Shown here: positions 1 through 64,000 of the stretch, piece after piece
Numbering within the stretch: position 1 is the stretch's first letter
Layout of the letters: each line of letters opens with the position of its first letter
Assembly: GCF_002995495.1 (NCBI RefSeq)
Contig: NZ_PVZV01000009.1
Coordinates: 232,888-296,887 of the forward strand
Length of the DNA: 64,000 nt
From: Actinocorallia populi
Lineage (GTDB): Bacteria > Actinomycetota > Actinomycetes > Streptosporangiales > Streptosporangiaceae
Direction: 5' to 3'
Notes under the pieces: model-generated
What the model was told of the DNA's origin: nothing
What the model saw: the letters and a program-made list of their open reading frames with translations, nothing else
The model's database searches: none
Program-made: the position numbers and the translations under genes

Positions 1-1012
1 GCATGGCCACGACGCCGACGGTGACGCCGATCTTCTTGTTGCCGGTGACGTAGGTGGAGCGCACCAGGCCCTGGCACTTCTGCTTCACCAGGGCCTTGGC
101 CATGGCGCCCCCGGCGGCGTAGTCGCAGCGCAGGTTGAGCGACTTGCGGTCCAGGACGAAGTCCCGCCCGTCCAGCTGGATCTTCTTCGAGGGGAAGATC
201 TCCTCCATGGTCAGCGGCCTGGGGTCGGTCTTGGCGCTGTCCACGGCGGGGGCGGAGGGCTTGGCCGGGGACTTCTCGGGCGACGGCGGCGGCGTGGTCG
301 CCTGCGGCCGGGCGGAGCTCCGGGCGACCACCGGGGTGCCGGAGGGCTTGGGGTCCTTGTCGGCGCCGGGTCCGGAGAGCACCACGTAGGCGGCGCCCGC
401 GACGGCCAGGGTGGGCACGAGCGCCAGCGCGACGTACAGCGTGGTGCGCTTCTTCCTGGGCTCCTCGGCCGGGGGCAGGGGAGCCAGGGCGCGGGAGGTG
501 GATTCGGCGGGCGGCCCGAGGGGTCTGGCGGCCATGCCCACGATGGTCTGGCCGGCGCCGGGGTGGCCTTCGGCCGGGGGGGAGCTCCAGACCCCGGGGG
601 AGTCCAGCAGCCGCTGCTCGGCCTGCCTCTTGTCGCCGGCGGCGCCCGCGGGCAGGTCGGTCACGGTCTGGAGGGAGGGAGAGGCGAAGGCCACGGCATG
701 GGGGTCCTCCCGTGGAAGATCGTTGACGGTGACCGTGGTGTCGGCCCCCGGGGAGGGGCGCAGGGACGGCGGTACCGCGCGGCGGGTGTCGACCGACGGC
801 ACGCCGGGGCCCGCGACCAGGACACCCGGGGGTTCGGACTCGCCGCCCGGGACGGAGGACGTGCTCCACCAGGGGGCGCTGGGCGGACCCTGCACCGGTG
901 GCCCGCCGGGTGCGGCGGGCTGCTCGAAGCCCGGCGGAGCCGGGGGAACCGGGGCGGTCTCGGCGGCCTCGGTGGTCTCGGCCCCAGATGGGCCATCGTC
1001 AGGACCGGACAT
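1..1012 (-). CDS. Membrane-anchored Pro-rich protein, paralogue of the next gene (3' end cut by window)
   Basis: Open from the ATG at 1012 to the window edge with no stop, so the C-terminus is missing (337 codons seen). The N-terminal half is a Pro/Ala/Gly-rich cytoplasmic tail. A KKR stop-transfer motif and one membrane segment (about residues 195-217) follow, then a Pro/Ser/Thr linker and a small extracellular domain starting KTDPRPLTMEEIF. That domain carries two Cys 17 residues apart and matches the C-terminal domain of the neighbouring gene ending at 1065 ([13 protein letters not shown], two Cys 18 apart). The two are tandem paralogues on the same strand. Function unknown; the type II single-pass topology with the domain outside is my inference. 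Confidence 0.8.
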   Translation of the reverse strand, partial: MSGPDDGPSGAETTEAAETAPVPPAPPGFEQPAAPGGPPVQGPPSAPWWSTSSVPGGESEPPGVLVAGPGVPSVDTRRAVPPSLRPSPGADTTVTVNDLPREDPHAVAFASPSLQTVTDLPAGAAGDKRQAEQRLLDSPGVWSSPPAEGHPGAGQTIVGMAARPLGPPAESTSRALAPLPPAEEPRKKRTTLYVALALVPTLAVAGAAYVVLSGPGADKDPKPSGTPVVARSSARPQATTPPPSPEKSPAKPSAPAVDSAKTDPRPLTMEEIFPSKKIQLDGRDFVLDRKSLNLRCDYAAGGAMAKALVKQKCQGLVRSTYVTGNKKIGVTVGVVAM

Positions 1013-1064
1013 GGACGTACAGCGTAGTCAAACCCCTAGGTATCTGGAGCCTTCGCCAAATAAT

Positions 1065-2867
1065 TCAGCGTCCCGGCTTACCCGTCTCATCCCGGATGTG
1101 CAGGGCGGGGCCGAGGTTGCTGCCGGTGACCGTGCTCTGCGCGAACGTCTGCGCGGCCTTCTTGTGCTTGGCGGGAATGGCCTTGCCGTCCGGCAGCTGC
1201 ACCCAGGTCATGATGAGGTAGTGGCCGCGGCTCCACGCCGCGCCCAGCGCGTCGCCCTGGCCGATCTTGCTGGTGACGCCCTTGCCCGGCACCGCGATGA
1301 CGTAGGCGTCCTTGGCCGTCGCGGCCTTGGCGGCCTTGGCGGCGGCCGAGGCGCTGGCGAGGTTGGCCACGCCGACCGTGCCGATCATCTTGCCGCCCGC
1401 GGTGGCGAAGGTCGCGCGCAGGAACTGGGTGCACTTGCCCTTGGTCAGTGCGGCCTGCAGCGCCGTTCCGTGGACGCTCTCCTTGCAGGAGGCCTTCTTG
1501 CGGGTGGACATCACATAGCTGATGCCCTTCTCGGTGAACTTCTTCTTGCGGAAGACCTCGCCGAGGGACAGCGGCTTCGGGTCGGTCTTGCGGCTCCGCA
1601 GCAGGCCGCCCTCGGCCACTGGCGCGTCGCTCGGCTGCGCGGACGCCGTGGGTTCGCCGCCGTCGCCGGCCTTGGGGTCGGTGGTCACCTGCGACGAGGA
1701 GTTCGAGGCGTTCTTCTTTGGCTCGTCCTCGCCCTGGAGCAGCACGACGCCGGCGGCCAGCGCCACCGCGACGACCAGGGCGCCGCCGATGATCAGGGGC
1801 TTGCGGCCGCCCTTGCCGCGGCCCTCGCCGCCGGGCGGGGTCCCGTCACCGTTCCACTGCTCGCCCGGCCCGAAGCCGTCGTTGCCCTGCGGCTGCCACG
1901 GGACGGCCGGCTGCGGGCCGGTGTAGCCGCCGTGAGGGGGCTGGGCCGCGAGGCCGCCGGGCATCTGCTGGGGGCCGCTGCGCCCGTCGTAGGGCTGCTG
2001 CTGGTCGTAGGGCTGCTGCTCGAAGCCCTGCGGCTGCTGGTCGTGCGGCTGCTCGAAGCCCTGCTGTTCCGGCCAGGCGGCCGGCTGTGGGGAGAGGGAC
2101 TGCGCGCCGGTGAAGGGCTGTGACGCCAGGGAGCCCTCCGGCGCTTCATAGGGGGAAGGCTCGTAGGCCGGCGGCTCATAGGGAGGGAATGCCTGGGTTC
2201 CGCCAGGAGCCTCGTAGGGCTGCGCGGAAAGCGGGCCGGAGGGCGTCTCGAAACCGCCGGTGCCGGGCTTGGAGAAGTCCTGCGGGGAGAAGTCCTGGGG
2301 CTCGTGCGCGTCATAGGACTGCGGGTCGTAGACGGGCAGCGCGTGGGTGCCCGTGGGAGGCTGCTCGAAGGCCTGCTGGGGGGCGTCCTCCCAGGGGGTG
2401 GCCTGCGGCCCGCTCGGGCTCTCCGGCCAGCCGGCCTGCCCCGGCTCGGGGAAGCCGCCGGAGGAGTCGGTGAAGGTGGCGTTGGCTCCGGTGCCCGGTC
2501 CGGGGAAGCCGTCGGAGGAGTCGGTGAAGGTGGCGTTGGCCCCCGTGCCCTGCCCGGGGAAGGAGGCCGGGGCCGAGAGGGGGTCGTCGCCCCAGGAGGG
2601 CTGTGATTCGGCCCACTCGGGTGCGGCCGGGGGCTGCGGCGGGGCCGCAGCGCTCTCCAGCCAGGATCCGGGCTGCTCCGCCGCGGGGGGCTGCGGCTCG
2701 GAGCCCCAGCCGGTGACGCCGGACTCGCCGCCGTGCCAGGAGGCCTTCTCCTGGTCCTCGGAAGGCTGCTGAGGCACCGGCGCGCTCAACGGGTGCCGGG
2801 ACCAGGGGTCGGTCTCCAGCGGAGTGTTGTCCCATGGCGGCTGGTCGTTGTCACCCGGATAACCCAT
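1065..2867 (-). CDS. Pro/Gln-rich single-pass membrane protein with extracellular Cys-pair domain
   Basis: 600 aa from the ATG at 2867 (starts [14 protein letters not shown]). Residues 1 to about 365 are low-complexity Pro/Gln/Gly/Tyr sequence with an 18-residue tandem repeat ([16 protein letters not shown]) and several PYEAP/PYEPP units. [10 protein letters not shown] starts one membrane segment, followed by a Ser/Asn linker and a roughly 150-residue domain beginning [13 protein letters not shown] with a Cys pair, homologous to the upstream-cut paralogue. An in-frame ATG at 2924 lies 13 nt after GGAGG and would add 19 residues; I prefer 2867 because the acidic Pro-rich tail typical of such proteins begins there. 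It is divergent from rplM. No known function; a role in sensing outside the membrane is speculation. Confidence 0.8.
2446..2561 (-). repeat. 54-bp in-frame tandem repeat, two copies
   Basis: GAGGAGTCGGTGAAGGTGG begins at 2461 and recurs at 2515, a 54-bp period (18 codons), inside the Pro/Gln-rich tail of the membrane protein. The protein repeat is [16 protein letters not shown]. The copies differ at only a few bases, which suggests a recent duplication or gene conversion. Confidence 0.8.
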
Positions 2868-3069
2868 GTTGCGGAGCCTATCGGTCGTTTCGAGGTGCCC
2901 TTCGGCCCGAATTCGTCCCACCATGACATGGCCGGAGCCTCCGTGCAGCTCATTCGGCCCAGCGGGGGAGAGTTCTCGGGCATACTGGGGGCATACTGTC
3001 AGAGGCAGGATCGGCACCCGTGACCGCCGTCCCGTTTGCTCGAACGGTGCGCCGTCCGAGGGTGCTGCT

Positions 3070-3098
3070 TTGCCCGCGCTCCAGAGCTTGGGTATCCT
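3070..3098 (+). promoter_or_regulatory. Candidate promoter of rplM-rpsI
   Basis: TTGCCC at 3070-3075 and TATCCT at 3093-3098 are separated by exactly 17 nt, a good fit to a primary-sigma promoter in an actinomycete. Initiation near 3105 would leave about a 100-nt leader before the rplM GTG at 3205. Sequence match only. Confidence 0.55.
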
Positions 3099-3204
3099 GC
3101 TCCTTTGTATGTGTCGGGTTGCCAGTCAGGCATGCACACCGGCACCCGGTCCGGATCTTCCGAAGGGCCGATCCCAACAGTCGACAGAAACGAAGGCTTA
3201 CGCC

Positions 3205-3648
3205 GTGCGCACGTACACCCCTAAGCCCGCTGACGTGCAGCGTCAGTGGCACGTCATCGACGCGACCGATGTCGTGCTGGGTCGCCTTGCCAGCCAGGTC
3301 GCGATCCTGCTTCGGGGCAAGCACAAGCCGATCTACGCACCGCACGTTGACACCGGTGACTACGTCATCATCATCAACGCCGACAAGGTCTCGCTCAGCG
3401 GCAAGAAGCTCGAGCAGAAGAAGGCCTACCGTCACTCGGGTTACCCGGGTGGTCTGCGTTCCACCCTCTACAAGGACCTGCTCGAGAAGCACCCCGAGCG
3501 GGCCGTGGAGAAGGCGATCAAGGGCATGCTGCCGAAGAACAAGCTCGGCCGCGCCATGTTCGGCAAGGTGAAGGTCTACGCGGGCGCGAACCACCCGCAC
3601 TCGGCCCAGCAGCCCGTGCCGTTCGAGATCACGCAGATCGCTCAGTAG
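3205..3648 (+). CDS. rplM: 50S ribosomal protein L13
   Basis: 147 aa starting at GTG ([20 protein letters not shown]), the standard actinobacterial L13 N-terminus and length. The family signature around [20 protein letters not shown] near residues 112-133 is present. L13 binds 23S rRNA early in large-subunit assembly. It is followed after 110 nt by rpsI, the conserved L13-S9 operon, and preceded by a candidate TTGCCC/TATCCT promoter. The reading frame extends upstream, but codon use and homology start at 3205. Confidence 0.97.
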
Positions 3649-3758
3649 TAGATCTGGCCTTTGTGCCGGCTCCACCGTCCGAAAAAGAGGCCGCTGGGGC
3701 GCCCTGGGAGCTCGAGTCAGGGTCCGCCGCCCCGGTTAGAAGACCAACGAGGAGAATT

Positions 3759-4262
3759 GTGGCTGAGACCACCGAGACGTTCGACGAGTACGGCTCCACC
3801 GAGGAGACCCCGTCGGAGTACACCACCGAGTCCGTGGTGGTGGACGAGGAGAACGCGGTCCGCGTCCCCGCCGCCACGGGACCGGCGTCCGCGACCGGCC
3901 GCCGCAAGGAGGCGATCGCCCGCGTTCGCATCATCCCCGGCTCCGGCAACTGGACGATCAACGGCCGCACCCTCGAGGGCTACTTCCCGAACAAGGTGCA
4001 CCAGCAGCTCATCAACGAGCCCTTCGTCACGCTCGGCCTCGAGGGCCAGTGGGACGTCATCGCCCGCATCAACGGCGGCGGTGTGACCGGTCAGGCCGGC
4101 GCCCTGCGCATGGGGATCTCCCGGGCGCTGCAGATCTCCGACCCGGACAACCGCCCCGCCCTGAAGAAGGCGGGCTTCCTCACCCGTGACCCGCGGGCCA
4201 AGGAACGCAAGAAGGCCGGTCTCAAGAAGGCCCGTAAGGCTCCGCAGTACAGCAAGCGTTGA
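3759..4262 (+). CDS. rpsI: 30S ribosomal protein S9
   Basis: 167 aa from GTG at 3759 with GAGGAG 4-9 nt upstream. The first 40 or so residues are an acidic, Ser/Thr-rich extension common in actinobacterial S9. The conserved core then runs from [11 protein letters not shown] through the C-terminal [12 protein letters not shown] tail that reaches the ribosomal P site. Second gene of the rplM-rpsI operon, closed by a strong terminator at 4286-4317. Confidence 0.97.
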
Positions 4263-4285
4263 TTCGCGGGCTTGCTTGACCAGGC

Positions 4286-4317
4286 GGCGGGCACCACACA
4301 GTGGTGTCCGCCGTTTT
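4286..4317 (+). terminator. Rho-independent terminator of rplM-rpsI
   Basis: A 12-bp stem (GGCGGGCACCAC at 4286-4297 pairing with GTGGTGTCCGCC at 4301-4312, one G-U) with a 3-nt loop, followed by G and TTTT at 4314-4317. It lies 23 nt after the rpsI stop. The best intrinsic terminator in the window. Confidence 0.9.
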
Positions 4318-4349
4318 GGCATTTCCCCCGACTATGAAAGTGAACTGCT

Positions 4350-5699
4350 GTGGGTCGTTTGTTCGGAACTGACGGCGTGCGGGGCCTGGCGAACCGGGAC
4401 CTCACCGCGCGCCTGGCGATGGAGCTGTCCATGGCCGCCGCCCGGGTGCTGGGCGACGCAGGGGCGTTCGAGGGGCACCGCCCGGTCGCGGTGGTGGGCA
4501 GGGATCCGCGGGCCTCGGGCGAGTTCCTGGAGGCCGCGGTGGTGGCGGGACTGGCGGGCGCGGGCGTCGACGTGCGGCGCCTGGGCGTGCTGCCGACACC
4601 GGCGGTGGCCTACCTGACCAGGGAGCTGGGCGCGGACCTGGGCGTGATGTTGTCGGCGTCGCACAACCCGGCTCCCGACAACGGCATCAAGTTCTTCGAC
4701 CGCAGCGGCTACAAACTCCCCGACGAGCTCGAGGACCGCATCGAGGCGAAGCTCGGCAGGCTCGACGAGGGCTGGGAGGCCCCGACGGGCGCGGGCGTCG
4801 GGCGGGTCGTCGAGGCGCACGGCGAGCTGGACAGGTACGCCGAGCACCTGCTGTCCACCCTGGAGGTGCCGCTGTCGGGGCTGCGCGTCGTGGTGGACTG
4901 CGCGCACGGCGCCGCGGCGGAGCTGGCGCCGGGGCTGCTGCGCCGGGCGGGGGCCGAGGTCTTCGAGATCGGCACCGAGCCGGACGGGCTCAACATCAAC
5001 GACGGGGTGGGCTCCACCCATCTGGGCACGCTGCGCGAGGCGGTGCTGCGGCACGGCGCCGACGCCGGCGTCGCCTTCGACGGGGACGCCGACCGGTGCC
5101 TGGCGGTCACGTCCGGCGGCGAGGTGGTGGACGGCGACCAGATCATGGCGATCCTGGCGCTGGAGCTGCACGAGGCGGGCCGGCTGCCGGCCGGGACGGT
5201 CGTGGCCACGGTCATGTCGAACCTGGGCTTCAAGCTGGCGCTGCAGGGCCACGGGCTGAAGATCCTGGAGACGTCGGTGGGGGACCGCTACGTCCTGGAG
5301 GCGATGCGCGAGGGCGGCTACGGCTTCGGCGGCGAGCAGTCCGGACATGTGATCATGCTGGAGCACGGCACCACCGGGGACGGCCTGCTGACCGGCCTGC
5401 ACCTGCTGGGCGCGGTGGCGCGGCGCGGGCGGCCGCTGGACGAGCTGGCCAAGTGCATGACCCGGCTGCCGCAGGTGCTCATCAACGTGCGGGGCGTGGA
5501 CAAGGCCAGGGCCAGGACGTCCGTGGAGCTGCTGGCGGCGATCGAGGCGGCGGAACTGGAGCTGGGCGCCTCGGGCCGGGTGCTGATCCGCCCGTCGGGC
5601 ACCGAGCCGATGGTGCGGGTGATGGTGGAGGCGGCGGCCGAGGAGCAGGCCCACGACATCGCGGAGCGCCTGGCGGACGTGGTCCGCACGCACCTCTGA
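4350..5699 (+). CDS. glmM: Phosphoglucosamine mutase
   Basis: 449 aa from GTG at 4350 ([15 protein letters not shown]), full family length. GlmM interconverts glucosamine-6-phosphate and glucosamine-1-phosphate on the route to UDP-GlcNAc for peptidoglycan. Visible motifs: the phosphoserine loop SASHNP (catalytic Ser about 104), the metal loop DGDADR (244-249), the sugar loop GGEQSGH, and the phosphate-binding RPSGTEP (from 414). The Shine-Dalgarno is weak, and the gene lies just after the rpsI terminator, so it probably has its own promoter. glmS, the preceding enzyme of the pathway, is at 18.3 kb in the same window. Confidence 0.97.
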
Positions 5700-5783
5700 C
5701 CTCTCCTTCGGGAATTCGTTTCTCTCGGACGGCGGTCTTCATTAGGCTTCTCGGTTCGCCCATCTTTCAAGGAGAGCCGAAGC

Positions 5784-7808
5784 ATGCCCGGGGAAGCCGA
5801 CGTAGCCGACACGCAGCAGGTACTGGAGGCGGAGCGCGCCCATCTGCGGGGGGCGCGCGAGGCGCTTCGCAGGATGCGCGAGCACGCGGAGTCGCTGTCG
5901 GCCGACGCGGCGGGTGACTGGGTGTCCAGGCAGGTGCTGGAGTCGCTGCTGGACCAGCGGGTCAGGGCGCTGGCCGACCATCCGGACACGCCGCTGTTCT
6001 TCGGCCGGCTCGACCATCTCGGGGGCGCGGGGTCCGGCGACGGCGGGGACCTGCCGGGGACGGTCCACGTCGGGCGGCGGCACGTGCACGACGAGGAGGG
6101 GCTGGCGCTCGTCCTGGACTGGCGGGCGCCGGTGGCGCGGGCCTTCTACCAGGCGGGGCCGCGGGACCCGATGGGGGTGGCGCGGCGCAGGCGGTTCGGT
6201 TTCGCCCGGGGGGAGCTGACCGGTTTCGAGGACGAGCCGCTGGACGGGCGCGACCTGGGGCCGTCGCGGCTGCTGACCGAGGAGGTCGAGCGCCCGCGTA
6301 CCGGCCCGATGCGCGACATCGTGGCGACGATCCAGCCGGAGCAGGACGTCATCGTGCGGGCGGCGCTGCCGGACACGGTGTGCGTCCAGGGCGCGCCGGG
6401 CACCGGGAAGACCGCGGTGGGCCTGCACCGGGCGGCCTACCTGCTGTTCACCCACCGGGAGCGGCTGGGCCGTTCCGGAGTGCTCATCGTCGGGCCGAAC
6501 CGGGCGTTCCTCTCCTACATCGCGAGCGTTCTTCCGGCGCTGGGCGAGGTGCGGGTGGACCAGGCGACCGTCGACGACCTCCTGGGCGTCCCCGCGGGAA
6601 CGGAAGCCCTTTCCGTGGCCGCGTTGAAGGGCGACGTACGTTTGGCGCAGGTGCTGCGGAAATCGCTGTGGATGCATTTGAACAAGCCGGAGACGGGCCT
6701 GCTGTTCGTGAAGGGCGGCTCGCGCTACCGCATTCCCGGTGACGAGATCCGGGAGCTGGTGTCCTCCCTGCGCGGAACGACGCGTTACGCGGCGGGACGC
6801 CACACTCTCGCGCAGCGGCTCGCGCACCGCGTACTGGTGCAGATGGAGCAGCGCGGAGAGGCGCCTGACGACCGCGTCCACGACGTCGTCGCGCGGTCCA
6901 AGGCGGTCAAGGCGGTCGTCGATCAGGTGTGGCCGAAGGTGACGCCGCAGCAGGTCCTCCACCGGCTGCTCGGCGACGCGGAGTTCCTCGCGCGGGCCGC
7001 CAAGGGAGTGCTGGACGAGGAGGAGCAGGCGCTGCTGCTGTGGCGCAAGGCGCCCCGCTCGGCGCGGTCGGCCAAGTGGACCTCGGCGGACCTCGCGCTG
7101 CTGGACGAGCTCGCCGACCTCATCGAACGCACCGGTTCGCTCGGCCATCTGATCGTGGACGAGGCGCAGGACCTGTCGCCGATGCAGCTGCGCGCGCTGG
7201 GACGGCGCTGCGCCACCGGTTCGGCGACCATCCTGGGGGACCTGGCGCAGGGCACGACGCCCTGGGCGGTGCGGTCGTGGGAGGAGGTGCTGACCCATCT
7301 GGGCAAGGAGGGCGAGGTCACCGAGCTGACCCTCGGCTTCCGGGTGCCGATGGAGGTGCTGGACTACGCGGCGCGGCTGCTCCCGTCCGTCGCGCCGGGC
7401 CTGGCGGCCCCCCGGTCACTGCGCGCCGGCGCGGGAGCCCTCTCGGTGCGCCGGGTGCGGGACGCGCACGACGCGGCCGTCACGGCGGTCCTGGAGGCTC
7501 AGGCCAGGGACGGGTCCATCGGGGTCATCGTCGCGGACGGGCGCCTGGCGGAGCTCTCGGGGACACTGGAGGACAACGGGGTGGACCACGCCGTGCTCAC
7601 TCCCGACGGGGTCGAGGGCGAGCGCGTGCACCTCGTCCCGGCGACCCTCGCCAAGGGCCTGGAGTACGACCACGTCGTGGTCGTCGAGCCCGCCGAGATC
7701 GTCGCGGCCGAAGAGCGGGGCCTGGCCCGCCTGTACGTGGTGCTCACCCGCGCGGTCACCTCCCTGACCGTCCTGCACCACGCGCCCCTTCCCGACGTCC
7801 TCGCCTGA
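5784..7808 (+). CDS. HelD-type RNA polymerase recycling ATPase (UvrD-like)
   Basis: 674 aa from ATG at 5784 behind AAGGAGAG. N-terminal coiled-coil arm (about 10-60, rich in Glu/Arg/Leu), then superfamily I helicase motifs: Q-like region (IQPEQDVIVR), Walker A GAPGTGKTAV (203-212), Walker B VDEAQDLSP (458-466) and motif IV-VI elements (TLGFRVP; the KGLEYDHVVVVEPAEI region near 630). This is the architecture of HelD, which pries RNA polymerase off DNA; actinobacterial HelR members also give rifamycin tolerance (family knowledge). I could not find a rifamycin-associated element upstream. The HelD rather than generic UvrD call rests on the N-terminal arm and the missing 2B domain. Confidence 0.85.
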   Translation: MPGEADVADTQQVLEAERAHLRGAREALRRMREHAESLSADAAGDWVSRQVLESLLDQRVRALADHPDTPLFFGRLDHLGGAGSGDGGDLPGTVHVGRRHVHDEEGLALVLDWRAPVARAFYQAGPRDPMGVARRRRFGFARGELTGFEDEPLDGRDLGPSRLLTEEVERPRTGPMRDIVATIQPEQDVIVRAALPDTVCVQGAPGTGKTAVGLHRAAYLLFTHRERLGRSGVLIVGPNRAFLSYIASVLPALGEVRVDQATVDDLLGVPAGTEALSVAALKGDVRLAQVLRKSLWMHLNKPETGLLFVKGGSRYRIPGDEIRELVSSLRGTTRYAAGRHTLAQRLAHRVLVQMEQRGEAPDDRVHDVVARSKAVKAVVDQVWPKVTPQQVLHRLLGDAEFLARAAKGVLDEEEQALLLWRKAPRSARSAKWTSADLALLDELADLIERTGSLGHLIVDEAQDLSPMQLRALGRRCATGSATILGDLAQGTTPWAVRSWEEVLTHLGKEGEVTELTLGFRVPMEVLDYAARLLPSVAPGLAAPRSLRAGAGALSVRRVRDAHDAAVTAVLEAQARDGSIGVIVADGRLAELSGTLEDNGVDHAVLTPDGVEGERVHLVPATLAKGLEYDHVVVVEPAEIVAAEERGLARLYVVLTRAVTSLTVLHHAPLPDVLA

Positions 7809-7820
7809 GCCGCGCCGTCT

Positions 7821-7843
7821 CGCCTGAGCCGCGGCCTCAGGCG
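7821..7843. terminator. Hairpin between convergent genes
   Basis: CGCCTGAG (7821-7828) and CTCAGGCG (7836-7843) form an 8-bp perfect stem with a 7-nt loop. It overlaps the stop codon of the small minus-strand gene and lies 13 nt after the helD stop. There is no U-tract. The left arm is part of a 14-nt direct repeat (TCGCCTGAGCCGCG at 7801 and 7820). Confidence 0.4.
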
Positions 7844-8103
7844 TCGATCTCCAGCCTGCCGACCTTCAGGTGGGCTATCTCGACGGTGCCGGCCCGCAGG
7901 TGGGTGACGACCGCCCTCTTGACGGCGAGCCTGCCGATGGCCAGCGCGCCGATCGCGAGGGCGCCGACGGCGGCCGCGCCGACGAGGGCGGCCCCGACCG
8001 CCAGCGAGCCGCGCGCGGCCGCGCCTATCGCCTGGGCGCCCATTGCGTCTGCCCTTATCTCGTCCTTCGGCGTGACCTTTTCACGGCACTGTTCGTTCTC
8101 CAT
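7837..8103 (-). CDS. Small protein with Ala-Ile-Gly pentapeptide periodicity
   Basis: 88 aa from ATG at 8103 with GGGAGA about 10 nt upstream; the in-frame ATG at 8112 sits too close to that site. After a charged N-terminus (MENEQCREKVTPKDEIRAD) almost the whole protein follows a five-residue register (AIGAA, AVGAA, LVGAA, AVGAL, AIGAL, AIGRL, AVKRA and on to KVGRL). This resembles a right-handed beta-helix of the pentapeptide-repeat kind, although the usual Asp/Asn position is replaced by Ile/Val. Function unknown. Convergent with helD. Confidence 0.7.
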   Translation of the reverse strand: MENEQCREKVTPKDEIRADAMGAQAIGAAARGSLAVGAALVGAAAVGALAIGALAIGRLAVKRAVVTHLRAGTVEIAHLKVGRLEIDA

Positions 8104-8191
8104 GCGGAACATTCTCCCGCGGGGAATCCGTGCGTAACGATTTGAGCCTCGCCTGTTCCGGGAAGGCGCCGGAGCAGGCGACGATGAGGGC

Positions 8192-8578
8192 ATGGACGTC
8201 GGCGTGAACGTGGCGAGTCCCTTCTCCCAACGAGTGTTGACGCTCACCCGTCCGTGGCCGGGTGTCACGGTCCAGGCGGCGGACTGCGGCGGCGGCGCGG
8301 CCCTGGTGTTCGCCGGGTGCCAGGTGGCGCACCTGCACGGGGGCGACGAGGCCGAGCTGCTGCTCGGGCACCGGAGCGCGGCCAGGCTGGGCCCGCTGCT
8401 CGCCGGGTCGGGGAGGGCCTGGGTCGACGGCAGGACGGTGCGGCTCCGGCTGGGCGGGGAGAGCGACGTGCGGACGCTGCTGTCGCTGCTCAGCCTCGCC
8501 ATGAAGACGTGTGCCGACGATGGTTGCCGTGGGAACGCTCCATGGTGCCGGATAGGGCGCGGCGCGGCGGTCTGCTGA
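8192..8578 (+). CDS. DUF5519 (luciferase-family) like protein
   Basis: 128 aa from ATG at 8192 with GAGGGC just upstream. The body matches the small DUF5519 fold: WPGVTV, then CQVAHLHGGDEAELLLG, then SGRAWVDGRTVRLRLGGESDVRTLLSLLSLA. Members are called luciferase family in databases, but enzymatic activity is not established. The last 25 residues (KTCADDGCRGNAPWC...) are not part of the fold and hold four Cys. Convergent with the HNH lipoprotein gene. Confidence 0.65.
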   Translation: MDVGVNVASPFSQRVLTLTRPWPGVTVQAADCGGGAALVFAGCQVAHLHGGDEAELLLGHRSAARLGPLLAGSGRAWVDGRTVRLRLGGESDVRTLLSLLSLAMKTCADDGCRGNAPWCRIGRGAAVC

Positions 8579-8582
8579 GTGT

Positions 8583-9245
8583 TCAGCAGGTCTTCAGGAA
8601 GTTCCCGAGGGCGGTGTGGTCGGCGCGTGTCGCCGGAAGGTCGTACTTCTTGGCGACGGTGACGAACAACCCCGCGTAGGTGCACTGGTAGTCGGCGGGG
8701 GGCTTCCACTCGGCAGGCCCCGAGTCGCCCTTCTGCTGGTTGGGGCGGCCCGAGACGGCCAGCAGGTTGAGGGGGTCGTTGGCGAACTCCGTACGCCGCT
8801 CCTCCGGCCAGCCGTCCGCGCCCATCCGCCAGGCCAGGGCCAGGGGGTAGACGTGGTCGATCTGCACCTGGGAGGGCCGGGAGCGGGTGAAGGAGACCTT
8901 TCCGCCGCTGTAGGGGTCGTCCTCCAGGACGCCGGTGAGGACGAGGCAGCCGTCGTCGTCCCGGGTCACCGAGGCGAGGTCGCGCGCGAGGATGTCGTTG
9001 CGGGTGTCGCAGCCGTTGCCGTCGACGTCCTTCCAGGGGGTGCCGAAGGCCCTGCGGTCGTAGCCGTCCCCGTCCCCTTCGCCGGTGATGCGCAACGAGC
9101 CGAGGTCCTCCAGCGCGCCCCTGGACTCGGTGCCGGAGGTGCCGGGGGAGCGGGTCGAGGAGTCGGGGGGATCGGTGCCCGGTTCGGCGCTGCAACCGCC
9201 GAGCAGCAGGACGGCGCCGACCGCCAGGGCGAGGGGCCGGAACAT
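8583..9245 (-). CDS. Exported HNH endonuclease-family lipoprotein (GmrSD/DUF1524 type)
   Basis: 220 aa. Signal peptide with lipobox LLGGC (Cys about 18), a Ser/Thr/Pro linker, then a domain of the actinobacterial HNH family: GTPWKDVDGNGCDTRNDIL, SQVQIDHVYPLALAWRMGA, FANDPLNLLAVSGRPNQQKGDSGPAEWKPP. The D-H and N-x-x-N-L-L residues of the beta-beta-alpha metal nuclease core are visible. It should be membrane-tethered on the outside, so a role in degrading external DNA is plausible (inference). GAGGAG lies upstream of the ATG at 9245. Confidence 0.85.
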   Translation of the reverse strand: MFRPLALAVGAVLLLGGCSAEPGTDPPDSSTRSPGTSGTESRGALEDLGSLRITGEGDGDGYDRRAFGTPWKDVDGNGCDTRNDILARDLASVTRDDDGCLVLTGVLEDDPYSGGKVSFTRSRPSQVQIDHVYPLALAWRMGADGWPEERRTEFANDPLNLLAVSGRPNQQKGDSGPAEWKPPADYQCTYAGLFVTVAKKYDLPATRADHTALGNFLKTC

Positions 9246-9345
9246 CGCCGCTCCTCTTCTTCAGGGGATATGCCGAGATTGGGAGGTTTTAGATTATCGG
9301 CGGAAGACGGTGCCGGGGCACTCTCCGATCCGCCACCATGGCGGG

Positions 9346-10296
9346 ATGATCCATCTGCGCTCGATCGTGCCGGTCGAACGGACCGAGGAGGTCGTGGCCG
9401 GCCTCACCGCCGACCCGGGTGTCACCAACCTCGTGGTGCTGCCCGGGGCGGCCCGCGACCCCGCCGGGGACGTGGTGCTGTGCGACGTGGCGCGCGAGGC
9501 CGCGGACGGCGTCATCGAGGAGCTCAAGCTGCACGGCCTGGCCGCCCACGGCTCGATCTCCATGGACCAGATCGAGCTGTCGATCTCCAAGGCGGCCGAG
9601 GAGGCCGAACGGCGCGCGCCCGGACACGGCGACGACGCGGTGATCTGGGACCACCTGCGCCGGGAGCTGCTGGAGGGCACCCGGCTCACCTGGACGTTCC
9701 TGGCCTTCCTCACCCTGGCCACCATGCTCGCCGGGATCGCCGCGCTGCTGGACTCCCCGATCCTCATCGTCGGCGCGATGGTGCTCGGACCGGAGTTCGG
9801 GGCGATCGCCATGATCTCCTACGGCCTGCTCTTCCGCCGCTGGAGGGAGATCGGCCGGGCGCTGGGCACCCTGGTGATCGGCTTCGCCTTCGCCGTCGCG
9901 GTGACGTTCGTCTGCACCTGGGCCGGCGAGCTGCTGGGCATCGTGGACGTCGCGCGGCTGCCCGAGGAACGGCCGCTGACCGGCTTCGTGTACTCGCCCG
10001 ACCGCTGGTCGTTCATCGTGGCGGTGCTGGCGGGCGCGGCCGGGGTGCTGTCGCTGACGTCGGACAAGTCCTCCTCCCTGGTGGGGGTGTTCATCTCGGT
10101 GACCACCGTCCCCGCCGCGGGGAACCTGGCGGTGGCGCTGGCGCTGGGCCACCTCACGGAGGTGCGCGGCTCGATCCTGCAGCTCCTGGTCAACGTCCTG
10201 GGCATGATCGTCGCCGGGGTGGTGACGCTGCTCGTCCAATGGTGCGGCACCAGAATCCTCCTGAAGAGGACGCCACGTGGCTCTCATGGGGGATGA
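9346..10296 (+). CDS. DUF389 domain membrane protein
   Basis: 316 aa from ATG at 9346; an earlier ATG at 9338 hits a stop after three codons. Residues 1-80 form a soluble ferredoxin-like domain (MIHLRSIVPVERTEEVVAGL). Residues 110-310 hold about six hydrophobic segments, including the family signature SPILIVGAMVLGPEFGAIA (about 140) and a related half later (VTTVPAAGNLAVALALG). DUF389 proteins are found with and without transport partners; no substrate is known. No neighbour indicates a pathway. Confidence 0.85.
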   Translation: MIHLRSIVPVERTEEVVAGLTADPGVTNLVVLPGAARDPAGDVVLCDVAREAADGVIEELKLHGLAAHGSISMDQIELSISKAAEEAERRAPGHGDDAVIWDHLRRELLEGTRLTWTFLAFLTLATMLAGIAALLDSPILIVGAMVLGPEFGAIAMISYGLLFRRWREIGRALGTLVIGFAFAVAVTFVCTWAGELLGIVDVARLPEERPLTGFVYSPDRWSFIVAVLAGAAGVLSLTSDKSSSLVGVFISVTTVPAAGNLAVALALGHLTEVRGSILQLLVNVLGMIVAGVVTLLVQWCGTRILLKRTPRGSHGG

Positions 10297-10321
10297 CGGG
10301 GGAACGGGGGGCTTCTAGCCT
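10293..10321 (+). promoter_or_regulatory. Candidate promoter giving a leaderless ABC-operon mRNA
   Basis: ATGACG (10293-10298), a 17-nt spacer and TAGCCT (10316-10321), then 6 nt and the ATG at 10328. The distance places the start point at or next to the initiation codon, and no Shine-Dalgarno is present. Confidence 0.5.
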
Positions 10322-10327
10322 GGCGTC

Positions 10328-11218
10328 ATGCCGATCATCGCCACCCAGGACCTCACGATGAGGTTCCCCGGGGTGACCGCGCTGGACGCGTTGAGCTTCA
10401 CCGTCGAACCCGGGGTCACCGGGCTCGTCGGAGCCAACGGCGCGGGCAAGTCCACCCTCATCAAGATCCTGCTCGGTCTGCTGCCCCCGACGTCGGGCGG
10501 GGCCCGGGTGCTCGAGCACGACATCGCCGCGGACGGTGCGCGGATCCGGGAACTGGTCGGGTTCATGCCCGAGTACGACTGCCTGCCCCCGGACGTGTCG
10601 GCGACCGAGTTCGTCGTCCACCTCGGGCGGGTGTCGGGGCTGCCCGCCACCGCCGCCCGGGAGCGCGCCGCCGACGTGCTGCGCCACGTCGGCCTGTACG
10701 AGGAGCGCTACCGCCCGATGGGCGGCTACTCCACCGGCATGCGGCAGAAGGTCAAGCTCGCCCAGGCGCTCGTCCACGACCCGCGGCTGGTCTTCCTCGA
10801 CGAGCCCACCAACGGCCTGGACCCGCGGGGGCGCGACGAGATGCTCGCGCTCATCCGGCGGATCGGCGCCGAGTTCGGCATCAGCGTGCTGGTCACCTCC
10901 CACCTGCTCGGCGAGCTGGAACGGGTCTGCGACCAGGTCGTGATCATCGACGGGGGCCGGCTGCTGAGCGCCCAGTCCGTCTCGGCCTACACCGAGGCCA
11001 GCGGGCGGCTGCTGGTGGAGGTCGAGGACGGCCGGGAGGCGCTCGAACGGCTCCTGGCCGAGCAGGGCGCGTCGGTCCGGCCGGACGGGCGGTACCTCGT
11101 CGTCGACCTCGCCGGCGAGGAGACCTACGACCTGGTCCGCGACGGGGTCGCCGACCTCGGGCTCGCGCTCGTGCGCATGGAACAGGCACGCCACCACATC
11201 GAGGAGGTGTTCCGGTGA
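10328..11218 (+). CDS. ABC transporter ATP-binding protein (pair 1)
   Basis: 296 aa. Walker A GANGAGKST (35-43), signature YSTGMRQKVKLAQAL, Walker B LVFLDEPTNGLD, switch His in LVTSHLLGELE. It is of the ABC-2/DRA type used by export systems, with a C-terminal extension of about 80 residues. First gene of four that overlap by 4 nt each (10328-13744); its TGA overlaps the GTG of the permease at 11215. Substrate unknown. Confidence 0.93.
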   Translation: MPIIATQDLTMRFPGVTALDALSFTVEPGVTGLVGANGAGKSTLIKILLGLLPPTSGGARVLEHDIAADGARIRELVGFMPEYDCLPPDVSATEFVVHLGRVSGLPATAARERAADVLRHVGLYEERYRPMGGYSTGMRQKVKLAQALVHDPRLVFLDEPTNGLDPRGRDEMLALIRRIGAEFGISVLVTSHLLGELERVCDQVVIIDGGRLLSAQSVSAYTEASGRLLVEVEDGREALERLLAEQGASVRPDGRYLVVDLAGEETYDLVRDGVADLGLALVRMEQARHHIEEVFR

Positions 11219-12120
11219 GCACCGCGATCCACGACATCGGCTACCGGCACTACGACGGACCGCGGCTGGGCCGCTCCCACGTGGCCCGCTCCCTCTACCT
11301 GTACAACCTCAGGGCGGTGTTCGGGCTCGGCCGCGGCGTGCGGGCCAAGCTCATCCCCCTGGCGCTGGCGGCGTTCATGATCCTGCCCGCGGCGGGCGAC
11401 ATCGCGGTCCTGTCGTTCACCAAGACCCCCGAAGCGCTCATCGACTACACGATGTACGCGATCTACCTGCAGCCGATCATCGCGATCTTCCTGGCCACCC
11501 AGGCGCCCGTGATCGCCTCCCGCGACCTGCGGTTCCGCACCGTCCCGCTGTACTTCTCCCGGCCGGTCGAGACGACGGACTTCGTCCTGGCCAAGTTCGC
11601 CGCCTTCGTCACCGCCCTGCTGGCGCTCATGGCCGTCCCGGTGACGCTGCTGCACCTGGGCTTCCTGGCGGTGCGCGGGTCGATGGTCGACGCCGGCGCC
11701 CCCGACGTGCCGTCGGTGGCCGACCAGAGCGTCTACTACCTCGCCGCGCTCGCCGGCTGCCTGCTGTTCGCGCTGGTGCTCTCGTCGTTCGCGCTGCTCA
11801 TCGCCACCTACACGCCGCGGCGCGGGTTCGGGGTCGCGGCGGTCATGGCCGTCTACCTCATCTCCAACGTGGTGGTGCTGATCGTCCAGGGGGCGAGCAT
11901 CTCCAACGGCAACTACGACCTCGCGGGCTGGGCGGGCCTGTTCACCCCGTTCAACCTCGTCGACGGGGTGCAGGCCCGGCTGCTGGGCGGGGATCTGGGC
12001 GTCCGGAGCGGCGCCGCGGCGCCCGCGGGCTCGGGCCCGGTGTTCCTGCTGGCCTGCCTGGCCGTGGTCGGCGTCTCGCTGCTGCTGCTCATGAAACGGT
12101 TCCGGAAGGCGGGTGCGTGA
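11215..12120 (+). CDS. ABC-2 type permease (pair 1)
   Basis: 301 aa from GTG at 11215, overlapping the preceding stop (GTGA). Starts MSTAIHDIGYRHYDGPRLGR, a cytoplasmic N-terminus common in actinobacterial ABC-2 permeases, then about six membrane segments between residues 40 and 295. It should form a transporter with the adjacent ATPase. The stop overlaps the next GTG at 12117. Confidence 0.88.
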   Translation: MSTAIHDIGYRHYDGPRLGRSHVARSLYLYNLRAVFGLGRGVRAKLIPLALAAFMILPAAGDIAVLSFTKTPEALIDYTMYAIYLQPIIAIFLATQAPVIASRDLRFRTVPLYFSRPVETTDFVLAKFAAFVTALLALMAVPVTLLHLGFLAVRGSMVDAGAPDVPSVADQSVYYLAALAGCLLFALVLSSFALLIATYTPRRGFGVAAVMAVYLISNVVVLIVQGASISNGNYDLAGWAGLFTPFNLVDGVQARLLGGDLGVRSGAAAPAGSGPVFLLACLAVVGVSLLLLMKRFRKAGA

Positions 12121-13031
12121 TGAGCACCATCCAGATCGAGGACGTCTCCCGCTGGTACGGCAACGTGGTGGCCGTCAACGGCGTCACGATGACGATCGGC
12201 CCGGGCGTCACGGGCCTGCTCGGCCCCAACGGCGCGGGCAAGTCCACGCTGATCCACATGATGGGCGGCTTCCTGGAGCCGTCCTCGGGCGGGCTGTCCC
12301 TCGACGGGGAGCCGATCTGGCGCAACCCGTCGGTGTACCGGCACATCGGGCTGGTGCCCGAGCGGGAGAGCGGCTACGACTTCCTGACCGGCGAGCAGTT
12401 CATCGTCTCGATGGCCAAGCTGCACCGGCTGCCCGACCCCGAGGCCGCGGCCCGCCGGGCGATCGGCCGCGTCGAGATGGACTACGCGGCGGCCCGGACC
12501 ATCGGCACCTACTCCAAGGGCATGAAGCAGCGCATCAAGATGGCCTCCGCGCTGGTGCACGACCCGGCCGTGCTGCTGCTGGACGAGCCCTTCAACGGCA
12601 TGGACCCGCGCCAGCGGCTCCAGCTCATGGACCTGATCAGGCAGATGGCCGCCGAGGGGCGCACCATCTTGTTCAGCTCCCACATCCTGGAGGAGGTCGA
12701 GCGGCTCGCCACCCACATCGAGGTGATCGTCGCCGGCCGGCACGCGGCCTCGGGCGACTTCCGGCAGATCCGGCGGCTGATGACCGACCGGCCGCACGTC
12801 TTCGCGCTGCGCTCCTCCGACGACCGCGCGCTGGCCGCGGCGATCATCGCCGACGGCTCGGCCCGCTCGGTCCGCCTGACCGAGCAGGGGCTGGAGGTGG
12901 AGACCACCGACTTCGAGCGGTTCACCCGGCTGGTCCCGCAACTGGCCAGGAAGGCGGAGATCCGCCTGCGGGAGGTCTCGCCCGCCGACGAGTCCCTGGA
13001 AAGCGTCTTCAGCTACCTGGTGGGAAATTGA
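12117..13031 (+). CDS. ABC transporter ATP-binding protein (pair 2)
   Basis: 304 aa from GTG at 12117, with ATG at 12120 as an alternative. Walker A GPNGAGKST, signature YSKGMKQRIKMASAL, Walker B VLLLDEPFNGMD, switch LFSSHILEEVE. Clearly related to the first ATPase of the operon but diverged. Overlaps the preceding gene by GTGA and the following one by TTGA. Confidence 0.93.
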   Translation: MMSTIQIEDVSRWYGNVVAVNGVTMTIGPGVTGLLGPNGAGKSTLIHMMGGFLEPSSGGLSLDGEPIWRNPSVYRHIGLVPERESGYDFLTGEQFIVSMAKLHRLPDPEAAARRAIGRVEMDYAAARTIGTYSKGMKQRIKMASALVHDPAVLLLDEPFNGMDPRQRLQLMDLIRQMAAEGRTILFSSHILEEVERLATHIEVIVAGRHAASGDFRQIRRLMTDRPHVFALRSSDDRALAAAIIADGSARSVRLTEQGLEVETTDFERFTRLVPQLARKAEIRLREVSPADESLESVFSYLVGN

Positions 13032-13744
13032 ACACGACCATCGCTTACATCACGTTCCGCGGCATGCTGGGACGCAGGCGCGCGCTGCTCCTGTTCTTCC
13101 TGCCGGCCATCCTGATCCTGCTGGCGCTGGCGCTGCGGCTCACCGGGAACGACACCCAGGACGACGGCGCGGCGATCCTGTGGACGTTCGGGCTCGCGGT
13201 CCTGCTGCCGCTGCTGTCCCTCATCGCCGGGACGGGCGTCATCGGACCGGAGATCGACGACGGCCAGATCATGTACGTCCTGACCAAGCCGATCTCCCGC
13301 ACCTCGGTGATCGTCACCAAGTACCTCTGCGCGGTCGTCCTGATCGTCGCCTTCGCGGTGCTGCCCCTCTGGCTGGCCGGGGCGATCATGCTGGGTCCGG
13401 ACTCCGACCTGCCGTGGGCCTTCGCCGTCGGCGCCTTCCTGGGCGGCCTGGCCTACTGCTCGATCTTCACCGCCCTGGCCGTCGCCACCCGCCAGGCCGT
13501 CACCGTCGGCCTCATCTACGCGCTGGTCTGGGAGAGCCTGCTCGGCAACTTCGCCCCCGGCACGCAGACCCTGTCGGTCCAGCAGTGGGCCCTGACCGTC
13601 GTCGACCGCCTCACCTCCAGCAGCACGATCACCGCCTCGGTGGGCCTCCCGCTCTCCGCGGTCCTGCTGGTCCTGGTCACCGCCGCCGGCCTGGCCCTGG
13701 CCACCGCCCGCCTGCGCACCCTCACCCTCGCCTCGGCCGACTGA
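13028..13744 (+). CDS. ABC-2 type permease (pair 2)
   Basis: 238 aa from a TTG at 13028 that overlaps the ATPase stop (TTGA); there is no ATG or GTG nearby in frame. About six membrane segments. The motif GPEIDDGQIMYVLTKPISRTS matches the coupling-helix region of ABC-2 permeases that include NosY/GldA-like members. Last gene of the four-gene operon and followed by a GC-rich hairpin. Confidence 0.87.
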   Translation: MNTTIAYITFRGMLGRRRALLLFFLPAILILLALALRLTGNDTQDDGAAILWTFGLAVLLPLLSLIAGTGVIGPEIDDGQIMYVLTKPISRTSVIVTKYLCAVVLIVAFAVLPLWLAGAIMLGPDSDLPWAFAVGAFLGGLAYCSIFTALAVATRQAVTVGLIYALVWESLLGNFAPGTQTLSVQQWALTVVDRLTSSSTITASVGLPLSAVLLVLVTAAGLALATARLRTLTLASAD

Positions 13745-13768
13745 CCGGCCGAAGAACAGCCGAACCCT

Positions 13769-13801
13769 CCGCCGCGGACCCGCCCGGGCCCGCGGCGGTT
13801 T
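13769..13801. terminator. Hairpin between the ABC operon and the DUF397 gene
   Basis: CCGCCGCGGACCCG (13769-13782) pairs with CGGGCCCGCGGCGG (13785-13798) with one mismatch; the apex bases must open to form a loop. TTT follows on the plus strand. It lies between convergent stops at 13744 and 13806 and could serve both. Confidence 0.6.
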
Positions 13802-13805
13802 CGGC

Positions 13806-14213
13806 TCAGTGCTCGGCCGCCGACAACCGGTTTTCCTCCAGGCTTTGACCGGTCGTCAGGAGATCCGCTCGAAGCGGGGCCGGTCGTCCCACGAAGTTCC
13901 GTACGGCCTCCTGCAAACGGAGCGGAAGCCGCCGAGCGGCGGGCGCGCCCTGCCGGATCCCCCCGGTCCTCCCCTGCGCCGGTATCGCCTCGGAAGCTCC
14001 TATAGGAGGAGGCGAATGCCCTTCGAGGATCGCAGACCGCAACCGCGTCCAGGTGGCCGAGGACAGCCGCAGGGCCCCGTGGTCGGGGTTGCGCGAGTCC
14101 CGGACCAGCACCGTCTCTCCGTTTCCGGCGACTTCTACGCAGGTATCTTGGTCGGCCGAACGGGTGCTCTTGCGCCAGTGAAGATCCTCGTGGCGAGTCG
14201 GCTGAGCGACCAT
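13806..14213 (-). CDS. DUF397 protein with an unusual C-terminal extension
   Basis: 135 aa. Residues 10-65 are a standard DUF397 domain (LHWRKSTRSADQDTCVEVA, VLVRDSRNPDHGALRLSSATW). DUF397 proteins are usually 55-80 residues and end there. Here the frame stays open for 70 more Pro/Arg/Ala/Leu-rich residues of unknown relationship. DUF397 genes normally sit beside XRE/DUF5753 regulators and act with them in developmental control; the partner at 14389-15273 is on the same strand upstream. The extension may be stop loss or a real domain. Confidence 0.75.
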   Translation of the reverse strand: MVAQPTRHEDLHWRKSTRSADQDTCVEVAGNGETVLVRDSRNPDHGALRLSSATWTRLRSAILEGHSPPPIGASEAIPAQGRTGGIRQGAPAARRLPLRLQEAVRNFVGRPAPLRADLLTTGQSLEENRLSAAEH

Positions 14214-14388
14214 CCAGTGCCCCTCCTATTTTCTTGTGGTGGGCCCTGTTCGCAAGCCAGAACGGCAGGTCGTCCAGTCGTGAAATGAGTCAGGGCGCAC
14301 GACAACTCATCCCGTGATTGATTGTCCAAGAAACTGGGGCTTTTGGCCAGAATCATTCACGGGATCATGAGAGCGGAGGCTCGGGGCC

Positions 14389-15273
14389 CTAGAGACGGTC
14401 GAGTTCTTCTGCTACCTCCAGCATGAACTCCAGTGACTTGTCGGGCGTCATGGCCTCGTCCATCACCTCCTGGTAGTAGGCGCGGTAGTCGCTGACCGGA
14501 TCCAGCCCGCCGGTGATCAGCTGGCTGGCGTCGCGGCCCGCCTCGATGTAGAGCACGTCGTCGAGCGGCCCGTCGAACTCCAGGAGCGTGAAGCCCGCGA
14601 CGTAGAGGCCGGCGTGGAAGCCGACGCCGAACGGGACCACCTGGATCTCGACGCGGGGGTCGGTGCGCGCGATTTCGACGGCGTGGCGGATCTGCCGCTG
14701 CTGGACACCGGGATCGCGCCGGACGCCGATCTGCCGCCGGAGCACCGATTCGTCGAGCAGGAACTGCATCTTCGGAGGGTCGGCCCGTTCGGCCAGATGC
14801 CGCTGGCGCTCCAGTCGGAGCTTGACGGCGGGGCGTGTGGCCGCGGTCGTCTCCTCGCCGGGGCGCGTCGAGAGCACCGCGGCGTAGTCCTCGAGCTGGA
14901 GGAGGCCGGGGAACACGCTGCTGTGGTAGTGGCGCAGGTAGGAGGCGCCCGCCTCGTAGCCCACGAAGGTGAGATAGGCGTCGCGCAGGAGGCCGCGGTA
15001 ACCGGACCACCAGGGGCGTTCGCGCGCGCCGCGGGCGAGCTCCTGCAGCCGCTGCTGCCGTGACTCGGAGGTGACGCCGTAGTGGTTCAGCAGTGCCGAG
15101 AGGTCGGTGCGGGTGATGCCGCTCTTGCCGCCCTCGATCCGGAGCAGTTTCGAAGGACTCCATTCGAGGGCCGCGGCGACCTGCTCCTGCGTGAATCCGG
15201 CGTCTTTCCTGGCGCGTACGATCTCCTCCCGCAGGAGGGCGCTCTCCACGACCGGACCTTGCCCGCTGGGCAC
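14389..15273 (-). CDS. XRE-family regulator with DUF5753 domain
   Basis: 294 aa from GTG at 15273 with AGAGGTGAG upstream. N-terminal helix-turn-helix (LREEIVRARKDAGFTQEQVAAALEWSPSKLLRIEGGK, about 12-50), then the DUF5753 domain (YEAGASYLRHYHSSVFPGLLQLEDYA through DPRVEIQVVPFGVGFHAG). Such proteins pair with DUF397 proteins, and one follows at 14213, although 175 nt away rather than overlapping as usual. A TATAGA -10-like element lies at 15303-15308 on the minus strand. Confidence 0.92.
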   Translation of the reverse strand: MPSGQGPVVESALLREEIVRARKDAGFTQEQVAAALEWSPSKLLRIEGGKSGITRTDLSALLNHYGVTSESRQQRLQELARGARERPWWSGYRGLLRDAYLTFVGYEAGASYLRHYHSSVFPGLLQLEDYAAVLSTRPGEETTAATRPAVKLRLERQRHLAERADPPKMQFLLDESVLRRQIGVRRDPGVQQRQIRHAVEIARTDPRVEIQVVPFGVGFHAGLYVAGFTLLEFDGPLDDVLYIEAGRDASQLITGGLDPVSDYRAYYQEVMDEAMTPDKSLEFMLEVAEELDRL

Positions 15274-15931
15274 TCTCTCACCTCTTTGTCGTCGAACCCT
15301 TCTCTATACGCTCCGTCATCTTGATGGACGGCGTACTGCTTGGTGGCAATCCGCCATCCCTTCCGTCCGGGCAGGTCATGCCGGGCGGAGTGGTGCCTGC
15401 GTCTCCTGTGTCGGGAGACTCACGGTCTCGCCCCGCAGGCTTCCGGGCCGTGCTGGGGATCACTATGTCGGGTTATGATTCGGGTTGTGGTGGTATGCTG
15501 ACATGCAAGTTGCCGGGTAGCAAGTAGCCGCCCAGCACCATGCACCACCATACACCTACCCACGGTGGTGAAGGCCAAGATCCAGAACGTGCGAGGAACC
15601 CGCGTGCGGACCGGGGAACCGGGGAGTGGGCGGGTTCGTCAGAAAAGCAGAATCGCCCCACCCTCCTGATGAATTCCCCGTCGCCAAACTGAGATTCAAA
15701 AGGAGAAAAGCAGGGCGATCCACTTACTCAGCACCAGAGCGGATGTCCACATGCGCCCAGAAACAGTCTTCCGAACGGGGGAATCGTCCCCTCCGACCCT
15801 GCCCATTCTACGTGCGGTCAAGCTCTTCCTGCCAGTGCCTCCCGGGCGTCCGGCGCACGCTGGGCGCCTCTTTCCCCGGAACGGGGGAGAAGCCGCGAAC
15901 AAGGACGCGAACCGCTGGTCCGGGGGCCGAG
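15274..15931. other. 658-bp intergenic region
   Basis: No gene supported. It separates the divergent XRE gene (minus) and the cNMP/cyclase gene (plus). It is less GC-rich than its surroundings and holds a direct repeat (15505-15528), an inverted repeat CACCACC/GGTGGTG (15543-15549 and 15564-15570) and a minus-strand TATAGA element. Frames open through it have no credible start or homology. Confidence 0.6.
15505..15528. repeat. Direct repeat GCAAGTTGC / GCAAGTAGC
   Basis: GCAAGTTGC at 15505-15513 and GCAAGTAGC at 15520-15528, one mismatch, offset 15 bp. Located about 235 bp upstream of the XRE start and about 400 bp upstream of the cyclase start. Possible regulator half-sites; no factor identified. 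Confidence 0.5.
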
Positions 15932-17284
15932 ATGGCCGGGGCTGACGGCGGTCCACCCCGGTTTCGCACGACGGCCCTGGGTGCGGTGTACCTCGCGACG
16001 GTCCTCGTGGGGGCGGGTTTCGGCGGGGTTTACGGCTCGCTGGCGGGCGGTTTCGTGGGAATCTTCGCGATTCCCCTCATCGGTTTCACCCGCGGGCTCA
16101 TGTCCCTCATGGACCAGGCCCGCCCTCTGATGAAGGAGCCCGAGGACGCCGCGCGCCTCATGCAGCAGTTCGCGGGCGCCTATCTGGGCCTGTTCGCGCT
16201 CCTGATCCCCTACCGTCCGCGGCGGCCCGCGGCGGTGGAAGAGCTGCCCGAAATGAGAAAACAACCCGAATGGCCAGAAAAGGACACCAAGGCGATCGGG
16301 GACGGGAGGGAGCGCGGATCCGCGCCGGAGGGGCACGGCGACTTCTGGTCGCGGCTCACCCTGGAGGAGCAGGACGACCTGACCCGGCGCGGGCGCACCG
16401 TGCACTTCGCGGACGGCGCGTCCATCTGCCGCCAGGGCGAGCGGGGCGACCGGGTCTACGTGCTGCGCTCGGGCCGGGTCGAGATCCGCCACGACGACGG
16501 CTCCGGTCCCCGCACGGTCGCCGAGCGCGGCACCGGGGACCTGGTCGGGGAGCGCGCCGCGTTCGAGCTGAGGGAGCGCTCCGCGACGATGGTCGCGATC
16601 GGCCCGGTCGACGCGCTCGTCGTGGAGACCCCGGCGTTCACGGAGTTCGTCGAGCGCCACCCGGCGGTCCTGGAGAAGGTGGAGCGGGGGCTGTACGAGC
16701 GGCTGACCGAACGGCGTCCGGCCGCCCCCTTCCGGTACGCGGGGCAGACCTGCACCATCCTCATGACCGACATCTGCTCCTTCAACGACCCCGGCCGCAC
16801 CGACGTCGACCGCCTCGTCGTCCGCGAGGTCATGTACGGGGCGCTGCGCCGCTCCCTGGAGGGCTCCGGCGTGCCCTGGGACGGCTGCCACCGGGAGGAC
16901 CGCGGCGACGGCGCGCTGGTCATCGTCCCGCCGGCCCTGCCGACGCACGCCGTCCTGCACCCCATGGCCGAGCTGCTGGCCGAGGAGATCGCCGCCCACG
17001 GCCGCCGCGCGTCGCCGGGCGAGCGCCTGGTGCTGCGCCTGGCGGTGGGGGCGGGGCCGGTCGTCCAGGACGGGCAGGGCATGGTCGGCGAGTCGATCAA
17101 CGGCACCGCCAGGCTCCTGGACGCCCCGGCCTTCAAGGCCCGCATGCGCGGAGGCGTCGGCGTCGCGGTCTCCCCCTTCGTCCACGAGAACTTCGTGCGG
17201 CACCTGCCGTTCCGCGAGGAGTACGAGCAGGTCGAGGTGAAGGTGAAGGAGACCAGCACGACCGGCTGGGTCCGCCTCCTGTGA
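15932..17284 (+). CDS. Membrane protein with cyclic-nucleotide-binding and class III cyclase-like domains
   Basis: 450 aa from ATG at 15932; upstream in-frame sequence lacks homology and the ribosome site is weak, so the start is uncertain. Order: two to three membrane segments (about 12-92), a charged linker, a cNMP-binding/Crp-like jelly roll (137-256: SICRQGERGDRVYVLRSGRVEIR, GDLVGERAAFELRERSATMVA), then a class III nucleotide cyclase fold (270-450). In the cyclase fold, metal-type Asp residues lie at 280 (ILMTDICSF) and 326 (RGDGALVIV), and the transition-state pair N390/R394 lies in SINGTARL. The residues expected for catalysis are therefore largely present. cNMP control of cyclase output in one chain is inferred. 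The spacing before GDG differs from classical adenylate cyclases, so substrate and activity are open. Confidence 0.8.
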   Translation: MAGADGGPPRFRTTALGAVYLATVLVGAGFGGVYGSLAGGFVGIFAIPLIGFTRGLMSLMDQARPLMKEPEDAARLMQQFAGAYLGLFALLIPYRPRRPAAVEELPEMRKQPEWPEKDTKAIGDGRERGSAPEGHGDFWSRLTLEEQDDLTRRGRTVHFADGASICRQGERGDRVYVLRSGRVEIRHDDGSGPRTVAERGTGDLVGERAAFELRERSATMVAIGPVDALVVETPAFTEFVERHPAVLEKVERGLYERLTERRPAAPFRYAGQTCTILMTDICSFNDPGRTDVDRLVVREVMYGALRRSLEGSGVPWDGCHREDRGDGALVIVPPALPTHAVLHPMAELLAEEIAAHGRRASPGERLVLRLAVGAGPVVQDGQGMVGESINGTARLLDAPAFKARMRGGVGVAVSPFVHENFVRHLPFREEYEQVEVKVKETSTTGWVRLL

Positions 17285-17311
17285 CCCGGCGCCGCGCCCG
17301 GCCGGGCGCGG

Positions 17312-18253
17312 TCAGATGCGGCGGAGGCGGATGCGCTGGATGGAGTGGTCGGGCGCCTTGTGGAGGACCAGGGTGGCGCGGGCGCGGGTCGGGAGGATGT
17401 TCTCGTGGAGGTTGCGCTCGTTGACCTCGTACCAGATGTGGCGGGCGAAGGCGATGGCCTCCTCGTCGTTCTGGGAGCGCGCCTGGGCGTGGAAGTAGGA
17501 GCGGGGGTCGGAGAAGCGGGTCTGGCGCAGGGCCAGGAAGCGCTCCAGGTACCACTGGCGGATGTGCTCGACCTTGGCGTCGACGTAGATGGAGAAGTCG
17601 AAGTAGTCGGAGACCGACAGCGCGCCCGTGGGCGGCACCTGGAGGACGTTGATGCCCTCCAGGATGAGGATGTCGGGGGTGCGGACGGTCTGCCGCTCGC
17701 CCGGCAGGATGTCGTACTGCAGGTGGGAGTAGACGGGGATCGTCTGCTCCTTGGCCCCGGCCTTGATCCGTGAGATGAACCGCAGCAGGGCCCGCCGGTC
17801 GTAGGACTCGGGGAAGCCCTTGCGGTTCATCAGGCCGCGGCGCTCGAGTTCGGCGTTGGGGTACAGGAAGTTGTCGGTGGTGACCAGCTCCACCCTGGGG
17901 TGCTCCGGCCAGCGGGCCAGCAGGGCCCGCAGGAGGCGGGCCACGGTGGACTTGCCGACCGCGACGCTGCCCGCCACCCCGATGATGAACGGGGTGGGGC
18001 GCACCGACTCGTTCAGGAAGGTGCTGAGGGTGTCGCGCAGGCCGCTGTCGCCGGTGAAGAAGAGGTTCAGCAGCCGCGTCATCGGCAGGTAGACGTCCTC
18101 CACCTCGTCGATGCTGAGGGGATCGCCCAGGCCGCGGAGGTCGTCGAGGTCGGCCTCGGTGAGGGTCAGGGGGGTGTTGGCCCTCAGCTGCCGCCAGGAG
18201 TCGCGGGAGAACTCGACGTAGGGGCTGGGAGTGGGCTCCCAGGGCGTGGTCAT
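17312..18253 (-). CDS. coaA: Pantothenate kinase, type I
   Basis: 313 aa, the usual length. CoaA phosphorylates pantothenate in the first step of coenzyme A synthesis. P-loop GSVAVGKST (95-103), [25 protein letters not shown] and [10 protein letters not shown] match the family closely. No Shine-Dalgarno is seen; TACCCT on the minus strand (18267-18262) is 8 nt before the ATG, suggesting a leaderless transcript. Divergent from glmS. Confidence 0.97.
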
Positions 18254-18322
18254 GGAAAACGAGGGTATCCAGGGGGTCGTGAGTCGGTTTCGGCCACCCC
18301 TCTAGCAGATAGTCTGGCCGCC
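18254..18322. promoter_or_regulatory. 69-bp divergent promoter region of coaA and glmS
   Basis: On the minus strand TACCCT (18267-18262) lies 8 nt from the coaA ATG. On the plus strand TAGTCT (18310-18315) lies 7 nt from the glmS ATG. Both fit the TANNNT rule for leaderless transcription and neither gene has a Shine-Dalgarno site. -35 elements are weak (TTTCGG at 18288-18293 for glmS). Confidence 0.5.
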
Positions 18323-20167
18323 ATGTGCGGAATCGTGGGTTACATCGGCGGAAAGCAGGCCCAGCAGGTCGTGGTGGACGGTCTGGCCAGGCTGGAGTAC
18401 CGCGGGTACGACTCGGCGGGCCTGGCACTGGTGGTGGACGGCAAGCTCGCCACCGCCAAGAAGGCCGGGAAGCTGGTCAACCTGCGCAAGGTGCTGGAGG
18501 AGGAGCCGCCTCCGGCCTCCACCATCGGGCTGGGGCACACCCGGTGGGCCACCCACGGCGCGCCCAACGATCCCAACGCCCACCCGCACGTGGACTGCGG
18601 CGGCCGGGTCGCGGTGATCCACAACGGGATCATCGAGAACTTCGCCGCGCTCAAGGCGGGTCTGCTGGAGAAGGGGCACGTCTTCGGCTCCGAGACCGAC
18701 ACCGAGGTCGTCGCGCACCTGCTGGAGGAGGAGGTCGGCGCCGGGCACGAGCTGCCCGAGGCGATGCGCCGGGTCTGCCGCCGGCTGGAGGGCGCCTACA
18801 CCCTGGTGGCCGTGGACGCCCAGGACCCGGACGTCGTCGTCGGAGCGCGCCGCAACTCGCCGCTGGTCGTCGGCAAGGGCGACGGGGAGAACTTCCTGGC
18901 CTCGGACGTCGCGGCGTTCATCGAGCACACCCGCGACGCCGTCGAGCTGGGCCAGGACCAGGTGGTGGAGCTGCGCCGCGACGGCGTGACGGTCACCGAC
19001 TACGAGGGCCGCCCCGCCGAGGTGCACGAGTACCACGTCGACTGGGACGTCTCGGCCGCCGAGAAGGGCGGCTACGACTACTTCATGCTCAAGGAGATCG
19101 CCGAGCAGCCGCGGGCCGTGGCCGACACGCTGCTGGGCCGCATCGGCTCCGACGGGCGGCTGCACCTGGACGAGATGCGCATCACCGACCAGCAGCTGCG
19201 CGAGATCGACAAGATCATCATCATCGCCTGCGGCACGTCCTACCACGCGGGCCTGATCGCCAAGTACGCCATCGAGCACTGGGCCGGGCTGCCGTGCGAG
19301 GTGGAGGTGGCCAGCGAGTTCCGCTACCGCGACCCGATCCTCACCCGCTCCACCCTGGTCATCGCGATCTCCCAGTCCGGCGAGTCCATGGACACGCTGA
19401 TGGCCGTCCGGCACGCCCGCGAGCAGAAGGCCCGCGTGCTGTGCATCTGCAACGTCAACGGCTCGACGATGCCGCGCGAGTGCGACGGCGTCCTGTACAC
19501 GCACGCGGGCCCCGAGGTGGGCGTGGCGGCGACCAAGACGTTCCTCACCCAGCTGGTGGCCGTCTACCTGATCGCCCTGTACATCGCCCAGGTGCGCGGC
19601 ACCAAGTGGGGCGACGAGGTCTTCGCCATGGTCCAGCTGCTGGCGACCATGCCGGAGAAGGTGGAGAAGGTCCTGGAGACCATGGGGCCGGTGCGCGAGC
19701 TGGCCCGCTCCCTGGCGAACGAGCGGTCCGTGCTGTTCCTGGGCCGCCACGTGGGCTTCCCGGTGGCGCTGGAGGGCGCGCTGAAGCTCAAGGAGCTGGC
19801 CTACATGCACGCCGAGGGCTTCGCGGCGGGCGAGCTGAAGCACGGCCCGATCGCGCTGATCGAGGAGGGCCTGCCGGTCATCGTCGTGGTGCCGCCCCGT
19901 GCCCGCGAGGTGCTGCACGACAAGATCGTCTCCAACATCCAGGAGATCAGGGCGCGCGGGGCGCGGACCATCGTCATCGCCGAGGAGGGCGACGACACCG
20001 TGGTGCCCTACTCCGACACCCTGATCGAGGTCCCGGCCGTGCCGACGCTGCTGCAGCCGCTGGTGGCGACGGTGCCGCTGCAGGTGTTCTCCTGCGAGCT
20101 GGCCACCGCCAAGGGCCACGACGTGGACCAGCCGCGCAACCTGGCCAAGTCCGTCACGGTCGAATAG
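18323..20167 (+). CDS. glmS: Glutamine-fructose-6-phosphate aminotransferase (isomerizing)
   Basis: 614 aa starting MCGIVGYIGG; Cys2 becomes the N-terminal nucleophile of the glutaminase domain. SIS isomerase domains follow (CGTSYHAGLIAKYAIEHW near 303, SQSGESMDTL, GRHVGFPVALEGALKLKELAYMHAEGF) and the C-terminus DQPRNLAKSVTVE is complete. Makes glucosamine-6-phosphate, the substrate of GlmM at 4.4 kb. No glmS ribozyme is seen upstream, and only 69 bp separate it from coaA. A perfect 18-bp hairpin follows the stop. Confidence 0.97.
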   Translation: MCGIVGYIGGKQAQQVVVDGLARLEYRGYDSAGLALVVDGKLATAKKAGKLVNLRKVLEEEPPPASTIGLGHTRWATHGAPNDPNAHPHVDCGGRVAVIHNGIIENFAALKAGLLEKGHVFGSETDTEVVAHLLEEEVGAGHELPEAMRRVCRRLEGAYTLVAVDAQDPDVVVGARRNSPLVVGKGDGENFLASDVAAFIEHTRDAVELGQDQVVELRRDGVTVTDYEGRPAEVHEYHVDWDVSAAEKGGYDYFMLKEIAEQPRAVADTLLGRIGSDGRLHLDEMRITDQQLREIDKIIIIACGTSYHAGLIAKYAIEHWAGLPCEVEVASEFRYRDPILTRSTLVIAISQSGESMDTLMAVRHAREQKARVLCICNVNGSTMPRECDGVLYTHAGPEVGVAATKTFLTQLVAVYLIALYIAQVRGTKWGDEVFAMVQLLATMPEKVEKVLETMGPVRELARSLANERSVLFLGRHVGFPVALEGALKLKELAYMHAEGFAAGELKHGPIALIEEGLPVIVVVPPRAREVLHDKIVSNIQEIRARGARTIVIAEEGDDTVVPYSDTLIEVPAVPTLLQPLVATVPLQVFSCELATAKGHDVDQPRNLAKSVTVE

Positions 20168-20178
20168 ATCGCCACGAA

Positions 20179-20227
20179 CCACCTCCACGCCCTCGTCGTC
20201 GGATCCTGCACGAGGGCGTGGAGGTGG
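20179..20227 (+). terminator. Perfect 18-bp hairpin after glmS, overlapping the next gene's SD
   Basis: CCACCTCCACGCCCTCGT (20179-20196) and ACGAGGGCGTGGAGGTGG (20210-20227) are perfectly complementary with a 13-nt loop. It starts 12 nt after the glmS stop. There is no U-tract. The right arm contains GGAGGTGG, the only Shine-Dalgarno sequence before the ABC ATPase GTG at 20232, so the hairpin may act as terminator, attenuator or translation block. Confidence 0.75.
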
Positions 20228-20231
20228 ACCG

Positions 20232-21155
20232 GTGGAAGATGAAGCAGGTGTGTACGCGCGCGGTGTGACGCGCGCGTTCGGGCCCGTGCAGGCGTTGCGC
20301 GGGCTCGATCTGACCGTTCCGTACGGTCGGGTGACGGCGCTGGTGGGCGCCAACGGAGCGGGTAAGACGACCCTTCTTCTGATTCTCGCGACCCTGCTGG
20401 CCCCTGACGCGGGAGAGATCCGGGTCGCCGGGCACGACCTGAGGACGCATCCCGAGGCGGCCCGCTCGGCGCTCGGATGGATGCCCGACACCTTCGGGGC
20501 GTACGACCAGCTGACCGTCGCCGAGTACCTTCAGTTCTTCGCGGACGCCTACGGGCTGACGCCCCCGGAGGGCGCCGAGCGGACCCGGGAGCTGCTGGTC
20601 CGCGTACACCTCCTGGAGCTGGCCCACCAGCCCGTCCACGTGCTGTCGCGCGGGCAGAAGCAGCGCCTGGGCCTCGCCCGCGCCCTGGTGCACCGGCCGA
20701 AGGTGCTGCTGCTGGACGAACCCGCCTCCGGCCTGGACCCGCGCTCCCGCGTGGAGCTGCGCGACCTCCTGCGCTCCCTGGCCGCCGAAGGCGTGGCGGT
20801 ACTGATCTCCAGCCACATCCTGAGCGAACTGGAGGAGATCGCCGACCGGGTCGTCCTGGTGGAGCGGGGCGCCACGGCCGGCGAGCACGAGATCGCGACG
20901 CTCATGGCCGAGGCGCGGGGCCTGTGGCGGGTGCGCGCCCTGGAGGAGGAGCCCCTCGCCTCGGCCCTGGACGTCCGGCAGATGCCCTACCGGCGCCAGG
21001 AGACGGGCGGGCTGGACATCGGGCCGCTCACCGAACGGGAGGCGGCCGTGCTGCTGGGCGAGCTGGTGGGGGCCGGCGCCCGGATCTTCTCCTACGCGCC
21101 GGTCGGCGGTGCGCTCGAATCGGTGTACCTGGCGATGACGGAGGACCGCACATGA
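20232..21155 (+). CDS. ABC transporter ATP-binding protein
   Basis: 307 aa from GTG at 20232. Walker A GANGAGKTT (about 39-47), signature LSRGQKQRLGLARAL, Walker B VLLLDEPASGLD, switch SSHILSELE. Export-type ABC-2 ATPase. The ribosome site is in the right arm of the hairpin that ends glmS, so translation may depend on ribosome or polymerase traffic through that stem. Overlaps the permease by ATGA at 21152-21155. Confidence 0.92.
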   Translation: MEDEAGVYARGVTRAFGPVQALRGLDLTVPYGRVTALVGANGAGKTTLLLILATLLAPDAGEIRVAGHDLRTHPEAARSALGWMPDTFGAYDQLTVAEYLQFFADAYGLTPPEGAERTRELLVRVHLLELAHQPVHVLSRGQKQRLGLARALVHRPKVLLLDEPASGLDPRSRVELRDLLRSLAAEGVAVLISSHILSELEEIADRVVLVERGATAGEHEIATLMAEARGLWRVRALEEEPLASALDVRQMPYRRQETGGLDIGPLTEREAAVLLGELVGAGARIFSYAPVGGALESVYLAMTEDRT

Positions 21156-22162
21156 CGGTTCGGGGCATGCTTCTGGTGGCGCGTCTGGAGTTCCGCACCC
21201 GGCTCCGCACCGGGCGCTGGAAGGTCCTCTTCGGCGTCTGGTTCCTCGTCGTGCTGGTGGTCAGCCTTCTTCTGCGCGGAGCCGTGACCACCGAGGACCC
21301 GAGCGAGGACGGCGTCGAGATGTTCGGCACGCTGCTGTTCTTCGTGCTGCTGCTGATGATGCTGATCAGCCCGGCGCTGACCGCCCAGACGATCAACGGG
21401 GACCGGGAGCGGGGAACGCTCGCCCCGCTCCAGACGACCCGGCTGACCCCGCTGGAGATCGCCTCGGGCAAGCTCCTCGCGGCCTGGGCCGTCGGGCTGG
21501 CGGTGCTGGGCCTGACCCTGCCGTTCGTCGCCTGGCCCGTCCTGGAGGGAGACGTGGACCCGCTGCGGGGCGTCGTCTGCGTGGCGGTGACGGCGCTGCT
21601 GATCGGGTCCGCCTGCGCCGTCTCCCAGGCGCTGTCGGCCCTGGTCGCGCGCAGCGTGACCTCGGCGCTGCTGTCGTACCTGACGGTCTTCGCGCTGATG
21701 TTCGGCACGCTCCTCCTGTTCGTCCTGACGATGCCGCTCGTCACCGCCGAACGGCACTACGGGACCGGTGAGGACGCCTACACCCAGGAGGTGACCGACA
21801 CGAGGCGCACGTGGTGGCTCCTCGCGCCGAGCCCCTTCGTCATCCTGGCGGACGCCGCGCCGGCGCTTCCCCGCAGGCAGGTCTGCTCGGTGGACGACTC
21901 CAGGCCGGACGACTGCTACTACGAGAACGACGACGCCGACGTGCTCGGGTGGATCGGCCGAGAGGTCCGGCAGGCCCGGGTGGGGCCCCAGAACGTCCGG
22001 GAGTCGTACGAGGAGCACGAGTGGCGCGAGGAGTCCGCGCCCGCCGTCTGGCCGTACGGGCTGGGCGCCCATCTGCTGCTGGCCGGAGGTTCGCTGGCGG
22101 TCACCGCGAGGCGGCTGAGGGTTCCGGCGGCCCGGCTGCCGCGAGGGGTCCGGGTGGCCTGA
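21152..22162 (+). CDS. ABC transporter permease with a large polar insert
   Basis: 336 aa from ATG at 21152, overlapping the ATPase stop. TM1 about 25-42 and further segments to about residue 195 carry the ABC-2 motif [24 protein letters not shown] polar, charged stretch of about 110 residues (about 200-305, with two Cys and YYENDDAD) precedes the last membrane segment and may be extracellular. Substrate unknown. Confidence 0.87.
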
Positions 22163-22181
22163 CCGGCGTACGATCGGGAAG

Positions 22182-22535
22182 GTGATCGTGGGAGTGGGCA
22201 TCGACGTGGTGGACGTGGCCCGGTTCAAGGATTCGCTGGAGCGGACGCCGCGGCTGCGCGAGCGCCTGTTCACCGAGGAGGAGCGCCGGCTTCCGCCGCT
22301 GTCGCTGGCCGCGCGGTTCGCGGCCAAGGAGGCGCTGGCCAAGGCGCTGGGGGCGCCGCCCGGGATGCGGTGGACCGACGCGGAAATCCGCAAGGAGCCC
22401 TCAGGGCGGCCCACGCTACATGTCAAGGGCACGGTCGCCGACGTCGCGATGCTGCTGGGGGTCACCTCCTGGCATGTGTCGCTCAGCCACGACGGGGGTA
22501 TCGCCACCGCCGTCGTCATCGCGGAGGCTCCATGA
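22182..22535 (+). CDS. acpS: Holo-[acyl-carrier-protein] synthase
   Basis: 117 aa from GTG ([15 protein letters not shown]). AcpS transfers phosphopantetheine from CoA to apo-ACP. The Mg-binding Asp8 in GIDVVD and Glu50 in [12 protein letters not shown] are present, and the C-terminal [17 protein letters not shown] is typical. TACGAT at 22169-22174 lies 7 nt before the GTG, suggesting a leaderless mRNA, though GGGAAG next to the start is an alternative. Overlaps nnr by ATGA. Confidence 0.96.
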
Positions 22536-24040
22536 GACACGCGCATTCCGTGGCCGAGGTCCGCGCCGCCGAGGCCGAGCTGATGGCCCGGCTTCCGGAG
22601 GGCGCGCTGATGCAGCGGGCCGCCGCCGGGCTGGCGTCGGTCTGCGCCCGGCTGCTGGACGGGGTCTACGGCACGCGGGTGCTGCTGCTGGTCGGCGGCG
22701 GCGACAACGGCGGTGACGCCCTGTACGCGGGTGCCCGGCTGGCCCGCCGGGGGGCGCGGGTCACCGCGGCCCTGGCCTCGCCCCGGGCGCACGAGGAGGG
22801 GCTGGCCGCGCTGCGCGAGGCGGGCGGCCGGGTGCTGCCCTCCGCGCGGCTGGAGGAGCTGCTGTCCGGTGGCGGCGTCCCCGAGGCGTTCGCCGGCACC
22901 GACCTGGTGATCGACGGGCTGACGGGCATCGGGGGGCGGGGCGCGCTGCGCGGCCTCTACGCGCCCCTCGTCCGCGCCCTGCCTCCGGACGCGGCGGTGG
23001 TGGCCTGCGACGTGCCCAGCGGGGTGGACGCCGACACCGGAGAGGTCGAGGGCGAGGCCGTCCGCGCGGACGTGACGGTGACCTTCGGGACGTTCAAGCC
23101 CGGTCTGCTCATCGATCCGGGTGCCGCGCACGCCGGTGTCGTGGAGCTGGTCGACATCGGCCTCGACCTGCCCGCGCCCGAGGTGATCGCCGACGCCACC
23201 GCCGACGTGCGGCTGCCCCGCCCCGGGCCGGAGAGCGACAAGTACCGGCGCGGCGTCGTCGGCGTCCTGGCCGGCGGCGCCGACTACACGGGCGCCGCGG
23301 TGCTGGCGGTCGGCTCCGCGCTGCACGGCGGCGCGGGCATGGTGCGCTTCGCCTCGTCCGCGCCGGTCGTCGACCTGGTGCGGCAGCGCTGGCCCGAGGC
23401 CGTCACCGCGGTCCTGCCGCCCGATGAGGCTCCCGACCTGGCGGAGGTCGGCCGCGTCCAGGCCTGGGTGGTCGGCCCCGGCCTCGGCACGGACGCCCGC
23501 GCCCACCGCCTGGTGCGCGCCGCCCTGGAGACGGAGGTCCCCGTCCTGGTCGACGCCGACGGCCTGAACGTCCTGGCCGGGCTGCCCGCCGGGCGGCGCC
23601 GCGCGCTCCTGGACCGTCCGGCCCCCACCGTCCTGACCCCGCACGCCGGGGAGCTCGCCCGCCTCCTGGACGCCGACCGCGCGGGCATCGAGGCCCGCCG
23701 CCTCGCCCACGTGCGCCGCGCCGCCGAGGAGCTGAACGCCACCGTCCTCCTCAAGGGCTCCACGACCCTGGTCGCCGCTCCCGGCGGCCGTCCCGTCCGC
23801 GCCAATCTCACCGGCACCCCGCGGCTGGCGGCCGCGGGCACCGGCGACGTCCTCTCCGGCCTGATCGGCGCCCTCCTGGCGACCGGCCTCCCGGCCCCCG
23901 AGGCCGCCGCCCACGGCGCCCACCTCCACGGCCTCGCCGCCCGGCTGGCCTCCGCGCCGGACCCGGCCCTGTCCGCGTCCCCGATCACCGCCTTCGACGT
24001 CCTCACCGCCCTGCCCGCCGCCTTCCGCCGGCTCCCTTGA
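22532..24040 (+). CDS. nnr: Bifunctional NAD(P)H-hydrate epimerase / ADP-dependent dehydratase
   Basis: 502 aa. N-terminal epimerase domain (about 1-210: [43 protein letters not shown]) followed by the dehydratase domain (about 225-500: [57 protein letters not shown]). It repairs hydrated NADH/NADPH. Coupled to acpS by a 4-nt overlap, the usual actinobacterial arrangement, with alr next. Confidence 0.96.
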
Positions 24041-24237
24041 ACGAGGACTCCGCGCCCGGCCGGGCCCGTCCGGGGGACCGGGGGCAGCGCGGCCCCCGCC
24101 TCCGCGGCTCCCGCGCCCGGGCCGTTGTGCCGGAGTGCGCCGATACGGGCCCGGCGGTGAGGGAGATCTCACGGAAAGGGGTCGTGAGCTGCAAGGGAGG
24201 GCGGGGGAGGGGCGGAGGTGAGGCAGACTGGGGGACC

Positions 24238-25353
24238 ATGAGGTATCCGACGCGGGCGCTGGTGGAGCTGTCGGCGATCCGCGAGAACGTGCGGTCGATC
24301 CGCGAGACGGCGGGCGGCGCCGAGGTGATGGCCATGATCAAGGCCGACGGCTACGGGCACGGGGCGGCGGCCGTCGCGAAGGCCGCGCTCGCGGGCGGGG
24401 CCGGACGGCTCGGAGTGGCCTACGTCGAGGAGGCGCTGGCACTGCGCGAGGCGGGCGTCGACGTCCCCGTCATGGCGATGGTGTGCACCAAGGGCGACGA
24501 GTACGAGCGGGCCGTCGAGCGGGGCGTGGACCTCGGGGTCGGCGGGCTCCGGCTGCTGGAGGAGGTCGCCGCGGCGGCGGGGCGCGCCGGGCGGGCGGCC
24601 CGCGTCCACCTGGCGGTCGACACCGGCATGACCAGGGAGGGGGCCGCCGCCGAGGGCTGGCCCGAGCTGGTGGAGCGGGCGCTCAAGGAGCAGGCCGCGG
24701 GCCGGGTGGAGATCGTCGGGATCTGGTCGCACCTGGCGTGCGCGGACGAGCCGGACCACCCCTCGGTCGCCGGGCAGGCCAAGGTGTTCCGCGAGGCGGT
24801 GGAGCTGGCCGAGCGGGCCGGGGTGCGGCCCGAGGTGCGGCATCTGGCGAACTCGGCGGCGGCGCTGTACCTCCCCGACACCCGCTGGGACCTGGTGCGG
24901 CCCGGCATCGCCCTCTACGGGCTGCACCCCGCCCCCGGGCTCCCCGACCCGGGGCTGCGTCCGGCCATGACCGTGGTCTCCCAGGTCGCCTTCGCCAAGC
25001 GGGTCGCCGCGGGCAGCGGGGTCTCCTACGGCCACGCCTACACCACGGCCGGGGACGTGAACGTGGCGCTGGTGCCGGCCGGTTACGCCGACGGGGTGCC
25101 GCGCAACGGCGGCAACGTGCTGGAGCTGCTGGTGGGCGGGGCGCGCCGCAGGATCGCCGGCCGCGTGTGCATGGACCAGTTCGTCGTCGACCTCGGCGAC
25201 GACGTGGTGCAAGAGGGAGACGAGGTGATCCTCTTCGGTCCGGGCGACCGGGGCGAGCCCACGGCCCAGGACTGGGCCGAGGCGCTCGGGACCATCTCCT
25301 ACGAGATCGTGACGAGGATCGGCGGCAGGGTGCCGCGGACGCATCTGGACTGA
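24238..25353 (+). CDS. alr: Alanine racemase
   Basis: 371 aa from ATG at 24238. Fold-type III PLP enzyme making D-alanine for peptidoglycan. PLP lysine K35 in MIKADGYGHG, catalytic Tyr264 in SGVSYGHAYTT, plus SHLACAD, NSAAALYLPD and RPGIALYG. The 197 bp before it contain no gene; a purine-rich stretch (24190-24235) precedes the start. Confidence 0.97.
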   Translation: MRYPTRALVELSAIRENVRSIRETAGGAEVMAMIKADGYGHGAAAVAKAALAGGAGRLGVAYVEEALALREAGVDVPVMAMVCTKGDEYERAVERGVDLGVGGLRLLEEVAAAAGRAGRAARVHLAVDTGMTREGAAAEGWPELVERALKEQAAGRVEIVGIWSHLACADEPDHPSVAGQAKVFREAVELAERAGVRPEVRHLANSAAALYLPDTRWDLVRPGIALYGLHPAPGLPDPGLRPAMTVVSQVAFAKRVAAGSGVSYGHAYTTAGDVNVALVPAGYADGVPRNGGNVLELLVGGARRRIAGRVCMDQFVVDLGDDVVQEGDEVILFGPGDRGEPTAQDWAEALGTISYEIVTRIGGRVPRTHLD

Positions 25354-25371
25354 GACCCCCCGGAGGCTAGG

Positions 25372-26532
25372 TTGGACGTCAGGAGCAGACGCAGGCTGGG
25401 CATCGCGGGCGCCGCGGCGGCGCTGGGCGCGGCCGGCGTGGGAGCGGCGGTCGCGGCGCGCCGGGTGGCTGTCGGCAGGGTCCGGCTGCAGCCCGACCCG
25501 TACGCGGGCGAGCCCTTCGGGGTGCGGTGCGGCGAGCCGCTGACGGTGCTGGCCGACGACGGGCTGCCGCTGTACGTGGAGGTCGACGAGCCGGCCGAGC
25601 GGCGTCCCGGGCTGCCGACGCTGGTCTTCTGCCACGGCTACTGCCTGACCCAGGACACCTGGCACTTCCAGCGCCGCGACCTGGCGGAGTTCCGCAGGGT
25701 CTTCTGGGACCAGCGCAGCCACGGCGCTTCGGGGCGCAGCAAGCCCGGCAACGCCACCATCGACCAGACCGGCGCCGACCTGGCGGCGGTGCTGCGCGCC
25801 ACGGTCCGCCCGGACGAGCCGGTCGTGCTGGTCGGCCACTCCATGGGCGGGATGTCGATCATGGCGCTGGCCGACCGGGATCCCGGCCTGTTCGGCACCC
25901 GGGTCCTGGGCGTCGGCCTGGTCAACACCTCCACCGGCGACGTCCACGAGATGACGCTCGGGTTCCCGCTGGTGCTGGCCAAGCTGGTGCGCCCGTTCGC
26001 GCCGCGGGTGGTGCAGGGGCTGGGCCGCCGCAAGCAGATCGTGGACCCGGCCCGGGAGATCGGCGCCGATCTGGCGTTCTTCGTGATCCGCCGGATGGGC
26101 TTCGCCGACCGCCGGATCAGCCCCGCGATCGTGGACTTCGTGGAGCAGATGATCCGCGCCACCCCCATCGACGTGATCGCCGAGTTCTACCCCTCGCTCA
26201 TGCGGCACGACAAGCGCGCGGCGCTGGAGGTGCTGACCAAGGTGCCGGTCCTGGTCATGTCGGGCGGCGCGGACCTGCTCACGCCGAAGGTGCACGGCGA
26301 ACTGATCGCCGAGCTGCTGGACGACGCGGAGTTCGTCGGAGTCGAGGAGGCGGGGCACCTGCTGCCGCTGGAGCATCCGGACGCGGTGACCGCCGCGCTG
26401 CGCCGGCTGGTGGAGCGGGCGGCGGGCGGCTCCGGGGGGCGGGGCGGCGCGCAGGGGCACGGCAGGCGGGACGGGCAGGGCAGGCAGGGCAGGCAGGGTG
26501 GACGCGGCAGGTTCGGAAGGCGGGAGGGCTAG
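25372..26532 (+). CDS. Alpha/beta hydrolase with a basic Gly/Arg/Gln-rich tail
   Basis: 386 aa from a TTG at 25372 placed 5 nt after CGGAGG. An N-terminal Arg cluster and one hydrophobic helix (about 8-30) anchor it to the membrane. The alpha/beta hydrolase domain carries the oxyanion motif FCHGYCLTQDTW, nucleophile elbow VGHSMGGMS and the C-terminal catalytic His in EEAGHLLPLE. Residues from about 352 are G/R/Q-rich low complexity, encoded by short GGGCAGGCA repeats (26450-26520). Substrate unknown. It lies between alr and tsaE as in many actinobacteria; its stop shares one base with the tsaE GTG. Confidence 0.88.
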   Translation: MDVRSRRRLGIAGAAAALGAAGVGAAVAARRVAVGRVRLQPDPYAGEPFGVRCGEPLTVLADDGLPLYVEVDEPAERRPGLPTLVFCHGYCLTQDTWHFQRRDLAEFRRVFWDQRSHGASGRSKPGNATIDQTGADLAAVLRATVRPDEPVVLVGHSMGGMSIMALADRDPGLFGTRVLGVGLVNTSTGDVHEMTLGFPLVLAKLVRPFAPRVVQGLGRRKQIVDPAREIGADLAFFVIRRMGFADRRISPAIVDFVEQMIRATPIDVIAEFYPSLMRHDKRAALEVLTKVPVLVMSGGADLLTPKVHGELIAELLDDAEFVGVEEAGHLLPLEHPDAVTAALRRLVERAAGGSGGRGGAQGHGRRDGQGRQGRQGGRGRFGRREG

Positions 26533-26978
26533 TGCGGATCGAGACGGCCGAGGAGATGCACCGCTTCGGCAGGGAGCTGGCGGGGCGGTTGCGCCCCGGT
26601 GACCTGGTCGTGCTGTCGGGCGGGCTGGGCGCGGGCAAGACCACGCTGACCCAGGGCATCGGCGCGGGCCTGGACGTGCGGGGGCCGATCACCTCGCCGA
26701 CGTTCGTGATCGCCCGGGTGCACCCGTCGTTGTCGGGCGGCCCCGCGCTGGTGCACGTGGACGCCTACCGCCTGGGCGGTCTGGCCGAGGTGGACGACCT
26801 GGACCTGGACGCCTCGCTGGAGGAGGCGGTCACCGTCGTGGAGTGGGGCGAGGGGATGGTCGAGGAACTCGCCGAGGACCGGCTGGAGATCCGGCTGGAG
26901 CGGGCGGGCGGGGACGAGGAGCGCGAGGTGACGGTCACCGGGGTGGGTGAACGGTGGTCCGGGAGCGTTCCATGGTGA
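26532..26978 (+). CDS. tsaE: tRNA t6A biosynthesis ATPase TsaE
   Basis: 148 aa from GTG at 26532 (TAGTG overlap with the hydrolase stop). Walker A SGGLGAGKTT (29-38), then ITSPTFVIARVHP and VHVDAYRLGG, the TsaE signatures. Acts with TsaB and TsaD, both downstream, to form N6-threonylcarbamoyladenosine at position 37 of ANN-decoding tRNAs. Separated from tsaB by a membrane-protein gene. Confidence 0.95.
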   Translation: MRIETAEEMHRFGRELAGRLRPGDLVVLSGGLGAGKTTLTQGIGAGLDVRGPITSPTFVIARVHPSLSGGPALVHVDAYRLGGLAEVDDLDLDASLEEAVTVVEWGEGMVEELAEDRLEIRLERAGGDEEREVTVTGVGERWSGSVPW

Positions 26979-26989
26979 AAAAAGGTGTT

Positions 26990-27072
26990 TCTTCTGGTTG
27001 AGAAGCTTCTAGGGGGTACTCCCTAAGTTGCAGTTAGATGTCGTAATCTCTTCAGCGCAGTAACGGGTTACT
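26990..27072 (+). promoter_or_regulatory. AT-richer intergenic region with three palindromes
   Basis: Between tsaE and the next gene: AGAAGCTTCT (27001-27010, perfect), AGGGGGTACTCCCT (27011-27024, one G-T pair) and AGTAAC-GG-GTTACT (27059-27072, perfect arms). Base composition is distinctly lower in GC than the flanking genes. Possible operators or processing sites; no -10/-35 pair is convincing. Confidence 0.45.
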
Positions 27073-27108
27073 TCTCCTGATATCTCGGCAACGGGCATGG
27101 GAGCCTCC

Positions 27109-27816
27109 ATGGGTGGTCAGAGACGCAGATCCAGCGGCTCGGAGCGGAGCATGGCGATCCTGCTCGCAGGCGCCCTGACCGTCGTCCTCGCGGTCTGCGC
27201 CGTGGCGGGCCTCTTCATCCTGCGCAGCGCCGGCGGCACGCCGCAGGAGCGCATCGAGCCGGCGCGCAGCCAGCAGAACGCCCAGGCGCAGCCCGGCGCC
27301 ACCTTCACCCCGCTCAGGGTCGTGCCCTCGGCCTGCGACACCGTGCCCGAGGAGGCCGCCGTGCGGCTGGCGCCCGGCAGCACGGCGCGGCCGCACCAGG
27401 GCACCGAGACCGACGAGTACTCCAAGTGCAACTGGGGCGGTGTGGGCACGTCCTCCAGCAGGGAGCTGTCCGTCGAGCTGCGCGGCCTCCCCGGCGGCCA
27501 GTCCGTCCAGCAGGCCACGGCCACGTTCCAGCAGGAGGCCGCCGCCGACAAGGAGGGCGAGGGACTGCTCCAGGGCCAGCGGCTGAAGCACTTCCAGAAG
27601 GTCGAGGACATCGGCGAGCAGGCCTACGAGCTGTTCATCACCGAGAGGTTCCAGGGCCAGGGCATCGTCCGCGCCCAGGTAGGCAACGTGCTCATCACGG
27701 TGAGTTACGGCGGCGGCGCCTCGAACGACACCCCGCTCGGGGCGGACACGTGCCTGGAGGGCGCCCGCCAGGTGGCCGGGGCCGTGGTGGAGGCGGTGCG
27801 AGTGGCCGCCGCCTGA
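27109..27816 (+). CDS. Membrane-anchored extracellular protein (possibly DUF3558-like)
   Basis: 235 aa from ATG at 27109 (GGAG 5 nt upstream; an in-frame ATG at 27097 would add four residues). Basic N-terminus, one membrane helix (about 17-38), then an extracellular domain with paired Cys (VPSACDTVPEEAAVRLAPG, EYSKCNWGG, DTCLEGARQVAGAV). The pattern recalls DUF3558 lipoproteins of actinobacteria, but it has a transmembrane anchor instead of a lipobox. Unknown function. Sits inside the tsaE/tsaB cluster. Confidence 0.78.
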   Translation: MGGQRRRSSGSERSMAILLAGALTVVLAVCAVAGLFILRSAGGTPQERIEPARSQQNAQAQPGATFTPLRVVPSACDTVPEEAAVRLAPGSTARPHQGTETDEYSKCNWGGVGTSSSRELSVELRGLPGGQSVQQATATFQQEAAADKEGEGLLQGQRLKHFQKVEDIGEQAYELFITERFQGQGIVRAQVGNVLITVSYGGGASNDTPLGADTCLEGARQVAGAVVEAVRVAAA

Positions 27817-27842
27817 CCGGCGAGCGGATAAGCTTGACGGCC

Positions 27843-28508
27843 GTGCTGGTTCTGGCTTTCGACACCGCGACCTCGGCGGTCACCGTCGCCCTCTACGAGT
27901 GGCGGCCGGGTGACACCGTCTACGCCCGCGGCAGTGTGCGCGGGGTGGGCAGGCAGCGCCACGCCGAGGTCCTGACGCCCTCGATCTCCCAGGTCCTGGC
28001 CGAGGCCGGGGCCTCCCCCGCGGACCTGAGGGTGATCGCGGTGGGCGTCGGCCCCGGGCCCTACACCGGGCTGCGGGTGGGGCTGGCCACCGCCTACGCG
28101 CTGGGCGACGCGCTGAAGATCCCCGTCCACGGGGTCTGCACCCTGGACGCCGTCGCCTGGGCCACCGGCAGCGCCGACCCCTTCGTCGTGGCCACCGACG
28201 CCCGGCGCAAGGAGGTCTACTGGGCCCGGTACGACTCCTACGCCCGCCGGGTCACCGAACCGGCCGTCGGCCCGCCCGCCGACGCCGCCGAGCCCGGCCT
28301 GCCCGTGTACGGCGAGGGCGCCGCGCTGTACCCGGCGGTCCTGGGCGAGCCGCGCGAGCCGCTAACGCCGTCCGCCGCGGCGATCGCCGAGATCGCGATC
28401 ATCCGCCTGTCGGGCCGCCCCGGACTGCCGCTGCTGCCGCCCGAACCGCTCTACCTGCGACGGCCCGACGCCCAGGAGATCGGGCCGAGGAAGCGGGCGG
28501 CCCAGTGA
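27843..28508 (+). CDS. tsaB: tRNA t6A biosynthesis protein TsaB
   Basis: 221 aa from GTG at 27843 ([19 protein letters not shown]). ASKHA-fold pseudo-enzyme that scaffolds TsaD. The signatures [21 protein letters not shown] and [16 protein letters not shown] are visible. TAAGCT (27829-27834) lies 8 nt before the GTG with no Shine-Dalgarno, a leaderless arrangement. Overlaps rimI by GTGA. Confidence 0.95.
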
Positions 28509-28948
28509 TCCGGCCGATGACCGAGGCCGACCTGCCCGCCGCGATGGAGATCGAGCACGAGCTCTTCGCCGACGAGGCGTGGACCGAGGGCATGCTGCTG
28601 GGCGAGCTGGCCGAGCAGCCCCGCACCCGGCACTACGTGGTGCTGGAGCGGGACGGGAGGATCGTCGGCTACGGCGGCCTGGCCGCCGCGGCCGACGAGG
28701 GGGACATCCAGACGATCGGCGTCCGCACCGCCCACCAGGGCGAGGGCCTGGGCGCGGCGCTGCTGACCGAGCTGCTCGACGAGGCAGGGCGCCGCGGCTG
28801 CCGCGCGGTGTTCCTGGAGGTCAGGGCCGACAACGAACCGGCGCAGCGGCTGTACGAGAAATTCGGGTTCGTCCGGATCGGTGTCCGCAAGCGCTACTAC
28901 CAGCCGTCCGGAGCGGACGCGATCGTCATGAGGAGGGACAGGCAGTGA
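28505..28948 (+). CDS. rimI: Ribosomal protein S18-alanine N-acetyltransferase
   Basis: 147 aa GNAT domain. The acetyl-CoA loop is [11 protein letters not shown] (from about 77) and the C-terminal [23 protein letters not shown] contains the Tyr-based general acid of the family. Located between tsaB and tsaD with 4-nt overlaps at both ends, the conserved order that supports RimI over a generic acetyltransferase. Confidence 0.93.
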
Positions 28949-29973
28949 GCGAACCCCTGGTACTGGGCATCGAGACCTCCTGCGACGAGACGGGCATCGG
29001 CATCGTCCGGGGCCACACCCTGCTCGCCGACACCGTCGCCTCCAGCGTCGACCTGCACGCCAGGTTCGGCGGGGTGGTGCCCGAGGTGGCCTCCCGCGCC
29101 CACCTGGAGGCGATGACCCCGACGATCGAGCGGGCGCTGAAGACCGCGGGCGTGAGCCTGGACGACCTGGACGCCATCGCGGTCACCGCGGGCCCCGGCC
29201 TGGCCGGCACGCTCATGGTCGGCGTCGCCGCGGCCAAGGCCTACGCGCTGGCCCTGGGCAAGCCCCTGTACGGGGTGAACCACCTGGCCGCGCACGTGGC
29301 CGTCGACCAGCTGGAGCACGGCCCGCTGCCCAAGCCGTGCGTGTCGCTGCTGGTCTCCGGCGGCCACTCCTCGCTGCTGCTGGTGCCCGACGTCGCCACC
29401 GACGTGCGCTCCCTCGGCTCGACCGTGGACGACGCCGCGGGCGAGGCGTTCGACAAGGTGGCACGGATGCTCGACCTCGGCTTCCCCGGCGGCCCGATCA
29501 TCGACCGGACGGCCAGGGCGGGCGACCCCGCGGCGATCACCTTCCCCCGCGGCAAGCTCGACGACGGCACCTACGACTTCTCCTTCTCCGGCCTGAAGTC
29601 GGCGGTGGCCCGCTGGGTGGAGGCCAAGGAGCGCGCCGGGGAGCCCGTCCCGATCGCGGACGTGGCCGCCTCGTTCCAGGAGGCCGTCGTGGACGTCCTC
29701 ACCCGCAAGGCCGTCGCGGTGTGCAAGGCGCACGACGTCGACCACCTCCAGATCGGCGGCGGCGTCGCGGCCAACTCCCGGCTGCGGGAGATGGCCAAGC
29801 AGCGCTGCGACAAGGCGGGGATCCGGTTGCGGGTGCCCCGGCCCGGCCTGTGCACCGACAACGGCGCGATGGTCGCCGCACTCGGCGCCGAACTGGTCTC
29901 CTCCGGGGTCGCCGACTCGCGCCTGGACCTCCCGGCCGACTCCTCCCTGCCGGTGACGACCGTGCGGGTCTGA
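28945..29973 (+). CDS. tsaD: tRNA N6-adenosine threonylcarbamoyltransferase TsaD
   Basis: 342 aa from GTG overlapping the rimI stop. Starts [20 protein letters not shown]; metal ligands H113 and H117 in [39 protein letters not shown] and the C-terminal CTDNGAMVA metal Asp are all present. Catalytic subunit of t6A synthesis. The stop codon lies in a 14-nt tandem duplication. Confidence 0.97.
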
Positions 29974-29985
29974 CCGTGCGGGTCT
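29958..29985. repeat. 14-nt tandem duplication at the convergent gene ends
   Basis: GACCGTGCGGGTCT occurs twice back to back (29958-29971, 29972-29985). The first copy spans the last tsaD codons and the start of its stop; the second runs into the stop codon of the convergent phosphatase gene (29984-29986). Confidence 0.85.
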
Positions 29986-31507
29986 AGGGGCCTTCGGACT
30001 GGGTGTTCAGCCGGAACCAGACGATCTTGCCGGTGGCGGTGCGGGTCGCGCCCCACTGGTGGGCCAGCCGGGAGACCAGCTGGATGCCGCGCCCGCCCTC
30101 GTCGTCGGCGTCGGCGTGGCGCAGCACCGGCAGCCCGTGCTCGTCGTCGCTGACCTCCACCAGCAGCCCGTCGGTGTGCAGCAGGCGCAGCTCGATGGGC
30201 CGGGTGGCGTAGCGGACGGCGTTGGTGACCAGTTCGGTGGCGAGCAGCTCGGCGTGCTCGCTGTGGTCCGACAGCCCCCAGGAGGCGAGGGTGACGCGGA
30301 TCAGCCGCCGCACCCGGGCGGGGGTGATGGGCCGCGGCCGCAACATCCAGCGGGCGATGCGCGTGGCGGGGATGCCGTTCAGGTCGGCCATGAGCAGCGC
30401 GACGTCGTCGTCCTGCCGGCCGCGCAGGGTGCGCAGCACCTCCTCGCACTGGGCGTCCAGCGGCAGCCGCCGGGCGTCGAGCACGCCGCACAGCTCCGTC
30501 AGCCCGTCCATGAGGTCGCGGCCGCGCACCTCCACGAGGCCGTCGGTGCACAGCACCAGCCGGTCGCCGTCGCGCACGGAGAACTCGATCGGCTCGAAGG
30601 CCACCCCGCCGACCCCGATCGGCACGCCGGGGGGCACCTGCAGCAGTTCGGCGGAGCCGTCGCGGCGGACCAGGACGGGCGGGATGTGCCCGGCGTTGGC
30701 GAAGGTGACCCGCCGGGCCACCGGGTCGTACACCGCGTACAGGCAGGTGGCCAGATGGTTCTCGCCCAGCTCCTGGGCGAGCCCGTCGAGCTGGCGCAGC
30801 AGCTGGCCGGGCGGCAGGTCCAGAGCGGCCAGGGTGTGCACGGACGTGCGGAGCTGGCCCATGATCGCCGCCGAGCGCATGCCGTGGCCCATGACGTCGC
30901 CGACGACCAGCGCGACACGGCTGCCGGGCAGCGCGATCGCGTCGAACCAGTCGCCGCCGACCCGGGCGTGGTCGCTGGCCGGCAGGTAGCGGTGGGTCAG
31001 CTCGATGCCGGTGAACCGGGGCAGCACGGAGGGCAGCATGCTGCGCTGGAGGGTGTCGGCGGCCGCGGCCTCGACCCGGTAGCGGTGGGCGTTGTCGGCG
31101 GCGAGCGCGGCCTGCCCTGCGAGTTGCTCGGCCATCATCACGTCGATCTCGTCGTGCGGTCCCCGCTCGCGCTCCAGAAGGACGGCGCCCAGGGTCCTGC
31201 CGCGCACCTTCATGGGGACGGCCAGCAGCCTGCCGTCCTGCAGCGGGGCGTCGAGCCGCATGACCTCGTGGGCGAGCTCCTCGGGCTGCCGGGGGCCGGT
31301 CACCCGGCGCAGCCCGTCCGAGCCGTCCAGGCGCTCGCCGGTGAACAGGCCCTCCAGCAGGTAGACGGTGACGGTGTCGGCCAGCTGCGGCACCAGGGCG
31401 GAGGCCAGGGCGCGGGCGCTGGCCCCGGGATCGAGCCTGGTGCCGATCCGGGTGGCCGCCTCGCCCAGATAGGACAGCCGGTCGCGCAGGGACTCGGTGG
31501 CGTTCAT
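29984..31507 (-). CDS. GAF - PP2C (SpoIIE/RsbU) - HATPase fusion phosphatase
   Basis: 507 aa from ATG at 31507. GAF-like sensor (about 10-150), a SpoIIE phosphatase domain (about 170-395: VGGDWFDAIAL, VGDVMGHGMRSAAIMGQLR, VLCTDGLVEVRG, DDDVALLMADL; metal Asp residues present) and a RsbW-type HATPase (about 415-505: ELVTNAVRYA, VEVSDDEHGLP, GRGIQLVSRLA). It can in principle both phosphorylate and dephosphorylate an anti-sigma antagonist; no such partner is adjacent. The start overlaps the stop of the methyltransferase gene (ATGA), so the two are cotranscribed. Confidence 0.93.
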   Translation of the reverse strand: MNATESLRDRLSYLGEAATRIGTRLDPGASARALASALVPQLADTVTVYLLEGLFTGERLDGSDGLRRVTGPRQPEELAHEVMRLDAPLQDGRLLAVPMKVRGRTLGAVLLERERGPHDEIDVMMAEQLAGQAALAADNAHRYRVEAAAADTLQRSMLPSVLPRFTGIELTHRYLPASDHARVGGDWFDAIALPGSRVALVVGDVMGHGMRSAAIMGQLRTSVHTLAALDLPPGQLLRQLDGLAQELGENHLATCLYAVYDPVARRVTFANAGHIPPVLVRRDGSAELLQVPPGVPIGVGGVAFEPIEFSVRDGDRLVLCTDGLVEVRGRDLMDGLTELCGVLDARRLPLDAQCEEVLRTLRGRQDDDVALLMADLNGIPATRIARWMLRPRPITPARVRRLIRVTLASWGLSDHSEHAELLATELVTNAVRYATRPIELRLLHTDGLLVEVSDDEHGLPVLRHADADDEGGRGIQLVSRLAHQWGATRTATGKIVWFRLNTQSEGP

Positions 31508-32127
31508 GGGCGGCGGCAGGACAGGAAGAGCTGGACCTCGGGGACGGCCTGGGTGGAGGCGGGCGCGTAGCTGAGCACCTGCTCCTCCTCGATGGCGAAC
31601 CCGGCCGCCTCCACCTCGGCGCGCAGGTCGTCCCGCAGCAGGGCGGAGACGCGCACCTCCTGGCCGAGGAAGGCGAGCGGGTGGTCGTCGAGGTCGGCCT
31701 CGACCATCGACAGGCAGAACAGGCCGCCGGGCCGCACCAGCCGGTGCATGCGCGAGAGGGCGCCGGGGAACTCGTCCAGCGGGAACATCAGCAGGACGAA
31801 GAACGCGACGACGGCGTCGTACCGGCCTTCGGCCTCGTACAGGTCGCCCTGGAGGAACACGCCCTGGGGGACGTTCCGCCGGGCCAGGCGGACCATCTCG
31901 GCGGAGTAGTCGACACCGGTGACGCGGTGACCGGCTCCGGCCAGTTGCGCCGCGGTCGGCAGGCCGGTGCCGCAGCCGAGATCGAGCACGGCGGACTCGG
32001 GAGGGAGCCGGTCGAGCAGCCACTCGCCGGCCGAAATCTGCCCGTCCTTGTGGGGGAACGCCTCGTCGTAACGATCGCCTATATGGTCGAAGGCCGCCGC
32101 CTGGCGGCTCTCCCGCGCTGCCTGCAT
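31504..32127 (-). CDS. Class I SAM-dependent methyltransferase
   Basis: 207 aa from ATG at 32127 with CGGAGGAA upstream. SAM motif I VLDLGCGTGLPTA (about 45-57), motif II VTGVDYSAEMVRLAR, motif IV YDAVVAFFVLLMFP, RLVRPGGLFCLSMV. Small-molecule type; substrate unknown. It overlaps and precedes the phosphatase gene and is divergent from an FAD oxidase gene. Confidence 0.92.
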   Translation of the reverse strand: MQAARESRQAAAFDHIGDRYDEAFPHKDGQISAGEWLLDRLPPESAVLDLGCGTGLPTAAQLAGAGHRVTGVDYSAEMVRLARRNVPQGVFLQGDLYEAEGRYDAVVAFFVLLMFPLDEFPGALSRMHRLVRPGGLFCLSMVEADLDDHPLAFLGQEVRVSALLRDDLRAEVEAAGFAIEEEQVLSYAPASTQAVPEVQLFLSCRRP

Positions 32128-32205
32128 GCTCCCGTTCCTCCGGTGGTCCCGTGGGCGCAGTGCCGCAAATTTACAATCTCGGACATTCTGTAGTGGGATT
32201 CTTGC

Positions 32206-32238
32206 GAAGATCCTTTCAGGTGGTCTGAACGGATCTTG
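32206..32238. promoter_or_regulatory. Palindromic operator candidate before the FAD oxidase
   Basis: GAAGATCCTTTCAG (32206-32219) and CTGAACGGATCTTG (32225-32238) form an inverted repeat with 12 of 14 positions matching and a 5-bp centre. It ends 2 bp before the GGAGGTG ribosome site of the gene at 32253 and lies in the 125-bp region divergent to the methyltransferase, so it could control both. Confidence 0.55.
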
Positions 32239-32252
32239 CAGGAGGTGCCACT

Positions 32253-33689
32253 GTGTCGGAACCCGGCCGCCGCTCCGTCATCACCGGACTCATGACGGGC
32301 GCCCTCGTCCTCGGTCTCGATCCCGTGTCCAGAACCTGGGTCACCGCCGCGCACGCGGGCGGGCCCTTCGACCGGCTGCCCCCGCTGGACGGGCGGCTCC
32401 GGCTCGACGACGCCGCGCTCGACGCGGCCGCCGACGACTTCGGCCACATCGTCGGCAGACGGCCCCGGGCGGTCCTGGAACCGGGTTCGGTCCGCGACGT
32501 GGTCGCCATGATGAAGTACTGCCGCCGCCACGGCGTCCAGGTGGCCGGACGCGGCCAGGGCCACAGCGTGCACGGGCAGTGCCAGGTGGAGGGCGGCCTG
32601 GTCGTCGACCTCCGGCCGCTGGACTCCGTCGAGATCGCCGGCGACCGGGCCGCCGTAGGCGCGGGCGCCACCTGGCTGGAGCTGGTGCGGGCCGCGCTGG
32701 CCGAGGGCCTGACCCCGCCCGTCCTCACCGACTACCTGGGCCTGTCGGTCGGCGGGACCCTGTCGCTCGGCGGGTTCGGCGGCGCGGTCGGCCACCACGG
32801 CGCACAGGTCGACAACGTGCTGGAGCTGACGGTCGTGACCGGCAGGGGCGAGCTGGTCACCTGCTCGCCGAACCGGCGGCGCGACCTCTTCGACGCGGTG
32901 CGCGGCGGCCTGGGCCAGGTCGGGATCATCGTCGGGGCCGTCGTCCGGCTGCTCCCGGCGCCCGCGGCCGTCCGGCGCTACAACCTCACCTACCCGACGC
33001 TGGAGGCGCTCACCGCAGCCCAGCGGCGCATGGTCGACGAGGGCAGGTTCGGGTACCTGGAGGGCTCGCTCAGCCGCGCCGAGGACGGCTCCTGGACGTT
33101 CGTGATGGAGGCGGTGGCCTTCGACGCGACGCCCGCCGACGACGAGCGTCTCACCGGCGACCTCGGCCACGCCTCCGCGGCGATCGACGACCTGCCCTAC
33201 TTCGACTTCCTCAACCGGATCGCCCCGGTCGTGGAGATCCTCATCGAGCTCGGCGAGTGGGCCCGCCCCCACCCGTGGATCGACGCCTTCCTGCCCGGCT
33301 CGAAGGCCGAGGAGCTGGTCGCCGGGACGCTGCCGGAGCTGACCCCGGAGATGATCGGGCAGAGCGCCGTCATCCTGCTCTACCCGATCCCCACCGCCAA
33401 GGTCCGGGCGCCGCTGCTGCGGCTGGCGAAGGAGAAGCACACCTTCCTGTTCGGGCTGCTGCGCACCTCCTCGCCGGGGTCGGCAGGGCCCGCCGCGATG
33501 ATCGCCGCCAACCGCGCGCTCTACGAGCGGGTCCGGGCCGCCGGGGGAGGCCGGTACCCGACCGGGGCGGTCCCGTTCAGCCGCGACGACTGGCGGCGGC
33601 ACTTCGGCGACGCCTGGCCGGCCTTCCGCGCCGCCAAGCGCACCTACGACCCGGCGAACATCCTCACGCCGGGACAGGGGATTTTCTGA
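32253..33689 (+). CDS. Tat-exported FAD-linked oxidase (cytokinin dehydrogenase-like)
   Basis: 478 aa from GTG at 32253 with GGAGGTG. Twin-arginine signal (GRRSVITGLMTGALVLG, AHAGG cleavage near 37). FAD-binding type 4/PCMH domain (PRAVLEPGSVRDVVAMMKYCRRHGVQVAGRGQGHSVHGQ, about 70-240), then a cytokinin-oxidase-like cap and the C-terminal motif KRTYDPANILTPGQGIF. The GQGHSVHGQ segment with His suggests covalent flavin as in plant CKX; substrate preference cannot be read from the sequence. Its 3' end overlaps the convergent MFS gene by 26 bp. Confidence 0.88.
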   Translation: MSEPGRRSVITGLMTGALVLGLDPVSRTWVTAAHAGGPFDRLPPLDGRLRLDDAALDAAADDFGHIVGRRPRAVLEPGSVRDVVAMMKYCRRHGVQVAGRGQGHSVHGQCQVEGGLVVDLRPLDSVEIAGDRAAVGAGATWLELVRAALAEGLTPPVLTDYLGLSVGGTLSLGGFGGAVGHHGAQVDNVLELTVVTGRGELVTCSPNRRRDLFDAVRGGLGQVGIIVGAVVRLLPAPAAVRRYNLTYPTLEALTAAQRRMVDEGRFGYLEGSLSRAEDGSWTFVMEAVAFDATPADDERLTGDLGHASAAIDDLPYFDFLNRIAPVVEILIELGEWARPHPWIDAFLPGSKAEELVAGTLPELTPEMIGQSAVILLYPIPTAKVRAPLLRLAKEKHTFLFGLLRTSSPGSAGPAAMIAANRALYERVRAAGGGRYPTGAVPFSRDDWRRHFGDAWPAFRAAKRTYDPANILTPGQGIF

Positions 33690-34914
33690 GCGGGGGCCTG
33701 GTGCGGAGGTTGGCGGAGACGAACGCCGCGGCGATGCAGAGGACGCCGGCCCCGTACCAGGCCACGTCGTAGCTGCCCTGCTCGTCGCGGAGGAACCCCG
33801 CGACGGCCGAGGCGAAGGCGGCTCCGATCATGTGGGAGGCGAAGACCCAGCCGAACACGATCGAGCCGTCCTTGCCGAACAACCGCCGGCACAGCGCCAC
33901 CGTCGGCGGGACCGTCGCCACCCAGTCCAGGCCGTAGAAGACGATGAACAAGAGCATCGTCGGCTCGACGGTCGAGGCGAACAGCTGCGGCAGCACCAGC
34001 AGGGACATGCCGCGCAGGCCGTAGTAGGCGACCAGCAGCTTGCCGGGGTCCACGCGGTCGCTGAGCCAGCCGCTGAAGATGGTGCCGACGATGTCGAAGA
34101 CGCCGATGACCGCCAGCAGGCCCGCCGCGGTGGGCTCGCTCATGCCGTGGTCGTGGGCGGCGGGGATGAAGTGGGTGCCGACCAGGCCGTTGGTGGTGGC
34201 CCCGCAGACGAAGAACCCCGCCATCAGATACCAGAAGCCGCGGCTGCGGGAGGCCTCGCGCAACGTCCGCATCGCCCGTCCCGCGGCGCCCGGCTGCCGC
34301 TCGTGCTCGGCGGGAACGTCGGTGCCCAGGGCGGTGAGCCCGACCTCCTCGGGGGTGTCGCGGAGCAGGAACCACACCAGCGGGACGACGGCCAGCGCGG
34401 CCACCGCGACCGTCACCGAGGCGAAGCGCCAGCTCTGCTGCTCGGCCAGGTAGGCCAGGACCGGGAGGAAGACCAGCTGCCCGGCGGCGCTGCCCGCGGT
34501 CAGCACGCCCATGACGAGGCTCTGGTGCCGGGCGAACCACCGGCTGGTGAGGGTGGCGGCGAAGACCAGCGCCATGGAGCCCGTTCCCAGTCCGACCAGG
34601 ACGCCCCACAACGCCACCAGCTGCCAGCTCGCGGTCATCCAGACGGTGAGGCCGCTGCCCGCCGCTATCAGCGCCAGCGCCGCGGTGACGACCCGGCGCA
34701 TGCCGAACCGGTCCATCAGGGCGGCGGCGAACGGCGCGGTCAGCCCGTACAGCAGGAGGTTGACCGAGACGGCCAGCGAGATCGTGCCGGTGGACCAGCC
34801 GAACTCCTCGCGGAGCGGGTTGATCATGACGCCCGGAGTGGCGCGGAACCCCGCGGCGCCGACGATCGCCACGAGCGCGACGCCCGCGACGATCCATGCC
34901 CTGTGCAGCTTCAT
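33664..34914 (-). CDS. MFS transporter (monocarboxylate/oxalate-formate antiporter type)
   Basis: 416 aa from ATG at 34914 (MKLHRAWIVAGVALVAIVG); an in-frame TTG at 34959 would add 15 polar residues and is less likely. Twelve membrane segments, a DRFGMRRV loop between TM2 and TM3, and a central charged loop near residue 195. The N-terminus and the PGVMINPLREEFGWS motif resemble the OFA/MCT branch, which carries organic acids. Divergent from the AraC-type regulator at 35010, its probable controller. Overlaps the oxidase end by 26 bp. Confidence 0.88.
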   Translation of the reverse strand: MKLHRAWIVAGVALVAIVGAAGFRATPGVMINPLREEFGWSTGTISLAVSVNLLLYGLTAPFAAALMDRFGMRRVVTAALALIAAGSGLTVWMTASWQLVALWGVLVGLGTGSMALVFAATLTSRWFARHQSLVMGVLTAGSAAGQLVFLPVLAYLAEQQSWRFASVTVAVAALAVVPLVWFLLRDTPEEVGLTALGTDVPAEHERQPGAAGRAMRTLREASRSRGFWYLMAGFFVCGATTNGLVGTHFIPAAHDHGMSEPTAAGLLAVIGVFDIVGTIFSGWLSDRVDPGKLLVAYYGLRGMSLLVLPQLFASTVEPTMLLFIVFYGLDWVATVPPTVALCRRLFGKDGSIVFGWVFASHMIGAAFASAVAGFLRDEQGSYDVAWYGAGVLCIAAAFVSANLRTRPPLRKSPVPA

Positions 34915-35009
34915 GTGCAGAATTCTTGGGGCGCCCGGGGGGCCCGACGAGTGGCTCAAAAGTCAACTATCGCAAGATTTCGGCCAATGTCCGGCGTACC
35001 GTGTCCGGT

Positions 35010-35954
35010 ATGCCGCACCGGATCGCCGTCCTGGTCCTGGACGACTTCGCCACGCTCGACCTGGGGATACCCGGCCACGTCTTCCGGGTGGCCGAGCCGC
35101 CCGCCGACTACGAGGTGCTCACCTGCAGCCCCGGCGGCGAGCCGGTGCGCTGCCGGGTCGGCTACGGCGTGACGCCCGACCACGACCTCTCCCTCCTGGA
35201 GACCGCCGACACGGTCGTCGTGCCCGGGATCCACGGCGGCTCGCCCCTGCGTGACGGGACCCTGCGCGAGGACGTCAGGGGGGCTCTCCGGGCCACCTCG
35301 GCCCGGTTGGTGTCCATCTGCACGGGAGCCTTCGTGCTGGCGGCGGCGGGCCTCCTGGACGGCCGCCCCGCCACGACGCACTGGCGCAACGCCGAGAGGT
35401 TCGCGCGCCTCTTCCCGGCGGTGAAGCTGAACCCCGACGTCCTGTTCGTCGACGACGGCGACGTCCTCACCTCGGCCGGGGTGGTCTCGGGCATCGACCT
35501 CTGCCTCCACGTGATCCGCAAGGACCACGGGAGCGAGGTGGCCAACCGCACGGCACGCCGCTGCGTGGCCGCCCCGTACCGGGCCGGCGGCCAGGCCCAG
35601 TTCATCGAACGCCCCGTGCCCGCCCCCGGAGGGGAGGGCACGGCACCGGCCCGCGCCTGGGCGCTGGCCCGCCTCGCCGAGCCGATCGCCGTGGCCGACC
35701 TCGCCGCCCGCGCCGGAATGAGCTCCCGCACGTTCACCCGCCGCTTCCGCGAGGAGACCGGCTCCAGCCCCGCCAAATGGCTGAACCAGCAGCGCGTGGA
35801 GTACGCCCGCCACCTGCTGGAGGCCACCGACCTGCCCGTGGACGAGGTCGCCCGGCGCAGCGGCCTGGGCAGCGCGGTCTCCCTGCGCCAGCACCTGCGC
35901 ACCGCGCTGGGCGTGGCCCCGACCGCGTACCGGAGCACCTTCCGGAACCGGTGA
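35010..35954 (+). CDS. GlxA-family transcriptional regulator (DJ-1/PfpI + AraC HTH)
   Basis: 314 aa. N-terminal class I amidotransferase-like domain (about 1-185: MPHRIAVLVLDDFATLDLG, SICTGAFVLAAAGLLDGRPATTHW; the elbow Cys is present). A C-terminal AraC DNA-binding domain follows (about 215-314: DLAARAGMSSRTFTRRFREETGSSPAKWL, VARRSGLGSAVSLRQHLRTALGVAPTAYR). Starts at ATG 35010; TACCGT at 34997-35002 lies 7 nt upstream with no Shine-Dalgarno, a possible leaderless start. Divergent from and likely regulating the MFS gene. Confidence 0.92.
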   Translation: MPHRIAVLVLDDFATLDLGIPGHVFRVAEPPADYEVLTCSPGGEPVRCRVGYGVTPDHDLSLLETADTVVVPGIHGGSPLRDGTLREDVRGALRATSARLVSICTGAFVLAAAGLLDGRPATTHWRNAERFARLFPAVKLNPDVLFVDDGDVLTSAGVVSGIDLCLHVIRKDHGSEVANRTARRCVAAPYRAGGQAQFIERPVPAPGGEGTAPARAWALARLAEPIAVADLAARAGMSSRTFTRRFREETGSSPAKWLNQQRVEYARHLLEATDLPVDEVARRSGLGSAVSLRQHLRTALGVAPTAYRSTFRNR

Positions 35955-35995
35955 GAGGGGACGTCTTGGTCGTTTCGGACGGCTTTAACCTTTGT

Positions 35996-36014
35996 TAAGG
36001 TTAGCTTTACCTAA
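35996..36014 (+). promoter_or_regulatory. IdeR/DmdR-type iron box
   Basis: TAAGGTTAGCTTTACCTAA matches 15 of 19 positions of the actinobacterial iron box (TTAGGTTAGGCTAACCTAA), including both outer half-sites. It lies 58 bp upstream of the siderophore-binding lipoprotein start. Fe(II)-loaded DtxR-family repressor binding here would shut off the importer in iron-replete cells (family knowledge). Confidence 0.88.
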
Positions 36015-36072
36015 GTAAACTCCCCGCGTCACGTTCGGGGCCTTCCCAGTGTTGCCCGAGAGGTCACTCCCC

Positions 36073-37038
36073 ATGTCCAGAATCCTCAACCGCCGCAACG
36101 CGATGGCCGTACTCGCGGCCGCCGCGCTGGCCGTCACCACCGCCTGCGGCTCCTCCGACGACACGAAGGCGCCGTCTCAGGATGACGCGAAGCGCACGGT
36201 GACCACGGTCATGGGCGACGTGCAGGTCCCGGGAAGCCCCCGGCGCGTCGTCGTGCTGGACACCGACGCGCTGGACTCGGCCGTCACGCTGGGCGTCACC
36301 CCGGTCGGTGCCACGAAGGCCTTCGCCGACGCGCCGCTCTCCACCTACCTGCCCGGGGACGAGTTGGCGGGCGTCAAGGAGGTCGGGCTCATCGGCCAGC
36401 CGAACCTCGAGGCGATCGCCGCCCTGAAGCCCGACCTGATCCTGAGCAACAAGGTCCGCGACGAGAAGAACTACACGGCGCTGACCGCCATCGCGCCGAC
36501 CGTCCTCACCGAGACCACCGGACCGGCGTGGCGCGAGAACTTCGAGCTGCACGCCGACGCGCTGGGCAGGAAGGACGAGGCGAAGAAGGTCGTCGCCGGT
36601 TACGAGACCCGCGTTGGGGAGGTGACCGAGGCCCTCGGCGGCGCCGAGAAGGCCAAGGCCACCGAGGTCGGTTTCGTGCGCTTCGTCGAGGGCGCCGACA
36701 CGCGCCTCTACCTCAACGACACCTTCGTCGGCTCGATCTTCGCCGACCTGGGCGTCGGGCGTCCCGCCAACCAGGACACCACGGGCTTCTCGCTCGACAT
36801 CAGCCCCGAGCAGGTCGACAAGGCCAACGCGGACATCATCTTCTACTCCACCTACGGCTCCCCGGAGGCCGCCAAGGAGACCGGCATCACCGCCGGACCG
36901 CTGTGGAAGAAGCTCGACGCGGTGAGGAACGGCAAGGTCTTCAAGGTCGACGACACCCTGTGGATGCTCGGCATCGGCTACACCGGCGCGGGCGCGATCC
37001 TGGACGAGATCCAGAAGGACCTCCCGGCCGCGGAGTGA
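36073..37038 (+). CDS. Ferric-siderophore substrate-binding lipoprotein
   Basis: 321 aa from ATG at 36073 with GAGAGG upstream. Lipoprotein signal with Cys in VTTACGSS (about 26). FecB/FepB-type periplasmic-binding fold: GDVQVPGSPRRVVVLDTDALD, PNLEAIAALKPDLILSNK, DTRLYLNDTFVGSIFADLGV, WMLGIGYTGAGAILDEI. First gene of a four-gene operon (36073-39894), each joined by a 4-nt overlap, controlled by the iron box. Specific siderophore unknown. Confidence 0.94.
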   Translation: MSRILNRRNAMAVLAAAALAVTTACGSSDDTKAPSQDDAKRTVTTVMGDVQVPGSPRRVVVLDTDALDSAVTLGVTPVGATKAFADAPLSTYLPGDELAGVKEVGLIGQPNLEAIAALKPDLILSNKVRDEKNYTALTAIAPTVLTETTGPAWRENFELHADALGRKDEAKKVVAGYETRVGEVTEALGGAEKAKATEVGFVRFVEGADTRLYLNDTFVGSIFADLGVGRPANQDTTGFSLDISPEQVDKANADIIFYSTYGSPEAAKETGITAGPLWKKLDAVRNGKVFKVDDTLWMLGIGYTGAGAILDEIQKDLPAAE

Positions 37039-38063
37039 CGAAGAAGACGGCACGGCGCCCGGTCCGGCAGACCGGGCGCCGCCTCGGATGGCTGGCGGCG
37101 GGCGCGCTCCTGCTGCTGCTCGCCATGCTGCTCAGCCTCATGGTCGGCAGCCGCTCGATCGGACCGGCCGAGGCGCTGGACGCCCTGCTGCACGGCGGCA
37201 CCACCGACGACGCCTACGTCGTGCGGTCGCTGCGCGTGCCGCGCACGGTCATCGGCGTCATGGTCGGCGTCGCGCTGGCCCTGGCCGGCGCGGTGCTGCA
37301 GGGCGTCACCCGCAACCCCATCGCCGAGCCGGGGATCCTGGGGATCAGCCAGGGGGCGTCGCTCGGCGTCATCTGCGCGATCGCCTTCGCCGGAGTGCAC
37401 ACGCTGACCGGGTACGTGGGGTTCGCCTTCGCCGGAGCCGCCGTCGCGGCCGCGGCCGTCTACCTCTTCGCGGGCACCGGGCGCGGCGGCGCGACCCCCG
37501 TCAGACTGGCGCTGGCCGGTGCGGCGATGAACGCCTTCCTCGCCGCGCTGGTCTCGGGCATCATGATCACCAACGGGCGTGCCCTGGACGAGTTCCGGTT
37601 CTGGCAGGTCGGCTCGATCAGCGGCCGCGGGCCCGAGGTCGCCGCGCAGACCTGGCCGTTCCTGCTCGCCGGGCTGCTGCTGGTGGCCGTGATGGCGCGC
37701 AGCCTGGACGCGCTGGCCCTGGGCGACGACGCCGCCAAGGGGCTCGGCCACAACGTGCCCCTGATGCGGATCCTGGGCGCGCTGGGCGCCACCGTCCTGA
37801 CCGGCGTGGCCGTCGCCGCGGCAGGACCCATCGTCTTCGCGGGCCTGGCCGTCCCCCACATGGCGCGCGCGGCGGTCGGCACCGACCACCGCTGGCTGCT
37901 GCCCATGGCCGCCCTGCTCGGGCCCGCGCTCATCCTGATCCCGGACGTCGTCGGCCGCGTCCTCTTCCCGCCCTCGGAGGTGCCGGTGGGCGTCATGACG
38001 GCGCTGCTGGGCGTGCCCTTCCTGGTCGCCATCGTGCGTCGCAGGTCGGCGGTCGCGGCATGA
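37035..38063 (+). CDS. FecCD-family siderophore ABC permease 1
   Basis: 342 aa from GTG overlapping the binding-protein stop. Family motifs: RSLRVPRTVIGVMVGVALALAGAVLQGVTRNPIAEPGILGISQGAS, GRALDEFRFWQVGSI, and the C-terminal GPIVFAGLAVPHMAR coupling-helix region. About ten membrane helices. Works with the second permease as a heterodimer. Confidence 0.94.
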   Translation: MTKKTARRPVRQTGRRLGWLAAGALLLLLAMLLSLMVGSRSIGPAEALDALLHGGTTDDAYVVRSLRVPRTVIGVMVGVALALAGAVLQGVTRNPIAEPGILGISQGASLGVICAIAFAGVHTLTGYVGFAFAGAAVAAAAVYLFAGTGRGGATPVRLALAGAAMNAFLAALVSGIMITNGRALDEFRFWQVGSISGRGPEVAAQTWPFLLAGLLLVAVMARSLDALALGDDAAKGLGHNVPLMRILGALGATVLTGVAVAAAGPIVFAGLAVPHMARAAVGTDHRWLLPMAALLGPALILIPDVVGRVLFPPSEVPVGVMTALLGVPFLVAIVRRRSAVAA

Positions 38064-39097
38064 GGCCCGCCGGATACGCCGCCGTCACGGCGGGACGGGC
38101 GGCCTTCCTGGTGCACCGCCGCTCCGCCGTCGTGGCGTTCGCGCTGGCCGTCGCGCTGGGGGCGGCCGTCGTCGCGTCCCTGTGCGTCGGGGAGTCCTTC
38201 GTCTCCCCGGTGGAGGTCGTGCGCGTGCTGCTCGGGCAGCCGAGCCCCGACGAACTCGTGGTGGGCACGCTGCGGCTGCCGCGCCTGGTCGTCGGCCTGC
38301 TGGTCGGCGCGGCCTTCGGCCTGGCCGGTGCCCTGATCCAGACGGTGGCGCGCAACCCGCTCGCCAGTCCCGACATCATCGGCGTGTCGCACGGCGCGGG
38401 CGCGGCGACGGTCGCCGCGTTCACCTTCGGGATCACCTCCTACGCCATGCTGCCGCTGGTGTCCCTGGGCGGCGGCGTCGCCGCCGCGCTCCTGGTCTAC
38501 GTCTTCGCCTGGCGGAACGGGCTGCGGGCCACCCACTTCGTGCTGATCGGCATCGGGTTCTCGGCGGCCATGTCGTCCCTGACCCGGCTGTTCATGACCA
38601 AGGGCGACTTCCTCGCCGCCGAGCAGGCCAAGGTCTGGCTCACCGGATCGCTCAACGGCCGCGGCTACGACCAGGCCGCGCCCCTCGCGGCGGTCCTGCT
38701 GCTGCTCTTCGTGCCGCTGCTGTGGGCCGCGCGCGCCCAGCGCGACATGTCCCTCGACGACGACACCGCGACGGCCCTGGGCGTGCGCCTCGGCCGTGTC
38801 AGGCTCGGGCTCGTCGCGCTCGGCGTCGTCCTCGCGTCCGTGGCGACCGCCACCGCGGGGCCCATCGACTTCGTGGCGCTGCTCGCCCCGCAGATCGTCC
38901 GCCGCCTGACCCGCGGCGCCCAGATCCCCCTGCTGTGCTCGGCGCTGACGGGCGCGCTCATCGTCGTCCTGGCGGACCTGCTGGCCCGCAGGCTGTTCGC
39001 GCCGATCGAGCTGCCGGTCGGCGTGCTCACCGCCGTGGTGGGCGCCCCCTACTTGTTGTGGCTGATCGTCCGAAGCCGTTCCGGAGGCAGAGTATGA
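38060..39097 (+). CDS. FecCD-family siderophore ABC permease 2
   Basis: 345 aa, ATGA overlap with permease 1. Motifs LRLPRLVVGLLVGAAFGLAGALIQTVARNPLASPDIIGVSHGAG, KVWLTGSLNGRGYDQ and TATAGPIDFVALLAPQIVRRL. Partner of permease 1. Confidence 0.94.
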   Translation: MRPAGYAAVTAGRAAFLVHRRSAVVAFALAVALGAAVVASLCVGESFVSPVEVVRVLLGQPSPDELVVGTLRLPRLVVGLLVGAAFGLAGALIQTVARNPLASPDIIGVSHGAGAATVAAFTFGITSYAMLPLVSLGGGVAAALLVYVFAWRNGLRATHFVLIGIGFSAAMSSLTRLFMTKGDFLAAEQAKVWLTGSLNGRGYDQAAPLAAVLLLLFVPLLWAARAQRDMSLDDDTATALGVRLGRVRLGLVALGVVLASVATATAGPIDFVALLAPQIVRRLTRGAQIPLLCSALTGALIVVLADLLARRLFAPIELPVGVLTAVVGAPYLLWLIVRSRSGGRV

Positions 39098-39894
39098 CCG
39101 GCAATCGCCTGAAGGCGCAGGGCCTCACCCTGTCGTACGAGAGCCGCACCGTCGTCGACGGCCTCGACCTGGAGATACCGCAGGGGAAGGTGACGGTCGT
39201 CGTCGGCCCCAACGCCTGCGGCAAGTCCACCCTGCTGCGCGCCCTCGGGCGGCTGCTCAAGCCCCGCCGCGGCGCGGTCCTCCTGGACGGCGTCGAGCTG
39301 TCGCGCATCCCGACCAAGCAGATCGCCCGCACGATCGGGCTGCTGCCGCAGACGCCGGTGCCCCCGGAGGGGATCACCGTCGCGGACCTCGTCGCGCGCG
39401 GGCGGCAGCCGCACCAGAAGTGGTGGCGGCAGTGGTCGGACGACGACGAGCGGGCCGTCACCGAGGCCATGGAGCGCACGGACGTCGCCGGGCTCGCCGA
39501 ACGGCCCGTCGACGAGCTGTCCGGCGGCCAGCGCCAGCGGGTCTGGATCGCCCTGGCCCTCGCCCAGGACACCGACCTCCTCCTGCTCGACGAGCCGACC
39601 ACCTACCTCGACATCGCCCACCAGGTCGAGGTCCTGGACCTGGTCCGGCGGCTCAACCGCGAACGCGCCCGCACCGTCGTCGCCGTCCTGCACGACCTCA
39701 ACCAGGCGGCCCGCTACGCCGACCACCTGGTCGCGATGAAGGCCGGCCGCGTCATCGCCCAGGGCGCCCCCCGCGACATCGTCACCGCCGACCTCGTCCA
39801 CGAGGTCTTCGGCCTCACCTGCGTGGTCGTCCCCGACCCGGTGACCGGCGACCCCCTCGTCGTGCCCGGCGCCCCCTGGGGAGCAGCCGGCTAG
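39094..39894 (+). CDS. Siderophore ABC transporter ATP-binding protein
   Basis: 266 aa, ATGA overlap with permease 2. FecE/FepC type: Walker A GPNACGKST (about 39-47), LARTIGLLPQ-like Q-loop region, signature LSGGQRQRVWIALAL, Walker B LLLLDEPTTYLD, switch VLHDLNQAARYADH. Completes the importer. Its stop overlaps that of a small minus-strand ORF. Confidence 0.95.
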   Translation: MTGNRLKAQGLTLSYESRTVVDGLDLEIPQGKVTVVVGPNACGKSTLLRALGRLLKPRRGAVLLDGVELSRIPTKQIARTIGLLPQTPVPPEGITVADLVARGRQPHQKWWRQWSDDDERAVTEAMERTDVAGLAERPVDELSGGQRQRVWIALALAQDTDLLLLDEPTTYLDIAHQVEVLDLVRRLNRERARTVVAVLHDLNQAARYADHLVAMKAGRVIAQGAPRDIVTADLVHEVFGLTCVVVPDPVTGDPLVVPGAPWGAAG

Positions 39895-40073
39895 GCCGCT
39901 CCCGGCCCCCGTCGCCGGAGGTCCGCGGCGTGTCCCGCGCGGTGGCGGCGGACGGCCTCCGCCCGGACCCGCTCGCGGCGGTCGGCGGCCAGGGCGTGGG
40001 CCATCCAGGGGAGCACGGACAGGGACATGCCGAGCACCCATGCCGCGAGGGCGTGCAGGGTCTCCTGGATCAT
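39891..40073 (-). CDS. Small putative membrane-associated protein
   Basis: 60 aa from ATG at 40073. A hydrophobic N-terminal helix (ALAAWVLGMSLSVLPWMAHAL, about 8-28), then a very Arg-rich tail. Its codon bias is acceptable and the space has no other gene, but the ribosome site is poor (GGGG adjacent to the start) and no family is recognised. The stop overlaps the convergent ATPase stop by 4 bp. Confidence 0.35.
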   Translation of the reverse strand: MIQETLHALAAWVLGMSLSVLPWMAHALAADRRERVRAEAVRRHRAGHAADLRRRGPGAA

Positions 40074-40134
40074 CCCCGGACCCCCGGGACGGGCGGACGG
40101 GCACCGGCGCCTTGTGGGGCGGCGTTCCGGTGGG

Positions 40135-40554
40135 TCAGAACCTCGCCCATACGACCTTCCCCTCCCGGCCGGCCCGCCAGCCCATGGCGCGGGCCGCGTC
40201 CTCGATGAGGATCAGGCCGCGCCCGCGCAGGTCCTCGATGCCCGGCCGCCGCCGTTCGGGCATCCGCCGCGAGCGGTCGGCGACCTCCACCAGCAGGCCG
40301 TCGTCGTCCAGGAGGAGGCTGAGGCGGACGGGCGGCTCGCCGTGGCAGTAGGCGTTGGTCACCATCTCGTGGATGGCGGTGATCCTGTCGTCGACGAAAC
40401 CGGGGTCGATCTCCCAGTCGAGCAGGAGAGCGGCGACGCGGTGCCGGGTGTCGTTGACGTCCTCCAGGGTCCAGGGAACGGCGAAGTTCTGGAAATAGAA
40501 CTTCGTACGGTCCGGACGTTGTGGAATATATGTCGCATCGATGTCGGAAGCCAC
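40135..40554 (-). CDS. RsbW-like ATP-binding regulatory protein
   Basis: 139 aa from GTG at 40554 with GGAG 8 nt upstream; an in-frame GTG at 40590 would add 12 Arg/Pro-rich residues. HATPase_c_2 fold: N-box HEMVTNAYCHGE, G1 VEVADRSRRMP, G2 LRGRGLILIEDAARAMGW. Such small kinases-like proteins are numerous in actinomycetes beside XRE/DUF397 pairs, as here (divergent genes at 40665 and 41477). No cognate anti-sigma antagonist is visible. Confidence 0.88.
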   Translation of the reverse strand: MASDIDATYIPQRPDRTKFYFQNFAVPWTLEDVNDTRHRVAALLLDWEIDPGFVDDRITAIHEMVTNAYCHGEPPVRLSLLLDDDGLLVEVADRSRRMPERRRPGIEDLRGRGLILIEDAARAMGWRAGREGKVVWARF

Positions 40555-40620
40555 GTCTCGTCTCCGCAGGGTTCGGGGAATCGGTGGCACCAGGCTCAGG
40601 CCTCGGGTTAACGTTTTCCA

Positions 40621-40643
40621 GTTCTCGCGAGAAACGCGAGAAC
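40621..40643. promoter_or_regulatory. Perfect inverted repeat between the HATPase and XRE genes
   Basis: GTTCTCGCG (40621-40629) and CGCGAGAAC (40635-40643) are perfect complements around a 5-bp centre; TTCTCGCGAGAA (40622-40633) is itself a 12-bp palindrome. It lies 22 bp before the XRE start and 67 bp before the HATPase start, where an autoregulatory operator would be expected. Confidence 0.65.
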
Positions 40644-40664
40644 GGCCGATAATCCGGAGGGCGC

Positions 40665-41480
40665 ATGCCCAAACTCGTCTCGCCCCCTGAGCCGACCATC
40701 GACCTGTGGGCGCTCATCGCCCACCACCTGCGGTTTCTCCGCCTCCAGAAGGGCAGGTCGCAGGCCAATGTGGGTGCCGTCATCAACGCGTCCGTCGCCT
40801 CGGTTTCTCGTATCGAGCGAGGTGAGGAGAGGCTCGACGAGAAGCAGGCAGCGCTTCTCGATAAGGAGTGGGATACGGGCGGTTTGTTCGGTTTTCTTAT
40901 TTATCACGCGACTCGCAGCCACAATTCCGCCTGGCGCGAGCAGTGCTTGCATCTTGAGGCATCCGCCCATTTCCTGCGCGTCTATGAGGCGCTGATCGTT
41001 CCCGGAATCTTCCAGACCCCCGAGTACGCGCAGGCGCTCATCCTCTCCGGGCGTTACGCCTCCCGGGCGGACGAGCTGGTGGCCGATCGAATGAGGCGCG
41101 CCGCCATCTTCCGGCGCGATCCGCCTCCGGAAGTGTGGGCGATTCTGTCGGAGAACGCCCTGGACTGGCCTATCGGAGGGCCGGAGGTCATGCGCGGCCA
41201 ACTGGAGCGCCTGCTCGCCCTCGCACGACTCGACACCGTCGGAATCAGAGTCGTCCCCCGCTCCTCCGGAGCGTCACCGGCCATGGACGGAAGCTTCATG
41301 ATCATGACCTTGGGGGCGGGGGACACGGTCTTCTCCGATTCCCCCGGCGGCGGACGTCTCGTCAGCGAACCGGCCGAGGTGCGCGGGTACCTTGGGCGCT
41401 ACGAGCGGATCGGGTCCCGGGCGCTCTCCGGTCCCGACAGCCTTGCGCTGATCCACCGATATCTGGAGAACATCGAATGA
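40665..41480 (+). CDS. XRE-family regulator with DUF5753 domain
   Basis: 271 aa from ATG at 40665, CCGGAGG upstream. HTH about 15-60 (LIAHHLRFLRLQKGRSQANVGAVINASVASVSRIERGE), DUF5753 from about 95 (LRVYEALIVPGIFQTPEYAQAL, TVGIRVVPRSSGASPAMDGSF). The early part of the gene (40840-40990) is less GC-rich than most neighbours. It overlaps the DUF397 partner by ATGA and is probably autoregulated through the palindrome at 40621. Confidence 0.93.
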   Translation: MPKLVSPPEPTIDLWALIAHHLRFLRLQKGRSQANVGAVINASVASVSRIERGEERLDEKQAALLDKEWDTGGLFGFLIYHATRSHNSAWREQCLHLEASAHFLRVYEALIVPGIFQTPEYAQALILSGRYASRADELVADRMRRAAIFRRDPPPEVWAILSENALDWPIGGPEVMRGQLERLLALARLDTVGIRVVPRSSGASPAMDGSFMIMTLGAGDTVFSDSPGGGRLVSEPAEVRGYLGRYERIGSRALSGPDSLALIHRYLENIE

Positions 41481-41659
41481 CCACCACTCATGTTTGGCGC
41501 AAGTCCAGTCACAGCGGTGCCGAGAACCTGTGCGTCGAGTTGGCTGCGCTTCCGGCCGAGCTGGGGATCCGGGACGGCAAGAATCCGGAGCGGGGACACC
41601 TGGCGCTGTCCGGGCGCCGGGCCGCCGCGTTCCTGGCGCGGGTGAAGTCCGGCCGCTAG
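41477..41659 (+). CDS. DUF397 protein
   Basis: 60 aa, the standard DUF397 length: VWRKSSHSGAENLCVELA, LGIRDGKNPERGHLALSGRRAAAFL. Translationally coupled to the XRE regulator (ATGA overlap). Its TAG shares three bases with the stop of the convergent aquaporin gene (CTAG). Confidence 0.9.
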   Translation: MTTTHVWRKSSHSGAENLCVELAALPAELGIRDGKNPERGHLALSGRRAAAFLARVKSGR

Positions 41660-42396
41660 CGCGGCTTGACCTTGATCTCGCCGTCGGCGTGCGGGGCGCC
41701 GATCCGGCGCATTTCGACCTCCGTGTCCTCCGGGGCGTCCCGCAGGGCCCTGGCGGCGAGGGCCGCGAGGACGCCGCCCACGAGCGGGGCCAGGATGAAC
41801 AGCCAGAGCTGGCCGATCGCCTCGCCGCCCGCGAAGAGGGCGGGGCCGATGGAGCGGGCCGGGTTCACCGAGGTCCCGTGCAGGGGGACGCCGACCAGGT
41901 GGACGACGGCCAGGGTGAAGCCGATGGCCACTCCGGCCGCGGTCGCCGCGGCCTTGCGGCGGACCACCAGCAGCACCACGAAGACGAACACGAAGGTCAG
42001 CACGACCTCGAGGACGAAGGTGCCGGCCGCGTTGATCCCCTCGTCCGGACCGTAGGCGTTCGCGCCGTCGACGGCGGTCTCGACCCCGCCCACCGAGGAC
42101 ACCAGCTTGATCAGGGCCGCGCCGGCGATGCCGCCGAGGACCTGGGCGACGATGTAGCAGACCGCGTCGGTGCCCGAGATCTGACGCATGATCCAGGCGC
42201 CGGCGGTGACCGCCGGGTTGACATGGCAGCCCGAGATCGGCCCGATGGCGTAGACCAGGCCAAGAAGGACCAGACCGAAGGCGAGCGCCACCCCGACCGC
42301 GCCGATCTCGGGCAGCCCGAGCACCGCGCTGCCCACGGCGATGAACACCAGGAGCGCCGTGCCCAGGAATTCGGCGACATAACGATCCGTGCGCAC
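41656..42396 (-). CDS. MIP-family channel (aquaporin Z-like)
   Basis: 246 aa from GTG at 42396 with CGGAGG 7 nt upstream; the frame is open to 42435 but that region lacks homology. Both pore motifs are present: HVNPAV (Asn60) and SVNPARS (Asn178), with six membrane helices. The residues near the second NPA (GTSVNPARSIGPAL) and the His/Arg selectivity positions (VVHLVG, NPAR) favour water over glycerol. The C-terminus is charged and cytoplasmic. Confidence 0.92.
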   Translation of the reverse strand: MRTDRYVAEFLGTALLVFIAVGSAVLGLPEIGAVGVALAFGLVLLGLVYAIGPISGCHVNPAVTAGAWIMRQISGTDAVCYIVAQVLGGIAGAALIKLVSSVGGVETAVDGANAYGPDEGINAAGTFVLEVVLTFVFVFVVLLVVRRKAAATAAGVAIGFTLAVVHLVGVPLHGTSVNPARSIGPALFAGGEAIGQLWLFILAPLVGGVLAALAARALRDAPEDTEVEMRRIGAPHADGEIKVKPR

Positions 42397-42530
42397 AGCC
42401 GGTCCTCCGATCCGACTCCAGAAAAGACACTCCACTAAAACACCCTGGTCACAGGCGTGGCCTCAGGGAATGATCCACTTTCGGCAAAGACTCGGCGCGC
42501 CCCGGGCGGCCGGTCCCGAAGGGGCAGAGG

Positions 42531-42561
42531 AAAGGCGGCCCCCCTGGTGGGAGGCCGCCTT
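42531..42561 (-). terminator. Terminator of the XPB helicase operon
   Basis: On the minus strand AAGGCGGCC (42561-42553) pairs with GGCCGCCTT (42540-42532) around a 12-nt loop, followed by TTCC. It begins 15 nt after the helicase stop. Confidence 0.75.
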
Positions 42562-42576
42562 CTCGGGTGTCGCGGA

Positions 42577-44217
42577 TCAGACGTCGTCGGCGTCGACGAT
42601 GCGGTAGGCGTAGCCCTGCTCGGCCAGGAAGCGCTGGCGGTGGGCGGCGAAGTCCTGGTCGAGGGTGTCGCGGGCGACGACGCTGTAGAAGCGGGCGCTG
42701 CCCTTGTCGGCCTTGGGGCGCAGGACGCGGCCCAGGCGCTGCGCCTCCTCCTGGCGGGAGCCGAAGGAGCCCGAGACCTGGACGGCCACGGACGCCTCGG
42801 GCAGGTCGATGGAGAAGTTGGCGACCTTGGAGACGACCAGGCAGTGGATCTCGCCGCTGCGGAAGCCGTCGAAGAGGCGCTCCCGTTCCTTGATCTTGGT
42901 CTCGCCCTTGATGACGGGGGCGCCCAGGCGCTCGCCCAGCTCGTCCAGCTGGTCGATGTACTGGCCGATGACCAGGGTCTGCTCGCCCCGGTGGCGCTCC
43001 ACCAGGCGCTGCACCACCTGGGTCTTGGTCTCGGTGGTGGCGCAGAAGCGGTAGCGCTCCTCCGGCTCGGCGGTGGCGTAGGCCAGCCGCTCGGAGTCGG
43101 TCAGTGTCACCCGCACCTCGACGCAGTCGGCGGGGGCGATCCAGCCCTGGTTCTCCATCTCCTTCCAGGGCGCGTCGTAGCGCTTGGGGCCGATGAGGGA
43201 GAAGACGTCGCCCTCCCGGCCGTCCTCGCGCACCAGCGTGGCCGTCAGGCCCAGCCGGCGCCGCGCCTGCAGGTCGGCGGTCATCCGGAAGATCGGCGCG
43301 GGCAGCAGGTGCACCTCGTCGTACAGGACCAGGCCCCAGTCACGGGCGTCGAACAGCTCCAGGTGCGCGTAGACGCCCTTCCTGCGGGCCGTCATGACCT
43401 GGTAGGTGGCGATGGTGACCGGGCGGATCTCCTTCTTGGTGCCCGAGTACTCGCCGATCTCGTCCTCGGTGAGGCTGGTGCGGCGCAGCAGCTCCTGCTT
43501 CCACTGGTGCACGCTGACGGTGTTGGTGACCAGGATCAGCGTGGTCGCCCCCGCGTGCGCCATGGCGGCGGCGCCCACGGTGGTCTTGCCCGCCCCGCAG
43601 GGCAGCACCACGACCCCGGAGCCGCCCGCCCAGAACGCCTCGGCGGCGTCCTTCTGGTAGGGCCGCAGCGACCAGCCCGTCTCCACGAGGTCGATCGGGT
43701 GGGCCTCGCCGTCCACGTACCCGGCGAGGTCCTCGGCGGGCCAGCCGAGCTTGAGCAGCGCCTGCTTGAGCGTGCCCCGCTCCGAGGGGTGCACGACCAC
43801 GGTGTCGTCGGTGACGCGGTCCCCGAGCAGCGGCTTGATCTTCTTGGCGCGCAGCACCTCCTCCAGCACGGCGCGGTCGCTGGAGACCAGGACCAGCCCG
43901 TAACCGGGGTGCTTCTCCAGCCGCAGCCGCCCGTACCGCCCCATGGTGTCGGCGACGTCCACCAGCAGGGCGTGCGGCACCGGGTAGCGCGAGTACTCGA
44001 TCAGCGCGTCCACGACCTGCTCGGCGTCGTGCCCCGCGGCGCGCGCGTTCCACAACGCCAGCGGCGTCACCCGGTAGGTGTGCACGTGCTCGGGAGCCCG
44101 CTCCAGCTCGCAGAAGGGCGCGATGGCCCGACGGCACTCACCCGCACGCTCATGATCGACTTCCAGCAGCAGCGTCTTGTCCGACTGCACGATCAACGGA
44201 CCATCATTCATAGCCAT
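42577..44217 (-). CDS. XPB/Rad25-type DNA repair helicase
   Basis: 546 aa from ATG at 44217 (or 44211; the second fits a leaderless start behind CAGACT). N-terminal damage-recognition-like domain (about 1-175), superfamily II core: LRPYQKDAAEAFWAGGSGVVVLPCGAGKTTVG (Walker A), LVLYDEVHLLPAP (DEVH), GLTATLVREDGREGD (the RED-like motif of XPB), and C-terminal helicase motifs ending AQRLGRVLRPKADKG. XPB in bacteria unwinds DNA 3' to 5'. The partner at 44734-47019 is the conserved neighbour. Confidence 0.95.
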   Translation of the reverse strand: MAMNDGPLIVQSDKTLLLEVDHERAGECRRAIAPFCELERAPEHVHTYRVTPLALWNARAAGHDAEQVVDALIEYSRYPVPHALLVDVADTMGRYGRLRLEKHPGYGLVLVSSDRAVLEEVLRAKKIKPLLGDRVTDDTVVVHPSERGTLKQALLKLGWPAEDLAGYVDGEAHPIDLVETGWSLRPYQKDAAEAFWAGGSGVVVLPCGAGKTTVGAAAMAHAGATTLILVTNTVSVHQWKQELLRRTSLTEDEIGEYSGTKKEIRPVTIATYQVMTARRKGVYAHLELFDARDWGLVLYDEVHLLPAPIFRMTADLQARRRLGLTATLVREDGREGDVFSLIGPKRYDAPWKEMENQGWIAPADCVEVRVTLTDSERLAYATAEPEERYRFCATTETKTQVVQRLVERHRGEQTLVIGQYIDQLDELGERLGAPVIKGETKIKERERLFDGFRSGEIHCLVVSKVANFSIDLPEASVAVQVSGSFGSRQEEAQRLGRVLRPKADKGSARFYSVVARDTLDQDFAAHRQRFLAEQGYAYRIVDADDV

Positions 44218-44292
44218 CGAGTCTGCAACACCGGAGGGGGTGCCGGTGTTCCTGCGCGCCGATGTGAGCGAGACCTCCCGGGGAGGACCGGG

Positions 44293-44682
44293 TCAGATGC
44301 GGATGCCGTCGTCTCCCGTGGGCGCGGTGCCGGTTTCGTCCAGCTCGCCGGAGAGGCCCAGGGCGAAGAAGAGCACCAGCAGCACGACGCCCACGAGGAC
44401 GGCGAGGCCGAAGATCACCCAGCTCCAGTTGGTGAGGTTCTTGGCCGAGACGGGATCGGTGTTGACGCGGCTCATCGCGACCGCGGCGGTGACGATCCCC
44501 GGGACGGCCAGCAGCCCGCAGCAGGTGATGGTCAGCAGGATGTTGGCGATCAGCGCGGCGACGGCCGGGCCGTTGCTCGCGGGCGGGGGCGGCGGGTACT
44601 GCCCGTACTGCCCGTACTGGTTGGGGTGGCCGGGGATGCCGTACCCCGGTCCGAAGTAGGGGTCGTGGGGAGAGTGGCTCAC
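44293..44682 (-). CDS. DUF4190-like two-helix membrane protein
   Basis: 129 aa from GTG at 44682; the upstream ATG frame stops at once. Tyr/Gly/Pro-rich N-terminus with QYGQYGQYPPPPP, then two membrane helices (about 40-68 and 88-110) separated by AVAMSRVNTDPVSAKNLTNWS, matching the DUF4190 layout. Unknown function; located between the helicase and the helicase-associated gene. Confidence 0.8.
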   Translation of the reverse strand: MSHSPHDPYFGPGYGIPGHPNQYGQYGQYPPPPPASNGPAVAALIANILLTITCCGLLAVPGIVTAAVAMSRVNTDPVSAKNLTNWSWVIFGLAVLVGVVLLVLFFALGLSGELDETGTAPTGDDGIRI

Positions 44683-44733
44683 GGGAAGACCTTTTCGTCC
44701 ATACCTGTGGGACTGTGCAGGGTACCGAGGGGT

Positions 44734-47019
44734 TCAGATCTTGCGCACACCGGTGATCCGGTGCAGCGCGAAGCGCTGGATGGAGGCTCTGGTCTGGTCA
44801 TACGCCGTCAGGAAGCCGCCGTCCACCCGAACCGGCTCGATGATCCGGCTGGAGGCGCGGCCCTGCTGGTCCAGGTAGCCGATCCACAACCGGGTGCCCA
44901 GGGCGGCGCGCAGCTCCTCGATCAGGGAGATCGACGGGGTGCGCGGCGGCTCGCCCTCCGGGGCGCCGACCGAGGCCGCCTCCTCGCCCGCCCGCAGCGC
45001 CCGGATCGCCGCGGCGGCGACCCGCTCGTCCACGACGTGCTCGTGCTCCACCGGCGGCCGGGCCGGCGGCTCGGCGCGCCGGGCGTCCGTCCGGGTGACC
45101 ACCAGGCCGCCCTCGGGCGACTCCGGCACGGGCGAGAAGCCGACGGAGCGCAACGACTCCAGCAGGTCCTGGCGGGACAATCGGGAGGCCAGCACCGTCG
45201 GCGCCAGCCGGTACAGGCGCAGGGTGGCGGCCCTGCGGTCGGCGAGGATCTCGTCCAGGGCCGCGGGGTCGTCGCAGCGCACGTACGACAGGGCGGTGCC
45301 GACCCGGAGCCTGCCGTGCCTGCGGCCGACGTCCTCGACCAGGTAGGACAGGGGCTGCGGCACGGGGGTGCTGCTGTGGCGGGCCAAGAGGTCCAGCAGC
45401 TCCGAGACGGTGCGCCCGGCGTCCAGCGCCCGCCGCACCGACTCGGGGGTGAAGCGGTAGACGGTCGCCCCGCCCTTGGACTCCACGTCGGCGGTCAGCG
45501 CCAGCTCCCGCGCCAGGTCGGGCACGAGCGGGCCGGGCGCGACCGCCGTCAGGTCGGCCTGGAGCACCACCTGGTCGACGGGCTCGGGCAGCAGCGCGCC
45601 GAGCTCCCCGGCGACGTCGCCGCCGGACAGGAGCGCCCCGGCGTAGGAGGCGCGGGCGCCGAACCCGGTGACGCCCAGGAAGGCCGCCTCGTGCAGCGTC
45701 CAGGAGACGAGCCGGTCGTGCAGGCCCGACGCGCGCCTGGGGTTCCGCCAGGCCAGCGCGCGCAGGACGGACTCCTCGTCGGGCGCGACGCCCTCGGGGA
45801 GCACCGCCAGCGTCTCGCGCCTGACCCGGGGCGCGGAGGAGCGGATGTTCCCGTCGGTCAGGGCGTTGATCGTCCGGTCCCGGTCGTCGCGCTCGCCGAC
45901 CAGGCCGGGCACCCGGTCGGTCTCCAGCCAGGCGCCCGCCAGTTCGGTCCAGCGGGCGGCGGCGTCGCGCAGCAGCCACAGGTCGTAGGAGCGGGTGGGC
46001 AGCCACTCCGAGGAGCCGCCGTCCCGGTCCAGCAGGCCCGCGGCGTGGGCGACCTCGACGACGATCGCGGCGTCGCGTTCGGTCAGGTCGAGCCTGCCCG
46101 CGGCCGCCCGGAGCTCCCGGACGCCCAGACCGCCGCCGCGCAGCACCGGGGGCGGGCGCACCCCCCAGTGCTCCAGCAGCTCCTCGGTCAGGCGCAGCAG
46201 GGTGAAGGCCTGCCCGGAGGCGATCTGGTCGGTCAGCCTCTGGGGGCGCCTGGTCCCGGACGGCACGGGCGCGGTGATCACGTCCTCCCGGAAGAGCACG
46301 CCGCCGCGCAGGTACAGGCCCACCTCGCGGGGCAGGGTCACCGTCCGGTCGTCCGTGGCGATCAGCAGCCCCCTGGCCAGCAGCCGGTCGACGGGGCTGC
46401 GCGCCTCGGCCAGGCCCACCCGCCGCCGCGCGTTGTCGATCCGGCCAGTGGGCGGGCCCCAGGCCAGGTGCTCCAGCGCCGCCCGCGCCTCGGGCCCGGC
46501 GTCCTCCACGAGCGGTCCCGGGTCGGCCAGCCGTTCGGCGAGGGACTCGGCCAGCCCCGGGGCGCTGGCGAAGGCGGTGGAGACCCCCAGGTCCTCGGCC
46601 AGCTCCAGCAGCCGCTCCAGGGGGAGGGCGGCCAGCGTCTCGCGGGCGGACGGCCCGAGCCCCGCGGGGTGGGTGAGGGCGGCCCGCACGCCGGGGGCCA
46701 GGCGCAGGGAGCGGGAGGGCCCCGGCCACAGCAGGCCCAGGTCCCGCAGCCGCTCCACGACCTCGGCGGAGCGCGCGCCCAGCGCCTTCTTCAACGCGGT
46801 GAGGGTGGGGGAGGGCAGCACGGCGACCGCCTCCAGGACGGCCAGCGCCGCGCGGTCCAGCCGGTCCAGGGCCCGGCTCACCGCCGATGGGGCGGCCGCG
46901 CGGGCGGCCAGGGCACCGAGGTCGGCGGGGACGGGGGTGATCAGCTCGGGCCGTGCGGAGACGAGGGCGCACAGCTGGTCGTCGGTGCGTCCGCGGAGCC
47001 AGTCCCCGTAACTGTCCAA
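44734..47019 (-). CDS. Helicase-associated (XPB/Ssl2-like N-terminal) domain protein
   Basis: 761 aa from TTG at 47019, chosen because GAAGGG lies 4 nt upstream and homology begins LDSYGDWLRGRTDDQLCALV; there is no ATG or GTG near. A long, Leu/Ala/Arg-rich protein of winged-helix-like repeats (ALDRLDRAALAVLEAVAVLPSPTLTALKKALG and others) without Walker motifs. C-terminal helicase-associated segment (PQPLSYLVEDVGRRHGRLRVG, through SISLIEELRAALGTRLWIGYLDQQGR). In actinobacteria it is regularly next to XPB. Probable accessory factor of the helicase (inference). Confidence 0.85.
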   Translation of the reverse strand: MDSYGDWLRGRTDDQLCALVSARPELITPVPADLGALAARAAAPSAVSRALDRLDRAALAVLEAVAVLPSPTLTALKKALGARSAEVVERLRDLGLLWPGPSRSLRLAPGVRAALTHPAGLGPSARETLAALPLERLLELAEDLGVSTAFASAPGLAESLAERLADPGPLVEDAGPEARAALEHLAWGPPTGRIDNARRRVGLAEARSPVDRLLARGLLIATDDRTVTLPREVGLYLRGGVLFREDVITAPVPSGTRRPQRLTDQIASGQAFTLLRLTEELLEHWGVRPPPVLRGGGLGVRELRAAAGRLDLTERDAAIVVEVAHAAGLLDRDGGSSEWLPTRSYDLWLLRDAAARWTELAGAWLETDRVPGLVGERDDRDRTINALTDGNIRSSAPRVRRETLAVLPEGVAPDEESVLRALAWRNPRRASGLHDRLVSWTLHEAAFLGVTGFGARASYAGALLSGGDVAGELGALLPEPVDQVVLQADLTAVAPGPLVPDLARELALTADVESKGGATVYRFTPESVRRALDAGRTVSELLDLLARHSSTPVPQPLSYLVEDVGRRHGRLRVGTALSYVRCDDPAALDEILADRRAATLRLYRLAPTVLASRLSRQDLLESLRSVGFSPVPESPEGGLVVTRTDARRAEPPARPPVEHEHVVDERVAAAAIRALRAGEEAASVGAPEGEPPRTPSISLIEELRAALGTRLWIGYLDQQGRASSRIIEPVRVDGGFLTAYDQTRASIQRFALHRITGVRKI

Positions 47020-47026
47020 CGGCCCT

Positions 47027-47629
47027 TCAGTCCCGGCCGAGCAGGCCCATGGCGAGCCGTGCCCAGGCGGCTGCGAAACGTTTCTCGTCGGTCTTGACGG
47101 GGGTCTCGTACAGCGACTCGTTGGCCAGCCAGTAGTTGACCACGGAGCCGCCGAGGATCGCCGCGATGGCCTCCCAGTCCTCGTCCCGCTCCTTGAACTC
47201 GGGCTGGGTGGACAGCCAGGCGGCGATGCTCTCGTACAGCGGGTTGACCACGCCGTCACGCAGGTCGGCCACCAGGTGGGGGAACTGGTCGAGGTCGCGG
47301 AAGAGCACCCGGATGAGGTCCTGCTCCTCGCGCATCTTGGCGATGCCCGCGTGGCAGGTCATCCGCAGCCGCAGGTCCAGCGGCTTGGACTTGAAGTGCT
47401 CGGACTCGGCGAGGGTCGCGTTGACCTGGTCGCGGGTGTGCTCGATGCGCTCGCGCACCGCCGCTGCGAGCACTTCCTGCTTGGAAGGAAAATGCCGGTA
47501 GAGACCGCCCGCGCCGGGAGAGAGCCCGGCGGCGGCCTCGATCTCGGCGACGGACGTCGCGGCGTAACCGCGCTCGGCGAAAAGCCGCAGCGCCTCGGCC
47601 ACGATCCGCTCGCGCGTCGTTCTGCTCAT
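47027..47629 (-). CDS. TetR-family transcriptional regulator
   Basis: 200 aa from ATG at 47629 with GGGAGGA 10 nt upstream. HTH about 5-50 (RERIVAEALRLFAERGYAATSVAEIEAAAGLSPGAGGLYRHFPSKQEVL), then an all-helical ligand domain. Only 7 nt before the helicase-associated gene, so it may start that transcript. Ligand unknown. Confidence 0.94.
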   Translation of the reverse strand: MSRTTRERIVAEALRLFAERGYAATSVAEIEAAAGLSPGAGGLYRHFPSKQEVLAAAVRERIEHTRDQVNATLAESEHFKSKPLDLRLRMTCHAGIAKMREEQDLIRVLFRDLDQFPHLVADLRDGVVNPLYESIAAWLSTQPEFKERDEDWEAIAAILGGSVVNYWLANESLYETPVKTDEKRFAAAWARLAMGLLGRD

Positions 47630-47821
47630 TGGTGTGATCCTCCCCCAGAAGCCTAAGGCCTGTCCCCGGGTCCGGTGCTCGCTGAGGGCGGCTTGCGCCC
47701 TGCAGGCTACCGCAGTGGTTTCACCGGGGGAGGAGGAAGGCCCGGCGACTCCACGCGCCGGCCCCGGGGACCGCACCGGACACCGGACCGTCCCCTGTCG
47801 CGCGACGGGCCTCGGGGCGGG

Positions 47822-48217
47822 TCAGATGTCGATGTCGTCGGCCACCGCGCGCAGGACCGTCGCGATCTTGCGGGCTTCGGCGCTGGAGGGGTGCTTGCCG
47901 CGGCGGTAGGTCTCCGAGACGTGGTCGAGGAGCTTGATGAGGTCCTCGGTGATGAGGACCATGTCGTCGGGGCGCTTGCGCTTGGCCTTGGCGATGGTCT
48001 TCTCGACCGAGGGCGGGGTGTCGACGACCTTCACGGACAGGGCCTGCTGGCCGCGGCGGCCCTCCACCACACCGAACTCGACTCGTTGGCCCTGTTTCAA
48101 GGCTTTCGTTCCAGCGGGCAGGGCGGAGGAATGCACGAAGACCTCACCCCCGTCGTCGCGGGTGAGAAAACCGAAACCTTTGTCGGTGTCGTACCACTTG
48201 ACCTTGCCACTGGGCAC
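47822..48217 (-). CDS. Cold-shock domain protein with a C-terminal extension
   Basis: 131 aa from GTG at 48217 with AGAGG upstream. CspA-type domain in residues 1-66 with RNP1 KGFGFL (13-18) and RNP2 VFVHSS (26-31). The remaining 65 residues, an Arg/Lys patch then an amphipathic helical region (EDLIKLLDHVSETYRRGKHPSS), are characteristic of the longer actinobacterial form. Nucleic acid chaperone by family. AAGGCTAATGCCTT (48258-48271) lies upstream. Confidence 0.93.
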   Translation of the reverse strand: MPSGKVKWYDTDKGFGFLTRDDGGEVFVHSSALPAGTKALKQGQRVEFGVVEGRRGQQALSVKVVDTPPSVEKTIAKAKRKRPDDMVLITEDLIKLLDHVSETYRRGKHPSSAEARKIATVLRAVADDIDI

Positions 48218-48292
48218 GGTGGACCTCTGTCTGGCTGCGCGTTCGGGTGATCCGTACAAGGCTAATGCCTTACGGCAAAACGGCGATACTCC

Positions 48293-48958
48293 TTATCGCC
48301 CTTCATCGCGCGGCCGGTCCCCCCGTTCCCGGGGCGAACGGGGTTGACATGTCCGGTCAAAGGCGTCAAGCCACTGCGGAAACGACGTGAGGTCGTCAAG
48401 GACGTGGTCGGCGCCGTGGCCGAGCAGGTCCGAGGCGGTGAAACCGCCGGTGGCGACGGCCAGGCTGAAGGCGTCCGCCGCGCGGGCCGCCGCGATGTCG
48501 CCGGGGTGGTCGCCGACGTAGGTGTGCGCGCCGTGCTCGCGCAGCGCGGCGCCCTTGCCGGCCGCCCACAGGCCGCCCACCAGCAGGTCGACGTCCAGCC
48601 CGAGGAAGGCCAGGGTGGCCCTGGCGTGGGGTTCGTTCTTGGCGGTGACGACCATGACGCGCTCGCCCGCGGCGCGGACGGCGGCGACCGCCTCGGCGGC
48701 GCCGCTCATGAGCAGGGTGGCGGGAATGGCCAGTTCCGGATAGAGCGCCCGGAAACGCAGGACCATCTCGGGGATGTGCGGCTCGGGGAACCAGTTCGCC
48801 AGCTCCATCTCCAGCGGCGGGCCCAGCCGCCCGACGACGAGAGGCACGTCGATGAAGGCGCCGGTCTCGGCGGCGAGCGCCGCGTAGACGGCGCCGATGC
48901 CCCGGCGGGTGTCCGCGAGGGTCAGGTCCAGGTCGAAGCCCACCATCATGACCGTCAT
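48293..48958 (-). CDS. HAD-superfamily phosphatase
   Basis: 221 aa from ATG at 48958, no clear Shine-Dalgarno. Nucleophile motif GFDLDLTLADTR (Asp about 9 and 11), motif II VVTAKNEPHA, motif III Lys in AAGKGAALRE, motif IV YVGDHPGDIAAARA. C1-cap type, phosphoglycolate phosphatase-like; substrate unknown. The C-terminus runs into an Arg-rich tail. Confidence 0.9.
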   Translation of the reverse strand: MTVMMVGFDLDLTLADTRRGIGAVYAALAAETGAFIDVPLVVGRLGPPLEMELANWFPEPHIPEMVLRFRALYPELAIPATLLMSGAAEAVAAVRAAGERVMVVTAKNEPHARATLAFLGLDVDLLVGGLWAAGKGAALREHGAHTYVGDHPGDIAAARAADAFSLAVATGGFTASDLLGHGADHVLDDLTSFPQWLDAFDRTCQPRSPRERGDRPRDEGR

Positions 48959-49103
48959 TTTAAGGAAGGGGAACGGGGATCGACCTCCCTTTGGGCACCG
49001 CCCGTAACCTCTGTTCCACCGGTCCGGAACGGCTTTCCCGGGTCGGCCGCCGCCGGTTTCCCCGGCCGCGCGGGCGGGGAGGGGTGCACGGTCATCCCCC
49101 GGC

Positions 49104-49949
49104 ATGGGCGACAATCTGTATGTGACGTCACTCCGTTCCGCCCCAGTCCGCCGAGGCCGTTCCGTCGCGGATCCGGCCTGCGTCGAAGCCGTCGACCTGG
49201 CGCTGGAGGCCGCGAAGGAGACGGCGAGGCCCTCCGAGGTGGGCGAGCACCTCGGCTACGCCGTCGAAGGCGACCGGGTCGTGACCCATTTCTTCGCCTG
49301 CACGGACTTCGGCTACCGGGGCTGGCGCTGGGCCGTCACGGTGGCCCGCGCCGCCCGCGCCAAGGTCGTCACCGTCTCCGAGACGGCCCTGCTGCCCGGG
49401 GAGGAGGCGGTCCTGCCGCCGGCCTGGGTGCCGTGGCTGGACCGGCTGCGCCCCGGCGACCTGGGCCCCGGCGACCTGCTGCCCACCGCGCCCGACGACG
49501 TGCGGCTGGCGCCCGGTTTCGCCCAGCCCCAGGAGGACCTCGACGAGCAGGCCCAGTGGGAGACCGGCCTGGGCCGCACCAGGGTGCTGTCGGCCGAGGG
49601 CCGCGACCAGGCGGCCGAGCGCTGGTACGAGGGGGCCGGCGGCCCGCAGGCGCCGATCGCGGTGGCGGCCCCCGCCCAGTGCAGCACCTGCGGCTTCTAC
49701 CTCCCGCTGGCGGGCAAGCTGCGCCGGCTCTTCGGGGTCTGCGCCAACGAGCACGCGCCCGACGACGGCCGCGCCGTCTCGGCCGACCACGGCTGCGGCG
49801 CCCACTCCGAGGCGGTCGTGGTGCCCTCGGCCGCCGAGGCGCCGCCGCTGATCCTGGACGAGATGGCGCTCGACCGGCTGCCCGAGGAGTCCCCCGCCGA
49901 GCCCGCGGAGCCGGGGGAGGCCGGGGAGGAGACGCCCGGCCGCGGCTGA
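49104..49949 (+). CDS. DUF3027 family protein
   Basis: 281 aa from ATG at 49104; GTG at 49122 is an alternative, since GACAAT lies 6 nt before it and no Shine-Dalgarno serves the ATG. The family core ACVEAVDLALEAAKE, VTHFFACTDFGYRGWRWAVTVARA, LPPAWVPWLDRL, RTRVLSAEGRDQAAERWYEG and a Cys cluster (CSTCGFYLPLAGKLRRLFGVCAN, HGCGAH) that may bind Zn are visible. Actinobacterial-specific, function unknown. Followed after 2 nt by the sacsin-like gene. Confidence 0.9.
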   Translation: MGDNLYVTSLRSAPVRRGRSVADPACVEAVDLALEAAKETARPSEVGEHLGYAVEGDRVVTHFFACTDFGYRGWRWAVTVARAARAKVVTVSETALLPGEEAVLPPAWVPWLDRLRPGDLGPGDLLPTAPDDVRLAPGFAQPQEDLDEQAQWETGLGRTRVLSAEGRDQAAERWYEGAGGPQAPIAVAAPAQCSTCGFYLPLAGKLRRLFGVCANEHAPDDGRAVSADHGCGAHSEAVVVPSAAEAPPLILDEMALDRLPEESPAEPAEPGEAGEETPGRG

Positions 49950-49951
49950 CC

Positions 49952-52870
49952 ATGGACGATCCCTTCGGCACCGCCGCGCTGCGGGCCCGGGTCCTGGACG
50001 CCTGGGCCGCGGCGCCCGCCCGGTTCCGGGAGGACGCCAACGCCGAGGAGGACTACGCGCTCGGCGCCTACCGCGACCGCGTCCTGATCGAACTGGCGCA
50101 GAACGCCGCGGACGCCGCCCAGCGGGCCGGGGTGCCCGGCCATCTGCGGCTGGAGCTGCGGGACGGGACGCTGACGGCCGACAACACCGGGGCGCCGCTC
50201 ACCGCGGAGGGCGTGGAGTCGCTGTCCTCGCTGCGCGCCTCCACCAAGCGCGGCGCCGACTCGGCGGGCCGGTTCGGCGTCGGGTTCACCGCCGTCGTCT
50301 CGGTGAGCGACGCCCCGTCCGCGGCCTCCCTGACCGGGGCCGTCGCCTGGTCGGCGGAGCGCACCCGCGCCCTGGTCGAAGGTGTTCCGGAGCTGGCCGG
50401 CGAGCTGGCGGCCCGGCACGGCCACGTTCCGGTCCTGCGGCTGCCCTTCCCCTCCGCGGACGTTCCGCCGGAGGGCTTCGCCACCCGGGTCGTGCTGCCG
50501 CTGCGCGACGAGGCCGCCGAGCGGTCGCTGCGCGCCCAGCTCGCCGGGGTGGGGGCGCCCCTCCTGCTCGCGTTGCCGGCCCTGGCCACCCTGGCCGTCA
50601 CCGTGGACGGCGGGACGCGTCTGCTGCGCGCCGCCCGTCCCGAGCCCGGCACCGTCATCGTCACCGAGACCGGGGACGCCGCCGGGCTCCCCGCGGAGGG
50701 CGCGGTCTCGCGCTGGCGGACGGTGGAGGCGCACGGCCGGATCCCCGAGGAGCTGCTGGCCGACCGGCCCGCCGAGGAGCGCAACCGCCCGTTCTGGTCG
50801 GTGCGCTGGGCGGTGCGCGCGGAGCCGCGCGGGCCGCTGGACGCGCCGCCGACCGGCGGCGGGGTGCTGTACGCGCCCACACCGACCGACGAGCCGCTGG
50901 ACTTCCCCGCCCTGCTGATCGCGAGCGTGCCGCTCGCCTCCGACCGCAGGCGGGTGGAGCCGGGCCCGCTGACCGACTTCCTGGTGGAGCGCGCGGCGGG
51001 CGCCTACCTCGACCTGCTCGCCGGGACGGCGGGCACGGCCCTGCTCGATCTGGTGCCGGGCCCCGTCCCCGCGGGCGTCCTGGACGGCGCGCTGCGCCAC
51101 GCCGTGCTCCGGGCGCTGCCCGAGGCTCCGCTGCTGCCGCTCGCCGAGGACTCCGCGGCCCGGGTCAGGGGCCGTGACGCGGTGGCGGTGGACGGGCCCG
51201 CCCCGCTGGTGGCGGCGCTGAGCGGGGTGGTCCCCGGCCTGCTGCCCGCCGCCTGGCCCGCCGGGCACCGGGCGCTGCGGGCGCTGGGCGTGCGGCGCAT
51301 GGCTCCGGCGGACGTGGTGGACGCGCTCGCCGGCCTGGACCGCGAACCCGCCTGGTGGCGGGCGGTCTACGACGCGCTGGCCGGGGTGGACTCCGGGGAG
51401 CTGGGCGCGCTGCCGGTCCCGCTGGCCGACGGGCGGCTGGTGCGCGGCCCGCGCGGGGTGCTGCTGGCCAGGGACCTGCCCGCGCCGGAGCGGCTGTCCG
51501 CGCTGGGCCTGCGGGTCGCCGACCCGGCCGCCGACCATCCGCTGCTGGTCCGGCTCGGCGCGGTGGAGGCCGGCCCCCGCCAGGTGCTCGCCGATCCCGC
51601 GGTGCGGGCCGCCGTCGAGGGCTCCCTGGATCTGGAGGACCCGCAGGAGCGCGCCGACCTGGCGGACGCCGTGCTGACGCTGACCGGCGCGTTGTCGGGT
51701 CCGGCCGACTCCTGGCTGGCCGAGCTGGCCCTCCCCGGCGCGGACGGCGAGCCGTACCCGGCGGGGGAGCTCTTGTTCGAGGACTCCCCGCTGCGCCGGG
51801 TGATGGGGGAGGACTCGCCCTTCGGGATCGTCGATCCGGGGCTGGTCGAGCGGTACGGGGCCTCGGCGCTGGAGAACGCCGGGGTGCTGCGGGGGTTCGC
51901 CCTGCTGCGCGCGCAGGACGTGGACCTGAACGATCCCGACACCCTGGACGAGCTGAGCCTGGACGGCCTGGAGGACTGGGACGTCCCGTCGGCGCACCTG
52001 CCGGAGCTGACGGCCGTCCGCGACCTGGAACTGGTCGAGGACTGGGAGGCGGCGCTGCGGCTGCTGGCCCTCCCGCCGTGGCGCGAGGCGGTCGTGGCGC
52101 CGGTGGTGCTGCCGGACGGCGCCCGGGTGCCGTCCTACACCTCCTGGTGGCTGGCCCGCCGCGAGGTCCTCGGCGGGGCGCGCCGCGCCCGTGACGCCGA
52201 CCCGCTGCTGGAGGGCCTCTACGATCCGGCGCCTGAGTTCCTCGACCCGGAGTTCGCCCGTGCGCTGGGCGTGCGGCGCTCGCTGGCGGACGTCCCGCCG
52301 GACGAGCTGCTGGAGCTGCTGGCCGACCCGGCGAGGCCGGTGCGGCGCGACCAGCTCAGGGCGTTGTGGACCTGGTTGTCGCACGCGTCCGAGCTCGTCC
52401 CGCCGGACGAGGTGCGCGCGGTGGCGGGGGCGGTGGTCGAGGTCGTCCCGGCCGAGGACGCCATCGTGGTGGACGTCCCGTACGCGCTGCCGCTGCTGGC
52501 CGACCAGCCGCTGGTGCTGCTTCCGCACGACCGCGCCGAGGACCTGGCCGAGCTGCTGGAACTGCCTCTGGCCTCGGACGAGGTCCCGGCCGGACCGGAC
52601 GCCCCGGGCACGGAGCGCGAGGTGCCGGGGATCGTGCGGGAGCTGTTCCCCGAGGCGCCCGAGAGCTACCTGCACCATGACAGGCTGGTCGTGCAGGGCC
52701 GGGAGGTGTCCTGGTGGTACGACGGGCGCCCGCACGCCTCGGGTCCGGCGGGCCTGGCCAGGGCCGTCGCCTGGGAGCTGGGCCGGTGGGGCGACCGGCA
52801 GGCGCTGCAGGCGCTGCTGGCCGAGCCGGGCGCCGCGGTCCTCCTGCTGGCCGAGGCCGATCTCAGCTGA
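49952..52870 (+). CDS. Sacsin/Hsp90-fold ATP-binding protein
   Basis: 972 aa. Only the N-terminal 200 residues have a recognisable fold, the GHKL/Hsp90 ATPase: VLIELAQNAADAAQRAG (N-box, 45-61), TADNTGAPLT (about 76-85), ASTKRGADSAGRFGVGFTAV (96-115). This is called sacsin N-terminal ATP-binding-like. The rest is acidic and Leu/Ala-rich without known motifs and carries repeats resembling one another (ELPVPLADGRL, LPPDELLELL). Chaperone or effector functions are suggested for the fold, not shown here. Likely cotranscribed with DUF3027. Confidence 0.88.
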   Translation: MDDPFGTAALRARVLDAWAAAPARFREDANAEEDYALGAYRDRVLIELAQNAADAAQRAGVPGHLRLELRDGTLTADNTGAPLTAEGVESLSSLRASTKRGADSAGRFGVGFTAVVSVSDAPSAASLTGAVAWSAERTRALVEGVPELAGELAARHGHVPVLRLPFPSADVPPEGFATRVVLPLRDEAAERSLRAQLAGVGAPLLLALPALATLAVTVDGGTRLLRAARPEPGTVIVTETGDAAGLPAEGAVSRWRTVEAHGRIPEELLADRPAEERNRPFWSVRWAVRAEPRGPLDAPPTGGGVLYAPTPTDEPLDFPALLIASVPLASDRRRVEPGPLTDFLVERAAGAYLDLLAGTAGTALLDLVPGPVPAGVLDGALRHAVLRALPEAPLLPLAEDSAARVRGRDAVAVDGPAPLVAALSGVVPGLLPAAWPAGHRALRALGVRRMAPADVVDALAGLDREPAWWRAVYDALAGVDSGELGALPVPLADGRLVRGPRGVLLARDLPAPERLSALGLRVADPAADHPLLVRLGAVEAGPRQVLADPAVRAAVEGSLDLEDPQERADLADAVLTLTGALSGPADSWLAELALPGADGEPYPAGELLFEDSPLRRVMGEDSPFGIVDPGLVERYGASALENAGVLRGFALLRAQDVDLNDPDTLDELSLDGLEDWDVPSAHLPELTAVRDLELVEDWEAALRLLALPPWREAVVAPVVLPDGARVPSYTSWWLARREVLGGARRARDADPLLEGLYDPAPEFLDPEFARALGVRRSLADVPPDELLELLADPARPVRRDQLRALWTWLSHASELVPPDEVRAVAGAVVEVVPAEDAIVVDVPYALPLLADQPLVLLPHDRAEDLAELLELPLASDEVPAGPDAPGTEREVPGIVRELFPEAPESYLHHDRLVVQGREVSWWYDGRPHASGPAGLARAVAWELGRWGDRQALQALLAEPGAAVLLLAEADLS

Positions 52871-53138
52871 TCGGGGGCAGGTCCGGTTCGGTCTCCTCGG
52901 CCCGTGCCGGGCCCTCCTGGTCGCGCTTGCGCTGCAGGCGCGGGATGTACAGGCAGGCGAAGGCGCCGATGATCGCGCCGGTCAGGCACACCCACAACCA
53001 CCAGCGCTGGTCGGAGGGCAGTCCGACGAGCAGCAGCACCACCAGCGCGATGAGCCAGACGGCGGTGCCTCCGGCCGCGACGAGCACATCGTTGGTCTTC
53101 AGCGGTTCCGGTTGGGGCCGGCCGGGGTGTGTCGGCAT
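52863..53138 (-). CDS. DUF2530 membrane protein
   Basis: 91 aa with two membrane helices (about 19-41 and 47-66) after PEPLKTNDVLVAAGGTAVWLIAL, the DUF2530 signature; charged C-terminus. Convergent with the sacsin-like gene, overlapping its end by 8 bp. Divergent from marR. Function unknown. Confidence 0.87.
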   Translation of the reverse strand: MPTHPGRPQPEPLKTNDVLVAAGGTAVWLIALVVLLLVGLPSDQRWWLWVCLTGAIIGAFACLYIPRLQRKRDQEGPARAEETEPDLPPIS

Positions 53139-53255
53139 GCCGACACACTATCCGGAGCCCGCCACGCGGCCGCGGCCGCGGGTCGATACCCCCGTCCCGT
53201 ATACGGTGCGGAAGGATTCCCGGTCGGCGGGGGAATTCGGTGAGCGCGGGAGGTT

Positions 53256-53283
53256 GTTAGCAAGGGTAATGACTCTTGCTAAC
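53256..53283. promoter_or_regulatory. MarR operator candidate (perfect inverted repeat)
   Basis: GTTAGCAAG (53256-53264) and CTTGCTAAC (53275-53283), perfect arms around a 10-bp centre, ending 4 bp before the marR ATG. Low-GC for this genome and of the size bound by a MarR dimer. Confidence 0.75.
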
Positions 53284-53287
53284 GAAA

Positions 53288-53728
53288 ATGATGATGAACG
53301 AGACGACGAAGGCGCCGGGCTCGCGCCTGGCCGAGGAACTGCGGATCTCGGTGGCGAGGCTGTCGCGGAGACTGCGGGCGCAGGCGGGAGACGACCTGTC
53401 GGTCACGCAGTTCTCGGCGCTGGCGGTGCTGGAACGGCACGGCGAGATGACACCCGGCGAACTGGCCGAGCACGAGCACGTCAGGCCGCCCTCCATGACC
53501 CGGACGGTCGCGGCGCTCGAAGCCGCGCGGCTGGTCGCCCGCAGGGCCCATCCGACCGACCGGCGGCAGGTGGTGCTCGCGGTCACGGAGGCGGGAAGCA
53601 CGCTGCTGCGCGAGCACCGCAGGCGCAAGGAGGCATGGCTGGCGCGGCGGGTGGCGGACCTGACCGACGAGGAGCGGGCCGTGCTGGAGAGCGCGGTGCC
53701 GATACTGGAGAGGCTCAGCAGAAGCTGA
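53288..53728 (+). CDS. MarR-family transcriptional regulator
   Basis: 146 aa from ATG at 53288 (ATGs also at 53291 and 53294). Winged helix about 45-115: LSVTQFSALAVLERHGEMTPGELAEHEHVRPPSMTRTVAALEAARLVARRAHPTDRRQVVLAVTEAG, with the wing DRR motif. Starts directly after the inverted repeat at 53256, which it likely binds to repress itself and the efflux gene 8 nt downstream. Confidence 0.94.
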   Translation: MMMNETTKAPGSRLAEELRISVARLSRRLRAQAGDDLSVTQFSALAVLERHGEMTPGELAEHEHVRPPSMTRTVAALEAARLVARRAHPTDRRQVVLAVTEAGSTLLREHRRRKEAWLARRVADLTDEERAVLESAVPILERLSRS

Positions 53729-53736
53729 ACGGGGGC

Positions 53737-54945
53737 ATGTTCCGCAGCCTGCGCAACCGCAACTACCGCCTCTTCATGTCCGGCCAGGTGATCTCCAACA
53801 TCGGCACCTGGATGCAGCGCATCGCCCAGGACTGGCTGGTCCTGGAGCTCACCCACGGCAGCGGCATAGCCCTGGGCGTCACCACGGGCCTGCAGTTCCT
53901 GCCCATGCTGCTGTTCGGCCTGTGGGGCGGCGTCATCACCGACCGCTACCCGCGGCGCCGGCTGCTCATGCTCACCCAGGTGGGCCTCGGCCTGCCCGCC
54001 CTGGTCCTGGGGCTGCTGGCGGTCGGCGGCGCCGCCGAGGTCTGGCACGTGTACCTGCTGGCGTTCGCCCTGGGCATGGTCACGGTCGTCGACAACCCCG
54101 CCCGGCAGACCTTCGCCGTGGAGATGGTCGGCAAGGAGGACCTGCCGAACGCGATCGCGCTCAACAGCGCCACCTTCAACGGCGCCCGCGTGGTCGGGCC
54201 CGCCGTCGCCGGGGTGCTGATCGCGCTGGTCGGCACCGGCCCGGTGTTCCTGATCAACGCCGCCTCGTTCGGCGCGGTGGTCCTGGGCCTGGCCCTGATG
54301 CGCGAGCACGAGCTGCGGACCCTGCCGCCGGTACCCCGCGCGAAGGGGCAGCTGCGGGAGGGGCTGCGTTACGTCCGCGGGCGACCGGAGCTGGTCACCG
54401 TGCTGGTGACGATCGCGCTGGTGGCGGGCTTCTCGATGAACTTCCAGGTCACGACGTCGCTGATGGCCACCGAGGTCTTCGGGCGCGGCGCCTCGGAGTT
54501 CGGCCTGGCCAGCACCCTGATGGCGGTCGGCTCGGTGAGCGGGGCGCTGCTGGCGGCCCGGCGCCTCGCGCCCACCAGGCGCCTGCTGTACGGCGCGGTG
54601 CTGGTCTTCGGCGTGCTGGAGGTGCTGGTCGGGCTGATGCCCACCTGGCCGACCTTCCTGCTCATGCTGGTGCCGGCCGGGCTGCTGCTGATGACCTTCA
54701 CCACCGCGGCCAACGCCACGGTCCAGCTGAGCGTCTCGCCGGAGATGCGCGGCCGGGTGATGGCCCTGTACATGCTGGTGTTCATGGGCACCAACCCGGT
54801 CTGCGCGCCGCTCGTCGGCTGGGTGGCCGAGGCCTTCGGCGCCAGGTCCGCGATCGTGCTGGGCGGGGTGGTGGCGATCGCCACCGCGGGCGCCGTGATC
54901 GCTTATCCCCGGATACGCCGCGAAACCGTCGTGCCTTCCGCATAG
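53737..54945 (+). CDS. MFS efflux transporter (EntS-like)
   Basis: 402 aa from ATG at 53737. Twelve helices; MFRSLRNRNYRLFMSGQVISNIGTWMQRIAQDWLVL is the EntS/TmrB-type N-terminus and TDRYPRRRLL is the TM2-TM3 motif. Coupled to marR. Probable drug or metabolite exporter with unknown substrate. TAGGCT overlaps its stop and may be a -10 for terD. Confidence 0.9.
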   Translation: MFRSLRNRNYRLFMSGQVISNIGTWMQRIAQDWLVLELTHGSGIALGVTTGLQFLPMLLFGLWGGVITDRYPRRRLLMLTQVGLGLPALVLGLLAVGGAAEVWHVYLLAFALGMVTVVDNPARQTFAVEMVGKEDLPNAIALNSATFNGARVVGPAVAGVLIALVGTGPVFLINAASFGAVVLGLALMREHELRTLPPVPRAKGQLREGLRYVRGRPELVTVLVTIALVAGFSMNFQVTTSLMATEVFGRGASEFGLASTLMAVGSVSGALLAARRLAPTRRLLYGAVLVFGVLEVLVGLMPTWPTFLLMLVPAGLLLMTFTTAANATVQLSVSPEMRGRVMALYMLVFMGTNPVCAPLVGWVAEAFGARSAIVLGGVVAIATAGAVIAYPRIRRETVVPSA

Positions 54946-55021
54946 GCTCATGCCAGATGACAACCTGCGGCCCTGCTGCAAAGCTGGATACCCGGACCGA
55001 CAGAACGTGGAGGGGCACGTC

Positions 55022-55594
55022 GTGACCGTTTCATTGCAGAAGGGGCAGCGCATCTCGCTGCAGAAGCCCGGCGGCGGCGGGCTCGCCGTGGTCCGGATGG
55101 GCCTGGGCTGGGACGCGGTCAAGAAGAAGAGCTTCTTCGGCTCCCGCGAGCAGGACATCGACCTGGACGCCTCGGTGGTGCTCTTCGCCGACCACCAGGT
55201 CGCCGACGTCGTCTACTTCGGCCAGCTGACCAGCCGCGACGGCTCGGTCCGCCACACCGGCGACAACCTCACCGGCGCGGGCGACGGCGACGACGAGTCG
55301 ATCATCGTGGACCTGAGCCGGGTGCCCGTCCACGTCACCTCGCTGGTCTTCACCGTCAGCTCCTTCCAGGGCCAGACGTTCAACGAGGTGCAGAACGCCT
55401 TCTGCCGCCTGGTGGACGAGGCCAGCGGCCAGGAACTGGCCCGCTACACCCTCACCGGCGGCGGCGCGCACACCGGCATGGTGATGTCCCGGCTCTACCG
55501 ACACGGCCAGGAGTGGAAGCTCGGCGCCATCGGCGAGCCCAGCCAGGGGCGGACCTTCCAGGACATGCTCCCGGCGATCGCCGCCCACGCCTGA
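55022..55594 (+). CDS. TerD-domain protein
   Basis: 190 aa from GTG at 55022, GGAGGGG upstream. Starts VTVSLQKGQRISLQKPGG and carries the family acidic Ca-binding motifs DLDASVVLF and GDGDDESIIVDL plus LYRHGQEWKLGAIGEPSQGRTFQDML. TerD proteins of actinobacteria occur in stress and development clusters. Three nt before a second, larger TerD-type gene. Confidence 0.94.
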   Translation: MTVSLQKGQRISLQKPGGGGLAVVRMGLGWDAVKKKSFFGSREQDIDLDASVVLFADHQVADVVYFGQLTSRDGSVRHTGDNLTGAGDGDDESIIVDLSRVPVHVTSLVFTVSSFQGQTFNEVQNAFCRLVDEASGQELARYTLTGGGAHTGMVMSRLYRHGQEWKLGAIGEPSQGRTFQDMLPAIAAHA

Positions 55595-55597
55595 TCC

Positions 55598-57202
55598 GTG
55601 GCCGAGCTCATCCGGGGGGCCAACGCCCCGCTGGACGCCGTCCGGCTCACCGTCACCTGCTCCTGCGCGGCCCCGGTCGACCTGAGCGCCCTGCTGGTCG
55701 GCCGGGACCTCAGGGTGCGCTCGGACGCCGACCTGGTCTTCTACAACGCGCCGGAGGGTCCCGGCGTGCGCTGGTCGCCCGGCGGTATCGACCTCGACCT
55801 CGCGGCCGTGCCCGCCGACGTCCACGCCGTGCTGATCGCGCTCAGCCTGGCCGACCACGCGCCCCTGTCGACGGTCCCGCCGCCGACCGTGCGGGCCGGG
55901 GACCACGGCTTCACCATCGACCGCCTCGCCGACGAGACCGCGCTGATCGCCCTGGAGGTGTACCGGCGGCAGGACGCCTGGAAGGTCAGGGCGGTCGGCC
56001 AGGGGTACGCCGCCGGGCTCGCGGCCCTGGTCACCGCGCACGGCGTCGAGGTCGACGACCCCGGGCCCCCGCCGCCCGCCCCGCCCCGCGTCCAGCCGGA
56101 GCCGGCGGCCCCCGCCTCCCTGTACGGCGCGCAGGGCGTCCCCGCCGTGCCGCCGCCGTCCCCGGCACCGGCCGGCGAGGGCGCGCGGTCCGGGGCCGGA
56201 CGGGTGCCGTTCACCGACCGGGCCTGGCTGGTCTGGGAGGACGCCAGCCGTTCGCTCGCCTCCTACCGGGCGTCGATGGACCACGCCCTGTCGATCAGGG
56301 ACGACGAGGTCAGCGGCCGTACCGCCCCCGGGCGCTCCCAGCAGCTCATGCAGGCCGCGACCGAGCGGCTGACCACCGACATGACCCAGCTCGCCGGGGA
56401 GCTGGCCGCGCACGAGGGCTCGGCCGGAGCCGAGCTGGCGCCCTTCGACGACCCCGCCTGGCTGACCTGGGAGCCGGGCGAGGAGCTCGGCGAGGGACTG
56501 CTGCTGGGCCATCTGGGCGCCGACGAGGTCACCACCCTGCGGATCCCGCTCATCCTGCGCATGCCCTGGCGGCGCATGGTCTGGATCAACCGGGGCCTGA
56601 CCCCGCACGAACCGGTGGCCTTCGCCTGGTCGCTGGTCACCCGGTTCTTCGCCGCGGTGCCCCCCGGCGTCTGCGGGCTGGACGTCGTGGACGCCACCGG
56701 CATGTCGGGCGCGGGCTGGATCCACGGCCTGCCGCCCGCCACGGTCAACCTGCTGTGCGGCGGCGGGGTCGCCACCGGCCGCGCCGCCGCCGACAGGCTC
56801 GGCAGGCTGGTCGACCTCGTGGACCTGCGGGCGGTCGGCGGCGACGACACCGCGCTGCTGCCCGGCCAGCCGCCGGTGCGGCTGCTGGTGGTCTTCGACG
56901 CGGGCGCCGCCCTGGAGGAGCACGGGGACCGGCTGATGCGGCTGGTCGAGGACGGGCCGCGGCTGGGCGTCCCGGTGATCTGCGTGGAGACCGAGACCCC
57001 CACCGACGACTCGGTGCGGGCCCTGCGGATCAAGCAGTCCGGCCACACCCTGCCGTCCGGCGAGGGGGTGCTGTCGGACGCCTGGGTCGGCGGCGACTGG
57101 GCGCTCACCCCCGACGTGCTGTTCGACGGCGCGGGCACCCGCCCGCCCGCGCTGCTGTCCCACGTCCTGAACGTCCACTCGCGGATCATCGAACGCGCCT
57201 GA
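55598..57202 (+). CDS. TerD domain fused to a degenerate FtsK/HerA-like ATPase domain
   Basis: 534 aa from GTG at 55598. Residues 1 to about 155 are a divergent TerD fold (LTVTCSCAAPVDLSALLVGRD, SDADLVFYNAPEGPGVRW, AVLIALSLAD). A Pro-rich linker (155-200) follows. The rest resembles the FtsK-like ATPase core: GEGLLLGHLGADEVTTLRIPLILRMPWRRMVWIN where Walker A should be, VCGLDVVDATGMSGAGWIHGLPP, and RLLVVFDAGAALEEHG at the Walker B position, then LVEDGPRLGVPVICVETETP. No GxxxxGK[ST] is present, so nucleotide binding is doubtful. The FtsK relation is my inference from the pattern. Confidence 0.75.
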   Translation: MAELIRGANAPLDAVRLTVTCSCAAPVDLSALLVGRDLRVRSDADLVFYNAPEGPGVRWSPGGIDLDLAAVPADVHAVLIALSLADHAPLSTVPPPTVRAGDHGFTIDRLADETALIALEVYRRQDAWKVRAVGQGYAAGLAALVTAHGVEVDDPGPPPPAPPRVQPEPAAPASLYGAQGVPAVPPPSPAPAGEGARSGAGRVPFTDRAWLVWEDASRSLASYRASMDHALSIRDDEVSGRTAPGRSQQLMQAATERLTTDMTQLAGELAAHEGSAGAELAPFDDPAWLTWEPGEELGEGLLLGHLGADEVTTLRIPLILRMPWRRMVWINRGLTPHEPVAFAWSLVTRFFAAVPPGVCGLDVVDATGMSGAGWIHGLPPATVNLLCGGGVATGRAAADRLGRLVDLVDLRAVGGDDTALLPGQPPVRLLVVFDAGAALEEHGDRLMRLVEDGPRLGVPVICVETETPTDDSVRALRIKQSGHTLPSGEGVLSDAWVGGDWALTPDVLFDGAGTRPPALLSHVLNVHSRIIERA

Positions 57203-57250
57203 CCCGGCGGCGGGTCGCCTCCGCCGCCGGGACGGACCCGCGGGCCGGCG

Positions 57251-57805
57251 TCAGCGGCCGCCGCCGATCGCCGCGACGCCGGCCTGGGCGAACTTCTCGT
57301 CCAGGTCGCCGGAGGGGGCTCCCGCGACGCCGATGCCCGCGATCGGCGCGTTCCCGTGCGTCACCGGGGCGCCGCCCGCCAGGAACAGGGTGTTCGGGAT
57401 GTCCTTCAGGTTCGGGGCGGACTTCAGGCGCTCGGCCAGCCGGGAGGTGGGCGCGTTCCAGGCGACCGAGGTGTAGGCCTTCCTGACCGCGGACTCGTAG
57501 GACTGCGGTCCGGCGCCGTCGCCGCGCAGGGTGACGATCGTGTTGCCGTTGCGGTCCACCACCGCGACGGTCACCCGCTGGCCCTCCTTCTCCGCGGCGT
57601 CCAGCGCGGCCCGCGCGGCGTCCACGGCGGAGTCGATCGCGAGGTGGTGGGTGGTGGTCGTGGCCTTGGACTCCGGCCCGCCGGGGGCGGCGGCCGCGGG
57701 CCCGGCGGACACCGCGCCGAGCAGGCCGGCGCCGGCCGCCGCGAGGGCGGCGGCGGAGACGGCGATCCCGGCGCGGGTGGGGGACTTCTTGACCTTGTGC
57801 CGCAT
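57251..57805 (-). CDS. Secreted HbpS/GlcG-family heme-binding-like protein
   Basis: 184 aa from ATG at 57805 with GAGGAG upstream. Signal peptide ending AAAAPG (about 41), then the GlcG/HbpS fold: LAIDSAVDAARAALDAAEKEGQRVTVAVVDRNGNTIVTLRGDGA, SYESAVRKAYTSVAWN, LFLAGGAPVTHGNAPIAGIGVAGA, DEKFAQAGVAAI. Streptomyces HbpS binds heme and signals to SenS outside the cell (family knowledge). It is divergent here from a sensor kinase/response regulator pair, the same gene set. Confidence 0.9.
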   Translation of the reverse strand: MRHKVKKSPTRAGIAVSAAALAAAGAGLLGAVSAGPAAAAPGGPESKATTTTHHLAIDSAVDAARAALDAAEKEGQRVTVAVVDRNGNTIVTLRGDGAGPQSYESAVRKAYTSVAWNAPTSRLAERLKSAPNLKDIPNTLFLAGGAPVTHGNAPIAGIGVAGAPSGDLDEKFAQAGVAAIGGGR

Positions 57806-58037
57806 GGTGGACAGCTCCTCGTCGTGTCGGGTGGTGTGCCTCCAGCATCGGCCCGCGCACCGCTCGCGGCCGTCGTCGCATCGGCTGCTCCCGGCGGGCG
57901 GTACGGCTGACGGGAGGGTCGTCCGATCGGTTGACGCTCCCCGCCCGCCCGTGGGCGATAATGGGATGTTCGCCCAGCTCAGGGTGCTTCGGCCGGATAG
58001 TCGTGGACGCTCCCGGCCGCCGCGGAGAGGAGCAGCC

Positions 58038-59504
58038 ATGCCGCCCAGCGCCCGGCCCGACGGATCCCCGGCCGCCGCGCGCGACGCCCGCCTGCTGGAG
58101 CTCGTCGTCCACCTGGCGTTCTTCCTGCTGCTGGGCTCCGCCCTGATCCGCTACGTGCAGCGGCACGGCACCGCCCCGCAGGCGCCCGCCGTCCTCGGCC
58201 TGGCGGCGGCCCTCGCCCTGCTGTACGTCCTGGGCCCCGCCCTCGGCGGCCGCTCGGCCCTCGGCCGCGCGGAGACCGGCCCGGATGCGGGCGCGGAGGC
58301 GGTTGCGGAGATCGGCCCGGATGCGGTTGCGGTCGCGGAGACTGGCCCCGGCGCGGGCGCGGAGGCGGGTGCGGGTGCGGTTGCGAAGACCGGCTCGGAT
58401 GCGGTTGCGGTCGCGGAGACTGGCCCCGGCGCGGAGGCGGGTGCGGGTGCGGAGACCGGTGGTGCGGGGGGTCTTCCCGCGGGTTCCGGCCGGGTCCGGC
58501 TCTCCGGCCCGCTCTGGCTGTGCGGGTCGGTCGCGGTCTGGATCCTGCTGGTGGGTCTGGCGCCCAGCTTCTCCTGGTGCGCGGTGCCGCTGTTCTACAC
58601 CGCGCTGCGCGTCCTGCCGCCGCGCGCCGCGCACCTGCTGGTGGCGCTCCTCACCGGGTTCGTGATCTTCGCGCAGCTGCGGCTGGCCGGGCGCTTCGAC
58701 CTGGACCTGGCGGTCGGCCCGACCGCCGTCGCGGTCCTGGCCGTCGCGGTCTTCACGTACATGGACCGCCAGTCCGCCCGCCAGGCCGTTCTGATCGGCG
58801 ACCTGATCCGCGCCCGTCGCGAACTGGCCGCCACCGGGCGCCGCGAAGGAGCCCTCGCCGAACGCCAGCGGCTGGCCATGGAGATCCACGACACCCTCGC
58901 CCAGGGCCTGTCCAGCCAGCAGATGCTCCTCCAGGCCGCCGACCGGCTGTGGGACGCCGATCCGCGGCGCGCCCGGGAGCACGCCCGCGCCGCCGCCTCG
59001 ATCGCCGAGCACGGCCTCGCCGAGGCCCGCCGCCTCGTCCAGGACCTGGCTCCCGCCGACCTCGCCGCAGGCGGCGGCCTGGAGGCGGCCCTGCGCGGGC
59101 TGGCGGCCCGCGAGACGACCGCGGAGCGCACCGTGGAATGCCGCGTCGACGGCGTACCAGGGCCGCATCCGCTGCCCGAGCGCGTGCAGTCCGCGCTGCT
59201 GCGCATCGCCCAGGGCGCCCTTGCCAACGTCCGTGAGCACTCCGGCGCCACCCGCGCAGCCCTCACCCTCACCCATCTCGACGACCAGGTCCGCCTGGAC
59301 ATCGCCGACAACGGCCGCGGCTTCGACGCGGCGGCCCCGCCCGAGCGCGCCGACGGGAACCGCGGCCACGGCCTGCCCGGGAGCCGCGTCAGGGCCGACC
59401 GGCTCGGCGGCACCCTCACCGTCGAGTCCGCGCCCGGCGAGGGCACCGTCGTCTCCGCGGCCGTCCCGCTCCGTCCCGCTCCCGCGGAGGTCCGCTCGCC
59501 ATGA
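58038..59504 (+). CDS. SenS-like sensor histidine kinase (HisKA_3)
   Basis: 488 aa from ATG at 58038 with GGAGAGGAG. Two membrane segments (about 23-70), a 75-residue Ala/Gly/Glu repeat region (75-150), then further membrane segments (about 158-250). The HisKA_3 dimerisation helix carries phospho-acceptor H284 in AMEIHDTLAQGLSSQQ, and the HATPase has LLRIAQGALANVREH, DIADNGRGFD and GLPGSRVRADRLGGTL. Partner response regulator overlaps by ATGA. The HbpS-like gene is divergent, suggesting an extracytoplasmic sensor. Confidence 0.92.
   Translation: MPPSARPDGSPAAARDARLLELVVHLAFFLLLGSALIRYVQRHGTAPQAPAVLGLAAALALLYVLGPALGGRSALGRAETGPDAGAEAVAEIGPDAVAVAETGPGAGAEAGAGAVAKTGSDAVAVAETGPGAEAGAGAETGGAGGLPAGSGRVRLSGPLWLCGSVAVWILLVGLAPSFSWCAVPLFYTALRVLPPRAAHLLVALLTGFVIFAQLRLAGRFDLDLAVGPTAVAVLAVAVFTYMDRQSARQAVLIGDLIRARRELAATGRREGALAERQRLAMEIHDTLAQGLSSQQMLLQAADRLWDADPRRAREHARAAASIAEHGLAEARRLVQDLAPADLAAGGGLEAALRGLAARETTAERTVECRVDGVPGPHPLPERVQSALLRIAQGALANVREHSGATRAALTLTHLDDQVRLDIADNGRGFDAAAPPERADGNRGHGLPGSRVRADRLGGTLTVESAPGEGTVVSAAVPLRPAPAEVRSP
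58318..58434 (+). repeat. 78-bp repeat unit in the kinase loop
   Basis: A 39-bp segment beginning CGGATGCGGTTGCGGTCG at 58318 recurs at 58396 (offset 78 bp = 26 codons); smaller GCGGGTGCGG units surround it (58280-58460). Encodes DAVAVAETGPGA repeats between two membrane segments. Period a multiple of three, so copy-number change keeps the frame. Confidence 0.85.
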
Positions 59505-60157
59505 CCCGCACCGATCACCAGGAAGGGCCCGTCCCCGTGCGGGTCGTGCTCTGCGACGACCACGCCGTGGTCCGCGCCGGGCTGCTGGCCCTGCTCGGCA
59601 GCGCCCCCGGCATCGAGGTGGTCGGCGAGGCGGGCGGCGGGGAGGAGGCGGTCGCGCTCGCCGCCAAGACCACGCCCGACGTCGTCCTGATGGACCTGCA
59701 GCTCGGCGGGGGCATGGACGGCGTCGAGGCCACCCGCCGGATCACCGCGGACTCCGGTGGCGCGGTCCACGTCCTGGTCCTCACCACCTACGACACCGAT
59801 GCCGACATCACCCGCGCCGTCGAGGCGGGCGCCACCGGCTACCTGCTCAAGGCCGAGCGCCCCGACGGGCTGTTCGCCGCCGTCCGCGACGCCGCCGTGG
59901 GCCGCACCGTCCTGTCCGCCCCGGTCGCGCACCGCGTCATGGCCCGCATGCGCAGCCCGCGCCCCGTCCTCACCGACCGCCAGCTCGACATCCTCGGCCG
60001 GCTGGCCCAGGGCCTGTCCAACCGCGAGATCGCCAGGGCGCTCTTCCTCAGCGAGGCCACGGTCAAAACCCACCTGGGCCGTATCTACGCCAAACTCGGT
60101 GTCGAGACCCGCGCCGGCGCCGTCGCCGTCGCCAAGGAGCAGCGCCTCCTGCCATGA
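59501..60157 (+). CDS. SenR-like NarL-family response regulator
   Basis: 218 aa, ATGA overlap with the kinase. Receiver: acidic pair DD19-20, phospho-Asp65 in VVLMDLQLGG, Lys in GYLLKAE (about 118). C-terminal LuxR HTH (about 152-205: LTDRQLDILGRLAQGLSNREIARALFLSEATVKTHLGRIYAKLGV). Cognate of the adjacent kinase. Confidence 0.95.
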   Translation: MTRTDHQEGPVPVRVVLCDDHAVVRAGLLALLGSAPGIEVVGEAGGGEEAVALAAKTTPDVVLMDLQLGGGMDGVEATRRITADSGGAVHVLVLTTYDTDADITRAVEAGATGYLLKAERPDGLFAAVRDAAVGRTVLSAPVAHRVMARMRSPRPVLTDRQLDILGRLAQGLSNREIARALFLSEATVKTHLGRIYAKLGVETRAGAVAVAKEQRLLP

Positions 60158-60220
60158 CCGCGGGCGGGAGAAGACCAGGTCCTCCCGGGAACAGGTCCTC
60201 CCGGGGAGAGGAGGACGCCC

Positions 60221-60823
60221 ATGCGGCTTTTCGCGGCCCTCATTCCGCCTGAAGAGGCCCTGGACGAGCTGGCCGAGGCTCTCGCTCCGGTCAGGGCGTC
60301 CTGGCCCGGCCTGCGCTGGCTGAGCCGCGGGCTGTGGCATGTGACGCTCGCCTTCTACGGGGAACTCGACGAGGAGGCCCTCCAGCGGCTGCTGCCGGGC
60401 CTGGAGCAGGCGGCCCGCGGCCACGCCCTCGACCTCTCCCTCGCCGGAGCGGGCGCCTTCCCCCGGGGCTCGGCCCGCTCACGGGTGGTGTGGGCCGGAG
60501 TCGAAGGCGAACTCCGGGCCCTGGCGGAGCTCGCCGAGGCCGCCGTCGCGGCGGGCGAGGCGGCGGGCGCCCGGCAGGACCCGCACCGTGACTACCACGC
60601 GCACCTGACCGTGGCCCGCTCCCGCGTCCCGCGCGACCTGAGCCGCCTCACCGGGCACCTGTCCGGCTTCGCGGGCGCCCCCTGGACCGCGGGAGAGCTC
60701 CACCTCGTCCGCAGCCACCACGGCACCCCGCGCTACGAGTCCCTGGAACGCCTGCCCCTGGGCCGCCCGAAGGCACCCCGGAGCGAAGGGCCCGCCCGGA
60801 CGAACGCCCCTAGGTCCGAGTGA
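60221..60823 (+). CDS. thpR: RNA 2',3'-cyclic phosphodiesterase
   Basis: 200 aa from ATG at 60221 with GAGGAGGA upstream. 2H phosphoesterase superfamily: HVTL (His40) and HLTV (His128) catalytic motifs, starting MRLFAALIPPEEALDEL. Opens 2',3'-cyclic phosphate ends of RNA. The C-terminal 25 residues are Pro/Arg-rich and encoded by a repeated CGAACGCCCCTAG. Confidence 0.93.
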   Translation: MRLFAALIPPEEALDELAEALAPVRASWPGLRWLSRGLWHVTLAFYGELDEEALQRLLPGLEQAARGHALDLSLAGAGAFPRGSARSRVVWAGVEGELRALAELAEAAVAAGEAAGARQDPHRDYHAHLTVARSRVPRDLSRLTGHLSGFAGAPWTAGELHLVRSHHGTPRYESLERLPLGRPKAPRSEGPARTNAPRSE

Positions 60824-60838
60824 TCTGACCGTCACGTC

Positions 60839-60861
60839 CACGGGGCACCGGCCACCCCGTG
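60839..60861. terminator. Hairpin between convergent genes
   Basis: CACGGGG (60839-60845) and CCCCGTG (60855-60861) with a 9-nt loop, between the stops at 60823 and 60871. A 13-nt direct repeat CGAACGCCCCTAG flanks it (60801-60813 and 60862-60874). Confidence 0.5.
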
Positions 60862-60870
60862 CGAACGCCC

Positions 60871-62730
60871 CTAGATCTCCGGCGGCGGCGCGGAGCCCGC
60901 CCCGTCCGGCGGCCCCCAGGGCAGCCCGTACTTCTCGCAGGCGCGGCGCAGCTCGGTCAGGTCGGGCGCGAACGTCACCCGGCGCAGCACCCGCCCGCCC
61001 GGACTCCACACCACCAGCCGGGGGACCCCCTCGCCGGAGTGGTCGATGCCGACGCCCCCGACGGTCTCCCGGCGCAGGCTCCAGTCGGTGCGGCCCAGCC
61101 GGGTCACCGAGGCGATGCCGTGGATCGACACCCGCAGCTGGGAGCGGTCGCGGTCGTAGAACCAGGCGCCGGCCAGACCGGCCAGCAGCCCGCCCGGCAC
61201 CGACCAGGCCATCAGCGCGCCGAACCCGGCGAACAGCCAGGCCACGGTCATGGCCACCAGCAGGCAGACCGACGCGCTGACCCCGTACCCCCAGACCCGC
61301 GAGCGCGGGGTGGCGTCCAGCAGGGCGCCGGGCCCCGCCTCCGGAGCGGGCCGCGGCGCCGGGTCCTCGGCGGCGAGGGTGGAGACCGCTCCGTGGAAGG
61401 CGGCGCTCAGGTACGCCTCGTACTCGGCGTCCGTCACCGGCAGGCCGGCGCTGCGGGCCTTCTCCCGCAGCTCGGTGCGGGCGATGCGCAGCGCCTTGAG
61501 CGGTGCGGTCAGGAACTCCTCGCCGTCGTTGTCGTACACCCGCAGCCAGGCGTGCCCGTCGACGGTCAGCAGCTCGATGACGCCGATCCGGTCGGCCGGC
61601 ATCTTGAGCATGACGTCCCCGGCCATGTCGGCCCAGCCCAGGCCGTCCTCGCCGACGACCAGCCGGCCGCCCGGCACCTGGGAGAAGATCTCCGGCAGCC
61701 CCTCCAGGCCGTACTCCGACGGCCGGGGCGAGGCGGGCGCCGTCGAGACCACCCGGTAGCCGTGCTCGTCGAGGGTGTGCGCGAGCTGGAACTCGTCGAC
61801 GCCCCTGGCGTGCAGGTGCCGCAGCACCCGCAGCCGGTGGTCGAAGACCACGGCGGTCAGCGGCGCGTAGTCCGGTTCGCCGGTCATCACGTCGAGTTCG
61901 GGTCCGGGACCCAGCAGGATCGCGCCGATCGAGGAGGCGGGCATCCCCTGCACCTCCTCGGCGGAGATCGTCCAGTGCACCGGGGCGCTGCGGCGCAGCC
62001 TGCGCCGCACCGCCAGCAGCACGACCGACCCGGCCAGCGCCCACACGCCCGCGCCGAACCGCGCGGCCAGGGTGGGGGCGCCCTGCACCGCGGCGAGCAC
62101 CACCATCAGCCAGGCCAGCACGGTCGCGGCGCCGCCCAGCAGCACCAGGCGCAGCCGCGCCGAGCGCCGGGCCGGCGAGGCGAGCACGACCGGCTCGCCC
62201 CTCGTCTCGGCCGGCTCCACCACCGCGGCCATCAGGGACGCCTCGACGTCCAGGTAGTCCTGCTCCTCGTCGGGGTCGGGCGCGAAGTCGCCGTCGACCA
62301 CCCGGATGACCAGGCCGAGCCGGCGCGCGGTCACGAAGAACGCGTGCGGCTCGAAACCCATCTCCGGCAGCGTCCCCAGCTGGGTGGTGCCGAACTTGTG
62401 GTGCACGGTCAGCACCAGTTCGTCGGCGCTGATCGACAGCTCCTGGATGCGGCGCGGGGAGTAGCCCTGCAGGACCTCGCCGTCGCGGTCGAGCAGTTCG
62501 AGGCCGGACGCCGACAGCCGCCAGGACGGACCGGACCGGGCTCCGGGGACGGCCAGGGGCAGCGCCGCGCAGCTCAGGACGAGGGCGGCCCACAACCAGG
62601 GCGGGTTCAACGGGACGAGGGCGAGGGCGAGCGCGAGCAGGGCGAAGGGGGCGCCGCCCGGAGGGCGCCTGCCCTCAGCCCTCAGGCCGGAGAGCTCGTG
62701 GTCCACAGGAGGAATAGTGACACGCTCCAC
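60871..62730 (-). CDS. Large multi-pass membrane protein of unknown function
   Basis: 619 aa from GTG at 62730, directly after the stop of the preceding gene (TGA then GTG). Three hydrophobic hairpins (about 27-60, 190-245 and 480-525) separate soluble beta-rich segments (WRLSASGLELLDRDGEVLQGY, WTISAEEVQGMPASSIG, LRVSIHGIASVTRLGRTDWSLRRE) that look like repeated PH-like domains. No family recognised. Cotranscribed with a secreted beta-propeller protein and a tiny membrane ORF. Confidence 0.78.
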   Translation of the reverse strand: MERVTIPPVDHELSGLRAEGRRPPGGAPFALLALALALVPLNPPWLWAALVLSCAALPLAVPGARSGPSWRLSASGLELLDRDGEVLQGYSPRRIQELSISADELVLTVHHKFGTTQLGTLPEMGFEPHAFFVTARRLGLVIRVVDGDFAPDPDEEQDYLDVEASLMAAVVEPAETRGEPVVLASPARRSARLRLVLLGGAATVLAWLMVVLAAVQGAPTLAARFGAGVWALAGSVVLLAVRRRLRRSAPVHWTISAEEVQGMPASSIGAILLGPGPELDVMTGEPDYAPLTAVVFDHRLRVLRHLHARGVDEFQLAHTLDEHGYRVVSTAPASPRPSEYGLEGLPEIFSQVPGGRLVVGEDGLGWADMAGDVMLKMPADRIGVIELLTVDGHAWLRVYDNDGEEFLTAPLKALRIARTELREKARSAGLPVTDAEYEAYLSAAFHGAVSTLAAEDPAPRPAPEAGPGALLDATPRSRVWGYGVSASVCLLVAMTVAWLFAGFGALMAWSVPGGLLAGLAGAWFYDRDRSQLRVSIHGIASVTRLGRTDWSLRRETVGGVGIDHSGEGVPRLVVWSPGGRVLRRVTFAPDLTELRRACEKYGLPWGPPDGAGSAPPPEI

Positions 62731-63690
62731 TCACTTTCGTCTGCGGCTGTAGGCGATGGCCGCCACCACCGCACCCACGACGACGAACAATCCAAGTCCC
62801 CGGTTAGTTCCGGAACTTTCCGTTTTGTTATCGGGCTGCTCTCGGGACGGCTCCGCATCCCGTCCGGGCGGCGGGGACGGCAGCGCCTCCTCGGGCAGCG
62901 GCACCCGCCAGACCTTGCGGTCGGCCCCCTCGGAACTGACGAGCAGGGCGCGCCCGTCCGGGGTGTAGGTGACAGCCTCGCCCTGCTCCTGCGACGGCAG
63001 GGAGATCACCCTGATCTGCTCGCCGGGGGAGCGGTAGAGCGTGGCCGAGAAGTAGCCGCGGATCACGAAGGAGCTCCCGTCCGGCGCCCAGGCGCCGTCG
63101 GTGGCGAAGGAGTGCGCGGATCCGGCCGGCCGCAGGACGTTGGTGCGGGCGGTGCTGAGCTTGCGGGGGGCCCGGTAGAGGCGCCCGCCCCCGAACGCCT
63201 TGGAGGCGACGTAGAGCCGGCCGTCCCGCGGGTCGACGAGGATCGACTCGGCGTCGCGGGCGCCGTCGGAGTAGGTGAAGCGGAAGGCGGTGGCCTTCAG
63301 CGGCCGGGAGGAGATCCGGGACGGCTCGCGCACCCGGTAGACGGTCACGTACGGCCAGGCGCCCTTGAGGTTGTCGCCGATGTCGGCGATGTAGAGGGCG
63401 GGCCGGCCCGCCTCGTCGCGGCCGAGGGCGATGCCCTCCCAGTCTCGGGCCGTGGCCCCGGAGATGGTGAAGACGGCCTTGGTGCGGCCCGTGGCGGAGT
63501 CCACCGCGAAGATCTGCGGTGCCCCGTCGGAGTCGTTGTGGGTGTAGACGATGCCGGGATGCCTCGCGGAGGCGGCCAGCCCGGAGGACTCGCTGATCGC
63601 GGGATCCTTGAGGGAGAAGGCCACCTGCGCGTCGCCGCCGCCCCCCAGGGGGAGGGCGGCGGCGAGCGTCAGCGAGATCGTCCGGCTCAC
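62731..63690 (-). CDS. Secreted beta-propeller protein with C-terminal membrane anchor
   Basis: 319 aa from GTG at 63690. Signal peptide (MSRTISLTLAAALPLGGGG), then repeated blades with W/D and G-x-L-Y strands (ESSGLAASARHPGIVYTHNDSDG, LYIADIGDN, DAESILVDPRDGRLYVASKA, DGAWAPDGSSFVIRGY, QGEAVTYTPDGRALLVSSEG). Ends with a Pro-rich spacer, one helix (GLGLFVVVGAVVAAIAY) and SRRRK. Extracellular sensor or adhesin-like; unknown. Overlaps the upstream small ORF by GTGA. Confidence 0.85.
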   Translation of the reverse strand: MSRTISLTLAAALPLGGGGDAQVAFSLKDPAISESSGLAASARHPGIVYTHNDSDGAPQIFAVDSATGRTKAVFTISGATARDWEGIALGRDEAGRPALYIADIGDNLKGAWPYVTVYRVREPSRISSRPLKATAFRFTYSDGARDAESILVDPRDGRLYVASKAFGGGRLYRAPRKLSTARTNVLRPAGSAHSFATDGAWAPDGSSFVIRGYFSATLYRSPGEQIRVISLPSQEQGEAVTYTPDGRALLVSSEGADRKVWRVPLPEEALPSPPPGRDAEPSREQPDNKTESSGTNRGLGLFVVVGAVVAAIAYSRRRK

Positions 63691-63776
63691 TGCAGCAACG
63701 TTCCCACGATCACGGCCACGACGAGCAGGATCAGGATCGCGGGCAGCAGCCAGTTGGTCGGGCGGTACACGCTCAC
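63687..63776 (-). CDS. Tiny single-helix membrane protein (29 aa)
   Basis: GTG at 63776 opens a 29-codon frame: YRPTNWLLPAILILL then VVAVIVGTLLQ, one membrane helix. Its TGA overlaps the GTG of the beta-propeller gene (GTGA at 63690-63687), a coupling typical of real operons. TAGGCT (63783-63778) lies 7 nt before the second in-frame GTG at 63770, which would be a leaderless start giving 27 aa. Too short for homology. Confidence 0.55.
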   Translation of the reverse strand: MSVYRPTNWLLPAILILLVVAVIVGTLLQ

Positions 63777-63828
63777 GAGCCTATTGCGGGGTCCGGAATG
63801 CCCGCACCGGGGTGGGCGGTGGGGAACC

Positions 63829-64000
<172 letters not shown>

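Follow-up and report, generated by a model that had tools for sequence, protein, structure and literature searches.

A gene of Actinocorallia populi was found to join, in a single chain of 450 residues, a hydrophobic N-terminal part, a Crp-type cyclic-nucleotide-binding domain (CNBD) and a divergent class III nucleotide cyclase, and to lie divergently beside an XRE-DUF5753 gene followed by a DUF397 gene, the WhiJ/BldB type of gene pair. It was studied in a window of 64,000 nucleotides of contig NZ_PVZV01000009.1, the whole stretch of DNA analysed, to which all positions refer. A cyclic nucleotide is usually pictured as a signal that diffuses from the enzyme which makes it to receptors that are separate proteins; the window protein is predicted both to make and to sense a cyclic nucleotide and may form a signalling unit complete in itself. 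Computation supplied the domains and folds, the retained residues of active and binding sites, the recurrence and the gene context. The reading we favour, with confidence a little above even, is that of an enzyme and its receptor combined in one membrane-anchored chain, most likely for cGMP, under WhiJ/BldB-type control, which would serve as a switchable component of development or conflict signalling.

The gene is an uninterrupted open reading frame of 450 codons plus stop. Other in-frame starts lie upstream (GTG at 15626, ATG at 15743); the ATG at 15932 was chosen as the one nearest the hydrophobic stretch, and longer forms are possible. The features are as follows; residue counts refer to 54 aligned cyclase domains.

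15932..17284, forward strand: coding sequence, 450 residues, with hydrophobic N-terminal part, cNMP-binding domain and class III cyclase (open reading frame).
15968..16090, forward strand: residues 13-53, uncharged hydrophobic stretch, probable membrane hairpin (hydropathy, shuffles).
16139..16198, forward strand: residues 70-89, additional predicted helix (AlphaFold2 model).
16340..16714, forward strand: residues 137-261, Crp-type CNBD (PF00027, fold match to Vfr-cAMP).
16547..16585, forward strand: residues 206-218, phosphate-binding cassette GERAAFELRERSA with Glu207 and Arg216 (Glu/Arg in 48 of 48 fused rows).
16742..17278, forward strand: residues 271-449, class III nucleotide cyclase catalytic domain (profile and fold searches).
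16769..16771, forward strand: Asp280, first metal Asp (54 of 54).
16895..16897, forward strand: Glu322, base-specificity position (51 of 54).
16907..16909, forward strand: Asp326, second metal Asp (53 of 54).
17078..17080, forward strand: Gly383, second base-specificity position (53 of 54).
17111..17113, forward strand: Arg394, transition-state Arg (54 of 54).
17246..17248, forward strand: Lys439, candidate triphosphate-binding Lys (54 of 54).
15274..15931, no strand: divergent promoter region, flanked by the XRE and cyclase genes (intergenic).
14389..15273, reverse strand: XRE-DUF5753 (WhiJ-type) regulator, divergent neighbour (PF19054, 2.3e-41; PF13560, 5e-12).
13806..14213, reverse strand: DUF397 (BldB-type) small protein beyond the XRE gene (PF04149, 2.8e-15).

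An earlier note on this DNA had proposed membrane segments, a cNMP-binding domain and a class III cyclase in one protein, with Asp280, Asp326, Asn390 and Arg394 in the active site. One chain with a hydrophobic N-terminal part, a CNBD and a class III cyclase is borne out, the two domains by PF00027, by profile and by fold matches; the four residues are where it placed them, and the active- and ligand-site residues look intact. Left unnoticed by it were the divergent XRE-DUF5753/DUF397 pair, Glu322/Gly383 as a pair, and those relatives whose CNBD sits in a Crp-type receptor.

The cyclase is distant from existing models. A Pfam scan of the window protein returned PF00027 as sole domain, with neither a cyclase match nor another output domain. 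NCBIfam gave five matches, all below their cut-offs, and in PHROGs the cyclase had no match, no phage family being hit. Scanned one by one, 9 of the 54 aligned cyclase domains match PF00211 weakly (best E-value 0.0084). The organism's own genome has three PF00211 matches, the window gene not among them. A profile was built from the 54 domains, namely that of the window and 53 from relatives and paralogues. Against PDB chains it put class III cyclases on top, with 3mr7 at 8.3e-9, soluble guanylyl cyclase beta at 3.3e-5 and Ma1120 at 4.8e-5. Since a fold search with the full-length model was filled mostly by CNBD matches, the cyclase domain was folded alone, which gave a mean pLDDT of 96.7. By VIA-align this model matches Ma1120 (5d0h) with Z 17.9 and rmsd 2.2 over 157 aligned residues, and Cya2 with Z 16.7 and rmsd 2.7 over 170. 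The best 50 entries of the search are all nucleotide cyclases, presumably all of class III, and Cya2 is the top match of Foldseek (E-value 9.8e-10). As modelled, residues 271-449 have a class III cyclase fold that is far from the Pfam models, and the domain carries the class III features of fold, both metal Asps and transition-state Asn/Arg. Cya2 of Synechocystis and Ma1120 of Mycobacterium avium share the fold, the two metal Asps and the Arg, whereas the window sequence is too far for PF00211. The earlier note would have given up the cyclase had no profile hit to its fold been obtained: for PF00211 there is literally none, but the 54-domain profile and the fold searches do find it.

Lys439 is named as candidate triphosphate-binding Lys on the assumption that its role is that of its counterpart in mammalian cyclases. 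Of the transition-state pair singled out in the earlier note both members are present and Arg394 is invariant, but Asn390 is kept in only 17 of the 54 domains, Ile standing there in 33; it is thus present in the window protein but not a family feature. Among 22 far relatives Asp280 is found in 21, Asp326 and Arg394 in 22 each, Gly383 in 19 and Lys439 in 18. The position of Glu322 holds Glu in four of these, the others having Gln, Ala, Ser, Thr, Asn or Asp.

The first base-specificity position is Lys in adenylyl and Glu in guanylyl cyclases. In HMMER alignments counted by eye, Glu322 pairs with a Glu of soluble guanylyl cyclase beta and with a Lys of 3mr7, and Gly383 with a Cys of soluble guanylyl cyclase beta. 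Glu322/Gly383 has the guanylyl cyclase signature of Glu at the Lys position and Cys, Gly or another residue at the Asp position. A Glu-Gly base-reading pair is likewise reported for Cya2 (PMC4215837; PMC4886424), and GTP is therefore our first guess as substrate. A guess it is, because the Glu-Gly-Tyr mutant of Ma1120 is reported to use ATP and GTP alike (PMC4215837) and because Glu322 is variable in the far relatives. Cya2 is described as having a Tyr that enhances guanylyl activity, where the window protein has Ala393 (mapped by hand, PMC4215837). We would guess that the product is most likely cGMP.

The CNBD is of Crp type, having both PF00027 (residues 157-243, E-value 4.2e-18, 65.6 bits against a cut-off of 27.5) and the Glu/Arg of the phosphate-binding cassette. 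Residues 137-261 of the model match cAMP-bound Vfr with Z 18.9 and rmsd 1.4 over 119 aligned residues, and the cUMP-bound CNBD of PycTIR (8jsk) with Z 18.0, a score that CRP and HCN entries equal, and with an rmsd as large as 6.4 over 138. The ligand-site residues corresponding to Glu207 and Arg216 are matched in every one of 48 fused rows. The PADLOC profile of PycTIR hits the region with an E-value of 8.3e-18; it also hits nine relatives scanned (1.1e-17 to 1.7e-10) and leaves unmatched the tenth protein scanned, an EAD1/TIR relative that has no CNBD.

As to the membrane segments of the earlier note, part of the evidence agrees. Residues 13-53 form a 41-residue run free of Arg, Lys, Asp and Glu, such as is reached by 5 in 20,000 shuffles. 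Two hydropathy peaks start at 15 and 35; two such peaks also occur in 349 of 5,000 shuffles and are weak evidence for membrane passes, the uncharged run being the stronger. Arg10 and Arg12 precede the stretch and Arg54 follows it, as expected for a hairpin with both ends cytoplasmic. The full-length AlphaFold2 model speaks against a simple hairpin, showing a single helix at residues 13-63; its pTM of 0.53 makes the placement of the domains unreliable. We consider the protein probably membrane-bound and prefer a hairpin for residues 13-53. No extracellular domain is apparent in the window protein. By eye, a stretch resembling helix 70-89 is seen in L034, L080, L082 and L084.

Relatives of the window protein are widespread. 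It is matched by 78 of 149 relatives at 1e-8, many through the CNBD alone, and by 91 of 341 genomes of the family at 1e-30; at class level 49 of 296 genomes carry a match to the cyclase profile at 1e-25. A scan of genome contigs for close relatives found none, and a plasmid search gave 20 records, none covering 80% of the protein. The loci L034-L118 had been picked by similarity to the window protein before the XRE adjacency was known. The tree and alignments omit 18 short loci, each a duplicate of a longer one already fetched. Alignment A1 contains 36 of 38 two-domain stretches and 6 cyclase-only stretches, omitting L004 (which is the window gene), L076 and long-linker forms; alignment A2 contains 53 of 67 stretches plus the window.

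Among the loci fetched, 48 rows including the window have CNBD and cyclase fused, which rules out a unique fusion. The joining of the two, which the earlier note took to be exceptional, is not so; in Xanthomonas, too, a CNBD gene is reported to be linked to a cyclase gene (XC_0249/XC_0250, PMC3770947). A hydrophobic stretch before the CNBD is labelled in 27 of 68 tree rows, from 25 genomes as counted by handles, the label standing for one hydropathy maximum above 1.45 and not for a proven hairpin. In the tree of these 68 cyclase domains the window stands beside L037 (support 96), a locus of the same genus that is XRE-linked and has neither CNBD nor hydrophobic stretch. The tree needs 10 changes for the form consisting of hydrophobic stretch, CNBD and cyclase. 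The domain parts would thus have been swapped often, and they need not be one machine.

Other partners of the cyclase suggest what the CNBD may do. In L041, L042, L043 and L045 CNBD, HTH_Crp_2 and cyclase form one chain (PF13545 E-values 1.9e-14, 1.1e-8, 3.3e-14 and 6.8e-8). At class level 20 loci were fetched, six of which (L131-L135 and L146) were picked knowing that a CNBD match was near. Seven of the 14 unselected loci (L143, L144, L145 and L147-L150) have a CNBD gene immediately upstream on the same strand; L142, with its CNBD gene 661 bases upstream, is outside these seven, and no CNBD gene was seen in the remaining six. Of the preselected loci, L131-L135 have the same-strand upstream arrangement and L146 a divergent one. 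All 14 separate Crp-type genes carry PF00027 and PF13545, and a loose Glu...Arg cassette pattern is found in 10 of them (not in L131, L132, L133 and L142). The CNBD-HTH-cyclase fusions and the adjoining Crp-type genes suggest that the CNBD acts as receptor of the cyclase product.

The same cyclase family has further companions. It is fused to NB-ARC/TPR in L115 and to TPRs in L043, where NTPase matches stay below their cut-offs; in L137, L138 and L140 five open reading frames join it with TIR_2 and EAD1, the latter just below its cut-off in one. Kaur et al. describe cNMP cyclases with EADs and other partners in actinobacterial conflict systems (PMC7159879, PMC8195603).

Upstream of the window cyclase gene the order is that of a WhiJ/BldB-type pair, a divergent XRE-DUF5753 gene and then a DUF397 gene. 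Loci of at least 5,000 bases and part of the window were scanned for this arrangement. A divergent XRE-DUF5753 gene within 800 bases, with DUF397 beyond, was found for 16 of 61 cyclase open reading frames, including the window (15 of the 60 others). It was absent from 22 class-level cyclase open reading frames outside the near relatives. With 34, 66 and 47 DUF5753 matches in three genomes about 0.28 would be expected among 61. Binomial values are 5.7e-24 for 16 of 61 and 1e-14 for 10 of 45; they ignore relatedness, their densities come from three genomes that each hold XRE-linked loci, and the 45 is a rough count by eye with syntenic loci merged. A common neighbour cluster is shared by 7 of the 16 loci and was counted as one context, which leaves about 10. 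Other members, including L035, L082, L084, L086 and L092 and the own-genome paralogue L101, lie instead beside genes for GntR-UTRA, GNAT, DUF6292 and a small ribbon-helix-helix-like protein; Pfam was run on these neighbours for L101 only, and the ribbon-helix-helix call was made by eye. The strand of DUF397 in L048 differs from that in the other XRE-linked loci.

In the intergenic region of the window, candidate repeats CAAGTTGC/CAAGTAGC were spotted by eye at 15506 and 15521. The other 15 divergent intergenic regions have scattered single matches to related patterns only, and neither a DNA motif nor WhiJ-type repeats common to all 16 were found. Their commonest words are GC-rich or resemble copies from related loci.

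We infer membrane insertion, catalysis, nucleotide, direction of feedback, XRE regulation and biological role as follows. The XRE/DUF397 pair would switch transcription of the cyclase gene. The protein would dimerise at the membrane, where the C-terminal class III cyclase would form a 3',5'-cyclic mononucleotide, most likely cGMP, and the adjoining CNBD, one linker away, would read that nucleotide at short range. The bound CNBD would then alter the cyclase dimer (feedback), the membrane stretch, or both; these are its suggested targets since the searches of the chain revealed no further output domain. The whole would be a switchable signalling component of an actinobacterial development or conflict network. 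As enzyme and receptor share one chain here and the same cyclase family is split elsewhere, the pairing can be tested by comparing fused and split forms. Several points count against this explanation. XRE adjacency is the minority state (16 of 61) and absent from the 22 class-level open reading frames. L037, the neighbour in the tree, lacks both CNBD and hydrophobic stretch. The Glu322 position varies among the far relatives, and the Glu-Gly-Tyr mutant of Ma1120 accepted both purines. The full-length model has one helix at 13-63 and a low pTM, the loose cassette pattern is missing from 4 of 14 separate Crp-type genes, and the 16 intergenic regions gave no common WhiJ-type repeats. A bolder version, in which enzyme, receptor and membrane effector make up a one-protein circuit, switched by the WhiJ/BldB-type pair and acting as a self-triggering membrane switch in development or phage defence of multicellular actinobacteria, seems to us rather unlikely; the window protein would then be the membrane-bound, fused form of a broader actinobacterial system that couples a divergent cyclase to a Crp-type receptor.

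Product feedback on synthesis, as inferred in the earlier note, is plausible, and it may be all there is: a housekeeping class III cyclase under the control of a CNBD that responds to bulk cyclic nucleotide and so adjusts synthesis, with the hydrophobic part as no more than an anchor. We regard this as possible, if on balance doubtful. It fits a chain in which no other domain was found, and it has a precedent in CyaB2 of Anabaena, where product-binding GAF domains act on the cyclase of the same chain and cAMP binding is reported to raise activity (PMC4411481); the window protein has a Crp-type CNBD in place of GAF domains, and the available text on CyaB2 does not mention a membrane part (PMC4411481). 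The CNBDs of the relatives, however, sit in receptors with outputs of their own, be it a DNA-binding domain or a separate Crp-type gene, and the company of XRE-DUF397, NB-ARC/TPR and TIR is unlike that of a housekeeping gene, a role which this gene context disfavours. Less probable still, indeed very unlikely, is that the cyclase domain, as a pseudoenzyme, does no more than bind nucleotide, the protein being a sensor or scaffold. The retention of Asn390 in only 17 of 54 domains would agree with this, but the two metal Asps, Arg394 and Lys439 each occur in 53 or more of the 54, and Ma1120 is reported to stay active with Ala in place of the Asn (PMC4215837).

The ingredients CNBD, membrane part and class III cyclase are also those of Pycsar, as described for PycC with PycTM or PycTIR (PMC11224242). 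In a one-chain effector of this kind a cyclic (pyrimidine) nucleotide would be made on infection and bound by the CNBD of the same chain, upon which the membrane part would oligomerise and breach the membrane; we would be surprised if this proved right. It draws on the PycTIR profile match and on the fold match to 8jsk (with the large rmsd and the ties given above), on a membrane part as reported for PycTM (PMC11224242), and on the fusion of the same cyclase family to EAD1/TIR and NB-ARC/TPR. Yet the stretches reported by the PycTIR profile and by the PycC profile PDLC00734 cover the CNBD only. PDLC00734 also matches 5 of the 54 cyclase domains, weakly (best 0.0056). The isolated cyclase scores lower against PycC 7r65 (Z 15.5, rmsd 3.1, 8% identity, rank 46 of 50 entries listed) than against Ma1120 and Cya2, and the 15 PDB sequences that the cyclase profile found include none of PycC, although we do not read exclusion into the low rank of 7r65 or into lists that contain no other PycC chain. 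The base-reading residues seem to be other than those reported for PycC: counted from the metal Asp, Glu322 falls at D94 of BcPycC and R142 of EaPycC (mapped by hand, PMC11224242). Nor was a phage family matched or a plasmid record found that covers 80% of the protein. Pycsar is described with separate cyclase and receptor and pyrimidine-reading residues (PMC11224242), whereas the window has one chain whose neighbours are XRE-DUF5753/DUF397 and a coaA-like gene. Membership of Pycsar is not claimed, since this two-gene feature is lacking. The coaA-like neighbour was named by eye.

The favoured reading, a membrane-anchored enzyme with its own receptor under WhiJ/BldB-type control, has parallels in other systems. 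A CNBD receptor gene linked to that of a cyclase, or a CRP-type cGMP receptor, is described for XC_0250/XC_0249 and for the cGMP-CRP cyst pathway of Rhodospirillum centenum (PMC3770947); there enzyme and receptor are separate, whereas the window has one chain with a hydrophobic N-terminal part. EADs and conflict partners are joined to the window cyclase family as in the conflict-system cyclases of Kaur et al. (2020, 2021), a likeness by description, and the sequence families may differ; the form of hydrophobic part, CNBD and cyclase was not met in the portions of these papers available (PMC7159879, PMC8195603). Among open-access titles and abstract starts neither the three-part form nor cyclases beside XRE-DUF397 pairs are described; subscription papers lie mostly outside this search, as do the domain tables of PMC2447327. 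XRE/DUF397 pairs have been proposed as toxin-antitoxin pairs, and 14 DUF397 proteins overexpressed in S. coelicolor are reported to show no clear toxicity (PMC10364602). In Streptomyces venezuelae WhiJ9 is reported to bind the intergenic region shared with iosA and to mediate iosA activation (PMC10294661). The new observation is that cyclase genes lie beside a divergent XRE-DUF5753/DUF397 pair in the order of iosA-whiJ9-bldB9: target gene, shared intergenic region, XRE-type regulator and DUF397 gene, the divergent orientation of that locus being our reading of the paper's text (PMC10294661). The target is IosA there and would be the cyclase here, by which WhiJ/BldB-type gene pairs would gain a testable kind of target.

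A cyclase domain of the window type was found in a single chain with EAD1 and TIR_2 in five ORFs, distributed over three of the fetched loci (L-numbers) that carry relatives of the window protein or of its cyclase domain:

L137:4373-6256, EAD1/TIR_2/cyclase ORF
L137:6393-7823, EAD1/TIR_2/cyclase ORF
L138:4714-6369, EAD1/TIR_2/cyclase ORF
L140:3387-4742, EAD1/TIR_2/cyclase ORF
L140:4794-6893, EAD1/TIR_2/cyclase ORF

Such a cyclase-TIR chain is possibly a one-protein analogue of Pycsar's cyclase PycC and receptor PycTIR. The PADLOC profile for PycC, PDLC00734, matches window-type proteins through its positions 28-158; since this match falls on the Crp-type cNMP-binding domain (CNBD), PDLC00734 apparently includes a CNBD of its own.

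Several domains are combined in the following frame of 1494 residues:

L043:6845-11326, CNBD, Crp-type HTH, cyclase and TPRs in one frame

Its NTPase matches (NB-ARC and AAA_16) fall under their cut-offs. Large genes near the CNBD-cyclase genes of L079 and L081 belong to the same loose BLAST cluster as this TPR-containing protein.

At L101, which lies in the window's own genome (C4), the cyclase has a hydrophobic part and lacks a CNBD. Genes for GntR-UTRA, GNAT, DUF6292 and a small ribbon-helix-helix-like protein adjoin cyclase genes here and at L035, L082, L084, L086, L092 and L103, the company of four being incomplete at some loci and Pfam coverage being confined to the L101 neighbours.

Between the XRE and cyclase genes of the window, two near-identical 8-base direct repeats were recognized by eye:

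15506-15513, CAAGTTGC
15521-15528, CAAGTAGC

These are a candidate regulator site; as a pair they are not common to the intergenic regions of the other loci.

Several family members, namely the L041, L042, L045 and L139 proteins, end by eye in a short Gly/Asp/Asn-rich C-terminal tail, for instance GDLVMGNKN (L042) and GDQIAGDKN (L139).
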